Shown here: in pieces, positions 1 through 36,669 of the stretch
Position numbering within the stretch: position 1 is the first letter of the stretch
How the letters are laid out: each line of letters starts with the position of its first letter
From: Bacteroidota bacterium
Lineage (GTDB): Bacteria; Bacteroidota; Rhodothermia; Rhodothermales; JAHQVL01
Direction of reading: 5' to 3'
Assembly (NCBI GenBank): GCA_039111535.1
Contig: JBCCIM010000040.1
Span: 1 to 36,669 of the forward strand
Length of the DNA: 36,669 bases
The notes under the pieces: generated by a model
What the model saw: the letters and a program-made list of their open reading frames with translations, nothing else
Told to the model about the DNA's origin: nothing
Database searches by the model: none
Translations under genes and position numbers: made by a program

Positions 1-653
1 ATCCGCATAAAAATGAAGGGCGGTGCCTGCTCTCGCTTGTAAATGAGAAACAGCTGCGGCGCATTCTAAAGCGTATGCTAGACGAGGACCAATTCCTCTC
101 AGACTACGGCCTCCGGGGACTCTCGAAAGAGCACGAAGACAATCCGTTTGTGATAAATATTGACGGCAATGTTCACTCGGTCGAATATGAGCCGGCAGAA
201 TCAAAAACCTATCTCTTTGGCGGCAACTCCAATTGGCGGGGGCCCATCTGGTACCCGGTCAATTATCTCATGATCGAGTCGCTCCAGAAGTTCAATCACT
301 ACTATGGCAATGCGTTCAAAGTAGAAATGCCGGCTGGCTCCGGAGAAGAGAAAAACCTGTGGGATGTGGCGTCTGAAATTTCAAACCGGCTGGTTAAACT
401 CTTCCTGCGGGATGAGTCTTCCGGACGCCGGCCTGTATACGGCGACACAGATTACTTCCAGTTTGATCCGCACTGGCGCGACAATATTCTGTTCTATGAA
501 TACTTCCATGGCGACAACGGTGCCGGCATTGGCGCGAGCCATCAGACCGGGTGGACAGCGCTCGTAGCCAAGCTCATCCAGCAGTCTGGGGGCCTGGCTC
601 AACAGGAGAAGCAACAGGAATCAAGCAAAAAAGAGCCGGCACCCACGGTATAA
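1..653 (+). CDS. GH63-like glycosidase, C-terminal part (5' end outside window)
   Basis: The reading frame is open from base 3, so this is the 3' part of a longer gene. The first ATG inside the window (75) is unlikely to be the real start because the upstream in-frame residues already fit the family. The protein matches the C-terminal (alpha/alpha)6-barrel region of GH63-type glucosidases and mannosyl-oligosaccharide glucosidase-like bacterial proteins. A '[10 protein letters not shown]' segment is followed by '[13 protein letters not shown]' and then, near the end, 'FYEYFHGD' and '[11 protein letters not shown]'. In the family the Glu in the F-x-E-Y-F stretch is placed where the general base sits; that assignment is inferred. 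The tail of about 25 residues after the barrel is rich in Gln, Lys and Ser and looks disordered. It converges on the minus-strand T9SS gene with a hairpin between them. Substrate cannot be told from this part. Confidence 0.8.
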
Positions 654-670
654 ACACACAAACTAAAAAG

Positions 671-708
671 GGCGTGGCTTGCGCATCTTTCAATACGCAA
701 ACCACGCC
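671..708 (-). terminator. Intrinsic terminator between convergent genes
   Basis: A 13-position inverted repeat (671-683 with 696-708, one mismatch) forms a GC-rich stem. On the minus strand it is followed by a short T-rich tract (complement of 661-670). It lies 30 bases past the stop of the minus-strand T9SS-cargo gene and 18 bases past the stop of the plus-strand glycosidase. It best fits termination of the minus-strand transcript and may act on both. Confidence 0.7.
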
Positions 709-737
709 TAACTTTGCACTGATCACAGGAACAGGGT

Positions 738-2528
738 TTAGCGCATAAGTACAGCGCGCTCGGTGTGTTGTGTTGCACCTGAAACTATCCGAATGAAATA
801 AACGCCGTTAACGGCTCCGGCGCCATCCCACGTCATGTTGTGCTTGCCTGCAGGCAACACGGCGTTGTGCAAGGAAGCAACCTGGCGGCCAAGTAAATCA
901 TACACTTCAACAGCCACGTGCTGACTAGACGCGACATCCAGCTGCATATTTACCCGAGAAGCGAATGGATTGGGATAGGGTGCTGACACGGTAAAACCAC
1001 TGGGCAGGCTTGCTACAGATTCCGTGCTAACCGACACCTGGCCACCGGAGGAAAAACGGGCCATAAAAATGTCATTCTGGCCGGCGCCAAACCTTATATC
1101 TTCGCCCGTGCTGTAGTCCACATCCAACTCACCGCCAAAACCACCAGTTAGTACCACATTGTATAAGGAGTCAAAAGCGACGCCATGGCCGCCGCTTAAT
1201 CCCGTTGACGGCAAACTGAACATGGTTCTGAATGCCCCGAGGCTATCATAGCTTGCCACAAAGACATCTGACCCAGAAGTTGAAGAAATGATAGCTGTAT
1301 CCAGGCCTGGATCAAAGTCGACTTCACCAATGTGTGAACCCGTGATAAAGCTCACGCCGTCTTTATCAGTAAACACATCTTTGGATTCACTGGTACCGCC
1401 TTTAAACACATTCGCAAATCTGAGTTCACCAGTTGGTTTGTAGCTTGCCAGAAACGCGCTGCCCAACGCATCAGCTGAGCGTTGAACCAGATCACCATCG
1501 CCATCAGCATCTTCCGGGTCATATGCAACGACACCAACGCTTTCACCTGACATGTAGATATTGTCTGCAGCATCTATTCCCAATTCAACCTTGCGCTCGA
1601 TCACAATACGGTTGGCAGTATCGTAGGTGTATACAAATCTGAAACGGCCGGCATCGTCGTAGCTTACCAGGTACATATCAGACAACGACTCAGCGACGCG
1701 AATCTCCGTGTCGCCATCTCCATCTTTGTCCTCCGGATCAAAAGCCACTTCGCCGACAAAGAAACCGGCAACATATACATTTTTCTGTGAGTCAACTGCG
1801 ATACCTGCTCCATAATCGAGACTCGGACCGCCAAATCCGTATGCATAACGGTACGCACCAGTTTTGGTATAGCTGGCAATGAATACATCAGAATTGCCGT
1901 TATTCGCCAGCACACCGGTTGTGTCTGCGGGATTGAAATCGAGTGCGGTTACATAGTGTCCCGTCACATAAACATTGTCGTCTTCATCCAGCGTAACGGC
2001 ATATCCATTCCCGTTGGATGTATTTTCACCGCCCGCCGGAGACACAGCAAACTGTACTTCCCCATTGCTGTTGTAACCGGCTATAAAGAAGTTGCCCGAA
2101 GTGCCCAACTCTCCCATTGGATCCGGATCAAAATCGAGATACCCAAACGGTTGGTGGCCTGTGATCACAAAAAAACCATCAGGCGCCACAGCGATGTCGC
2201 CAACCGATTCATGGCTTGCAAACGGTCCACTGATACTGAATGCAAAGCGCATCGTACCCAGTGGATCGTATGAGGCTACAAATGCATCCGTGTTATTATT
2301 TGCCAGAAAACGTTGGCCGGCGCCCGGATCAAAATCCAGTGTATCTCTGAAATTTCCTACAAAATAGGCGTTGCCTGCCTTATCCATTTCAACCTCAACG
2401 CCGAGGTCAAATGACGTCCCGCCAAGGCTGTGTACAAATTGTGCGTTGGCCGGCAGAGCAACACAAAGCAATAGCAGAAGCAGACAAACAGACGTGGAAC
2501 GTGGGGATATGTGGTATAAATAATTCAT
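738..2528 (-). CDS. Secreted SBBP/propeller-repeat protein with T9SS type A sorting domain
   Basis: About 596 residues from the ATG at 2528. This start is preferred over the one 15 codons upstream because it puts a signal peptide (hydrophobic LLLLLLCVALPANA) at the very N-terminus, with an AAGAGA stretch just before it. The body is a run of about seven similar units. Each contains a D-F/Y-D-P element followed by an 'F-I/V-A-S-Y' strand, as in SBBP or beta-propeller proteins. Two units carry D-G-D-G-D inserts that look like calcium-binding loops. Residues 518-596 are a type IX secretion C-terminal domain: YPNPF, then VYDLLGRQV, then a GVYFIRI strand and a final basic end. The protein is therefore predicted to cross the outer membrane by T9SS and be released or anchored. 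No enzyme motif is visible. A stand-alone role in adhesion or surface structure is possible but not shown. Confidence 0.85.
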   Translation of the reverse strand: MNYLYHISPRSTSVCLLLLLLCVALPANAQFVHSLGGTSFDLGVEVEMDKAGNAYFVGNFRDTLDFDPGAGQRFLANNNTDAFVASYDPLGTMRFAFSISGPFASHESVGDIAVAPDGFFVITGHQPFGYLDFDPDPMGELGTSGNFFIAGYNSNGEVQFAVSPAGGENTSNGNGYAVTLDEDDNVYVTGHYVTALDFNPADTTGVLANNGNSDVFIASYTKTGAYRYAYGFGGPSLDYGAGIAVDSQKNVYVAGFFVGEVAFDPEDKDGDGDTEIRVAESLSDMYLVSYDDAGRFRFVYTYDTANRIVIERKVELGIDAADNIYMSGESVGVVAYDPEDADGDGDLVQRSADALGSAFLASYKPTGELRFANVFKGGTSESKDVFTDKDGVSFITGSHIGEVDFDPGLDTAIISSTSGSDVFVASYDSLGAFRTMFSLPSTGLSGGHGVAFDSLYNVVLTGGFGGELDVDYSTGEDIRFGAGQNDIFMARFSSGGQVSVSTESVASLPSGFTVSAPYPNPFASRVNMQLDVASSQHVAVEVYDLLGRQVASLHNAVLPAGKHNMTWDGAGAVNGVYFIRIVSGATQHTERAVLMR

Positions 2529-2634
2529 TTCTCTTGACGCGTATAATTGATGAACAAGGGAACTCCAATTCATCTAGCGACAAAAAAAACAGATTGTGGA
2601 CACGGCGAATATTATGTGCCACAAACTTGGCTGC

Positions 2635-4983
2635 TCATCCGCGGGGCAGCATTATTTCGAAGGTTGTACCTTTACCCGGCACACTCGAAACACCCATCTC
2701 GCCACCATAACTCATGGTTACGATATCGTAAGCAAGCGACAACCCGAGGCCTGTACCTTTGCCCGTAGGTTTGGTTGAATAGAAAGGCTCAAAGACTTTT
2801 TTAGTAACCTCATCGGGTATCCCTGGCCCATTGTCATGCAGACGAATAACCACGGCGCCAAAGCGAGAAACGGTCTCTATGGTAATTTCCGGTTGATAGG
2901 CCGCATGTTCAGGTGATTTCTTTTTCTCACACACAGCATAGATAGCATTGTCAATCAAATTCACCAGGACACGCCCGAGCTCCTGCGGCGCGAGTTCATA
3001 GTCTCCAATATGGGCATCAAGTTGCTGCTTAACGGTAATGTCGCACGCATGTTTTGTTTGCTTGACCCCATAAAATGACAGCTCAACTATTTCCTGCACA
3101 AACGCATTAATATTGGTGGGCAACCGCTCCTGGCGCGTCGCGTTGGCGTGCTCAAGCATACTCTGTACAATACCGTCAGCACGGTGGCTGTGCTCGTTTA
3201 CCTTTTGCGCGTTAAACGAAAAGTCCTGAATAATCGACTCAAACTTATCGGCCACATCTTCTACCTTCTGCTCTTTGCCTTCGTGGATTTCAGTGATCAA
3301 TTCCTGTGACAGTTCGACATTGAGTTTGGAAAAGTTGATGATAAAGTTCAGCGGATTGCGAATTTCATGGGCAACGCCGGCCGTGAGTTGCCCCAACGAG
3401 GCCATTTTCTCCGAGTGAATAAGCTTTTGTTGCGCACTTTTCAGGTCGTGATGTACAGCCTGCAAATTGGTGTGCGCCACGCTTTTTTGTCGGTACAGCC
3501 GATACGCAAAGAGCGCAAGGCCTAGCAACAGAAAAAAAGCAAGCAACATGAGTAATATCAGCCGTTGTTGGCCGGCCCGGTCTCGTTCCAGGCCTTGAAT
3601 TTTCAGTTGCTGCTCCTGGGATTGAAACTGGGTACGCAGCGCAGCAAGGACTGCTTCATTCTCTTTATTGAAAAGCGAGTCGTTAGCGGCTTTAAACGCT
3701 TTATGCGCATCCAGCGCGAGCTCGTATTCACCAAAACCCTCGTGGAGCAAATAGAGCTCTCGGTAGCCCTTCTTTTTCAACGGATCAGCCTGAATCTCCT
3801 CGGCAATGGCGAGCCCACTCTGAAGCGATTCAAGTGCTTCGTCATAATGTGCCTGTCGGCGATACAGCTGGCCGGCATCAATTTCAACAGTAGCCAATCC
3901 TTCTTTTTCACCCAGGTCTTCGTACAAAGCACGGGCATCCTCATAACTTGCAAGTGCCCTGCTCACATCCCTGTTTTCCATGTACGCCTGCCCCAGGTTA
4001 TTCAGGATTCTGGCCTGGGAAGACTGATCGCCAAACGTGCGGTAAACATCAAGCGAGGCATTGTAGAGCGAAATAGCTTCGCTTCGCTGGCGCTGCTCCA
4101 ATCGAATAGAGGCCAGGTTCGCACGCGCATCGGCACTACATTTTGCCTGCCCTGTCTGCTGGCACACTTCGATTGACCGGTTGTGATAACTTACAGCTTC
4201 GTCTTTCTCGCCAATCAAATCGTAAAAAATACCGATGTTACACAGGGCGAGGCCGGCACCAACATAGTCTTTGTGCGCCTCGTGCAATTCGAGTGCATCT
4301 GTGTAGAAACCCAGTGCTTCTCCAAACCCACCCTTCAGGTCATACACAATACCGACATCCAGAAATATTTTACCTACGCCTGCAAAGTCGCCGGCGCGTT
4401 CATAAAAACCCATCGCATCAGCAAACAAATCAAGCGCACTTTCAAGATCACCATAGCGATAACTCACTTTACCCAGGCTGTGCAGCACGTATGCTTGTCC
4501 CGCAGCATCTTCATGTGCTTCCAATACGGTGAGCGCCTTCATGAATTGTGTTTGTGCATCTTCCAATGCCCCATCATTGAGATACAATTCGCCGCGGAGC
4601 ATGTCAGCTTTCGCATCGATCAGCGCATTTTCTGCCAGATGGGCCTGCTGGCGCAAATACCCGTATTGCGCGCGTGCAGCATCAATCATCCCCTGCACGA
4701 GATAGGCCTGTCCGCTTCCGTAGTGTAAATCAGCACGTTGTAGTGCCGTTGGGTTGACGTCTGCGATACCATCCAGTGCTTTCGCATACTGAATTGCCTG
4801 CTGCGGATCTTTCCATGCCAGCTCTACCACCAAGAGGCGGTGTATCTCAACCCGATCCAAACCAACAGCCGTTTCAAGGCGGCTTTCAAGGCTATCCCTC
4901 ACCGATTGCGCACGCGCCTCCTCTGCCAGCAACGGGACAAGCAGTAATAAAATCAAGCGTATAAAAATGGAGGCGCGGGACAT
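2635..4983 (-). CDS. Membrane sensor histidine kinase with periplasmic TPR domain
   Basis: About 782 residues from the ATG at 4983. This is chosen over 5037 because a signal sequence (IFIRLILLLLVPLLAEEARA) then starts at the N-terminus. Residues of roughly 40-460 are tetratricopeptide repeats of the type seen in Bacteroidota sensor kinases (repeated A-L-x-x-Y-x-x-A-L patterns with N-L-G or N-I-G turns). A single membrane helix lies near 475-497, then a short coiled coil, then the kinase core. The phosphoacceptor is His539 in AHEIRNPL. An N box (NLIDNAIYAV), G1 (DNGPGIPDE), F box (FEPFYSTKP) and G2 (GTGLGLSL) are all intact, so it should be active. There is no receiver or output domain and no response regulator within the window, so the partner is unknown. 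The 340-base gap to the divergent BNR-protein gene probably holds both promoters. Confidence 0.9.
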   Translation of the reverse strand: MSRASIFIRLILLLLVPLLAEEARAQSVRDSLESRLETAVGLDRVEIHRLLVVELAWKDPQQAIQYAKALDGIADVNPTALQRADLHYGSGQAYLVQGMIDAARAQYGYLRQQAHLAENALIDAKADMLRGELYLNDGALEDAQTQFMKALTVLEAHEDAAGQAYVLHSLGKVSYRYGDLESALDLFADAMGFYERAGDFAGVGKIFLDVGIVYDLKGGFGEALGFYTDALELHEAHKDYVGAGLALCNIGIFYDLIGEKDEAVSYHNRSIEVCQQTGQAKCSADARANLASIRLEQRQRSEAISLYNASLDVYRTFGDQSSQARILNNLGQAYMENRDVSRALASYEDARALYEDLGEKEGLATVEIDAGQLYRRQAHYDEALESLQSGLAIAEEIQADPLKKKGYRELYLLHEGFGEYELALDAHKAFKAANDSLFNKENEAVLAALRTQFQSQEQQLKIQGLERDRAGQQRLILLMLLAFFLLLGLALFAYRLYRQKSVAHTNLQAVHHDLKSAQQKLIHSEKMASLGQLTAGVAHEIRNPLNFIINFSKLNVELSQELITEIHEGKEQKVEDVADKFESIIQDFSFNAQKVNEHSHRADGIVQSMLEHANATRQERLPTNINAFVQEIVELSFYGVKQTKHACDITVKQQLDAHIGDYELAPQELGRVLVNLIDNAIYAVCEKKKSPEHAAYQPEITIETVSRFGAVVIRLHDNGPGIPDEVTKKVFEPFYSTKPTGKGTGLGLSLAYDIVTMSYGGEMGVSSVPGKGTTFEIMLPRG

Positions 4984-5323
4984 ACAATTAATGCTGGATT
5001 CTCGGTAATTGCCGCACGAACTGATACAGGTTGGCATTACTCAAAGCGCGCTCAAATTAATAAATACGACAAGCTTGCGCTAATTCATCACATAACACGG
5101 CAAAACAACGTGTAGATGGCGACTCTTGCTGCCTATAACAACAAGCCAAATGTAATATCAGATCTGCACCAAAAAACAGAAAGATGCCTTAATAAGATGA
5201 CTTGCCTATATTGCTACCCGGCAGGGGGTATAGACATCAACCATCCATTTGTCAACCACCGGCCGGGGCCTTTATTTCATAGCACCAATTCCCTACCAAA
5301 ATGCCCCTCATCGGGCCTGCACC

Positions 5324-8300
5324 ATGCAAAAAACACACTTTCCCTCCGTGATCTTTTCAAAACCCTCAGTTTCGTCTGGCATCATGTTGATGTTGCTCAT
5401 CCTGTCGATTTTATTCCCGAGTGAGAGTCAGGCACAGCAGTATGATGAATCATCCTACCAGGCGTTGCAGTACCGGAGCATAGGCCCGTTTCGTGGCGGG
5501 CGGTCTGCGGCAGTGACAGGGGTTGCCGGCAAGCCCATGTTATACTATTTCGGCGCTACAGGCGGTGGCGTTTGGAAAACAACTGATGGCGGACAATCCT
5601 GGCAAAACATATCAGATGGCTACTTTGGTGGCTCAATTGGCGCTGTTGCGGTAAGTGAATGGGATAACAATGTGATGTATGTGGGTGGCGGTGAAAAAAC
5701 AGTGCGCGGCAATGTATCGCATGGGTACGGCATGTGGAAATCAATTGATGCCGGCAAAACCTGGCAATCGATTGGACTGGATGCATCGTATCACATCGCG
5801 AGAATTCGCATCCATCCCAAAAACCCGGACCTGGTGTATGCTGCAGTGATGGGAAACCTCTACAAAGACACGGAGGAGCGCGGCGTATATCGCAGTAAAG
5901 ATGGCGGCGAAACGTGGGAACGCATCTTGTTTGCTAACGCCGGCGCTGGCGCAGTGGACCTCATCATGGACCCTTCAAATCCACGGGTCTTGTATGCCAG
6001 CACCTGGAAAATCAGGCGAACACCCTATAGCCTGGAAAGCGGTGGCGAAGGATCCGCGTTGTGGAAATCTACCGATGGCGGGGATAACTGGGAAATGCTA
6101 AACAACAAAGAGGGCATGCCAGAGGGCTTGATGGGCATCATTGGCGTGACTGTCTCGCCGGCCAATCCGGAACGCGTATGGGCCATCATCGAAAATAAAG
6201 AAGGCGGTGTCTTCAGGTCAGAAGACGGTGGAGAAAGCTGGCAGCGCATTAATAGTGACCGTAACCTGCGCCAGCGTGCGTGGTATTACACCCGCATTTA
6301 TGCAGACCCGGTCAATGAAGACAAAGTTTACGTTGCAAACGTTCAGTTCTGGCGCTCCAAAGATGGCGGAAAATCTTTTGAAAGCATCAGTACCCCGCAT
6401 GGCGACCACCATGACTTGTGGATTGCACCGGAAGATACCGACCGCATGGTGATCGGGGACGATGGTGGCGCGCAGGTCACATACAGCGGCGGCATCAACT
6501 GGTCGACTTATCACAACCAGCCAACCTCCCAGTTTTACCGCGTCACAACCGACAACAATTTCCCCTACCGCATCCTGGGTGCGCAGCAGGATAACTCGAC
6601 AGTCCGTATTCCGAGCCGCACCAATGGCCGCAGTATTACCGACCAGGATTGGACCTCCACTGCCGGCGGCGAAAGCGGCTTTCTCGCGCCACATCCCGAC
6701 AACCCGGACCTCGTTTACGGTGGATCGTATGGTGGCTATTTGCAGCGATTTGACCATGTAACGCGCGAATCCCGCACCATAAACGTTTGGCCAGATAACC
6801 CAATGGGTGCCGGCGCTGAGGACATGCGCATCAGGTTTCAATGGAACTACCCAATTTTCTTCTCTCCTCACAATCCCGATGTGCTTTATACAACGGGCAA
6901 CCAGGTTTTCAAAACCACAACCGAGGGACAGAACTGGGAAGCCATCAGCCCGGACCTGACGCGCAATGATCCGTCTACCCTTGGTTCATCCGGCGGCCCG
7001 ATTACCAAAGACAACACCAGCGTGGAGTACTACGCAACCATCTTTTCGGCGCTCGAATCTTATCATGAACAGGGTGTCATGTGGACAGGTTCGGACGATG
7101 GGTTGATGCACATTACCCGCGATGGCGGTGCAAACTGGGAAAACATCACTCCTGATGCCCGCATCATGCCAGAATGGATTCAGATCAACAGCATCGACAT
7201 CGATCCATTTAACGCCGGCGGCTTGTATGTGGCAGCCACGATGTATAAACATGGAGACTTTGCGCCGTATCTCTATAAAACAGAGAACTATGGCGCTTCC
7301 TGGAAAAAGATTACCAATGGCATCGATGACGAACACTTTACCCGTGTAATTCGTGCGGATCCCAAACGCGCCGGCTTACTCTATGCTGGTACTGAAAGCG
7401 GGATGTACATTTCGTTCAATGATGGCGCCAACTGGCAACCCTTCCAGCTTAACCTCCCGGTTGTACCAATCACCGACCTTACCCTCAAAAATGACGACCT
7501 GGTTGTAGCAACCCAGGGCCGTTCGTTCTGGGTTATTGACGACCTGACACCTTTGCACCAGCTATCAGACGACATTGCTGATGCGTCGTTGTGGCTGTTC
7601 AATCCGCGCCCGGCCTACCGTTGGCGGGGAGGTGATGGGGAGGTGAGCGACGCCGGCCAGAACCCACCAAACGGCGTTGTCTTGCGCTACAATCTTACTG
7701 AAGACGTTGCTGCAGAGGAGGCGGCTACAATCCACATAATGGATGGCAATGATGTGCTGATCCGGTCGTACACAGCTGCAGACGACGACGTCCCGATGGA
7801 AGCCGGCATGAACCAGTTTGTATGGGACATGATGTACCCAGAAGCAGAAGGGTTCAAAGGTATGATCATGTGGGCTGGCAACCTGAGTGGCCCCAAAGCC
7901 GTCCCGGGACCCTACAAAGCACGCCTGGTGGTAGGCAATGATTCAATGACAACAACATTTGAAATCAAAAAAGACCCACGGATCAAGGCGACGGTAGCCG
8001 ACCTGCAAAGCCGGCATGTTTACGTTGCTGAAGCAAACCAGACCCTGACAGAAACGCACCAGGCCATCAAGCGAATACGCGACATACGCACCCAGGTGGA
8101 TGACATCATCACACGCGCCAGTTCGTATAACGAAGCAGAGGCCCTCAAAGAATCAGGCAACGCTATGCTTGAACAGATGAAGGCCATCGAAGAGACGCTC
8201 TATCAGACAAAAAACCAGAGCCGGCAGGATCCTCTCAATTTCCCGATCCGATTAAACAACAAACTGGCAGCTGTAAAAGGAACGGTACAACAAGGTGAGT

Positions 8301-8476
8301 ACCGACCAACAGATCAGCAAGTAGCAGTTAAAGAGGATATTACCGCAAAAATTAAAGTGGAACTGGAAAGGCTCGACGCGCTGCTTGAGCAAGAACTGCC
8401 AGCATTTAATAACATGGTACGCGACCTGCAATTGCCGGCTGTTTTTGTGGAGCAGAAGAAAAAACCGGCCATGTAA
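5324..8476 (+). CDS. Secreted VPS10/BNR-repeat (sortilin-like) glycosyl-hydrolase-family protein
   Basis: About 1050 residues from the ATG at 5324. The longer frame from TTG 5249 would bury the signal peptide (hydrophobic IMLMLLILSILF, then SESQAQ). The first three quarters carry at least eight Asp-box (BNR) elements of the form S/T-x-D-G-G-x-x-W, for example KTTDGGQSW, RSKDGGETW, KSTDGGDNW and RSEDGGESW. These are the turns of two stacked beta-propellers, as in VPS10/sortilin-like proteins. Databases often label these large Rhodothermales proteins 'glycosyl hydrolase', but catalytic residues cannot be assigned here. The last 250 residues change character: an Ig-like strand segment, then an alpha-helical region with Lys/Glu-rich heptads around 'AEANQTLTETHQAIKRIRD'. 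It is probably periplasmic or surface exposed. The next gene starts 1 base after the stop, so the two may be co-transcribed. Confidence 0.88.
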   Translation: MQKTHFPSVIFSKPSVSSGIMLMLLILSILFPSESQAQQYDESSYQALQYRSIGPFRGGRSAAVTGVAGKPMLYYFGATGGGVWKTTDGGQSWQNISDGYFGGSIGAVAVSEWDNNVMYVGGGEKTVRGNVSHGYGMWKSIDAGKTWQSIGLDASYHIARIRIHPKNPDLVYAAVMGNLYKDTEERGVYRSKDGGETWERILFANAGAGAVDLIMDPSNPRVLYASTWKIRRTPYSLESGGEGSALWKSTDGGDNWEMLNNKEGMPEGLMGIIGVTVSPANPERVWAIIENKEGGVFRSEDGGESWQRINSDRNLRQRAWYYTRIYADPVNEDKVYVANVQFWRSKDGGKSFESISTPHGDHHDLWIAPEDTDRMVIGDDGGAQVTYSGGINWSTYHNQPTSQFYRVTTDNNFPYRILGAQQDNSTVRIPSRTNGRSITDQDWTSTAGGESGFLAPHPDNPDLVYGGSYGGYLQRFDHVTRESRTINVWPDNPMGAGAEDMRIRFQWNYPIFFSPHNPDVLYTTGNQVFKTTTEGQNWEAISPDLTRNDPSTLGSSGGPITKDNTSVEYYATIFSALESYHEQGVMWTGSDDGLMHITRDGGANWENITPDARIMPEWIQINSIDIDPFNAGGLYVAATMYKHGDFAPYLYKTENYGASWKKITNGIDDEHFTRVIRADPKRAGLLYAGTESGMYISFNDGANWQPFQLNLPVVPITDLTLKNDDLVVATQGRSFWVIDDLTPLHQLSDDIADASLWLFNPRPAYRWRGGDGEVSDAGQNPPNGVVLRYNLTEDVAAEEAATIHIMDGNDVLIRSYTAADDDVPMEAGMNQFVWDMMYPEAEGFKGMIMWAGNLSGPKAVPGPYKARLVVGNDSMTTTFEIKKDPRIKATVADLQSRHVYVAEANQTLTETHQAIKRIRDIRTQVDDIITRASSYNEAEALKESGNAMLEQMKAIEETLYQTKNQSRQDPLNFPIRLNNKLAAVKGTVQQGEYRPTDQQVAVKEDITAKIKVELERLDALLEQELPAFNNMVRDLQLPAVFVEQKKKPAM

Positions 8477-8477
8477 G

Positions 8478-9131
8478 GTGGAACGTATAAAAAAACACGC
8501 TATCACCGTGCAAAAAGCTGCACGGTTTTACACCATAGGAGAAGCAAGCAGCAACACAGAATCTCTGTGGTTTGTGCTACACGGCTACGGTCAGTTGGCG
8601 AACTATTTCATACGCCACTTTGAGGCCATTGACAATGGCAAGCGACTGATCGTAGCACCGGAAGCGTTATCCAGATTCTACGTGGGGGGAGAATACAAAC
8701 GGGTAGGAGCCAGTTGGATGACAAAGGTCGAGCGGGCGGATGAAGTTGAAGATTACCTACACTATCTGAACCAGGTTGCTGACCATATCACCCGAAGCTT
8801 TGCCGGCCCGGTGCCCCCCATAACCGTGCTCGGTTTCTCTCAAGGCGCCACTACAGCCTCTCGCTGGGTTACCCTCGGCAACCTGCCGGCAAAGAAACTC
8901 ATCCTCTGGGCAGGTACAGTGGCTCATGACCTCGATTTCGACAAATACACACCCACACTTAACGCCTTGAATCCATCCTTCGTGGTTGGGGATAAAGACT
9001 ACTACATCACACCCGAACGCCTTGAACAAGAAAAGGCATTCTTGCAATCACACAACCTCAAAGTTGACTTTATCCCCTTCGCCGGCGAGCATCGATTGAA
9101 TAAAGAAGTGCTACAGTCAATAGCTGACTAA
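8478..9131 (+). CDS. Phospholipase/carboxylesterase-like alpha/beta hydrolase
   Basis: 217 residues from GTG 8478, one base after the stop of the BNR gene. A second GTG at 8508 is also possible. The frame extends upstream to TTG 8385 but only by overlapping the previous gene. The fold is the small cytosolic alpha/beta hydrolase type. HGYG (35-38) fits the oxyanion region, the nucleophile is Ser121 in GFSQG, an acidic residue (Asp172 or Asp174) sits in VVGDKDYY, and His205 in AGEHRL completes the triad. Length and motif order fit the carboxylesterase/lysophospholipase family. No signal peptide is visible, so it is probably cytoplasmic. The substrate is not predictable. Confidence 0.8.
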   Translation: MERIKKHAITVQKAARFYTIGEASSNTESLWFVLHGYGQLANYFIRHFEAIDNGKRLIVAPEALSRFYVGGEYKRVGASWMTKVERADEVEDYLHYLNQVADHITRSFAGPVPPITVLGFSQGATTASRWVTLGNLPAKKLILWAGTVAHDLDFDKYTPTLNALNPSFVVGDKDYYITPERLEQEKAFLQSHNLKVDFIPFAGEHRLNKEVLQSIAD

Positions 9132-9240
9132 CTTTGGCATAGAAGGATAGACCCCTCAATTATTCTGGCACGCTCACCAGTAGTGTTACAAAATGCCCAA
9201 CTGATGCACTAAACACATAAATCAGTTGACGTTTTTTGCC

Positions 9241-10362
9241 ATGTACCCTTCCCTATCTCTTGCTCGACGCTACACTGCAATACGTGCCATACGCTATCTT
9301 TTGCTGCCTGTCTTTTTATTGGTGGGATGTGATGCAAACGAAACGATTCCCGAGCCAATTGAACCGGAGGTCAGCGAAAACTGCATTATTGCCACGCAAG
9401 AATTTGCAAACAGCACGGGCATTGACGCCATTCCGGCGCTCGTAGACCCCAACCTGGTTACAGCTGACGAAGCAACCTATCTCCGCAATTCGGATTTGGT
9501 ACTCGGACTGCAGAATGGCGACTTCATCGTTGCTATTCCCCACAACATTTTGTGGTGGCACGAAATTGTCAATTTCAGCAACACCTCACCCCAACTTGCC
9601 GTCACGTTCTGCCCGCTTACTGGCTCTGGACTCGCCTTTGACCGCAGCCGTGTCAACAACCTCGACTTTGGTGTATCCGGTTTATTATGGCGCAACAACA
9701 ATGTGATTTTTGATCGCTCAGAAGACACCTTTTCCTTGTGGTCACAAATGGGGAGCGTGGCACTTTGCAGTTCTGAAGGCAATCCGGGCAAACGGCTGCC
9801 ACCGTATCCGCTTGTAGAAATGACCTGGGGTGGATGGAAAGACCTTTATCCGGAAACCTTTGTGGTATCTGAATCAACCGGCTTTAGCCGCAATTATGAA
9901 ATCAATCCGCTTGGCAGCTATACTGAGCCGGATAATACTACCCTGTTCTGGCCCATGCCAGGACCAGCAGACGATCGGCGCTTGCCAAAAGAACGCATCC
10001 TTGGCCTCCCGGATGAGAAAGGAGGCCTCTCAATTCCGCTTGATGAGTTGGAAAAATCTGGGCATCATGCAGTCCTGCATGTGCAGTACAAAAACCAGCC
10101 GGCCGTCATATTTTTTGATGCCGGCCGGGCCTCTGCCTGGGCCTTCTGGCTGGATGGCACACATGTCGACAGAAATTTCGCCGTTCAGGAAAACCGAATT
10201 GTAGATACGGCAACTGAAACAACCTGGCGCGTTGACGGCACAGCAGTTGACGGGCCATTAGCAGGAGCAAAGCTTACGCCTGTCGCAGAAGCCTATGTAT
10301 CTTATTGGTTCGCCTGGTCCGTATTTCAGCCAGAGGCGATCCTGTGGCGTACTGACGGCTAA
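9241..10362 (+). CDS. DUF3179 lipoprotein
   Basis: 373 residues from ATG 9241 (a TTG at 9226 adds five residues and no benefit). The N-terminus is a lipoprotein signal with lipobox LLVGC, making Cys30 the lipidated residue. The family signature is clear: PHNILWWHEIVN (100-111), then AVTFCPLTGSG (120-130), then FGVSGLLWRNNN and the SLWSQM stretch. These are the hallmark blocks of DUF3179 proteins. The function of the family is not established; the Cys in FCPLTG and the Trp-Trp-His pair are the obvious candidates for a ligand or redox site. It follows a short gene-free gap and converges on the TRAP transporter genes with one base between the stops. Confidence 0.9.
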   Translation: MYPSLSLARRYTAIRAIRYLLLPVFLLVGCDANETIPEPIEPEVSENCIIATQEFANSTGIDAIPALVDPNLVTADEATYLRNSDLVLGLQNGDFIVAIPHNILWWHEIVNFSNTSPQLAVTFCPLTGSGLAFDRSRVNNLDFGVSGLLWRNNNVIFDRSEDTFSLWSQMGSVALCSSEGNPGKRLPPYPLVEMTWGGWKDLYPETFVVSESTGFSRNYEINPLGSYTEPDNTTLFWPMPGPADDRRLPKERILGLPDEKGGLSIPLDELEKSGHHAVLHVQYKNQPAVIFFDAGRASAWAFWLDGTHVDRNFAVQENRIVDTATETTWRVDGTAVDGPLAGAKLTPVAEAYVSYWFAWSVFQPEAILWRTDG

Positions 10363-10363
10363 C

Positions 10364-11683
10364 TTAGAGCAGCCAGGTAACCAGTTCAGGAAAGAGGATG
10401 ATGAGCAAGAGACCTATCAGTTGGATGATAATAAAGGGAATAGCGCCACGGTATATATCGGCTGTTGTCAATGTAGGCGGTGCAACCCCCCGCAGGTAAA
10501 ACAAGGCAAACCCGAAAGGCGGCGTCAGAAAAGAAGTCTGCAGGTTCATCCCGATCATTACCCCAAACCAAACGAGGTCGATCCCAAGTACAGATGCGGC
10601 CGGCACAATCAGTGGCAATATGATAAAGGCTATTTCAAAAAAGTCGATAAAAAAGCCCAGCACAAAAATCACCACATTGGCAACGACCAACAGACCTATC
10701 ACACCACCGGGCAAATTTGTGAGCAAGTCTTCAATCCAGAAATCGCCGTAGAGCCCACGAAACACCAGCGCAAAAGCGGTCGACCCGATCAAAAGAAACA
10801 ACACCATGGACGTCAGACGCGTTGTAGCATCCATCGACTCAACCAGCGCTTTGAGCGTCAGCCGCTTGTTAACTGCGGCGAGAACCATAGCACCCACAGC
10901 ACCAAGTGCGCCCGCCTCTGTTGGCGTTGCAATGCCCGCGAAGATGCTTCCCAGCACAACCAGGATAAGCACAAGCGGCGGCAGCATCACCAGCAACACC
11001 CGTTTCAGTAGTTCGCTTTTCGACAATAATCTTTCTTCAGGCGGCAAAGCCGGCGCTTCTTCAGGCCGCATCACTGCTACAACCATGGTGTACCCGGCAT
11101 AGAGTACCGCCAGCATAATACCCGGAACCAGCGCCCCTTTGAACAAATCCCCAACAGAAATCCCCAACTGATCTGCAAGTACGACGAGCACAACGCTTGG
11201 TGGAATAATTTGTCCAAGCGTACCCGAGGCTGCAATAACGCCGGAGGCCAATCGGCCAGAATACCCATAGCGCAGCATAACAGGCAACGAAATCATCCCC
11301 ATGGCCACTACAGAAGCCCCTACGACACCCGTGGCAGCAGCAAGCAAGGCCCCAACAAAAACCACAGCCAGCGCAAGCCCACCTCGCATGGTGCCAAACA
11401 ATTGCCCGATCGTTTGCAGCAAGTCTTCTGCAAGCCGGGATTTCTCCAGGAGGGTGCCCATAAAAATGAAAAACGGTATGGCAAGGAGAACATAGTTCGA
11501 CATAACCCCAAAGGTCCGGTCGGGTAGGGCCAACAGGAGGTTCCAGTCAAATAGTCCTGCTTCCACGCCAATAAAGGCAAAGAACAAAGCCGTTCCGCCC
11601 AGGGCAAAAGCAACGGGGTAACCGAGGAAAATCAACGCAAGTGCAGCCACAAACATCAGTGGCCCTAGGAGATCCGGGCTCAT
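10364..11683 (-). CDS. dctM: TRAP transporter large permease subunit
   Basis: 439 residues with about a dozen hydrophobic segments throughout. Family features include the N-terminal 'GYPVAFALGG', the 'PFFIFMGTLLE' segment and the strongly conserved ASVVAMGMISLPVM plus ASGTLGQIIPPS region of DctM proteins. The subtype resembles the mannitol/chloroaromatic branch, but substrate cannot be inferred without the binding protein. The start ATG overlaps the stop of the small subunit by four bases (ATGA), so translation is coupled. It works with DctQ and an extracytoplasmic solute receptor to import organic acids using a sodium gradient. No DctP or TAXI receptor is encoded next to it. Confidence 0.9.
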   Translation of the reverse strand: MSPDLLGPLMFVAALALIFLGYPVAFALGGTALFFAFIGVEAGLFDWNLLLALPDRTFGVMSNYVLLAIPFFIFMGTLLEKSRLAEDLLQTIGQLFGTMRGGLALAVVFVGALLAAATGVVGASVVAMGMISLPVMLRYGYSGRLASGVIAASGTLGQIIPPSVVLVVLADQLGISVGDLFKGALVPGIMLAVLYAGYTMVVAVMRPEEAPALPPEERLLSKSELLKRVLLVMLPPLVLILVVLGSIFAGIATPTEAGALGAVGAMVLAAVNKRLTLKALVESMDATTRLTSMVLFLLIGSTAFALVFRGLYGDFWIEDLLTNLPGGVIGLLVVANVVIFVLGFFIDFFEIAFIILPLIVPAASVLGIDLVWFGVMIGMNLQTSFLTPPFGFALFYLRGVAPPTLTTADIYRGAIPFIIIQLIGLLLIILFPELVTWLL

Positions 11684-12243
11684 GCTTCACCTCCCACAGT
11701 CAGCTGTTCTTCGCCTGTAGCAGCATCTGTATTTCGCAGAATCGCTACCTGGTGAATGACCATAGATACCCCCTGTAAAATGAGGAGTATAAAGGCAATT
11801 GGGATAATGGTTTTGATGGGATATCGGGGTAAACCGCCGGGATCAGGAGACATCTCCCATACAGACCAGGAGTTCACAACAGAGGGCCACGACATGATGA
11901 GCATCAGGACGCAGAAGGGGAAGAGAAAAAGAAGCGTCCCGAGAAGATTGACCCAGGCTTTACCGCGCGCTGAGAGCCGGCCATAAAACACATCGACCCG
12001 CACATGCTTGTCGTGCCGCAGTGTATAGGCGGCCCCCAACAAGAACAGTACACTGAACAGGTACCACTGCAGTTCGATGTAAGTATTGGAGCTCATGCCC
12101 CAACCAGTGAACCTGTCAATGTATCGAGCAAGCGCATTGTACGCCCCAATCAACACCATAACCAGTGCAAGCCAATAGACCAGCTTGCCGATTCGTTCGT
12201 TGAGACGATCAATTTGAGAAGCAACACGGAGCCACAAACGCAT
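11680..12243 (-). CDS. dctQ: TRAP transporter small permease subunit
   Basis: 187 residues with four predicted membrane helices (about 17-38, 58-76, 99-120 and 142-165). The length is typical for DctQ. The 'LGAAYTLRHDKHVRVDVFYGRL' region is the conserved cytoplasmic loop of the family. It overlaps the large subunit by four bases, the usual TRAP arrangement. Upstream there is no solute-binding protein gene, only a 57-residue gene 124 bases away on the same strand. Confidence 0.9.
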   Translation of the reverse strand: MRLWLRVASQIDRLNERIGKLVYWLALVMVLIGAYNALARYIDRFTGWGMSSNTYIELQWYLFSVLFLLGAAYTLRHDKHVRVDVFYGRLSARGKAWVNLLGTLLFLFPFCVLMLIMSWPSVVNSWSVWEMSPDPGGLPRYPIKTIIPIAFILLILQGVSMVIHQVAILRNTDAATGEEQLTVGGEA

Positions 12244-12367
12244 GTATCCAAAGCGGGTTGGTGGAATGTAGACACAACACGTATCTACGATCTGCGTAAT
12301 TTACTACGCGCCGCTCCGAAGTCCAACCGCCGTACCGCAACCATAAACAGGGCCGCGTGCAGAGAAC

Positions 12368-12541
12368 CTACTGTTTGTCCCTGATCGCTTCAATTTTGGT
12401 CCACACCTCTTCTGCTTGCGCAGAAATGGTAGCAAACAGCTTAATATCACCCGAACGCTGGGCATCACGGGCTTTTTCCAGTAACTGGTTGTATTCTTTT
12501 TCGAGCTTCTTGGTCGGATTCTTTTTGAATAAACTCAGCAT
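12368..12541 (-). CDS. DUF6435-type small protein (Lacal_2735 family)
   Basis: A 57-residue gene starting at ATG 12541. It begins with MLSLFKKNPTKKLEKEYN, continues with 'LLEKARDAQRSGDIKLF' and ends in a helical Glu/Lys-rich tail. This matches the small Bacteroidota proteins annotated Lacal_2735 or DUF6435: a hydrophobic start, K-K-L-E-K, then A-Q-R-x-G-D-I-K. The whole protein looks like two amphipathic helices. Function is unknown. It lies between the TRAP genes and the RNA-rich region and is the last convincing protein gene before a gene-free stretch of almost 3 kb. Confidence 0.8.
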   Translation of the reverse strand: MLSLFKKNPTKKLEKEYNQLLEKARDAQRSGDIKLFATISAQAEEVWTKIEAIRDKQ

Positions 12542-12830
12542 ATCTATAAACCAATTTAGTTATCCAGTTAGCAAGATCCAGGGGGATGAAGTCCGGTCAG
12601 CATAAACCTGACGATGCTTTCCGGATTTTGCATGCGGATTCAGCTTGCAGTCAAATGAGTTACACGGCAGCAGGAGATTGTACCTCACAGGTTTTCACCT
12701 TTTCTGGTGCAGAGACTCTGTTTAAAACTGCGCGCTGGTGGGGCTGTCGTAATGCACAAACCTAAAACTACACCTCTGGTACCATAGGCAAATACTACCA
12801 CGGTACCATTGAAATAGCGTACAGGGCCTA

Positions 12831-12858
12831 TTGGCAAAAGTATCAGGGTCCGTATTAT
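12831..12858 (+). promoter_or_regulatory. Promoter of type 1 RNA copy 1
   Basis: TTGGCA (12831-12836) and TATTAT (12853-12858) are separated by 16 bases, close to the sigma-70 consensus. The equivalent -10 in copies 2, 3 and 4 is TATCAT (13159-13164), TATTAT (13497-13502) and TATAAT (13804-13809), each preceded by CG and lying 14-19 bases before the first stem. Clear -35 boxes are not seen for those copies. Confidence 0.55.
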
Positions 12859-12864
12859 GGTAGC

Positions 12865-13031
12865 AAGATCACACGCCGCAGAAGGCGTGAATGAAATTGC
12901 ACATCTTCGATATAGGGATGGAGGACACTGGAGGGGTAGAGCCTCCATCCCTGCACTTCTCTCCAAAGCAACCCACGTCAAAAGGCTACCTGTTAAATTG
13001 CTGCACGGACTTTCAAGTCTGTGCTTTTTTT
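12865..13031 (+). ncRNA. Type 1 structured RNA, copy 1
   Basis: This is a predicted transcript of about 165 bases. The 5' hairpin is CACGCC/GGCGTG (12872-12877 with 12884-12889). A linker with TTGCACATCT follows, then the main hairpin: 11 perfect pairs (12914-12924 with 12942-12952) closing a loop that contains CTGGAGGGGTAG. It then has TGCACTTCT and an intrinsic terminator (13003-13031). The promoter is given separately. I do not recognise the family. The transcript ends are inferred from the -10 box and the T-run. Confidence 0.65.
13003..13031 (+). terminator. Intrinsic terminator of type 1 RNA copy 1
   Basis: An 8-10 bp stem (13003-13012 with 13015-13024, one G-T pair) is followed directly by seven T (13025-13031). 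This is a textbook rho-independent terminator on the plus strand. Confidence 0.85.
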
Positions 13032-13167
13032 GTTTAACCCAACTTTCGCAATCCCCAAAGTACCTGGCCGGCACCACCCCTGCGGGAGTAGTTGCGAATA
13101 CAACAGGCAGGGTACGAGAATACATATCCGGCGGCATAGAATAGCTGCCAGTTGCCCGTATCATATA

Positions 13168-13290
13168 CACAAGTTCAAACGCCGCTCAAGGCGTGCTTAA
13201 AATTGCACATCTCTATTAAAGGGACGAAAGCCATCTGGAGGGGTAGCGCTTTCGTCCCTGCACTTCTTTAGGCAGGTTCGACTTTTCAGT
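13168..13290 (+). ncRNA. Type 1 structured RNA, copy 2
   Basis: The 5' hairpin is ACGCC/GGCGT (13179-13183 with 13190-13194). The TTGCACATCT linker follows. The main hairpin has 12 pairs (13220-13231 with 13248-13259) and the loop CATCTGGAGGGGTAGC. The 30 bases after the stem (13259-13288) are identical to those after copy 3 (13596-13625). A weak, decayed hairpin near 13338-13365 sits where copy 1 has its terminator; both are followed by GTTTAAC. The 3' end is therefore uncertain. Confidence 0.55.
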
Positions 13291-13505
13291 TTCAGTGCCG
13301 GCTACCTTCATCCAGCAACACTGCAAGACCAATTACATGCACAGGCGATAACGTCCATGCGTTTTAGTTTAACGCAACCTTGTTTAGGCGACGAGGCCTT
13401 AAACGCCGGCATCACCTCTCAAGGAGTAGCAGCAAATACGACAAGCAGGGTAGCAGATTGCATATACGGCAGCATAGAAAAACTGAATTACACTCGTATT
13501 ATATA

Positions 13506-13625
13506 CACAAGATTTCACGTCGGATGAGGCGTGTCATTTTGAACACTTCTCTTTTCAAGGGACGGAGGCCATCTGGAGGGGTAGGCCTTCGTCCCTGCAC
13601 TTCTTTAGGCAGGTTCGACTTTTCA
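13506..13625 (+). ncRNA. Type 1 structured RNA, copy 3
   Basis: The 5' hairpin is CACGTC/GGCGTG (13516-13521 with 13528-13533, one T-G pair). The main hairpin has 13 pairs (13558-13570 with 13584-13596, one G-T pair) around ATCTGGAGGGGTA. Its upstream flank from about 13404 aligns with that of copy 2 from about 13070, including GCATAGAA and a TATTAT box, so the repeat unit of about 340 bases was duplicated as a whole. No terminator is visible close by. Confidence 0.55.
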
Positions 13626-13814
13626 ATGCTCGCAGCATCGCGGACACCGAGCCCATAGCGATACAGTCAACAGCTCTTTATTCTATTACAACCTCACAGC
13701 ATGCGACCTTCCGCATGTATAGTACTGAGGTACCAGTATAATCTTCTTCCTTAGCGCCAGCAACTTGGGTTTGTTACGGTATATCTCGCGCAGGGGAACG
13801 GCGTATAATACATT

Positions 13815-13945
13815 AAACAACATGCCGGGTGAGGCATGCTGTTTTGCTCACATCTAAGAAAAGGGACGAAGGCCATCTGGAGGGGTATAGCCTTCGTCCC
13901 TTCATCTCTTCTACTGCCACGCAGAAAGCCTGGCAGTCTTTTTTT
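13815..13945 (+). ncRNA. Type 1 structured RNA, copy 4
   Basis: A perfect TATAAT (13804-13809) precedes the 5' hairpin CATGCC/GGCATG (13821-13826 with 13833-13838). Compared with copy 1, one C-G pair has become T-A on both sides. The main hairpin has 13 pairs (13861-13873 with 13890-13902) with loop CATCTGGAGGGGTATA. A terminator follows at 13913-13945. The predicted RNA is about 130 bases and is the most compact copy. Confidence 0.65.
13913..13945 (+). terminator. Intrinsic terminator of type 1 RNA copy 4
   Basis: ACTGCCA/TGGCAGT (13913-13919 with 13931-13937) forms seven perfect pairs and is followed by C and seven T (13939-13945). Confidence 0.8.
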
Positions 13946-14029
13946 GGGCTTGTCTTTAGACCGGGATCAGATTAACCATCAGATTAGGTAAGTTTTTGCT
14001 AAAGAGTTTCGCCAGGTCTCCGATATATG

Positions 14030-14100
14030 TATTAGGCACATCTCTCAAGAGGACGGAGGCCACAACGGTGGGGTAGGCCTCCGTCCCGCACTTCTCTCTA
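14030..14100 (+). ncRNA. Type 1 structured RNA, copy 5 (degenerate)
   Basis: The main hairpin is kept with 11 perfect pairs (14051-14061 with 14076-14086), preceded by GCACATCTCT and followed by GCACTTCTCT. The loop has drifted to ACAACGGTGGGGTA and lost the GGAGG core, and I find no 5' hairpin. The copy may be decaying or specialised. Its transcript could run to the terminator at 14363. Confidence 0.4.
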
Positions 14101-14362
14101 TCAATTTCATCTCTCACGAAGGCTTTAGTATAAAGGTACACGAACCCGAATCGGTGCGAAACTGCTCCTGTTCAGGCTGATTACCGTATCGGCAAGCTAT
14201 TTTGAGACATTAGCCCGTCTTTAATCCCTTTTTTTCAAGGATTCCACTTTTCACACCCACGGTTCGCAATTCCTTATTTTAGCATCTCAATTTGATACAT
14301 TGAACCACTTTTTTTAGCAGCTCCTGACAAAGCCCGATCAAGCCACAAAACCCTATTTCCCG

Positions 14363-14396
14363 AAAAGCCGCATTTCAGTCTAAAATGCGGCTTTTT
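14363..14396 (+). terminator. Strong intrinsic terminator separating the two RNA arrays
   Basis: Thirteen perfect pairs (14363-14375 with 14383-14395) include an A4 tract on the left arm and run into five T on the right, so it should stop plus-strand transcripts coming from the type 1 array. The A-rich left arm means it could also act on the minus strand. Confidence 0.8.
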
Positions 14397-14922
14397 CAAA
14401 TTTAGCGTCCCTGCACACGCACAAGAAAAAAGTTTGGCACCCTAAATGAATGGCTATATGCAGATTCATGTTGTACTAAATTCACCCGGCGCGTAAGTAG
14501 GCTGTGCATAACTTTTGTTCTTTTTGTGTCAGCCGAAAAAAATTACGCCACCGCCTGCGGGCGGAGTGAATCTGGTAGTACTTCAGCAAAGCGATTGACA
14601 AAAAGAGCTGAACGTTCTTTGCAGTTTTGTCTACACAGGCGCGCTCAATACACGCTATCTGCGCAGCTACTTCCCCCCAACTTCACCCCGTAGCAGCGAA
14701 GAAATGATCGGCGTGTATCAGGATCAGGAAAGCGCAAATGAACAGCTTAAGATACCCCAGTCCGATAAGCCGTTAACGAGCAGTCAAATGCGCCAAAGGT
14801 GCAGCCCCGCTGTGCCTAATGTAGAAGTGAGATTTGCAATCGCCGGGCTAAATTACAAGCGTTCAAACAAGGACACACCTACCGCCCAGAAGGTAGATTC
14901 TTTGAGAAACTGATATTCCCAA

Positions 14923-14993
14923 ATTGCTGCTAATACCGGGGGGCAAGCAGCAATAGTAGAGGACCGGCCGGGACCTAGTCCTGGCCGGACTTC
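14923..14993 (+). repeat. Type 2 repeat unit 1 (hairpins A and B)
   Basis: Hairpin A has stem 14923-14930/14947-14954. Hairpin B has stem 14964-14974/14978-14988 with one G-T pair, extended by GAGG/CTTC outside an A-A mismatch. Confidence 0.75.
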
Positions 14994-15073
14994 GCCACTA
15001 TTGACTCCTCTGGTATCTGTAACAGCCTGTCTGCTTCAAAGAAGCGCGCGCATGTTACAAGAGACAGCATCAA

Positions 15074-15145
15074 CATTGCTGCTTTAATCGGGGGGCAAGC
15101 GGCAATGGTAGAGGACCGGCCGGGACTTAGTCCTGGCCGGACTTC
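15074..15145 (+). repeat. Type 2 repeat unit 2 (hairpins A and B)
   Basis: Hairpin A is extended to nine pairs by a C-G closing pair (15074-15082/15099-15107, one T-G pair). The loop begins TTTAATC instead of TAATACC but keeps the six G and CAA. Hairpin B is at 15116-15126/15130-15140. Confidence 0.75.
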
Positions 15146-15218
15146 AACCCGACTCCATCACAGAAGGAGTCCATCACAGAAAGATTTCCCTGGCGCATTT
15201 GAACACGCGCCATTCGAG

Positions 15219-15289
15219 TTTGCTGCTAATACCGGGGGGCAAGCAGCAAAACTAGAGGACCGGCCAGGACCTAGTCCTGGCCGGACTTC
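15219..15289 (+). repeat. Type 2 repeat unit 3 (hairpins A and B)
   Basis: The first pair of hairpin A is T-A here instead of A-T (15219-15226/15243-15250), a compensatory change. Hairpin B (15260-15270/15274-15284) is fully paired because A-T replaces the G-T of units 1 and 2. Confidence 0.75.
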
Positions 15290-15335
15290 GACCTCTGAAG
15301 TCCTCGAATATAGAAAAAGATTTATAGATTTCAAT

Positions 15336-15367
15336 ATTGCTGCTAATACCGGGGGGCAAGCAGCAAT
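15336..15367 (+). repeat. Type 2 repeat unit 4 (hairpin A only)
   Basis: Stem 15336-15343/15360-15367 with the canonical loop. Hairpin B is replaced by the terminator that starts three bases later. Confidence 0.75.
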
Positions 15368-15369
15368 TC

Positions 15370-15401
15370 AAAAGCCAACCAGCTTCTGCTGGTTGGCTTT
15401 T
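15370..15401 (+). terminator. 14-bp intrinsic terminator ending the type 2 array
   Basis: Stem 15370-15383 with 15388-15401 is perfect over 14 pairs with a TTCT loop. The right arm ends in four T followed by AC and five T. The left arm begins with four A, so it can act in both directions. It insulates alkB from upstream transcription. Confidence 0.88.
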
Positions 15402-15529
15402 ACTTTTTATATGGCTTGCCAAAGATCTTCTTCAGAACGTGCAGCCGACAGCAAGGCAGCGAAAAAAAGCCGGCTACGTTGTACCTTATAACTTGCACCC
15501 GCTAACCGGCCACGGAAGAGCCTCCTTGC

Positions 15530-16600
15530 ATGACTGCACGCATCAAACTTCTGAAATACCTGAGCGCTTTCACACTCCCCCTGACAATGGCAATTGCCCT
15601 GAGCTTGGGCGGCTGGTGGAGCTTTTTGCCATTTGTTTACGTTTTCGGACTTATTCCGGGCGTTGAGCTTTTTCTTAAGCCACAACCCATCAACCTCACT
15701 GCAGCAGAAGAAGCACTCGCCAAGGCCGATCCATTTTTTGACTGGCTACTCTATCTCACCATCCCTACACAACTCGGTTTTCTCGCCTGGTACCTGATCA
15801 GCATCAACACGCATGCTTTTGAGGCCTTTGAATATGTTGGTCTTGTATTATCCATGGGTATTATGTGCGGCGTTTTCGGAATTAACGTTGGGCACGAATT
15901 GGGGCACCGGACCAAAAACCATGAAATCAAGCTTGCTAAAATTGCACTGGCAAGCTCCCTCTACATGCATTTCTACATTGAACACAACCGCGGCCACCAC
16001 AAGCGGGTTGCGACGTACGACGACCCGGCAACAGCACGGCTTGGGGAGAACATTTTTGTATTCTGGATCAGAAGCATCACCTTCAGCTTCCTGTCTGCCT
16101 GGGAGATAGAAGCAAAACGGTTGAAAAAAAAGAGCCAGCCCTGGTTTTCGTTGCACAATGAAATGCTACAATTTATGTTCATTCAGGCCTGCATCCTGAT
16201 TGGCATCGCAATCCTATTTAGCATCCAAACCATGGCCTTCTTTATCCTGGCTGCTTTGGTTGGTATCCTGCTCCTGGAAACTGTCAATTACATTGAGCAC
16301 TACGGTCTCCAGCGCACCTTAAAAGAAAATGGACGGTTCGAACGCACAAATCCACATCATTCGTGGAATTCCAACCATGTGATAGGACGCCTGATGCTTT
16401 TTGAGTTGTCGCGGCATTCTGATCATCACTACGAGGCAAGCCGCAAATACCAGGTGCTCCGCCACCACGATGAGAGTCCGCAAATGCCAACGGGTTACCC
16501 TGGTATGATGGTGATGGCCCTTATGCCTCCGCTCTGGTTTTATGTGATGCACCGCCGGCTTGACGCAATAAGTACCGAAGTAGAACCCACTGCGACCTAA
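15530..16600 (+). CDS. alkB: Alkane 1-monooxygenase (AlkB-type membrane di-iron hydroxylase)
   Basis: 356 residues from ATG 15530, with GGAAGAG upstream. It hydroxylates the terminal carbon of medium-chain alkanes, taking electrons from rubredoxin. All histidine boxes are present: HELGH (122-126), EHNRGHH (151-157), RHSDHH (295-300), plus the AlkB signature NYIEHYG (253-259). About six membrane helices surround them. The AlkB signature separates it from fatty-acid desaturases. There is no fused rubredoxin domain and no rubredoxin or reductase gene nearby, so electrons must come from elsewhere in the genome. The gene stands alone between the RNA arrays and convergent rarA, with 11 bases between the stops. 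Confidence 0.93.
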   Translation: MTARIKLLKYLSAFTLPLTMAIALSLGGWWSFLPFVYVFGLIPGVELFLKPQPINLTAAEEALAKADPFFDWLLYLTIPTQLGFLAWYLISINTHAFEAFEYVGLVLSMGIMCGVFGINVGHELGHRTKNHEIKLAKIALASSLYMHFYIEHNRGHHKRVATYDDPATARLGENIFVFWIRSITFSFLSAWEIEAKRLKKKSQPWFSLHNEMLQFMFIQACILIGIAILFSIQTMAFFILAALVGILLLETVNYIEHYGLQRTLKENGRFERTNPHHSWNSNHVIGRLMLFELSRHSDHHYEASRKYQVLRHHDESPQMPTGYPGMMVMALMPPLWFYVMHRRLDAISTEVEPTAT

Positions 16601-16611
16601 GCAGGGTTAAC

Positions 16612-17988
16612 TCACTTGGCTCCCCCTTCTTTCTTGTAGCGTTCAAGCCGCTTCTGAAGCCCTTCTTCACCATCACGTTCACGTTGCTGTTGCAATCGTT
16701 CGGCAACGTCTTTTTCATATCCCATCTCCCCAGGCTTGTAAAAATAGGTACCCTGCATTTCGTTGGGCAGGTATTGTTGCGGCACATAATGGTCGCGAAA
16801 GGCATGGGGATACGCATACCCTTCACCATGCCCCAATCCTTTTTTGTCCCGACTGCCATCTTTTAAGTGGTTAGGGACATCATGTGAAAGCTCTTCCTGG
16901 ACAAAATGGAGTGCATCGAAGAAGGCCAGCGAGCTATTGCTTTTTGGCGCGGTAGCCAGATACAGGCAGCACTCAGCCAACAGAAATCGCCCCTCAGGCA
17001 TGCCCACGTACTCAAAGCCTTGTGCAGCTGCCGTAGCAATTTGTAATGCGCGTGGATCTGCGAGGCCGATGTCCTCTGCAGCAAAAATGAGCATCCTCCG
17101 AAGAATGAAGCGCGGATTTTCGCCGGCGTAAATCATACGCGCCATCCAGTACAATGCAGCATCCGCGTCGGAGCCACGCAAGCTTTTGATGAAAGCACTG
17201 ATGGTATCAAAGTGCGCGTCGCCCTCTTTGTCATACAGCACGGCCCGCTGCTGGATACTGTCTTCAGCCACTTCAAGGGAGATAAATAGCTGCCCCGACT
17301 CATCTGGCGGTGTGGTTTCTACAGCAAGTTCGAGTGCGTTCAACAGCGAGCGTGCATCGCCATTTGCAGTAGACACGAGGTGCGCCAACGCTTTAGGGTC
17401 AATAACTACGTTGCGATCGCCAAACCCGCGCTCTTTGTCGCGGAGCGCCATTTCGACCACCTGAAAAAGGTCTTCTTCCGTGAGGGTTCGGAGCTCAAAA
17501 ATGCGAGACCGACTCACCAGCGCCTTGATCACCTCGAAATACGGATTCTCTGTAGTCGCACCAATAAGTACAACCGTTCCGTTTTCCACATGCGGCAGTA
17601 ATGCATCTTGTTGCGCCTTGTTGAACCGGTGCACCTCATCCACAAACAGGATCGTACGTTGCTGATGCAATGAAATACGCTGTTGCGCTTTCTGGATAGC
17701 TTCACGAATATCCTTAACTCCGGCCAACACCGCATTCAGCGCAAGAAAGTGGGAAGAGGTGGTATTGGCGATAATACGGGCAAGCGTCGTTTTACCTGTC
17801 CCGGGCGGGCCAAAGAAAATGAGCGATGAAATACGATCTGCCTCGATGGAACGCCGCAACAACTTGCCGGCGCCAAGAATATGCTGCTGCCCAATAAACG
17901 TATGCAAAGACCGCGGCCGCATGCGATCTGCAAGGGGCGCATTTGACATCCTGTACCGTTTGGCAGCTTCCTGAAAAAGATCAGACAT
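16612..17988 (-). CDS. rarA: Replication-associated recombination protein A (AAA+ ATPase)
   Basis: 458 residues. This is a clamp-loader-like ATPase (MgsA/WRNIP1 family) acting at stalled forks. The N-terminal 'PLADRMRPRSLHTFIGQQHIL' is the family signature. Walker A GPPGTGKT is at 60-67, Walker B ILFVDE at 113-118 and the sensor 1 loop GATTENP at 143-149. The C-terminal part has the tetramerisation and 'YPHAFRDHYVPQQYLP' blocks typical of RarA. It is the last of three minus-strand genes (Nramp-like, UDG-like, rarA), with a 128-base gap before it that may hold its own promoter. Confidence 0.95.
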   Translation of the reverse strand: MSDLFQEAAKRYRMSNAPLADRMRPRSLHTFIGQQHILGAGKLLRRSIEADRISSLIFFGPPGTGKTTLARIIANTTSSHFLALNAVLAGVKDIREAIQKAQQRISLHQQRTILFVDEVHRFNKAQQDALLPHVENGTVVLIGATTENPYFEVIKALVSRSRIFELRTLTEEDLFQVVEMALRDKERGFGDRNVVIDPKALAHLVSTANGDARSLLNALELAVETTPPDESGQLFISLEVAEDSIQQRAVLYDKEGDAHFDTISAFIKSLRGSDADAALYWMARMIYAGENPRFILRRMLIFAAEDIGLADPRALQIATAAAQGFEYVGMPEGRFLLAECCLYLATAPKSNSSLAFFDALHFVQEELSHDVPNHLKDGSRDKKGLGHGEGYAYPHAFRDHYVPQQYLPNEMQGTYFYKPGEMGYEKDVAERLQQQRERDGEEGLQKRLERYKKEGGAK

Positions 17989-18116
17989 TCCAGACCCGGA
18001 TTACAAAGTTCTAAAAATGTTTTATAAACATTGATGGTTTACAAAGAACAGCCCAACAAACTAATCGTCAAGCCAAAAAGATAAAATATGCCCGGGCATC
18101 TCCGTAGCCCGCAACA

Positions 18117-18770
18117 CTAGACAGGCCCAAGTTGCAGTTCTTCCAGTACCTCCTGTATACCGGCTTCAAATATCTTTGCGCCCCCCTGCGAAGGATGCCG
18201 GATGTAGGTACACGGCACATCAATTTTTGAAAACGCATATTCCGCTTTGCGACCAATTGAAAGCACCTTTTCCGGCTGCATTACGTCAATAATTTGCTTT
18301 AACGTCTCCGTATAGACCTGTACCTCCCGGTTGCCTGGATTCCGGATGGACAAAGGCTTGTCGGGTTTATACGGATGAAAGGGTACGCTATTCCACGTAA
18401 AAAACTGCGGAAAATAAGGACCAAGAACGCGCCAATATATTTTTGCGGTATATTCGCCGTGTGGCTTTTCGGCCAGGCTGGTTGCATCACCGTGAATAGG
18501 AAAACCTGGATCAACCAGCATCGACTCACTTACGAGGGGCACTCCAGAAAACCGGCAGCCCCACGGACCAGGTGCTTCTGCCAGCAAGAAAATGCGTGGG
18601 CGCTCCTTGTAGCAAGCCAGGTAATTTTTAAAGTTTTGCCGGCGAGCCTCAATGGCATGCGGCACATCAAAAGCATCCGAGCGGTCATTGTAAGGATTGA
18701 ACAACCCTTCGCTGGAAGGCATCGGAAAGATATTTGACGCAATGATATCCCAAACAGGCTGCAATAACAT
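18117..18770 (-). CDS. Uracil-DNA-glycosylase-superfamily protein
   Basis: 217 residues. The segment at 64-82 (AEAPG, then WGCRF, SGVPLVSE) resembles the first catalytic motif of UDG-superfamily proteins that begin G-E-A-P-G. A late IRHPSQGG motif (His192) corresponds to the H-P-S second motif that contacts the DNA minor groove. No iron-sulphur cysteine cluster like that of families 4 and 5 is seen. It probably removes uracil or a related damaged base, but the specific family is not certain. It starts 14 bases after the Nramp-like gene and is followed by rarA, a repair-flavoured context. Confidence 0.7.
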   Translation of the reverse strand: MLLQPVWDIIASNIFPMPSSEGLFNPYNDRSDAFDVPHAIEARRQNFKNYLACYKERPRIFLLAEAPGPWGCRFSGVPLVSESMLVDPGFPIHGDATSLAEKPHGEYTAKIYWRVLGPYFPQFFTWNSVPFHPYKPDKPLSIRNPGNREVQVYTETLKQIIDVMQPEKVLSIGRKAEYAFSKIDVPCTYIRHPSQGGAKIFEAGIQEVLEELQLGPV

Positions 18771-18784
18771 AACAACGCGTGGGT

Positions 18785-20098
18785 TTAGGGGAAGATGGTT
18801 AAAAGGGAGCGGTAAATCGCTGGCCCGCCAGTATACAGAAAAAACAGGATAACGCCCGACAAAAACACCACCGTCAGCCGACGATTTTTAAGTGCTTCGC
18901 CCACCCAATCTGCCCGTCCATTCAGAACAATCAACACCAGAGCAACCATCGGCATTACGAGGGCACCGTAAATGGAATTGAGCTTTTGCACCAACTCAAA
19001 GTCGTACAGCAGACCAACCATTGGCACAAGCGCAATCACCAGCAAATACGTACGGTAGTGCCGGCTTCTCACATCAATTTTCTTCCCGACGTCCTGGTCA
19101 TCAGGGCCGCTGTCAAGCTGTTTCCTGCCCTTGTGCGCGATCTGCATGTAGTCTGCAAACATATATGGCACCGATTGCCATACGCCGAGCATGCTGGTAA
19201 ACATGGCAGCCCACGCACCAACCAGAAACACCTGCTGCCCTTTGTCTCCAAGTGCCTCACCAAGTTGGCCGGCCAACGAAACAACAAGCGTCGCACTCGC
19301 CTGCCGATCCAGGTCACTTTTGCTGGCAATAATAATCACAGCAAGCCCAAACAGTGCCGTTACCGTGTAGGCAATAGCCAGGTCAATCCGGCAAGTCGCC
19401 AATGCCCCTTCCCCCTCTCGGCCTTCTTCACGGATCCAGTACCCATAACTGAGAATGGTCAACGTGCCGCCAACACCTCCCATTAATGCGAGGGTCCACC
19501 CGATACCCTGGTCCACATCATTCACCATGTAGACGGGAATCTCCGGTTTAACCATGCCAACTGCCACTGCGCCCCAGTCGGGCTGTACAAGCACAGCAGT
19601 TACCACAACGAGCACAAACATGACACCAACACAAACACTCATTACGCCCTCAAACAACCGGAAAGATCCAACCCAAACCAGTCCTAACCCTAACAGGCTG
19701 TGGACAATACCGAAGACTATTTTTCCCTGCTCAGGATCATCAAAGACAGGAAACAACGCATAGGCGGCAACACCGCACGCGCTGATGAGAGATGAGCCTA
19801 CTCCCATCGTCCACACAAGGAAATAGCTGATAAAAAAGTACTGCGCCGGCTTGCCCAGGCGGAGCATTGCGCCTTCAAGCAGGGTTTGCCCGGTAGCCAA
19901 TTGCCACCGCGCGAGCCCTTCGGTAATCACGTATTTTATAAACGCACCAAGAACCACTGCCCACAGCACAGCTACCCCAAGCTTGCTGCCGGCAAACGCG
20001 CCGGCTGCCAGGTCGCCGGCCCCAACACCTGTTGCAGCTATGAGTATCCCCGGACCGATTGTGGCCAGCAGAATGCGCCTGTTTTTCTGTTTTGTCAA
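18785..20098 (-). CDS. Nramp-family-like divalent metal transporter
   Basis: About 437 residues from TTG 20098. The frame stays open to TTG 20185 and has no ATG, so the start is uncertain; 20098 puts 'ILLATIGPGILIAATGVGAGD' at the N-terminus as in relatives. There are about eleven membrane helices. The TM1 motif is GVGAGD where classical Nramps have DPGN. In TM6, where MPH is expected, the local sequence is 'GGVGGTLTILSYGYWI'. It is therefore a divergent branch whose metal preference cannot be assumed to be Mn or Fe. It is followed 14 bases later by the UDG-like gene. Confidence 0.75.
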   Translation of the reverse strand: MTKQKNRRILLATIGPGILIAATGVGAGDLAAGAFAGSKLGVAVLWAVVLGAFIKYVITEGLARWQLATGQTLLEGAMLRLGKPAQYFFISYFLVWTMGVGSSLISACGVAAYALFPVFDDPEQGKIVFGIVHSLLGLGLVWVGSFRLFEGVMSVCVGVMFVLVVVTAVLVQPDWGAVAVGMVKPEIPVYMVNDVDQGIGWTLALMGGVGGTLTILSYGYWIREEGREGEGALATCRIDLAIAYTVTALFGLAVIIIASKSDLDRQASATLVVSLAGQLGEALGDKGQQVFLVGAWAAMFTSMLGVWQSVPYMFADYMQIAHKGRKQLDSGPDDQDVGKKIDVRSRHYRTYLLVIALVPMVGLLYDFELVQKLNSIYGALVMPMVALVLIVLNGRADWVGEALKNRRLTVVFLSGVILFFLYTGGPAIYRSLLTIFP

Positions 20099-20248
20099 CG
20101 GGAGTGGTACATTAAAAAATGGGACGCCATGCCACCGGTGCTGGCATCGAAGTGAAAGCTTGTAAATAAACACTTCAAGAAGCAAAAACCAAAAACGCTA
20201 AGTGCGGTTTAACTGGGCCGCACTACCTCCCTATTGCCCACCTTACCT

Positions 20249-20962
20249 ATGAACCGCGAACACATCAAGTGGTACAGCAACCACCTCGGCCGTGACATGG
20301 AAATGCTGCGTTTTGGTCACGCCGGCACCCCAATCCTTGCCTTCCCATCTAGCCTCGGCAGATTCTTTGAATGGGAAGATTTTGGGATGGTAAAAGCCCT
20401 TGACAAACAGCTGTCAAACGGACACAACCAACTTTTCTGCGTCGATTCAGTGGATGCAGAAAGCCTGTACAACAAAGATGTAGACCCTTACACCCGTATC
20501 AAGCGCCACCAGCAATACGAAGGGTACATCGCAAATGAAGTCCTGCCCCACATCCACAACACAGCCGGACAGCAGTTTACCATCGCGGCCGGCGCAAGCT
20601 TTGGTGCCTACCACGCCACAAACATGGTACTCAAGAGACCCTGGGATTTTGGGAAGCTCATTGCACTCAGTGGGATTTTCGACATCAAGTCGCAACTCGA
20701 CGGGTTTTACAACGATGACGTCTACTTCAGTAACCCGATTGATTTTTTACCCAACCTGAGCGACGAAAATACCCTGCATGCCATCCGGCAGAATCATATT
20801 ATTCTGAACACTGCTGAGCACGACCCCTGCAAAGATGCCAACCTGCACATGAGCCACGTGCTCAACACAAAAGGCATCAACCACACACTCGACCTGCGCG
20901 ACGGTGTCTTTGGTCATGACTGGGACTGGTGGTGCCAGTTCATCCAGCAGCACATTGCCTGA
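20249..20962 (+). CDS. Esterase-D-like hydrolase, first gene of the ATP-grasp cluster
   Basis: 237 residues from ATG 20249 (the frame opens earlier at TTG 20234). It is an alpha/beta hydrolase of the PF00756 esterase type. The nucleophile is Ser117 in AAGASFGAYHA and the His is probably His223 in FGHDWDWW; an acidic partner lies in the NTAEHD segment (186-192). No signal peptide is seen, so it is cytoplasmic. It begins a five-gene plus-strand cluster and is separated from the next gene by 121 bases, the largest gap in the cluster, so a separate promoter for the downstream four is possible. Confidence 0.8.
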   Translation: MNREHIKWYSNHLGRDMEMLRFGHAGTPILAFPSSLGRFFEWEDFGMVKALDKQLSNGHNQLFCVDSVDAESLYNKDVDPYTRIKRHQQYEGYIANEVLPHIHNTAGQQFTIAAGASFGAYHATNMVLKRPWDFGKLIALSGIFDIKSQLDGFYNDDVYFSNPIDFLPNLSDENTLHAIRQNHIILNTAEHDPCKDANLHMSHVLNTKGINHTLDLRDGVFGHDWDWWCQFIQQHIA

Positions 20963-21083
20963 TGCCGGCCAGCCGGCGCTTTAAAACCCACATTGTTACA
21001 GTAATCTGTGCACACGCTATTTGTCGTTTGTGATCGTGTGCTATTCCTACCTTACCAACCCTGCATCGTACCCGCACAAGCAC

Positions 21084-22046
21084 ATGGCTACCAAAAAAAT
21101 TAAAAAAATTGGCGTACTCAGAGGCATGGAAACCACGTTTCCAGATGGCCTCATTCATCATATTAACGACACGTACGGCGACGCCGGCATCCACGCGGAG
21201 TTTATCCAACTGGATACCATTCAAATGGACAAAGACCCGGGCTATGCTGTCATTCTCGACCGCATTTCTCACGAAGTGCCGTTCTACAGATCCTACCTCA
21301 AATGGGCTGCATTAAAAGGGACCTACGTCGTAAATAACCCCTTTTGGTGGAGCGCTGACGACAAATTTATCGACAACATTATTGCAGAAGAAGCCGGCGT
21401 GGCCGTACCACGCAGTGCCATCCTGCCCCACAAAGACCACCTGCCAAATACCAGCGATAGCTCCTATCGTAACCTCAACTACCCAGTAGACTGGGAATCA
21501 CTCTTTGCTTACATCGAGTTCCCGGCTTTCATGAAACCGCACGATGGCGGCGGTTGGCGCGGCGTAACCAAAGTGCACAACCGCGAAGAGTTCTTTGAGG
21601 CATACGACGAATCGGGCGTCGACTGTATGATGCTTCAGGAAAATATTGATTTTGAAGATTACTTTCGCTGCTATGGTGTAGGCCAATCCGAAGTACGCAT
21701 TATGCGCTACAATCCATTGGCAGACAACTCACGGGCACGCTATGAAGAAATCGACCCATCACCTGTTGACCCTAAAATGCTGGCCAAGCTGAAGCGAGAC
21801 GTGCTCGCCATATGCAAAGCCCTGGGCTACGACTTCAACACCGTTGAACTGGCGGTTCGCGATGGCATTCCCTACGCCATCGATTTCATGAACCCGGCGC
21901 CAGACGCAGATTATCACTCGGTAGGCAAAGAAAACTACGAATGGGTAATTAAGACGGTGGGCAAGTTTTTGGTTAAGATGGCCAAAAAGACCCGCCGTAA
22001 GAAGCAGTTTTCTGCAAACGGTGCACTCGAGCCAGCTGCAAAATAG
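21084..22046 (+). CDS. RimK-like ATP-grasp ligase
   Basis: 320 residues from ATG 21084 (an in-frame TTG at 21021 is ignored because MATKKIKKIGVLRG is a normal start for the preATP-grasp domain). ATP-grasp features appear in order: the preATP region with DRISHEVPFYRSYLKWA (59-76), the glycine-rich loop KPHDGGGWRG (151-160), and the metal and carboxylate-activating end with Glu256 and D-F-M-N-P (267-271). The family couples ATP hydrolysis to amide bond formation between a carboxylate and an amine. The C-terminal 25 residues are Lys/Arg-rich. It lies 37 bases before the second ligase. The substrate is unknown. Confidence 0.82.
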   Translation: MATKKIKKIGVLRGMETTFPDGLIHHINDTYGDAGIHAEFIQLDTIQMDKDPGYAVILDRISHEVPFYRSYLKWAALKGTYVVNNPFWWSADDKFIDNIIAEEAGVAVPRSAILPHKDHLPNTSDSSYRNLNYPVDWESLFAYIEFPAFMKPHDGGGWRGVTKVHNREEFFEAYDESGVDCMMLQENIDFEDYFRCYGVGQSEVRIMRYNPLADNSRARYEEIDPSPVDPKMLAKLKRDVLAICKALGYDFNTVELAVRDGIPYAIDFMNPAPDADYHSVGKENYEWVIKTVGKFLVKMAKKTRRKKQFSANGALEPAAK

Positions 22047-22083
22047 CTGCTTTCCACCACCGATAAATCCCCGACAGGCGGCC

Positions 22084-23472
22084 ATGGCGCAGCACCTACA
22101 ACAGGCTATACACGACTTCCACTCGCTAATCGAAAAAGATTTTGGCGCAGCGGAAGAACAGCTCAAACTCCTGCAACATTTGCAGCATGAACGCAAGGTT
22201 ACGTTTGGCGACCGCGCCATGGCACATAGCCTCCGCCCAACATTCTTGACGGAGGCAACCTACAACCTCGTCCAGGATCGCGTTTACCTGATCCGGCAGG
22301 CATTCCTGCATATTGCAGCGCGGCACTTCAACGATGTGCAACTCCTGAAAACGGAGCTGGGCATGGAGGATTGGGAGTTGGAGCTGGCTGCCATTCCAAC
22401 CAAAGTGATTCGTCTCTCTGCGCTCTCAAGAATGGATTCTTTTCTTACCAAAGACTCCTTCAAATTTGTCGAGATCAATGGCGAGAATCCGGCTGGCATT
22501 GCATACCTGCATGAACTGGGAGAAATTTATCGGTCGCTGCCCATTTTCCAGCAATTCGAGAAAATGCACCCCGTACGCTTTGTCTCCCCGATGGAGCACA
22601 CGCTGGCAGCATTATCGTTTATCTACCACGAGCAATTTGATGGTAAAGCAGAGCGCCCCGCCATTGCCATCGTTGACAAACTGGATGTACCCACGATCCA
22701 CGAGTTCAATTTGCTACAGGCATACTGCGAACGCATGGGCCATCCTTGCGTGGTAGCAGATCCGCGGTCGCTGACGTGCCGGGATGGCTGGATTTATGCG
22801 GGTAACCAGCGTATAGATATCCTGTACCGCCGGCTTCTAATCAACGAATTTTACGAGATGAAAGATGAGTGCCGGGCCTTTCTGGAAGGCTACATGGCAC
22901 AGAAGACGTGCTACCTGAACACCTTCCGCACCAAGCTCGTCCACAAAAAAGCCATCTTCAGTTTTCTGACCGATGAGAAGTACACGGATCAGCTTCCGCC
23001 GGAGCAGCAGTCTGCGATCCGGCAGCACATCCCGTGGACACGTATCTTGCGGCCGGCAAAAACAACTTTCAGGGGCTTGAAGATCGACCTGATGGAATTT
23101 GTCAGAAACAACCGGGCCTATTTTGTTATCAAACCGAACGATGCGTATGGCGGTGATGGGGTAACGCTGGGATTTGCCGTATCACAGCAAGAATGGGACG
23201 AGGCTATTGAACGCAGCATAACTGACTGTTTTGTTGTCCAGGAAGCCGTCGATATTCATAAGGAGCCGTTTCTGGTAAATACGGATAAAGGCTGGGATAT
23301 GGTGCCAACTATCATCGATCTCGATCCTTATCTGAATGGACCGCTTATGGGTGGATGCCTCACGCGTACATCAGCCACGAACTTGGCAAATGTAACAGCC
23401 GGCGGCGGTACATTACCCATGTTCATCCTTCGTCACACCTACGACGACCAGAGCTTTCATTTGGCAGACTAG
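22084..23472 (+). CDS. Circularly permuted type ATP-grasp ligase
   Basis: 462 residues from ATG 22084. The metal-binding motif FVEINGENPAG (128-138) comes before the glycine-rich ATP loop VIKPNDAYGGDGV (348-360). This is the reverse of the normal ATP-grasp order and fits circularly permuted ATP-grasp proteins. A further conserved stretch near the end (PTIIDLDPYLNGP, 409-421) fits the family's remaining ATP-site part. The enzyme should activate a carboxylate and form an amide or peptide bond. It is 27 bases upstream of the amidotransferase gene, so the two are probably translated from one message. Confidence 0.8.
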   Translation: MAQHLQQAIHDFHSLIEKDFGAAEEQLKLLQHLQHERKVTFGDRAMAHSLRPTFLTEATYNLVQDRVYLIRQAFLHIAARHFNDVQLLKTELGMEDWELELAAIPTKVIRLSALSRMDSFLTKDSFKFVEINGENPAGIAYLHELGEIYRSLPIFQQFEKMHPVRFVSPMEHTLAALSFIYHEQFDGKAERPAIAIVDKLDVPTIHEFNLLQAYCERMGHPCVVADPRSLTCRDGWIYAGNQRIDILYRRLLINEFYEMKDECRAFLEGYMAQKTCYLNTFRTKLVHKKAIFSFLTDEKYTDQLPPEQQSAIRQHIPWTRILRPAKTTFRGLKIDLMEFVRNNRAYFVIKPNDAYGGDGVTLGFAVSQQEWDEAIERSITDCFVVQEAVDIHKEPFLVNTDKGWDMVPTIIDLDPYLNGPLMGGCLTRTSATNLANVTAGGGTLPMFILRHTYDDQSFHLAD

Positions 23473-23499
23473 ACCGGAAGCTGTTTTACTTTCAATATC

Positions 23500-24327
23500 A
23501 TGCGTGTAGCCCTTATAGATCTGTATAACGGAGAGCCCAACCTGGGTATCCAGGCCATCAAAGACCTGGTGAACCGATGGGGTAAACGTGAACTCGATAC
23601 GTCCCTACAACTGGACCATTTCGAAACACGGAAAACCGGCGACGTACCGGATTTGAGCTACGACGCTTATTTGCTATCAGGCGGCCCCGGCAGTCCTTTT
23701 GACGGAGAAGGCACAGCATGGGAAACAGCCTATTTTGAATTGGTAGGTGCGCTCTGGCAACACAACAAGCAGAGCCAGAGCGATCCGAAATACGCGCTCT
23801 TTATTTGCCACTCCTTCCAGATGATGTGCCGGCATTTTGGCCTGGGTGACGTTGTACAACGTAAATCCACATCGTTTGGTGTATTTGAAACGCATCAAAC
23901 CGCAGCCGGCCATACGGATCCGCTTTTCGAAGGACTCCAGGATCCGTTTTACGTGGCTGACTTCCGCGACTGGCAGGCTATACAACCTCGCACAGAAGTG
24001 CTTGGCAACCTGGGCGCAAGCGTGTTGGCGCTCGAAAAGCAGCGACCACATATTCCGATGGAACGCGCACTTATGGGCTTCCGTCTTTCAACAGAAATGG
24101 TCGGCGTACAATTTCATCCTGAAGCTGACCCGGCGGGGATGCTCGTCCATTTCCAAAAGGATGCGCGACGGGCAGCCATTATCAAAACGCACGGCGAAGA
24201 GAAATTCAACCAGATCATCAGCCGCCTCGAAGACCCCGAGTTTCTGCTGCATACTTACCAGCGCGTAATTCCAAATTTCCTTGCAGATGCAGTGGCCGCT
24301 CGCAAAGGCATGCCACAAACCGCCTGA
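23500..24327 (+). CDS. Class I glutamine amidotransferase-like protein
   Basis: 275 residues. The fold is the triad-type GATase1: LSGGPGSP (59-66), nucleophile Cys103 in FICHSFQ, and His206 plus Glu208 in VQFHPE. The elbow differs from the classical G-x-C-x-G-x-Q. It keeps the Cys and the Gln but replaces both Gly, which may mean altered substrate or a gamma-glutamyl-type hydrolase. Such enzymes normally release ammonia from glutamine for a partner synthetase. Here two ATP-grasp ligases lie immediately upstream. It ends 11 bases before the last esterase. Confidence 0.83.
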   Translation: MRVALIDLYNGEPNLGIQAIKDLVNRWGKRELDTSLQLDHFETRKTGDVPDLSYDAYLLSGGPGSPFDGEGTAWETAYFELVGALWQHNKQSQSDPKYALFICHSFQMMCRHFGLGDVVQRKSTSFGVFETHQTAAGHTDPLFEGLQDPFYVADFRDWQAIQPRTEVLGNLGASVLALEKQRPHIPMERALMGFRLSTEMVGVQFHPEADPAGMLVHFQKDARRAAIIKTHGEEKFNQIISRLEDPEFLLHTYQRVIPNFLADAVAARKGMPQTA

Positions 24328-24338
24328 CACTTCCAAAT

Positions 24339-25268
24339 ATGACGCGACGCGATATTCTCGCCCGGCACAGGCAAAGCCTGCAGGGCACCTTGCGGGCCTG
24401 CTACCTGCCTTCCCCGGCACTGGGAATAAACAAATCTTTCTATGTTTACGAGCCCCCCGGCTTCAACAAAAAAATGCCGCTGCCGCTACTCTACCTTTTC
24501 AGGGGGCACGAGCGTGAATGGGTAAATATGGAAGAAGACAGTTCCCGACAGCACGCAACAGCCATCGAGGACATCGACAAAGCCATTGCATTACAAATGA
24601 TTCCGCCAGTTCTGGTGGTTATGCCTGGCCTAAACAGCAGCAACAACCATGTCCCTTCGCTGGGTGTCAACATGGTGGGCACCTGGAGTGCATCCATGCG
24701 TGGCCTTGGGTCTGGCAAGTTTTGGGAATACCTTACCAAAGAGTTTTTTCCGGCGGTCCACAAGCGTTACCCGGCTGCCGGTAGTAAACGGCTTGCAGCA
24801 GGTTTCTCACTTGGCGGTTTTACTGCAAGTCTGCTGGCAATTCGGTGCCCCGACTTGCTTACACATGTAGGCATCTACGATGGCCTGTTCATGTGGCCCA
24901 GGCACCAGGATCCGCGGGCAACACCACTGTCTCCCGGCAACGATGCAGTATGGACCAAAGGAGCTATTTTCAACCCTGCATTTGGCACCCCCCGCGACCA
25001 GGCAGCGCTTGCCCGCTGGAACCCCACTGATACCCTTTCCAACACAGATGCCGGCCTTTACCAGAATACAGACTGGTGGGTAAGCTGCGCGCCTTCAGAT
25101 GGACAGCACGGCAACCACGACCGGGCCAATTTTTACCATGAACTGCTGCAGGACAAAGGTATAACCCAACGGGCAGCAAACATAGTTTTTGACGAGCAGG
25201 CAACCCATAGCTGGCATTGGGCTGATAAATTCCTCTTGTACTTCCTTACAGATGCGCTAAATGGCTAG
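24339..25268 (+). CDS. PF00756-type esterase, last gene of the ATP-grasp cluster
   Basis: 309 residues with no signal peptide. The nucleophile is Ser157 in AAGFSLGGF and the catalytic His is one of HSWHWAD (His290 or His293). An acid could be Asp254 in APSDGQH. The 'LLYLFRGHEREW' segment carries the oxyanion strand. It resembles Fes and antigen-85-like esterases rather than the first esterase of the cluster, so the two are not recent duplicates. It starts 11 bases after the amidotransferase and converges with a minus-strand gene 9 bases later. Confidence 0.78.
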   Translation: MTRRDILARHRQSLQGTLRACYLPSPALGINKSFYVYEPPGFNKKMPLPLLYLFRGHEREWVNMEEDSSRQHATAIEDIDKAIALQMIPPVLVVMPGLNSSNNHVPSLGVNMVGTWSASMRGLGSGKFWEYLTKEFFPAVHKRYPAAGSKRLAAGFSLGGFTASLLAIRCPDLLTHVGIYDGLFMWPRHQDPRATPLSPGNDAVWTKGAIFNPAFGTPRDQAALARWNPTDTLSNTDAGLYQNTDWWVSCAPSDGQHGNHDRANFYHELLQDKGITQRAANIVFDEQATHSWHWADKFLLYFLTDALNG

Positions 25269-25277
25269 GTGTCGGCG

Positions 25278-25679
25278 CTAGAGGGTACGCCGGTTAAATT
25301 CATCGATCAGCTTCTCAACCTTGAGGCGGTGCTTGTGCGCAACGCTGAGCTTGATCTCATCATCAAAGTTACCAGGCATCGCCTTGAGCAGGTCGACTTT
25401 TTTGGGACGCACACAAACTTTGTCTTTGAACATTCCCTTTTTCACAACGATGTCTTCGATGGCCGCCGGCTCAATCTTGATTGTTTGCTCTTTTTCGCTG
25501 AACTCGCCGAAGAGCGACGTTGCAACGTCAAAAACCAGGAACTCCTCATCAAAATAAATATAGCCTGACACCTCATTAAAACCCACGTCAGGCAATTTAA
25601 ACGGAATGTTGTTCATGTAGTAAAACGTACCAGTTACGTACTGCAGATTACTTGTAAATTGATTGGATACGGAACCCAT
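25278..25679 (-). CDS. Hypothetical protein of 133 residues
   Basis: I do not recognise a family. The start is an ATG at 25679. There is no signal peptide or membrane helix. The sequence alternates short beta-strand-like stretches (YIYFDEEFLVFDVAT, TIKIEPAAIEDIVVKK, KVCVRPKKVDLLKAMPG) and ends in a helix 'RLKVEKLIDEFNRR'. That pattern resembles small PH/GRAM-like domains, but this is only a visual impression. It converges with the esterase gene and is divergent from the HEAT lipoprotein gene. Confidence 0.65.
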   Translation of the reverse strand: MGSVSNQFTSNLQYVTGTFYYMNNIPFKLPDVGFNEVSGYIYFDEEFLVFDVATSLFGEFSEKEQTIKIEPAAIEDIVVKKGMFKDKVCVRPKKVDLLKAMPGNFDDEIKLSVAHKHRLKVEKLIDEFNRRTL

Positions 25680-25748
25680 CTGTTAAAAAATAATCAGATG
25701 GCAAGCACAATGTCACTTCTCTCAAGACAATTTACGTTAGATTTTTTG

Positions 25749-25773
25749 GGAGGATGCATGTTTTCAATCCTCC
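25749..25773. other. Inverted repeat in the divergent intergenic region
   Basis: GGAGGAT (25749-25755) and ATCCTCC (25767-25773) form a perfect 7-bp inverted repeat. It sits between the hypothetical gene (starts 25679, minus) and the HEAT lipoprotein gene (starts 25834, plus). It may be an operator or a 5'-UTR hairpin of the plus gene. Nothing else supports a role. Confidence 0.3.
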
Positions 25774-25833
25774 TTCATCTTATACCGGTACGATGATCTG
25801 TTGGGCGAGGTTCACACAACAGCTCTGATATCC

Positions 25834-26763
25834 ATGCTTTATACCGTGTCTCCCATCCAGCGTATCTTCGCATCTACGATCCTTGCGGCTGTCATTATTT
25901 TCAGTCTGTCAGGCTGTAAAACAGCGTCGGTGCCGCCGGCTTCCTACTTATTGACGGGCAACGTCCACCAACAATGCCTCACCATCCTGCGTGAAGGCGT
26001 ACAGGGAGACGAATTCTGGCCCTCTATACACGCGGCAGAAGCATTGATTAGAGAAGACTACGCCTTCGAAGCGACACCACTCATCGAAGCGCGTATGGGA
26101 AGCGAACGAGATCGCCGGCGTATTGCAGGCTACGCACGCGCCCTTGCTCTGACTGACTACAACCAGGGCATTGTGGCCCTGCAAGACATCCTGCTGTCAG
26201 ACGACCTCGAGGCGCGTATTCTTGCTGCCGAGGCGATGTTTAGAACTGGACTTGTTGGCGATCCCGTGATCCTCGAACAGGCAACAGATCCTTCAAACAA
26301 TGGCCGCCTGCGTGTTTTTGCGGCCGCTGCGCTTACCGTTACAGATCGCGCAAATATGCGAGATCTTGTCCGGGAAGCATTGGGTAGCAATGATCCGGCC
26401 GCTCGCTATATTGCAGCAGACGTGATACCGATCATCGGCAGCCTCGAAGAAGATGTGCCCACCCTGATCGACAAAAAAGACCTCGTAAACAGCGACTTTG
26501 AGAACCTGTATTTTGTGCGGGCACTCGCCATGTTTGGCCTCGAATCCGCGCGAAAAGAGTTACTTAGCTTCCTGAAACACCCCGATCCAACCATCCGCTC
26601 ACGCGCAGCTTTTTCGATAGCAGAAGCATGGTATGTCGAATCAAGCAACCAGTTAATCCCGCTCCTCAAAGACCCCGCACTGGCCGTCCGTGTACGCGCA
26701 GCACAGGCCTTACTCACAATGGCAAACCCCAACTCGGCGTACAGACTCCTGCGCAGCAGGTAA
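25834..26763 (+). CDS. HEAT-repeat lipoprotein
   Basis: 309 residues from ATG 25834 (TTG 25801 only lengthens the signal). The lipobox is LSGC, with Cys28 lipidated. The mature protein is almost entirely paired helices of about 30 residues, the HEAT/PBS-lyase style, with recurring 'RxxAAxAL' elements such as RVFAAAALTV, ARYIAADVIP, RSRAAFSIAEAW and RVRAAQALLTM. Such proteins are usually scaffolds for protein-protein contacts. It should sit in the inner or outer membrane facing the periplasm. It is followed by two more envelope genes on the same strand with gaps of 90-180 bases. Confidence 0.85.
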   Translation: MLYTVSPIQRIFASTILAAVIIFSLSGCKTASVPPASYLLTGNVHQQCLTILREGVQGDEFWPSIHAAEALIREDYAFEATPLIEARMGSERDRRRIAGYARALALTDYNQGIVALQDILLSDDLEARILAAEAMFRTGLVGDPVILEQATDPSNNGRLRVFAAAALTVTDRANMRDLVREALGSNDPAARYIAADVIPIIGSLEEDVPTLIDKKDLVNSDFENLYFVRALAMFGLESARKELLSFLKHPDPTIRSRAAFSIAEAWYVESSNQLIPLLKDPALAVRVRAAQALLTMANPNSAYRLLRSR

Positions 26764-26942
26764 TCCAACAGTAGCGCTTCGCAAAAGGGTAAAAGTAACT
26801 TTCACGCGATCTCATCCGTAGCTCTTTCGACGTTGGTTTATTCCGCGGTATAGCCTCCAACAACAACAGCATTATTTGCGGAAGCATACCCGACAAAGGT
26901 CTGATGCGTCAAAGAGTCCCTACCCTCAACTACCCCAATGCC

Positions 26943-27668
26943 ATGCAGAAAGCTCATCTCCTTCTCATTGTCCCTTTGCTCGTATTCAGCAGCTGCATAA
27001 TCGGTGCAGAATCAAACAGAATAACGGGCAGTGGTCTACTTGAAACGCGTACGGTCGATGTTTCCAACTTTACAGGCGTTTCGATGAGCATCCCGGGCGA
27101 CCTTACTCTCATCCAGGGGTCGGAAGAATCGTTGCGTATTTCAGCGCAGGCTGACCTCTACCCGTTCATCAACATCTTTGTCCGTGATGGCCGGCTTCGG
27201 ATCGAAACCAACGACGACGTTTCCCTGGACCCGACACAACCCATCACGATAACGATTGGCGTACAAAACCTGGACTTACTTCAGTTCGCAGGAACGGGTA
27301 CCGTACGCATGGACACGCTGAACACCATAGATTTCAATCTTGATCTTACCGGCAGTGGCGAAATGCAATTTGCTGCATTTTCTGCAGAAACCCTCGACCT
27401 ATCTTTAACTGGCTCAGGCAACCTGGATTTTTCAGGTACGGTCATCGCACAGAACATTGCGATCACAGGATCAGGAGACCTGGAAGCTCGCAATCTGGAA
27501 AGTCAGGATGCAGACGTATCTATTAGTGGCAGCGGATCCGCCGTAATCAACGTAACAGAAGCGTTGACAGCCAACATATCGGGCAGTGGCAACATCAGGT
27601 ACCGCGGTACCCCAACAGTTGAGGCTGCAGTCACAGGCTCTGGAAGCGTTGAACCTCTCGGGGAGTGA
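26943..27668 (+). CDS. DUF2807 (GIN-domain) lipoprotein
   Basis: 241 residues from ATG 26943. An ATG 13 codons upstream is possible, but the shorter form places the signal correctly. Lipobox VFSSC gives Cys18. The mature part is the head-GIN domain (DUF2807): 'VDVSNFTGVSMSIPGDLTLIQG' followed by many T-G-S-G-x-x-x-F/L repeats that build a right-handed beta-solenoid. These proteins are common in Bacteroidota and have no settled function, though a polysaccharide or surface adhesion role has been suggested. Nothing in the neighbourhood narrows it. Confidence 0.88.
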   Translation: MQKAHLLLIVPLLVFSSCIIGAESNRITGSGLLETRTVDVSNFTGVSMSIPGDLTLIQGSEESLRISAQADLYPFINIFVRDGRLRIETNDDVSLDPTQPITITIGVQNLDLLQFAGTGTVRMDTLNTIDFNLDLTGSGEMQFAAFSAETLDLSLTGSGNLDFSGTVIAQNIAITGSGDLEARNLESQDADVSISGSGSAVINVTEALTANISGSGNIRYRGTPTVEAAVTGSGSVEPLGE

Positions 27669-27771
27669 GTTACCAGGTGGCACATCACAGACCGGAATAG
27701 GCTTTGAACTATGTAGCTGATATCCTCAAAGATATTCAAAAAACGTAGTTTAAGGCCCATAGGTGACTGTT

Positions 27772-28500
27772 ATGTTAATCAACAAGTCTTCAATTGTATA
27801 CAATCAACGCCGCCCCGCCCCATCCTTTGTAATTTTATTATTGGTGCTGGTTTACGCGCTACTTTCTTCAGGTTGCGCCGGCGTAAATCCACTACAGGAA
27901 TACGACTTTACAGACGCCACAATGGTTGTTGAAGCGCCGGTTGCGCCCAAACCTTCTATTGTTACAAACAGCGAATATGACATCCTGGATGTTTTCGAAG
28001 GCTCAGCTGAATCGATCTTCCGCGCAACCACGGCTGTAGTAAAAGAAACCCAGGCGCACAAAGCAAGGAAACGAATCAAGCATGCAGCAGAAGACCTTGA
28101 TGTATCCATGCTGATAGCTGAAGGCATCGCGGAACGAGCAGATCGGTATCTGGGGTTTGCACCTGCAACAAAAGGGGAGTACCCAGACCTGGTACTGCGC
28201 CTCGACATTGCAAAACATGGCCTGTACTCAGGGCCGGCTTTTGATGGGAGAACAGAATTCTTTCTTGACGCACACGTCAAACTCATCGACGACTACACAG
28301 GAGAAGCGCTATGGGACAAAGATGTAAGTATTGTAGAACCCATATCAGACCATTTCCTGTTCAGTAACATTCTCACATCGAAAGAATTGTCTGACATGAG
28401 CGAAGCGGAAATGCAAGACGCACTCTACAGAATCAGTGACTACACGGCTGACTACGTGGTGCGTGTGCTGCGCCGGGAAATTCACCGCGCGCAACGCTAG
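27772..28500 (+). CDS. Hypothetical lipoprotein of 242 residues
   Basis: The start is ATG 27772 (GTG 27763 is also in frame). The hydrophobic stretch FVILLLVLVYALL is followed by lipobox LSSGC (Cys35). The rest is a soluble alpha/beta domain with a conserved-looking block 'YPDLVLRLDIAKHGLYSGP' and 'VKLIDDYTGEALWDKDVS'. That pattern is seen in LptE-like or other small outer-membrane-assembly lipoproteins that modify an outer membrane partner, but I cannot name the family. It converges on the LysM gene with a hairpin between them. Confidence 0.7.
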   Translation: MLINKSSIVYNQRRPAPSFVILLLVLVYALLSSGCAGVNPLQEYDFTDATMVVEAPVAPKPSIVTNSEYDILDVFEGSAESIFRATTAVVKETQAHKARKRIKHAAEDLDVSMLIAEGIAERADRYLGFAPATKGEYPDLVLRLDIAKHGLYSGPAFDGRTEFFLDAHVKLIDDYTGEALWDKDVSIVEPISDHFLFSNILTSKELSDMSEAEMQDALYRISDYTADYVVRVLRREIHRAQR

Positions 28501-28510
28501 ATGCGAGTTG

Positions 28511-28539
28511 GTACGGGGATATTCGTGATATCCCCGTAC
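28511..28539. terminator. Hairpin between convergent genes
   Basis: Twelve perfect pairs (28511-28522 with 28528-28539) and a five-base loop. It lies 10 bases past the plus-strand stop and 15 bases past the minus-strand stop. No clear T-run follows on either strand, so it is a likely but unusual bidirectional terminator, or an end-protecting stem. Confidence 0.6.
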
Positions 28540-28553
28540 GTCCTCACAAAATT

Positions 28554-28976
28554 CTACAGCTCAGGAATCAGGATAATCTGACCCGGGTAGATGAGATCAG
28601 GATCTTTGATTACTTCTCTGTTTGCTGCAAACAGTGCTTCCCACTTGTCGAAACTGCCATAAACTTCTTTGGCAATTTTAGAAAGCGAGTCACCGCTCTG
28701 GATGGTGTAGTGGCGGAGCTCAGGCTCAGCAACAGTCAACATATCATTTACAGCTTCCACGCCTTTAACGTTACCAGCCATAAGTACAGCTTTCTGCTTG
28801 GTAGCAAGAGAATCAGCTTCACCGGAGATGGTTACGGTTTCGTCTGCATAGGCAATGTTCAATCCATTGATTTTATCGCCAAACGCCATGGAAATGTGAT
28901 TCTGGATCTGCTCCTGTTCTTTACCTTCGTCAACGTCCATGCCGAAGGCCTTTTTAAACATGTCAAAAAGTCCCAT
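28554..28976 (-). CDS. kbp: BON-LysM protein (Kbp/YgaU-like)
   Basis: 140 residues from ATG 28976; the longer frame from 29051 adds 25 residues unlike the family. It begins MGLFDMFKKAFG. A BON domain is at about 20-85 ('INGLNIAYADETVTISGEA') and a LysM domain at 89-138 (YTIQSGDSLSKIAKEVYG and ending LIYPGQIILIPEL). This is the layout and length of Kbp/YgaU, a cytoplasmic potassium-binding protein in E. coli. It has no signal peptide, so it should be cytoplasmic despite the LysM. It is divergent from the DUF4332 gene across about 345 bases. Confidence 0.88.
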   Translation of the reverse strand: MGLFDMFKKAFGMDVDEGKEQEQIQNHISMAFGDKINGLNIAYADETVTISGEADSLATKQKAVLMAGNVKGVEAVNDMLTVAEPELRHYTIQSGDSLSKIAKEVYGSFDKWEALFAANREVIKDPDLIYPGQIILIPEL

Positions 28977-29202
28977 AATTAAATCGAATACCTCAAGATG
29001 CTTGTTTAGTGTAAGGCTGAAAAATACCGAGTCTGAACCAACAGGCATCACCCCTTCCAGCCCTTACGTATTGCTAGCGAGAAGATAGTGCCAAAGCCAG
29101 AAAGGGAAAAATGTTTCTGCAATATATATGCAATAAGCCACTTAAACAGGTTAAAAACATCTATTTGTATTATTTTGCAACACGCAAATAAATTCACTTA
29201 TG

Positions 29203-29208
29203 TATAAT
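29203..29208 (+). promoter_or_regulatory. -10 box candidate of the DUF4332 gene
   Basis: A perfect TATAAT lies at 29203-29208 within an AT-rich stretch. The ATG at 29200 overlaps it, so translation from there is impossible from this promoter. That supports ATG 29323 as the start. I see no -35 at a normal distance. The rest of 28977-29322 holds no gene. Confidence 0.4.
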
Positions 29209-29322
29209 AATGATACAAATCGCTCTACAAACCCGGGTTTATTGACGATTAAAACACATGGCATACGATTTGGGATTGGCACATCTGTAATAATCCCACA
29301 CATTGAAACCCAGCATTGTAAA

Positions 29323-29727
29323 ATGGCAAAGATCACCACGATAGAAGGCATTGGCGACACGTATGCAGAAAAATTCAGAACAGCAGGCGTAGGGTCTGTT
29401 GAGATGCTACTCAAAAAGGGCAGCTCAAAAAAAGGCCGGCTCACGCTAGCTGAACAAACAGGACTCGATGCCTCCCGCGTTCTTAAATTTGTAAACCACG
29501 CAGACCTGATTCGCATCAAAGGTATCGGCGGAGAATATGCCGAGCTACTGGAAGCCGCTGGCGTTGACACCGTAAAAGAACTCGCCCAACGGAATGCAAT
29601 CAACCTGCACGAAAAAATGAAATCTGTAAACGGCGAAAAGAAGCTGGTTCGCCAGGTTGCCGCCCGTTCGCAAGTTGAAGAGTGGATCCGACAGGCCAAA
29701 CGTCTGCCACGCGCTGTGCAGTACTAA
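29323..29727 (+). CDS. DUF4332 helix-hairpin-helix protein
   Basis: 134 residues from ATG 29323. Two helix-hairpin-helix elements are visible: 'TTIEGIGDTYAEKFRTAGV' and 'IKGIGGEYAELLEAAGVDT', the layout of DUF4332. Such domains bind DNA without sequence preference. The C-terminal half is helical with Arg and Lys on one face ('RSQVEEWIRQAKRLPR'). No enzymatic motif. The 271-base stretch after it, up to the beta-CASP gene, shows nothing I can name. Confidence 0.85.
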   Translation: MAKITTIEGIGDTYAEKFRTAGVGSVEMLLKKGSSKKGRLTLAEQTGLDASRVLKFVNHADLIRIKGIGGEYAELLEAAGVDTVKELAQRNAINLHEKMKSVNGEKKLVRQVAARSQVEEWIRQAKRLPRAVQY

Positions 29728-29998
29728 GCTGTAAAGTACCAAAAGCACAGCATCACGACAGTTACGCAACCACCAAGCGCAACCCATAAGGTTATCCTTC
29801 CACGCTTAGCGCGCCCAAGGTCTGCAGTCACAACAGACCATGGGTGCACTAGCTGCTTTTATACCCTTCTGGCCCTGGACAGATAGATAAAGCAAAGAAA
29901 CACTCAATACCCCTTCTCTGTAGGAAAGACCTTAATTTGAAAAGTTTACTAGCTTTTCAGCTCGCTCAATCAATCATGCTTTAACTGGTCGGAGTGAA

Positions 29999-31396
29999 AT
30001 GGAGTTTGTTGCGCTGGGGGACACAGAGGAAATAGGTGCCAGCTGTCTCTTCCTTAAAATCAATGAGACCGGTATCGTACTCGATGCCGGCGCCGATCCA
30101 GAGGAAGAGGGAGAAGCCAGTCTGCCTGACTTTGACATCCTAAAGAAGAAGACCGGCTACTACGTCGACCATGCGGTCATAACGCATGCACATCACGACC
30201 ACATGGGCTCTCTGCCCATTCTGATTCGCGAGTTTCCGCACGTAGTCGTCCACATGACCCCGGTCACCCGTCAGTTTGTTGAATTCTTGCTACCAGCCTC
30301 TGCGCGGTTGCAGCGAAGAAAACTACGCGAAGGCTCCAGCTTTGCTGAACCCCTTTTCAACGAAGAAGAGGTAGAAATGCAAAGCCACTTGTACCTGACA
30401 CACGAGTTGCAAGATACTTTCCCGATTTCCGGCATGCACGACAATGCGGAGATTCGTGGCAAGCTATACAATGCGGGGCATGTACTCGGGGCAGCCGGCA
30501 TTGAAATTACGTTTGAAGAAAACGGCAAACAGCGCCGGCTCTTCTACACCAGCGACACCAGCATTCGCCCGCAACACATTATCCCTGGCGGCGACTACCC
30601 CGAAGGCCCGATTGACATCCTCCTTTTAGAATCCACGCTGGGTGCAGACCCTGACGCTGAGTTGACCACGCGTAAACTCGAAGAAGAACGCTTGCTCAAA
30701 AGTGTCCAGCGCGTGCTTGATCGAGGCGGCACCATCCTTTTCCCTGTTTTTGCCCTTGGCCGCGCCCAGGAAATCCTGGCCGTCATTGATCGGTTCAAAA
30801 GCAAAAACCAGATTGACCCCGACATCCCTGTCTACACTGCTGGCGGCATGCGTGCAGTAGCTGATTTGTACGACAAGTCGCGGCACACCACCCCACGTAT
30901 CAACCCTGAATTCCAGGTATTTGGCGTTCCCCAAAAAAGGCTCCCCCGGAGCAACAAGGCAACAAGAGAAGCCCTCAGCCGGCCAAGTATCCACGTGGTG
31001 AGTAGCGGAATGATGTTCGAGCGCACCATTTCAAACCGGCTCGCACAAGAGCTGGTTGAAGATGAAAAAAATGGCATTTTCCTGGTTGGCTATGCCAAAG
31101 ACGACTCGCCGGCCCGGCTCGCACTCGAAGCAGCACAAGAAGGCAAAGGCAACGAAGTGGTACTGGATCGCATGGTAGGTCCGCAACCCATCAATTGCGA
31201 CGTTGAGCGCTTCCGCTTTAGTGGCCACAGCCACAGACGCGAATTGCTACAAATCGTTGAAAAACTTAAGCCGGCTAAAATTGTGCTCGTCCACGGCGAA
31301 ACGGAAGCCAGAAACTGGATGGCAGATAATATCCGGTACTACTACCCGGAAGCTGAGATTATCCTGCCGCAACACGGCGAATCTATCAACCTGTAG
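29999..31396 (+). CDS. Beta-CASP metallo-beta-lactamase-fold ribonuclease-like hydrolase
   Basis: 465 residues, ATG preceded by CGGAGTGAA, one of the few good Shine-Dalgarno sites in the window. Metal ligands come from the THAHHDHMG motif (62-70), a GHVLGAAG segment and SDTS. The beta-CASP domain follows with motif A LLESTLG, FPVFALGRAQEIL and SSGMM. The C-terminal RMMBL motif FSGHSHRRELLQ and LVHGE ends the protein. This is the CPSF/RNase J architecture, so an RNA processing or decay role is likely. It overlaps the convergent alcohol dehydrogenase by 11 bases. Confidence 0.9.
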   Translation: MEFVALGDTEEIGASCLFLKINETGIVLDAGADPEEEGEASLPDFDILKKKTGYYVDHAVITHAHHDHMGSLPILIREFPHVVVHMTPVTRQFVEFLLPASARLQRRKLREGSSFAEPLFNEEEVEMQSHLYLTHELQDTFPISGMHDNAEIRGKLYNAGHVLGAAGIEITFEENGKQRRLFYTSDTSIRPQHIIPGGDYPEGPIDILLLESTLGADPDAELTTRKLEEERLLKSVQRVLDRGGTILFPVFALGRAQEILAVIDRFKSKNQIDPDIPVYTAGGMRAVADLYDKSRHTTPRINPEFQVFGVPQKRLPRSNKATREALSRPSIHVVSSGMMFERTISNRLAQELVEDEKNGIFLVGYAKDDSPARLALEAAQEGKGNEVVLDRMVGPQPINCDVERFRFSGHSHRRELLQIVEKLKPAKIVLVHGETEARNWMADNIRYYYPEAEIILPQHGESINL

Positions 31397-32534
31397 CGCC
31401 TATTGTTGTTAAGATGTGTAGGTAGTCAGCTTCCGCCATCGGCTGCGGATTCGACGCATTCGAGTTATTCGCCACCGCTCCTGCGGCAATCTGTGGATAC
31501 ATCTCTTCTGGAATATCCAACGATGCAAAAGCCGGAACATGTAAGGCCACCGCAAGGGCATTAACTGCATCTAAAAACGCTTCCGCCCCCTCCTCGACAC
31601 CCAAGACACGCATTCCCGGGTTCACCAGCGCATAAAGCGCTGAAAGCCGCGGCGCCACAACAGGCGCATGATAGCGCATAACCGGTGCCAATAACATTGC
31701 ATTAGCCAGCCCGTGGGGCACATCCCAGATACCACCCAGCGTCTCAGATAAGCAGTGCACACCCCCGACATCTGCGTTACCAAAAGCCATGCCGGCCAGG
31801 GTAGAAGCCCGCATGACGGCAAAACGCGCCGCTTCGTCGTGCATATCCTCGTACAACCGGCGCAAATGGGTAAAGAGCAGCACAACCGCCTTCTCAGCAA
31901 GCGCATCAGACACAGGATTATGCAATGCCACCGTATACGCCTCGACGGCATGCGTAAGCGCATCCATTCCTGTATAAGCCACCAGGTGCGCCGGCAGGGT
32001 TTGCAGGAGGTCTGGATCAACCAGTGCCACATCCGGAAACATGGCGTCCCCCTTCACACTCAGCTTCCGCTGCTGGCCGGCGTGTGAGATCACAGAAACC
32101 CACGTAACTTCCGATCCCGTGCCACAGGTAGTGGGAATCGCAACAAAGGGTACCGTACCTTCTGTAAATTGATTTTTCCCTTCGTAATCCAAACAAGAAC
32201 CCGGATTCCTGAGCAACATCGAAACTGCTTTGGCAGCATCCAAAACACTGCCGCCTCCGAGGCCAATCACAAACTCAATCCCTTCATCACGCCCATGTGC
32301 AGCCATCTTGTCAATGGTCTGGTATCGCGGGTTTGGCTCAACGGCGTCTTGCACATCAACCACAAGGCCAGCAGCATGGAGCAGCTTCACGGCCTGATCC
32401 GGCCAAGGCGTTGCACGCAATCCTTCATCAAGCACCAGCATGACGCGCTGGCAACCATGGGCCAAAACAGCGTCTGCTACCGAATGAATACAACCGGGTG
32501 CAACCGTAACGTGGGTGGGTAATCGAAAAGCCAA
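31386..32534 (-). CDS. Iron-containing alcohol dehydrogenase
   Basis: 382 residues from TTG 32534; no ATG is in frame upstream close by. The nucleotide motif GGGS lies at 93-96 and 'TTCGTGSEVT' at 135-144. The metal ligands are Asp191, His195, His260 and His274, with the same spacing as FucO. The extra active-site His found four residues after the third ligand in FucO is Glu264 here. It oxidises or reduces an alcohol/aldehyde with NAD(P). It overlaps the beta-CASP gene by 11 bases at the 3' ends, so the two are unlikely to be co-regulated. Substrate unknown. Confidence 0.88.
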   Translation of the reverse strand: MAFRLPTHVTVAPGCIHSVADAVLAHGCQRVMLVLDEGLRATPWPDQAVKLLHAAGLVVDVQDAVEPNPRYQTIDKMAAHGRDEGIEFVIGLGGGSVLDAAKAVSMLLRNPGSCLDYEGKNQFTEGTVPFVAIPTTCGTGSEVTWVSVISHAGQQRKLSVKGDAMFPDVALVDPDLLQTLPAHLVAYTGMDALTHAVEAYTVALHNPVSDALAEKAVVLLFTHLRRLYEDMHDEAARFAVMRASTLAGMAFGNADVGGVHCLSETLGGIWDVPHGLANAMLLAPVMRYHAPVVAPRLSALYALVNPGMRVLGVEEGAEAFLDAVNALAVALHVPAFASLDIPEEMYPQIAAGAVANNSNASNPQPMAEADYLHILTTIGATG

Positions 32535-32593
32535 AACGGGGTATGTTGAAATGAGACACCTGCGAAAAACGCAAGTAAGGTAACCCCTGAATC

Positions 32594-33262
32594 TTAAAAC
32601 TGAAACCCTACATCCATGCTAAAATCAAGGACGTTGAGCGAACCATAGTTATACCCGTAGTGGTGATTCGAACAGGAAACGTACCTATACCGGCCCTGGC
32701 TCATGATAAAAATGTTTTTGCTGACGTTCACAATTAATCCAAGAGACACTTCAGCGCCAAAATTCAACCCGCGCTTTTCAGCAAAAAGGGGCAAATCAGG
32801 ATTGGGACCCTGCTGAACTGCATAACTATAGGGTGCTCCGGTAATTGGATCGACTTTTTCAGTTTGCCTGTAGAAATGGGCAGACAACCCGACGCCGGCT
32901 ACAGGAAAAACGAGCGCACTAGGACTCGGGAGTGCGTACGTATAGCTGGCAGTGAGCGGTAAAGATCTGAATTTCCAGTCAGCCTTGATTTGGTGAACAC
33001 GCTCCAGCGCCTTTGGCATAGAAGCTGAGCGAAAGTACTCTGCACGCAGGTTAAACGCGTGTGGACCACGCAACGGAAAGCTAACAGTAACTGCTTTGGA
33101 AGAAGTGCTCAGGCTAATGCGGTAAGGCTCATTATGCGTTGGTGCCGGCGCCGTATCCAGGATATAAACAGCCCGCTTCTGCGCACACATCTGCTTTGCA
33201 AAAAACAAGCAGATTGTCATCAAAAGACAACAGCAAACGCAATGTGACGAACGTGGCGACAT
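32594..33262 (-). CDS. Candidate outer-membrane beta-barrel protein
   Basis: 222 residues. The N-terminus is a signal peptide (CLLMTICLFFAKQMCAQ, cysteine-rich). The mature part alternates short amphipathic strands (YRISLSTSSKAVTVSFPL, AFNLRAEYFR, LPLTASYTYALP, NFGAEVSLGLIVNV) and ends in VGFQF, the aromatic terminus of outer-membrane barrels. About 8 strands would fit, a porin-family or OmpW-like size. No homology is recognised. It is the only gene between the dehydrogenase and the protease, both also on the minus strand. Confidence 0.65.
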   Translation of the reverse strand: MSPRSSHCVCCCLLMTICLFFAKQMCAQKRAVYILDTAPAPTHNEPYRISLSTSSKAVTVSFPLRGPHAFNLRAEYFRSASMPKALERVHQIKADWKFRSLPLTASYTYALPSPSALVFPVAGVGLSAHFYRQTEKVDPITGAPYSYAVQQGPNPDLPLFAEKRGLNFGAEVSLGLIVNVSKNIFIMSQGRYRYVSCSNHHYGYNYGSLNVLDFSMDVGFQF

Positions 33263-33441
33263 GGGTAAACCGACAATAATTTATACTGTACACAGATATC
33301 CGACGGGAGTGGGGGGTCAGACCAAGCACAGCTAACAAACGTAGTATCGGTATTACACTCGGTGCCTTAAGTCGAATACGAAAAATTTGCGGGCCCTTTA
33401 CACAAATGCGGGTCAACAGGGGCCGCGAAATGGGGAAGCAC

Positions 33442-33467
33442 TTTTAGGATATTTATCTATCCTAAAA
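33442..33467. other. Perfect 10-bp inverted repeat upstream of the barrel gene
   Basis: TTTTAGGATA (33442-33451) and TATCCTAAAA (33458-33467) flank a six-base spacer. It lies 180 bases upstream of the barrel gene start and 88 bases past the protease stop, both on the minus strand. It could be an operator or an atypical terminator. The surrounding 33263-33554 has no gene. Confidence 0.35.
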
Positions 33468-33554
33468 TTGTCAAGTACTTTTGTATCACAATTCTGTAGC
33501 TATTTGCAATTACCGGGCCATACACCCGGTTCATCAACAAAAAGTACAGTTCTT

Positions 33555-35216
33555 TTAACGATGAAGCACGGCCAGGTCTTCTACAAGGCCCCAAAGCTCA
33601 ATCGCTTCGTTGATTTCCGGGTCGATGGTATTTACAATCGGATGCCAAACACCGCGCCCATAGAGCTGGCGGGCAAGCAATGCCTTGATCCGGGTCTCAA
33701 ATGTATTACGCTGAGACGCAACATCGGTCATTGCATAAATGTCTGCATCCGGATTTACACGCGCCGGATCGTCTGTAACTTCGACACCTTTGTCCCGGGC
33801 AAACTCCCAGAAGGCATCCCATACATCTTCACCAATGCGATAGGTATCAATAAATTCGGCTCTCCGCGTACCCCAGGTATCGCGGTACATCTGTTCATGG
33901 GTTTCAAACCACTCACGGGCGAAGAGTTGATCGAGCTGTCCGCCAATCACCGCGCCGGCTGCAGGAGACGTCAACGTATCAAGCGGCAGAATATAATCGG
34001 GTAGAATACCACCGCCTCCATATACAACACGGTTTTTGGATGTAAAGTATTTCAGGGAGTCAGGCATATTCTCAGCATACTCATCTGCACTCAGTGAGCG
34101 ATGCTGCGTCTGTGGCTTTTGGGAATAGTAGTCTTCGATATTACCGTCTTCATAAGGCGTCTGAATAAGCCGGCCAGAAGGCGTGTAATACCGGGAAATG
34201 GTCATCTGGAGCACACTGCGATCGGGAAGCTGGAATTGCGATTGCACCAGGCCTTTCCCGAATGTCCGCCGGCCAACGATCAATGCCCGGTCGTGATCCT
34301 GCAATGCGCCGGCAACAATCTCGCTGGCAGACGCCGAATATTCGTTAACCAGCACGATCACTGGATAATTTTCTAGCGTACCGCCGTTGGTTGACCGCAC
34401 AACTTTGTCGTATTGCGCATTCCGACCCTTCGTATACACCAGGGTTTTGTTACCCGGGATCAGTTCGTCGGCGATTTTCTCAGCCGATTCCATGATGCCA
34501 CCCCCATTGTAGCGCAAGTCGATAATCAAGCGCTCCATGCCATCCTGGCGAAGCTTGTCTGCATGCTCCTTAAATTCCTGATAAGTGGTCATCGCAAACC
34601 GGTCGATACGCACATAACCGGTCATGTCATCCAGCATGTAAGAAGCATCGATGGTATAAAGCGGAATCCGGTCGCGTGTGATGGTAAAGTCGAGCGGCCG
34701 CGGTGCGCGGTTGCGATGTATCGTTACGTCGACTTTGGTACCAATTTTACCTTTGAGATTTTTCTGAACGTCACGCGAGGTAAATCCGATTGCGCTAGAG
34801 TCATTGATGGCAATAATCCGGTCGCCGGCAACCAGGCCAACTTTGTCGCTTGGCCCGTTGGTAATGGTAGATACCACGCGAATGGTATCGTCGATGACTT
34901 CAAAAAGCACCCCGATACCGCCAAAAGAGCCTTTATACGTTTCTTGCAGCTCATCAATTTCTTCAGAACTGATGTAGATGGAGTGAGGATCAAGCTCCTC
35001 GAGCATGCCCAGCACTGCACTTTCTACAATTTCTTTGGGATCCGCTTCGTCGACATATTGCCGCTGAATGATGATGAACGCATTTTCGAGCTTTTGGAGC
35101 TGCTCATACGTGTCATTATCAGAAGAGAGTGCTGTCTCCAGATTAAGGCCCAGCACCAAACCGATGGCAAGAATAAAAAGGCCTGAAACAGCGTGTGACT
35201 TTTTAAAAAGCTTCAT
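33555..35216 (-). CDS. CtpA-like S41 C-terminal processing protease
   Basis: 553 residues. The N-terminal hydrophobic segment GLFILAIGLVLGLNL (12-26) is a signal or anchor. A PDZ domain spans about 93-180 (GSFGGIGV, 97-104, and VAGDRIIAINDSS). The protease core has LRYNGGG (234-240) and catalytic Ser296 in NEYSASASE, with Lys321 in FGKGLVQ and Gln325. The Ser-to-Lys spacing of 25 is the same as in E. coli Prc. It cleaves C-terminal tails of periplasmic proteins. The last 150 residues form a helical extension past the core that is common in Bacteroidota members. No recognised partner is nearby. Confidence 0.93.
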   Translation of the reverse strand: MKLFKKSHAVSGLFILAIGLVLGLNLETALSSDNDTYEQLQKLENAFIIIQRQYVDEADPKEIVESAVLGMLEELDPHSIYISSEEIDELQETYKGSFGGIGVLFEVIDDTIRVVSTITNGPSDKVGLVAGDRIIAINDSSAIGFTSRDVQKNLKGKIGTKVDVTIHRNRAPRPLDFTITRDRIPLYTIDASYMLDDMTGYVRIDRFAMTTYQEFKEHADKLRQDGMERLIIDLRYNGGGIMESAEKIADELIPGNKTLVYTKGRNAQYDKVVRSTNGGTLENYPVIVLVNEYSASASEIVAGALQDHDRALIVGRRTFGKGLVQSQFQLPDRSVLQMTISRYYTPSGRLIQTPYEDGNIEDYYSQKPQTQHRSLSADEYAENMPDSLKYFTSKNRVVYGGGGILPDYILPLDTLTSPAAGAVIGGQLDQLFAREWFETHEQMYRDTWGTRRAEFIDTYRIGEDVWDAFWEFARDKGVEVTDDPARVNPDADIYAMTDVASQRNTFETRIKALLARQLYGRGVWHPIVNTIDPEINEAIELWGLVEDLAVLHR

Positions 35217-36035
35217 AAATCTGTTGTGTCGAACATCCTGCCGAGAGGATGTATGGCAATAAAGCGGATGCGTATCCTACTTCAGAATTTGTTGCGTGCT
35301 GATCTTTATGCGCTAAGCGCTGAACCCTGCACTTTGTTCACAATGCAAAGAATCCAGCGTATTTCAACAATGCAATGTACTATGATTCGCCCAAAAGACT
35401 CAATTGTTGCGCCGGCTATCAAGGACAATCACCAACACAAACCAGGCTTCTATCTTACAATAGAGTAATCAGCAGAATTTGGCAAGCAAATGCAAAATTA
35501 ATACACCCGAAATGGGCCCGTTAACCGATGCGCATGCGCCAGCGTGCAATCTGTCTATTTAGTAGGCGAACTTGTTGTTTGTTACGCGACCTATCTCCGT
35601 AAAGATTAGAACGCACCAAAAGGCTACAAATTGCCTGTATCTGATGTGCGCTAAAATTTCAGGGATGTCCAGGGTCGGCAGCAAACAAAAACTTGGATAC
35701 TCTTGGGGAGCAATCAACGTACGCTACATGGCGGGCAAGTAGATATAACGCACAACGTTGGTATCAGCAAGGTACCATCGTTTCTAAAGTGACTACCTAT
35801 TATTCTACACAAAAAGCAAGCCGAACGGGAAATTGCAGCCTTTTATTTAAAGATGAAAATACGCGATTTCCGTCACGTCCTCCAACATGCCCACGTTTCC
35901 TGCGTCAACATATACCACACAGTCGCTACAATTATTATTTCCGGGCTGTAACCTTTTGCAAAACCGGCGCGTTTTTGCATTAGAGTAACCAAAATGAGAC
36001 AATCGATCCTATTGCGCGCGATTTGAGATCCTGGT
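35217..36035. other. Gene-free stretch of about 800 bases
   Basis: Open frames here are short, lack starts with any ribosome site and have no recognisable motif. It should contain the promoters of the S41 protease (minus) and of the ECF sigma factor (plus). I see no RNA gene or repeat in it. Confidence 0.6.
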
Positions 36036-36443
36036 TTGACCATTATTCAATTTGAAAAACAAATGCATCGGTACCAAAACCGGGTATATGGCTTTGCCTA
36101 TCACTACCTGGGTAATCGAGAAGAAGCCGAAGACGTAACGCAAGAGGTTTTTATTCGATTATGGAAGCACCGGGAAAACATTGACGAAGAGCAGCCATTG
36201 GGTTGGTTGCTACGCGTCACGCGGAATGCATCTGTAGATGCTATACGGAGGCGGAAGACGTACACCAACGCTGTGTCTGTAAATACCGAGCTACTCGACT
36301 TTGCACACGGCATGGACCCGCTACCGGATACCAACACGGAGCAGTCTGACTTCCGCAGTCATTTGTTGAAAGCGGTTGAAACCCTGGCTGAGCCATACCG
36401 GAGCATTGTCGCGCGTTGTTGGCTGTTGCAGATATTCGTATAG
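36036..36443 (+). pseudogene. ECF-type sigma-70 factor, truncated before region 4
   Basis: The first 120 residues from TTG 36036 (ATG 36063 is an alternative) are a clear region 2: 'NRVYGFAYHYLGNREEAEDVTQEVFIRLW' split over the usual helices, then 'WLLRVTRNASVDAIRRRK'. After 'LAEPYRSIV' the expected region 4 helix-turn-helix is missing; the frame reads eight unrelated residues and stops at 36441-36443. The break lies near 36411, where the sequence changes into an antisense fragment of another gene. The sigma factor itself is probably intact in the genome; this copy looks broken by assembly rather than evolution. Confidence 0.75.
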
Positions 36444-36554
36444 CGTGGACAGGTACAGGTTGTCTTCGTACATACCTGATATCGATGCCAGACTTGCCGA
36501 TACGGCCGCCTGGCCCTGACGGAAGACGAGCAGGTACATCGTCATCGCACCGAG
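36414..36554 (-). CDS. Short fragment of an ABC transporter permease/ATPase
   Basis: Read on the minus strand, this stretch gives about 47 residues starting LGAMTMYLLVFRQGQ and containing GMYEDNLYLSTLYEYL. That is typical of the membrane domain just before the nucleotide-binding domain of ABC exporters. The frame is open at both ends but the matching residues stop abruptly at both sides. The remaining 36556-36669 codes, in another minus frame, a different protein-like segment (MSFVRPDSNLGYIAD and onward). The segment length is close to a short sequencing read. Confidence 0.45.
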
Positions 36555-36669
36555 TGATTTCATCTTCGATTTCGGGGACGAACCGGGCTTCGCGCAACTC
36601 GATGGCGATCCTGGTGAGCGTATCCGCGATGTATCCCAGATTGCTGTCCGGCCGGACGAAAGACATGAA

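Follow-up and report, generated by a model that had tools for sequence, protein, structure and literature searches.

Descriptions of small RNAs linked to the flagellar sigma factor come mainly from enterobacteria and Campylobacter, and our literature search found no small RNA of this sort for Rhodothermales. The Campylobacter RNAs CjNC1 and CjNC4 (CJnc10 and CJnc170) are sigma-28-driven paralogs of less than 50 nt, present in two copies, and their targets among the leaders of sigma-54 flagellar genes have been predicted and partly tested (PMC4626219). Sigma-28 also drives UhpU, MotR, FliX, and FlgO in Escherichia coli (PMC10578931). In Listeria monocytogenes, the five homologous small RNAs LhrC1 to LhrC5 bind mRNA through CU-rich sites and are induced by the LisRK two-component system under cell envelope stress (PMC4132741).

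The type 1 element described here is a previously uncatalogued family within the known kind of multicopy small RNAs. Like CjNC1 and CjNC4, its members are small paralogous noncoding RNAs that occupy different intergenic sites and are conserved among relatives, and at two of its loci they have a sigma-28 promoter with a CGAT-type −10 box. The Campylobacter pair differs in having a single shared binding region with a terminator hairpin and in lacking both an array and copies with housekeeping promoters (PMC4626219). The type 1 copies are free-standing and paralogous, while the E. coli RNAs derive from mRNA untranslated regions (PMC10578931). The multicopy design with redundant candidate binding sites in each copy resembles that of LhrC1 to LhrC5, which lack a flagellar promoter, and the likeness is one of design, with no homology claimed (PMC4132741). 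As in CsrB and RsmZ, a motif is repeated in hairpin loops, but the type 1 genome lacks CsrA, and type 1 loops have G[AT]GGGGTA as their core in place of GGA. The family is distinctive in being multicopy, in combining two promoter classes with one RNA core, and in belonging to a single bacterial family. We consider it likely, with a probability of roughly 0.6, that type 1 represents a multicopy family of trans-acting small RNAs with a housekeeping and a flagellar sigma arm, most likely acting by base pairing.

A tandem array of structured RNAs before rarA

The window, by which we mean the whole analyzed stretch of 36,669 nucleotides, is part of contig C40 of a 6.6-Mb draft genome (G000), and its source organism is a flagellated relative of Rhodothermus. 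The array is flanked by dctQ on one side and a fatty-acid desaturase gene on the other, behind which sits rarA/mgsA (Table 1). We found no convincing coding sequence in the array region between dctQ and the desaturase gene. This region holds five plus-strand copies of the type 1 element at 12.85 to 14.10 kb, separated from c1 to c5 by successive distances of 307, 338, 305, and 187 bases.

The initial annotation had assigned all five copies a shared plan. Five copies do exist, but the plan fits only c1 to c4, each of which consists of a TATAAT-like box, a 5' hairpin, GCACATCT, a hairpin of 12 to 13 pairs with the loop CTGGAGGGGTAG, and GCACTTCT. We count c5 as a shorter variant because it lacks the 5' hairpin and carries a loop of the form ..GGTGGGGTA in place of CTGGAGGGGTAG. 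Among the full copies, the loop of c4 ends in TAT rather than TAG, and c1 is missing one base. Clear intrinsic terminators follow c1 and c4, in agreement with the earlier count of at least two complete promoter-to-terminator units; a count of all five would be wrong. A terminator also follows one copy in G002, a weak one lies about 90 nt beyond c2, and no clear terminator follows c2, c3, c5, or the single copies found elsewhere. GGTACC/GTACCA boxes are present about 70 to 130 bases upstream of several array copies, and their reading as a regulator site is only a guess because the same motif is found at other, scattered positions of the window.

Table 1. Positions of the type 1 array, the type 2 repeat RNA, and associated features (window coordinates unless a locus is named)
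Feature	Position	Strand	Details
dctQ	11680-12243	-	
c1 promoter, sigma-70-like	12831-12858	+	TTGGCA, 16 nt, TATTAT; -10 box at the same position in c2, c3, c4, and G002 copies
c1, predicted small RNA of ~165 nt	12866-13031	+	Copy 12870-12962; 5' hairpin 12872-12889; GCACATCT 12899-12906; long hairpin 12914-12952; loop CTGGAGGGGTAG 12928-12939; GCACTTCT 12953-12960; terminator 13003-13031
c2	13159-13269	+	Copy 13176-13269; -10 box TATCAT 13159-13164; 5' hairpin; GCACATCT 13205-13212; long hairpin; loop 13235-13246; GCACTTCT 13260-13267
c3	13497-13606	+	Copy 13514-13606; -10 box TATTAT 13497-13502; 5' hairpin; ACACTTCT 13543-13550; long hairpin; loop 13573-13584; GCACTTCT 13597-13604
c4	13804-13945	+	Copy 13818-13911; -10 box TATAAT 13804-13809; 5' hairpin; TCACATCT; long hairpin; loop CTGGAGGGGTAT; terminator 13913-13945
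c5 promoter, sigma-28 (FliA) type	14000-14025	+	TAAAG-N15-CCGATA; same motif before flagellin genes
c5, dispersed-type variant	14036-14097	+	GCACATCT 14036-14043; hairpin with GGTGGGGTA loop; GCACTTCT 14088-14095
Type 2 repeat RNA, four units	about 14780-15405	+	Units 14921-15404; terminator-like hairpin 15370-15401; same place in G001 and G002 (L041 2575-3235; L042 2940-3505)
Fatty-acid desaturase gene	15530-16600	+	
rarA/mgsA	16612-17988	-	
222-codon ORF	32594-33262	-	
Sigma-28-like match	33345-33370	-	TTAAG-N15-CCGATA
GGTACC/GTACCA boxes	12778, 12802, 13729		Also L042 1926, 2332, 2379; L041 1750, 1795
Phage-integrase-family protein	L048 393-1607		G001

The type 1 element is a structured RNA rather than a product of chance. 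Across the five copies, 96.4% of stem cells are paired, with four double-sided pair changes, and none of 500 shuffles matched this pairing and covariation. Pairing fell to 36 to 47% when the partner was slid by 1 to 3 columns, and the folding z-scores of the copies range from -2.5 to -4.8. Compensatory changes occur in 7 of the 10 pairs of the long hairpin when 17 copies from three genera are compared, and the 5' hairpin is kept in seven array copies of these genera even though its stem sequences are unrelated (e.g., ACGCC/GGCGT versus CACATTAAGT/ACTTAATGTG). The loop and the flanking GCACATCT and GCACTTCT stretches are kept while the stems vary by compensatory changes, and the covariation in both the 5 and the 17 copies bears out the earlier reading of this pattern as that of functional RNA. 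A search of the window against Rfam 15 produced no family at gathering score and nothing at a loose E value, with weak matches elsewhere in the region falling below threshold. The 6S RNA models RF00013 and RF01685 had no match in the window, its own genome, or the relatives.

Directly after the array lies a second repeat RNA (type 2), which is not homologous to type 1 and comprises exactly four units in each of three genera. All four units carry the invariant loop CGGGGGGCAAGC, units 1 to 3 have a second, covarying hairpin, and the last unit ends in a terminator-like hairpin; conserved TGC[GT]CCAAAGGTGCA and TTCTTTGAGA stretches precede the units. Matches to the type 2 model outside the family were judged by eye to be ordinary GC terminators or chance, and type 2 is confined to the family within the genomes searched. 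This four-unit RNA represents a second unknown at the same conserved locus.

Distribution and synteny of the type 1 family

We constructed a covariance model from the window copies alone, which identified four further copies in G000, for a total of nine, together with copies in two genomes of other genera from the same family (G001 and G002). The orthologous copies in these genera scored E values of 6e-12 to 2e-5. This model found no copies in the 57 other genomes of the order that were searched, and a later one found none in 242 other genomes from the class. When 84,980 GTDB species were scanned with a strict pattern, the sole match was a Rhodothermaceae MAG that corresponds to G002, the same scan of viral contigs had none, and a short-loop pattern with two mismatches allowed returned only background noise in 40 genomes. 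Within the genomes searched, type 1 occurs in a single bacterial family, and its origin is therefore traceable. The initial annotation had proposed a covariance-model search of Rfam and Rhodothermales genomes and would have yielded if no other genome carried the element; Rfam gave no match, and the element recurs in two further genera, inside one Rhodothermales family only.

The array is syntenic in all three genera, with type 1 copies, type 2 units, and then rarA, and with dctQ on the other side in two of them. Single copies likewise recur at equivalent sites: upstream of and divergent from a PAS/HisKA histidine kinase gene in all three genera, flanked by M50 peptidase and nuclease genes (the M50/nuclease/GH32 locus) in two, and beside an amidase gene in two, where the third genus, at a contig end, has upstream sequence in common. 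Sequence identity at the kinase locus is 70 to 80% in the core and 19 to 44% in the flanks. Downstream of the single copies, most genes are encoded on the opposite strand or vary from one genus to another. On this pattern of synteny, the copies appear to be inherited RNA genes rather than mobile repeats. The syntenic recurrence, the lack of an Rfam match, the covariation, and the promoter-terminator placement of c1 and c4 uphold the original proposal of an unrecognized family of tandem structured RNAs, which had overlooked the dispersed single copies, the second, flagellar sigma promoter class, and the membership of c5 in the dispersed type. The amidase-side copy of G001 was counted once because its contig, C192 (L048 and L049), reads as an inverted duplicate around it, probably an assembly artifact. 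A phage-integrase-family protein is encoded near this copy.

Two promoter classes and the flagellar sigma factor

The sigma-28/FliA consensus is TAAAGTTT-N11-GCCGATAA. An alignment of the kinase-side copies reveals an unchanged [CG]TTAAG-N15-CCGATA immediately before the element, in the same register as this consensus. Both c5 and the three kinase-side copies are located 8 to 10 bases 3' of a TWAAG-N15-CCGATA promoter, and in each of the three genomes, TTAAG-N15-[ACG]CGATA precedes one orthologous flagellin gene, 60 to 63 nt before its ATG. Flagellar contigs totaling 228 kb contain the motif 10 times and its reversed control once. A promoter matrix that we built from flagellar gene promoters only has matches at c5 of both G000 and G001 and at the kinase-side copy of each of the three genomes, all with a spacer of 15 and p = 0.003 each, the limit set by 300 shuffles. 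These matches lie 8 to 10 nt before GCACATC, which places the predicted transcript start only a few bases from the conserved 5' motif.

A promoter of this type directly upstream, as expected of a sigma-28-dependent small RNA, is thus present at c5 and the kinase-side copies. For c1 to c4 it is ruled out by the same matrix (shuffle p of 0.69 to 1.0), and these copies instead have TATAAT-like boxes and the additional 5' hairpin. The matrix found no clear sigma-28 promoter at the nuclease-side and CcmF/TauE copies or at the degenerate c5 of G002, and only a borderline match with odd spacing at the amidase copies. The flagellar link is limited to two loci, c5 and the kinase-side site, because the remaining copies have no clear sigma-28 promoter. 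FliA itself scores above the curated cutoff in all three genomes, and the fliA gene of G000 is part of a fliR-flhB-flhA-flhF-flhG-fliA cluster. FliA-type genes are also found in related Rhodothermales families without the RNA, and FliA alone therefore does not account for the distribution. We infer from the promoter sequences that the c5 and kinase-side copies are probably transcribed by FliA. Elsewhere in the window, a sigma-28-like match lies 83 bases upstream of a 222-codon ORF that has no Pfam match.

Possible modes of action

As trans-acting small RNAs, each copy would present the G-rich loop G[AU]GGGGUA on a rigid GC hairpin, flanked by single-stranded GCAC[AU]UCU on the 5' side and GCAC[UC]UCU on the 3' side. 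Each of the array copies c1 to c4 would be expressed from a housekeeping-type promoter of its own, and a 5' hairpin at the start of the RNA would protect it. Expression of the c5 and PAS histidine kinase-side copies would be driven by the sigma-28/FliA promoter, and their transcripts would begin at, or very nearly at, the 5' GCACAUCU, a predicted start that would make GCACAUCU a 5'-end seed. The former would report housekeeping transcription and the latter flagellar-sigma activity, and with common seeds, growth-coupled and motility-coupled copies could share targets. The pyrimidine-rich repeated stretches, possibly also the G-rich loop, would pair with mRNAs. By analogy with the known systems, base pairing in trans is probably the mechanism: each RNA has two or more open, pyrimidine-rich GCAC[AUC]UCU stretches, with further ones in the amidase-side copies. 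Homologous copies have their own promoters and terminators as in multicopy sibling small RNAs, the terminators being confined to c1, c4, and one G002 copy. No pairing site in the flagellin leaders is conserved and better than shuffled sequences at p < 0.05 in every genus, and the pairing energies of the motif and loop with flagellar leaders are on average no better than with internal coding windows. Since some copies appear to be switched on by the factor of the flagella genes, we suggest that the RNAs may tune cell motility, which would give a concrete connection, open to experiment, between motility and an RNA family in a group that has received little study.

Identical motifs repeated in loops and single strands, many copies, and a loop kept while the stems vary would also suit a protein sponge, in which the loops and GCACWUCU titrate an RNA-binding protein as CsrB and RsmZ titrate CsrA. 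However, CsrA was found in none of 21 Rhodothermales searched, with the control search positive in E. coli and B. subtilis, and a CsrA sponge specifically is ruled out because CsrA is absent from the genome. In addition, GGA is absent from single-copy loops and occurs in the loop of array copies only, unlike the several looped GGA motifs of CsrB and RsmZ. A sponge for a different protein is still conceivable, and we regard the sponge reading overall as unlikely. It is rather less credible that the CCGATA promoters are coincidental or belong to another sigma factor, which would leave an ordinary stress small-RNA family unrelated to motility. The motif is clear only at c5 and the kinase-side copy and is present elsewhere in the genome too, but all five intact copies of these types, from three genera, match a matrix made without them at a fixed distance, and the orthologous flagellins are preceded by the same motif.

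Two further readings would deny the copies a role as independent RNA genes, and both seem very improbable to us. Dispersed copies carry a GC palindrome, which would be compatible with mobile palindromic DNA (REP/RAYT- or MITE-like elements) or another kind of dispersed DNA repeat, but the genome has just nine copies, these occupy the same gene neighborhoods across genera, and the promoter is conserved in a fixed register with the loop in one orientation relative to it. The sites are orthologous instead of scattered as for REP/RAYT and MITE repeats, and no transposase was recognized among the flanking proteins scanned, although an integrase-family protein is encoded beside the G001 amidase copy. 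Cis-acting leaders or attenuators, similar to riboswitches, would explain why the G000 copy at C8:66342 and the kinase-side copy of G002 have a co-oriented gene close downstream. In contrast, no notable ORF follows the array, and terminators close c1 and c4. Most of the single copies point toward a gene encoded on the other strand, and at the kinase locus the genera differ in the gene that lies downstream.

An extension of the trans-acting small RNA reading, speculative and in our view doubtful, is that the locus before rarA might serve as a family-specific RNA control hub. Type 1, with both sigma classes, and type 2, with its G6-loop hairpins, would cooperate through their G-rich loops to couple growth state to swimming by way of one new RNA-binding protein, a C-rich partner RNA common to both, or a four-stranded G structure.

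As a separate observation, the leaders of flagellin paralogs (L145, L150, and L153) have GTGCTCGCACCAC in common across the three genera, located inside a likely hairpin.

Follow-up and report, generated by a model that had tools for sequence, protein, structure and literature searches.

A tandem hairpin array with a conserved 5' head

The window, i.e. the whole stretch of 36,669 nucleotides analysed here, carries a tandem array of two alternating hairpins, A and B, for which the initial annotation proposed a single long multi-domain non-coding RNA of at least 480 bases. This raises the question of whether an RNA is indeed the selected product of the locus and, if so, in what way it may act. 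The proposed elements were all recovered. Hairpin A occurs four times, with spacings of 152, 144 and 117 bases between successive copies (the annotated values being about 150, 145 and 117); hairpin B, with its 11-bp stem, follows the first three copies and has the loops CTA, TTA and CTA; and the last A, ending at 15366, abuts the 14-bp terminator at 15370-15401. The limits of the array needed revision, as the conserved unit begins near 14735 and not at 14923. Pairwise alignments among three genera delimit a conserved block of about 667 bases (window 14735-15401), and its 188-base head before the first A contains two conserved stretches, AATGC(G/T)CCAAAGGTGCA and TTCTTTGAGA. Within this head CAAAGG and TCTTTG, both invariant, could pair with each other. 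A 12-bp pairing between 14784-14795 and 15191-15202 was rejected, being absent in the two other genomes and competing with a local hairpin. A search upstream of 14735 for a sigma-70-like site or a promoter motif of the Bacteroidota type found none. The features are as follows, with bit scores from a covariance model of the A-B unit (R1):

14735-14922, + strand: conserved 5' head, alignable in all three genera; the upstream limit is the end of the alignment, not a mapped start
14787-14803: AATGCGCCAAAGGTGCA in the 5' head
14897-14907: ATTCTTTGAGA in the 5' head
14924-14953, + strand: hairpin A, copy 1; TTGCTGC stem, loop TAATACCGGGGGGCAA; 88.9 bits
14959-14993, + strand: hairpin B, copy 1; GAGG/CUUC, A.A mismatch, 11-bp stem, loop CTA
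15018-15059, + strand: hairpin C (spacer 1); closing helix UGUAAC/GUUACA
15076-15105, + strand: hairpin A, copy 2; 98.5 bits
15111-15145, + strand: hairpin B, copy 2; loop TTA
15220-15249, + strand: hairpin A, copy 3; 91.5 bits
15255-15289, + strand: hairpin B, copy 3; loop CTA
15337-15366, + strand: hairpin A, copy 4, without B; 51.3 bits including the terminator
15370-15401, + strand: intrinsic terminator, 14-bp stem

Distribution and sequence conservation

The array has a single locus in the 6.6 Mb assembly from which the window comes (G000), which rules out a dispersed palindromic repeat of the REP, ERIC or MITE type. Among 60 relatives it is held by two genomes of the same family and of other genera, G002 (69% over about 500 bases, E = 1.7e-44) and G001 (best piece E = 2.6e-18). 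All three genomes have exactly four A and three B hairpins, and a terminator occupies the position of a fourth B; at the equivalent place in G002 and G001 this is a terminator-like hairpin of other sequence. A search with R1 identified the array in 3 of 114 genomes of the order, all from one family, and gave no further credible match in 394 genomes sampled across the phylum; matches in G111 (order set) and G127 (phylum set) were plain terminators without G6 loops. Phages, plasmids and viral contigs (IMG/VR) yielded no match to the array. The intervals between A copies are 152/144/117, 152/110/104 and 147/131/179 in the three genomes. As these differ by non-multiples of three, no reading frame is conserved and a coding sequence is excluded. 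The same intervals are not near-constant and the structure of spacer 1 is conserved, and a CRISPR array was rejected as well.

The neighbouring rarA provides a measure of the divergence between these genomes. Its protein is 76-80% identical, while its four-fold degenerate sites are 25-32% identical, i.e. saturated, so that unconstrained sequence would be randomised at this distance. In hairpin A, all 12 copies from the three genera agree at 22 of the 30 positions, including the whole CGGGGGGCAAG loop, and the variable bases are those between the stem and CGGGGGG. Judged from these comparisons, the repeated A loop sequence is under strong selection. Hairpin B has retained its shape through compensatory changes and its base is conserved (GGUAGAGGA...CUUCAACC), with loops that vary freely (CTA, TTA, GTAT, UUCG, CUUG and others). 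The mean similarity of B copies is 0.82 within and 0.76 between genomes, a small difference that hints at possible homogenization within a genome. The spacers had been credited with a different, private hairpin each. This does not hold for spacer 1, as independent folds of the three genomes give a hairpin at the same place and with the same topology, closed by unrelated helices (UGUAAC/GUUACA in the window, UGUAC/GUACA in G002 and CGACG/CGUCG in G001) and followed on its 3' side by AGAGA or GAGA. Spacers 2 and 3 differ among the genomes in both length and fold, and the spacer lengths, from about 40 to 110 across sites, match the expectation for linkers.

Folding, covariation and the selected strand

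An A-B unit folds with -41 kcal/mol (z = -5.6) and the 631 nt region 14780-15410 with z = -7.9, both relative to dinucleotide shuffles. Together with the conservation in two other genera, these scores argue against a chance origin of the array. Pairs were counted in alignment A7, which is fitted to the covariance model and hence leans towards it, and alignment A2 was left out as it contains reverse-strand and terminator matches. In A7, 96% of the pair cells of the A and B stems are kept. Double-sided changes are found at seven pairs, six of them outside helix A, a number reached in 3 of 500 shuffles, and the covariation score is 0.233 compared to 0.145 in shuffled alignments, none of which reached it; both values again stem from the model-fitted alignment. 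A MAFFT alignment that predates the model agrees with this (95% of pairs kept, six pairs with double changes, 0.207 compared to 0.129). In the full three-sequence alignment used with RNAalifold, spacer 3 and the fourth A of G001 are misaligned, and its long-range pairs were left out.

The compensatory stem changes of the initial annotation are all present. Outside the A stem, copy 3 has a T-A pair where the other three copies have A-T, with an extra C-G in copy 2, and the single variable pair of B, said to move between G-T and A-T, is G-T in copies 1 and 2 and A-T in copy 3. It is B that carries the covariation. As the A stem is almost invariant, compensation backs A at its outermost pair only, and hairpin A rests on complementarity, energy and this one variable pair. 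The stems are preserved in the homologues from both further genera, as the proposed RNA demands, and the conserved block of about 667 bases ends at the terminator, which supports one long multi-domain RNA. Judged by its sequence and that of its homologues, the region is very probably a structured non-coding RNA.

Read on the + strand, the stems contain G-U in 18 cells and A-C in one, distributed over several pair positions, although the cells are not independent of each other. This excess indicates that selection acts on a + strand RNA, and the pattern fits neither a DNA element nor a - strand RNA. Hairpins that function as DNA, for instance as protein-binding or recombination sites, would be expected to appear as palindromic repeats of conserved sequence, as they do here; yet the tolerance of G-U and not of A-C, the compensatory change in B, and the fixed order with a terminator at a single locus make such a function highly improbable.

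Genomic context

Upstream of the array, designated type 2, the window contains a second hairpin array, type 1 (model R2), which is context and lies outside the type 2 RNA:

12900-14095, + strand: type 1 array of five hairpins
12900-12960, 13206-13267, 13544-13604, 13849-13909 and 14037-14095, + strand: the type 1 copies
14363-14395, + strand: terminator-like hairpin and T-run between the two arrays

The two arrays stand in the same order in the three genomes, type 1 ahead of type 2, and are followed by rarA in the opposite direction; three type 1 copies lie upstream of type 2 in G002 and two in G001. Models R1 and R2 have no matches to each other's elements, in agreement with the earlier view that the two arrays are unrelated, and the terminator-like hairpin at 14363-14395 suggests that they are transcribed separately in this genome. 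A DctQ gene lies upstream in the window and in G002, not in G001. In the window only, a desaturase/alkane-monooxygenase-like gene begins at 15530 on the same strand, 128 bases past the terminator, and the array might thus be a cis-acting leader of this gene. However, the gene is missing at the homologous place in G001 and G002, where no co-directional gene is found 3' of the array and rarA is convergent instead, and a close relative of the gene elsewhere (locus L024) lacks the array. The conserved co-directional downstream gene that characterizes riboswitches and cis-leaders is therefore not seen. As the neighbouring genes differ among the genomes, the RNA is not the leader of a fixed gene; a leader function is very unlikely, and appears largely refuted by the homologous loci.

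Comparison to known RNA families

No match to Rfam release 15 was found in the window at the gathering threshold, and cmscan up to E = 5 gave sub-threshold matches only, which were judged to be chance (the best being RF00236, with 28.1 of 45 bits). The array is unannotated and new as a family, while of a known general kind, the multi-hairpin, multi-site RNA. It resembles CsrB/CsrC and RsmX/Y/Z (reviewed in PMC7652899) in being a free-standing non-coding RNA with one loop motif on several hairpins and an intrinsic terminator; in all three genera four A copies precede the terminator. Unlike in CsrB and RsmZ, the loop is CGGGGGGCAAG in 12 of 12 copies and lacks the ANGGA core, and the array is longer, with a second hairpin type alternating. 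CsrA (PF02599) is absent from G000, G001 and G002, the controls being positive, and identity with CsrB is ruled out by this absence and by the loops without ANGGA. Hfq is likewise absent from all three genomes, again with positive controls, and an RRM protein is found in one of the three only, which suggests a different kind of partner for the RNA, if that partner is a protein.

The type III toxin-antitoxin RNAs ToxI and CptI (PMC8860590, PMC4627078) likewise combine tandem RNA repeats with a terminator at their end, whereas here the units measure 104-179 nt and the spacers are unequal. No toxin gene is located downstream at the three loci and there was no PADLOC toxin hit; with a desaturase-like gene (window) or convergent rarA (the others) and no toxin endoribonuclease, a type III antitoxin was rejected. 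GOLLD, ROOL and OLE (PMC12286853, PMC2864571) are also large multi-hairpin bacterial RNAs of unknown or partly known role. The array differs in that it has internal repeats and gives no cmscan match even at E = 5, and a search of phages and viral contigs yielded no relative.

A putative multivalent RNA

The explanation that we tentatively prefer, at somewhat less than even confidence, is a free-standing + strand non-coding RNA of about 670 nt, ending at 15401 and acting in trans, whose four loops bind one partner so that it serves as a sponge or scaffold. We infer this multivalent action from the loop letters being selected at four sites while B and the spacers are kept as shape and linkers. 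The four invariant A hairpins would offer the identical loop CGGGGGGCAAG to the one partner, for which an RNA-binding protein is the most likely candidate. The B rods and the spacers, whose shape or position is conserved and not their sequence, would keep the four sites apart. The simplest function would be titration (sponge) or clustering (scaffold) of the partner.

The invariance of A could alternatively be due to pairing with a conserved target or to an assembly of RNA only. In the former case the four loops of a trans-acting antisense RNA would pair with C-rich stretches (GCUUGCCCCCC) of target RNAs, and a loop invariant in 12 of 12 copies is what a seed would show. Exact complements of the loop outside the array, to which the target scan was confined (shorter seeds and mismatched targets being outside its scope), are nevertheless few, two in G000, one in G001 and three in G002. 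These sites share no similarity between the genomes and five of the six are inside long ORFs, and Hfq, as noted, is lacking. Scattered, non-orthologous and mostly in ORFs, the complements lower the antisense reading without removing it, and we consider it doubtful. The 16S anti-SD, presumably another candidate for pairing with the A loop, was dropped, as the loop lacks GGAGG.

An RNA-only assembly, in which the four G6 tracts form a G-quadruplex or the RNA self-associates via the near-palindromic B stems, would agree with there being exactly four G6 tracts, one per A hairpin, in each of the three genera. A precedent is given by GOLLD, ROOL and OLE, large bacterial RNAs capable, according to PMC12286853, of forming RNA-only complexes. 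A quadruplex, on the other hand, requires neither the invariant C before nor the CAAG after the G run, nor a length of exactly six, and an RNA-only assembly is unlikely. It is unlikely, too, that the RNA is a lineage-specific scaffold in which four identical G6 loops assemble one complex (a protein tetramer or a quadruplex core), the copy number of four being itself selected.

For the multivalent RNA that we prefer, the invariant loop constitutes a clean bait in a search for the partner. A non-coding RNA that survives saturating divergence in genomes lacking CsrA and Hfq implies that a regulator based on RNA, or an RNP, is at work. The type 1 elements, present both next to the array and at other places of these genomes, suggest that the family has a broader RNA network.

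The type 1 hairpin family

The type 1 hairpin consists of CACAUCU, a stem GGGACGGAGG.. with a G-rich loop, and GCACUUCU. It is a dispersed element confined to the bacterial family that also carries type 2, found in tandem beside type 2 and as single copies elsewhere in the three genomes (contig:position):

G000: C2:62850, C246:3024, C8:66345 and C19:23936
G002: C155:11327 and C410:9522
G001: C164:13161, C192:2615 and 12493, and C122:24626

The two copies on C192, a 15-kb contig, have identical scores and mirror-image surroundings, which may reflect either a true inverted duplication or an artefact of the assembly. An amidase gene (PF01425) in G000 and in G001 has a type 1 element directly upstream, in antisense orientation to the gene, at about 1501-1615 of locus L160 and about 1501-1635 of locus L151. 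The arrangement in G002 (L155) looks alike by eye, and conserved placement at the amidase is possible. Several type 1 units are followed by a terminator-like hairpin of their own (window 12950-13030 and 13908-13950; L003 about 560-605), so that a number of individual small RNAs, and not one, may make up the type 1 array. The base of hairpin B at 14959-14993 (AGAGGAC...GACUUC) resembles that of the last type 1 copy at 14037-14095 (AGAGGAC...GUCCCGCACUUCU), and G-rich loops occur in both arrays (GGGGUA, GGGGCA). On these resemblances, a shared partner or origin of type 1 and type 2 is possible.

Follow-up and report, generated by a model that had tools for sequence, protein, structure and literature searches.

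A five-gene cluster with two different ATP-grasp ligases in a Bacteroidota bacterium: a recurrent core with exchangeable partners and a candidate amide-synthesis pathway

The cluster described here, five genes read in the same direction in the DNA of a Bacteroidota bacterium, is modular. A core formed by a putative esterase gene, EST1, and an ATP-grasp ligase gene, GRASP1, occurs in several phyla, and the part encoding a glutamine-amidotransferase-like protein (GAT) and a second esterase-fold protein (EST2) is an addition of this class, a modularity that the preliminary description of the locus had missed. On balance, we favor the view that modular pathways for amide synthesis, built around EST1 and GRASP1, constitute a widespread and hitherto undescribed family. 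These pathways would occur in Acidobacteriota, Rhodothermia-like bacteria, Calditrichota, and Armatimonadota, with the ligase CPgrasp, GCS2, an M29 peptidase, X4, and the GATase together with EST2 as exchangeable modules, and would make a class of new natural products or cofactors.

The locus and its five proteins

The window, that is, the whole stretch of 36,669 nucleotides that was analysed, holds the cluster at positions 20249-25268. The five ORFs previously proposed for this region are all present and intact on the + strand, separated by exactly the gaps that had been given (121, 37, 27, and 11 bases):

EST1, 20249..20962, + strand, 237 aa: alpha/beta-hydrolase of the PF00756 putative-esterase family
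GRASP1, 21084..22046, + strand, 320 aa: RimK/LysX/Ddl-like ATP-grasp ligase with no Pfam family
CPgrasp, 22084..23472, + strand, 462 aa: ATP-grasp ligase of the circularly permuted type, with a fold like that of eukaryotic glutathione synthetase and GspS
GAT, 23500..24327, + strand, 275 aa: class-I glutamine-amidotransferase-like protein (PF00117)
EST2, 24339..25268, + strand, 309 aa: second PF00756 esterase-fold protein

All five proteins look catalytically competent because the residues presumed to form their active sites do not vary among the relatives aligned. The proteins, read by eye, showed no evident signal peptide, in agreement with the lack of export signals described before, and it holds true within the window that no regulator, transporter, or resistance gene is attached to the cluster; its neighbours there are a non-conserved gene for an Nramp-like transporter, which is read in the other direction, and a 133-aa ORF that matches no Pfam family. 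The G+C content of the cluster (52%) resembles that of the window (50.5%). A promoter and terminator scan gave no excess over shuffled sequences, and PADLOC returned no match, so that a defence-system reading was rejected. Considering the gaps only, there is almost no space between the genes for a graspetide precursor peptide gene.

GRASP1 matched no family in a Pfam search, and its matches to the RimK and VanG models of NCBIfam were weak and far below the cut-offs (23 bits for the RimK family TIGR00768, whose curated cut-off is 143.4). Its identity as an ATP-grasp protein is based on a profile match to the D-Ala-D-Ala ligase 3r23 (E 1.4e-5) and on an AlphaFold (AF2) model built from 40 natural relatives (pLDDT 88). 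The model has a full-length RimK/Ddl-type fold, aligned by VIA-align with RimK (7qys_B) over 260 residues at Z 22.0 and 2.8 A, and with LysX (3vpd) at Z 21.7. RimK, LysX, and ArgX reach Z 20-22 in this comparison, and Ddl and inositol-phosphate kinases Z 19-20; the fold group, RimK/LysX/Ddl-like, is clear, and amide chemistry is not proved by the modelled fold, since the top rows lie so close together. Residues K151, E255, D267, and N270, invariant in the 40 sequences, provide the ATP-site lysine, the two acidic metal ligands, and the asparagine, roles that were assigned by homology. GRASP1 thus resembles the RimK, LysX-ArgX, and Ddl group in a fold extending across nearly the whole model (Z 19-22, rmsd about 2.7-3.8 A), with the ATP-site lysine and the metal-site acidic residues in place, but it shares just 11-20% identity with these enzymes, has no Pfam family, and carries motifs of its own (DRISHE, NPFWWSADDK, and NPAPD). 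No equivalog-level family fits either GRASP1 or CPgrasp, and on this ground we rejected the possibility, raised in the preliminary description, that one of the ligases is a known enzyme of central metabolism. GRASP1 was not found in the viral contigs or plasmids searched, and an origin as phage or plasmid cargo is therefore unlikely.

CPgrasp scored 29 bits against CP_ATPgrasp_2 (PF14403), just below the gathering cut-off of 32, and matched 3n6x by phmmer (E 1.8e-8). Its AF2 model, made from nine sequences, is of moderate quality (pLDDT 76), and pLDDT falls under 50 for residues 109-136, the stretch that holds R116, D118, E130, and N132; these four residues and K350 are invariant in the nine sequences. 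In Foldseek, the model matched human glutathione synthetase (8fbz; E 4.7e-12, prob 1.00, TM about 0.58), and fold matches also included homoglutathione (hGSH) synthetase, 3n6x, GspS, YgiC/YjfC, and Cp1B. The motifs follow the permuted order, with the E-x-N metal motif, which aligns with that of 3n6x, located ahead of the ATP-site lysine. CPgrasp shares the circularly permuted ATP-grasp architecture with glutathione and homoglutathione synthetases, GspS, YgiC/YjfC, and Cp1B, and differs from them in identity (9-17%, compared through a moderate model) and in gene neighbours. GspS, moreover, has about 590 residues (2io7) versus 462, and CPgrasp has no room for the GspS amidase domain.

GAT exceeds the PF00117 cut-off (36.4 bits against 22.8) and retains an intact triad, Cys103-His206-Glu208; all 13 orthologues keep C103, H206, and E208, to which we assign the roles customary in this family. 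Its nearest PDB profile match, 3l7n (E 0.0018), is an uncharacterised protein, and therefore amidotransferase and gamma-glutamyl hydrolase are not separated; GAT could be a hydrolase instead of an amidotransferase. EST1 and EST2 likewise pass the PF00756 cut-off of 22 (30.5 and 66.1 bits, respectively), and EST1 has profile matches to solved feruloyl-esterase-like structures. The putative triads, which we take by position from what is known of the PF00756 family, are S117-D192-H223 in EST1 and S157-D254-H290 in EST2, all three residues being invariant in 11 and 9 aligned orthologues, respectively. The profiles of both proteins are related (hhalign E 1.8e-8), but over only 141 columns and with 23% identity, so that neither esterase is a recent copy of the other, in keeping with what had been proposed.

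Conservation in the class and exchange of partners beyond it

We read 34 neighbourhoods in other genomes of the class (loci L032-L045 and L136-L155). GRASP1 and CPgrasp are adjacent, in the same order and strand, in all of them, and for this reason the arrangement of the cluster is not due to chance; the complete set of five occurs in order in 17 of the 34, which dispels the concern that these genes are never found together elsewhere. EST1 and GAT are each present in 30 neighbourhoods (one of the four lacking GAT reaches the end of its contig), and EST2 is present in 20. As GAT is missing beside the ligases in 4/34 loci and EST2 in 14/34, neither of them may be essential. GRASP1 was found at E < 1e-60 in 42 of 244 class genomes, or in 57 including weak matches. 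In the window's own family (G400 and G401), a flanking RarA gene and a downstream HEAT-repeat gene are also common to the genomes. The GRASP1 sequences of the class form one well-supported clade in a maximum-likelihood tree (98/98, 34 rows, with the divergent L144 left out), which fits a mostly vertical inheritance of the cluster inside the class. In another collection, named close relatives bear the labels Balneolia, Rhodothermales, Rhodothermaceae, and Salinivenus, and because of these labels the window probably comes from the Rhodothermia group. ABC-transporter-like genes, recognised by eye, lie upstream of the cluster only in L052, L053, and perhaps L057; such genes are not general, and a conserved upstream transporter was rejected.

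A genome scan revealed at least 560 encoded GRASP1 relatives among the first 591 pattern matches. Of the best 80, about 10 belong to the Rhodothermia group and most others to Acidobacteriota; Armatimonadota and Calditrichota contribute single loci, and some MAGs are unplaced. Terriglobus roseus DSM 18391, Edaphobacter lichenicola, and Bryocella elongata are carriers among the matches listed. In an even draw of Acidobacteriota, 66 of 199 genomes had a GRASP1 match, some of them merely weak. The EST1-GRASP1 pair recurs in Acidobacteriota, and GRASP1 is found also in Calditrichota and Armatimonadota. In the gene order typical of Acidobacteriota, the genes that come after EST1-GRASP1 are GCS2 (PF04107), that of an M29-type peptidase, and X4, the GCS2 ligase and the peptidase standing in the cluster position of GAT, and these loci often contain EST5, a divergent PF00756 gene on the opposite strand. 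In the 42 sufficiently flanked loci that do not belong to the Rhodothermia group, the partners were GCS2 (31), EST1 (24), M29 (23), X4 (19), and EST5 (18); five further loci of Calditrichota have GRASP1-GCS2 plus M29 and/or X4, none with EST1. X4 was rejected as a plain homologue of CPgrasp, the colinear hhalign match being weak (E 0.0025, probability 12%), and it had no match among PDB profiles; because of both results, it is left as a putative ATP-grasp-like protein, unproven. Neither do we claim EST2 as an orthologue of EST5 (E 0.043, over a short stretch).

Some divergent loci bridge the two arrangements: GRASP1, CPgrasp, and GCS2 occur together in L131 and L144. In the likewise divergent L180 and L184, GRASP1 is accompanied by a distantly related CPgrasp, adjacent in the former and about 0.3 kb apart in the latter. 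In the maximum-likelihood tree, the main GRASP1 clades do not include L144, L180, or L184, which sit on long branches whose exact place is unsure. An older GRASP1-CPgrasp-GCS2 form may have given rise to two derived forms: in that of this class, GCS2 would have been exchanged for GAT and EST2, and in that of Acidobacteriota, CPgrasp would have been exchanged for X4, with the gain of M29.

The proposed pathway and its alternatives

The general reading made earlier, of two amide-type ligases and a GATase-like protein in an uncharacterised amide pathway, fits all our results. The cluster probably makes a small amide-linked molecule, because the set is kept together in the class and its core recurs with exchanged partners. 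We incline, with some reserve, to a small NRPS-independent pathway in which the two ligases act in turn to produce an amide-linked (pseudo)peptide; the chemistry would be that of amides, not of esters or phosphates, the steps would occur in the order given here, and the product would be small and soluble. GRASP1 would convert a carboxylate into an acyl phosphate and then join it to an amine, and CPgrasp would add a second amine or amino acid onto the GRASP1 product, much as glutathione synthetase, GspS, or Cp1B do. The latter is an ATP-grasp enzyme that forms a pseudodipeptide in E-64 biosynthesis and that in structure comes nearest to homoglutathione synthetase and YgiC/YjfC (PMC12568646). 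GAT might supply ammonia for a terminal amide or, equally possibly, cleave a gamma-glutamyl-type bond. EST1, the constant partner of the ligase, would hydrolyse an ester on the substrate or product, or transfer an acyl group, and EST2 would have a similar job in this class only. The "ester-protected or lipid intermediate" of the preliminary description is a guess drawn from the two PF00756 proteins.

In favor of an amide pathway, the models of both ATP-grasp proteins best match peptide or amide ligases, the putative catalytic residues do not vary, the two ligases stay side by side throughout the class neighbourhoods, and the partners found in other phyla (GCS2, M29, and X4) again appear to be amide-bond enzymes. 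Against it, ATP-grasp folds include non-amide enzymes, and inositol-phosphate kinases reach Z about 20 with the GRASP1 model; the cluster lacks a conserved transporter or regulator that would point to secondary metabolism; and the CPgrasp model is only of moderate quality (pLDDT 76).

A different role would be the modification of a protein or cell-surface polymer, to which GRASP1 would add amino acids, with GAT and the esterases trimming or reversing the tag. RimK adds amino acids to ribosomal protein S6, and LysX/ArgX act on a carrier protein; RimK is the top VIA-align match of GRASP1 (Z 22.0), LysX/ArgX score about equally, and the M29-type peptidases of the Acidobacteriota version would fit tag removal. 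We nevertheless consider such a role unlikely: there is no carrier or target gene inside the cluster, where gaps do not exceed 121 bases, the removal of peptide tags by serine esterases would be unusual, and the closest folds to CPgrasp act on small peptides and amines.

The loci that join GRASP1, CPgrasp, and GCS2 (L131 and L144), the glutathione-synthetase-like fold of CPgrasp, and the presence of a GCS2 gene elsewhere in G000 would agree with the synthesis of a low-molecular-weight, glutathione-like thiol, in which GCS2 and the glutathione-synthetase-like ligase would build a gamma-glutamyl peptide and GAT would be a gamma-glutamyl peptidase. However, a glutamate-cysteine ligase gene is not located beside the synthetase in the window cluster, the GCS2 of G000 being a lone gene, and none of the cluster's proteins was recognised as specific for cysteine. 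GCS2 had no match in the cluster-bearing genomes of family f51 (G394-G398), whereas many genomes that lack the cluster do have it; thus, GCS2 and the cluster are not distributed together in the class, and an obligate GCS2 partner in trans was rejected. A thiol pathway seems to us somewhat less likely still.

That five housekeeping genes without a joint pathway became neighbours by chance is hardly credible and is refuted by conserved synteny: no characterised pathway was found to match the set, but gene order is kept over about 40-78% identity in the 34 class neighbourhoods, some relatives (e.g., L042) have ligase genes that share a few bases, and EST1-GRASP1 recurs in Acidobacteriota and Armatimonadota.

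Relation to known systems

Iyer et al. reportedly surveyed ATP-grasp amidoligase gene clusters in 2009 (in Mol Biosyst), and those clusters are said to be like this one in that a single operon encodes peptidases or hydrolases along with at least two amide ligases that differ in fold; the combination of a GATase with two PF00756 proteins is not known to us from that work. ATP-grasp amidoligase clusters with hydrolases are already known as a kind, and the present gene combination is apparently new, because a literature search of partial coverage found no paper describing the five genes together. The E-64 pathway (Cp1B and Cp1D; PMC12568646) is similar to the amide pathway proposed here in that two stepwise amide-forming enzymes, one of them with the CPgrasp fold, operate with no NRPS; unlike the cluster, it is fungal, its second enzyme is ANL-type, it includes an epoxide-forming oxygenase, and no esterase is mentioned for it.

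The interest of the cluster lies in its breadth, in a ligase without a family model, and in module swaps made by nature. GRASP1 relatives are common (at least 560 among the matches listed), yet they have no Pfam model, and a fixed core whose second and third enzymes are naturally swapped offers a ready comparison for finding substrates. The cluster points to an undescribed metabolite of common soil bacteria. New stand-alone amide ligases are, moreover, useful in practice.

Distant homologues of EST1 were also found on plasmids. In three of the five plasmid loci read (Peptoclostridium acidaminophilum, Pararhizobium qamdonense, and Sinorhizobium sp. RAC02), the homologue adjoins an ATP-grasp_4 protein, a neighbour not seen in Rhizobium sp. 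11515TR and Thiodictyon; therefore, EST1-type esterases seem to pair with ATP-grasp ligases of differing kinds.

Linkage of the two cluster types

The cluster type of the window's class and that of other phyla are linked by two bridging loci, in each of which GRASP1, CPgrasp and the GCS2 ligase occur together, an arrangement that may be the older form of the cluster:
L131, 10007-13557
L144, around 5209-9584

The partner protein X4 (L062:6038-7252 and relatives; 390-410 aa), which has no Pfam family, is conserved in both the Acidobacteriota and the Calditrichota versions, and its alignment (A8) contains the ATP-grasp-like motifs LVELQAFPS and LLKPLYSFAGKGI.

Genes downstream of the cluster

In the window EST2 is followed by a short ORF and, beyond it, a HEAT-repeat gene:
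25278-25679, minus strand, 133-aa ORF
25801-26763, plus strand, HEAT-repeat gene

The 133-aa ORF has no Pfam family, and a search of other loci of the class did not recover it. The HEAT-repeat gene, also found in L136 and L137, encodes a product judged by eye to be lipoprotein-like, and is retained 3' of the cluster only within the window's own family.

Relatives in other genomes

A CPgrasp relative (~35-37% identical; L046:7181-8743) lies, in the absence of GRASP1, immediately 5' of an argC-like gene in a different family of the same phylum. Plasmids of Bacillota and Alphaproteobacteria carry a second esterase/ATP-grasp gene pair, separate from the window cluster, in which an EST1 homologue accompanies an ATP-grasp_4 protein:
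L134, 3788-5753
L135, 3828-5756
L185, 2819-4681

Terriglobus roseus DSM 18391 (G466, the genome of L095) has two equal-scoring GRASP1 matches (2470361-2471248 and 2930881-2931768), possibly a recent duplication.
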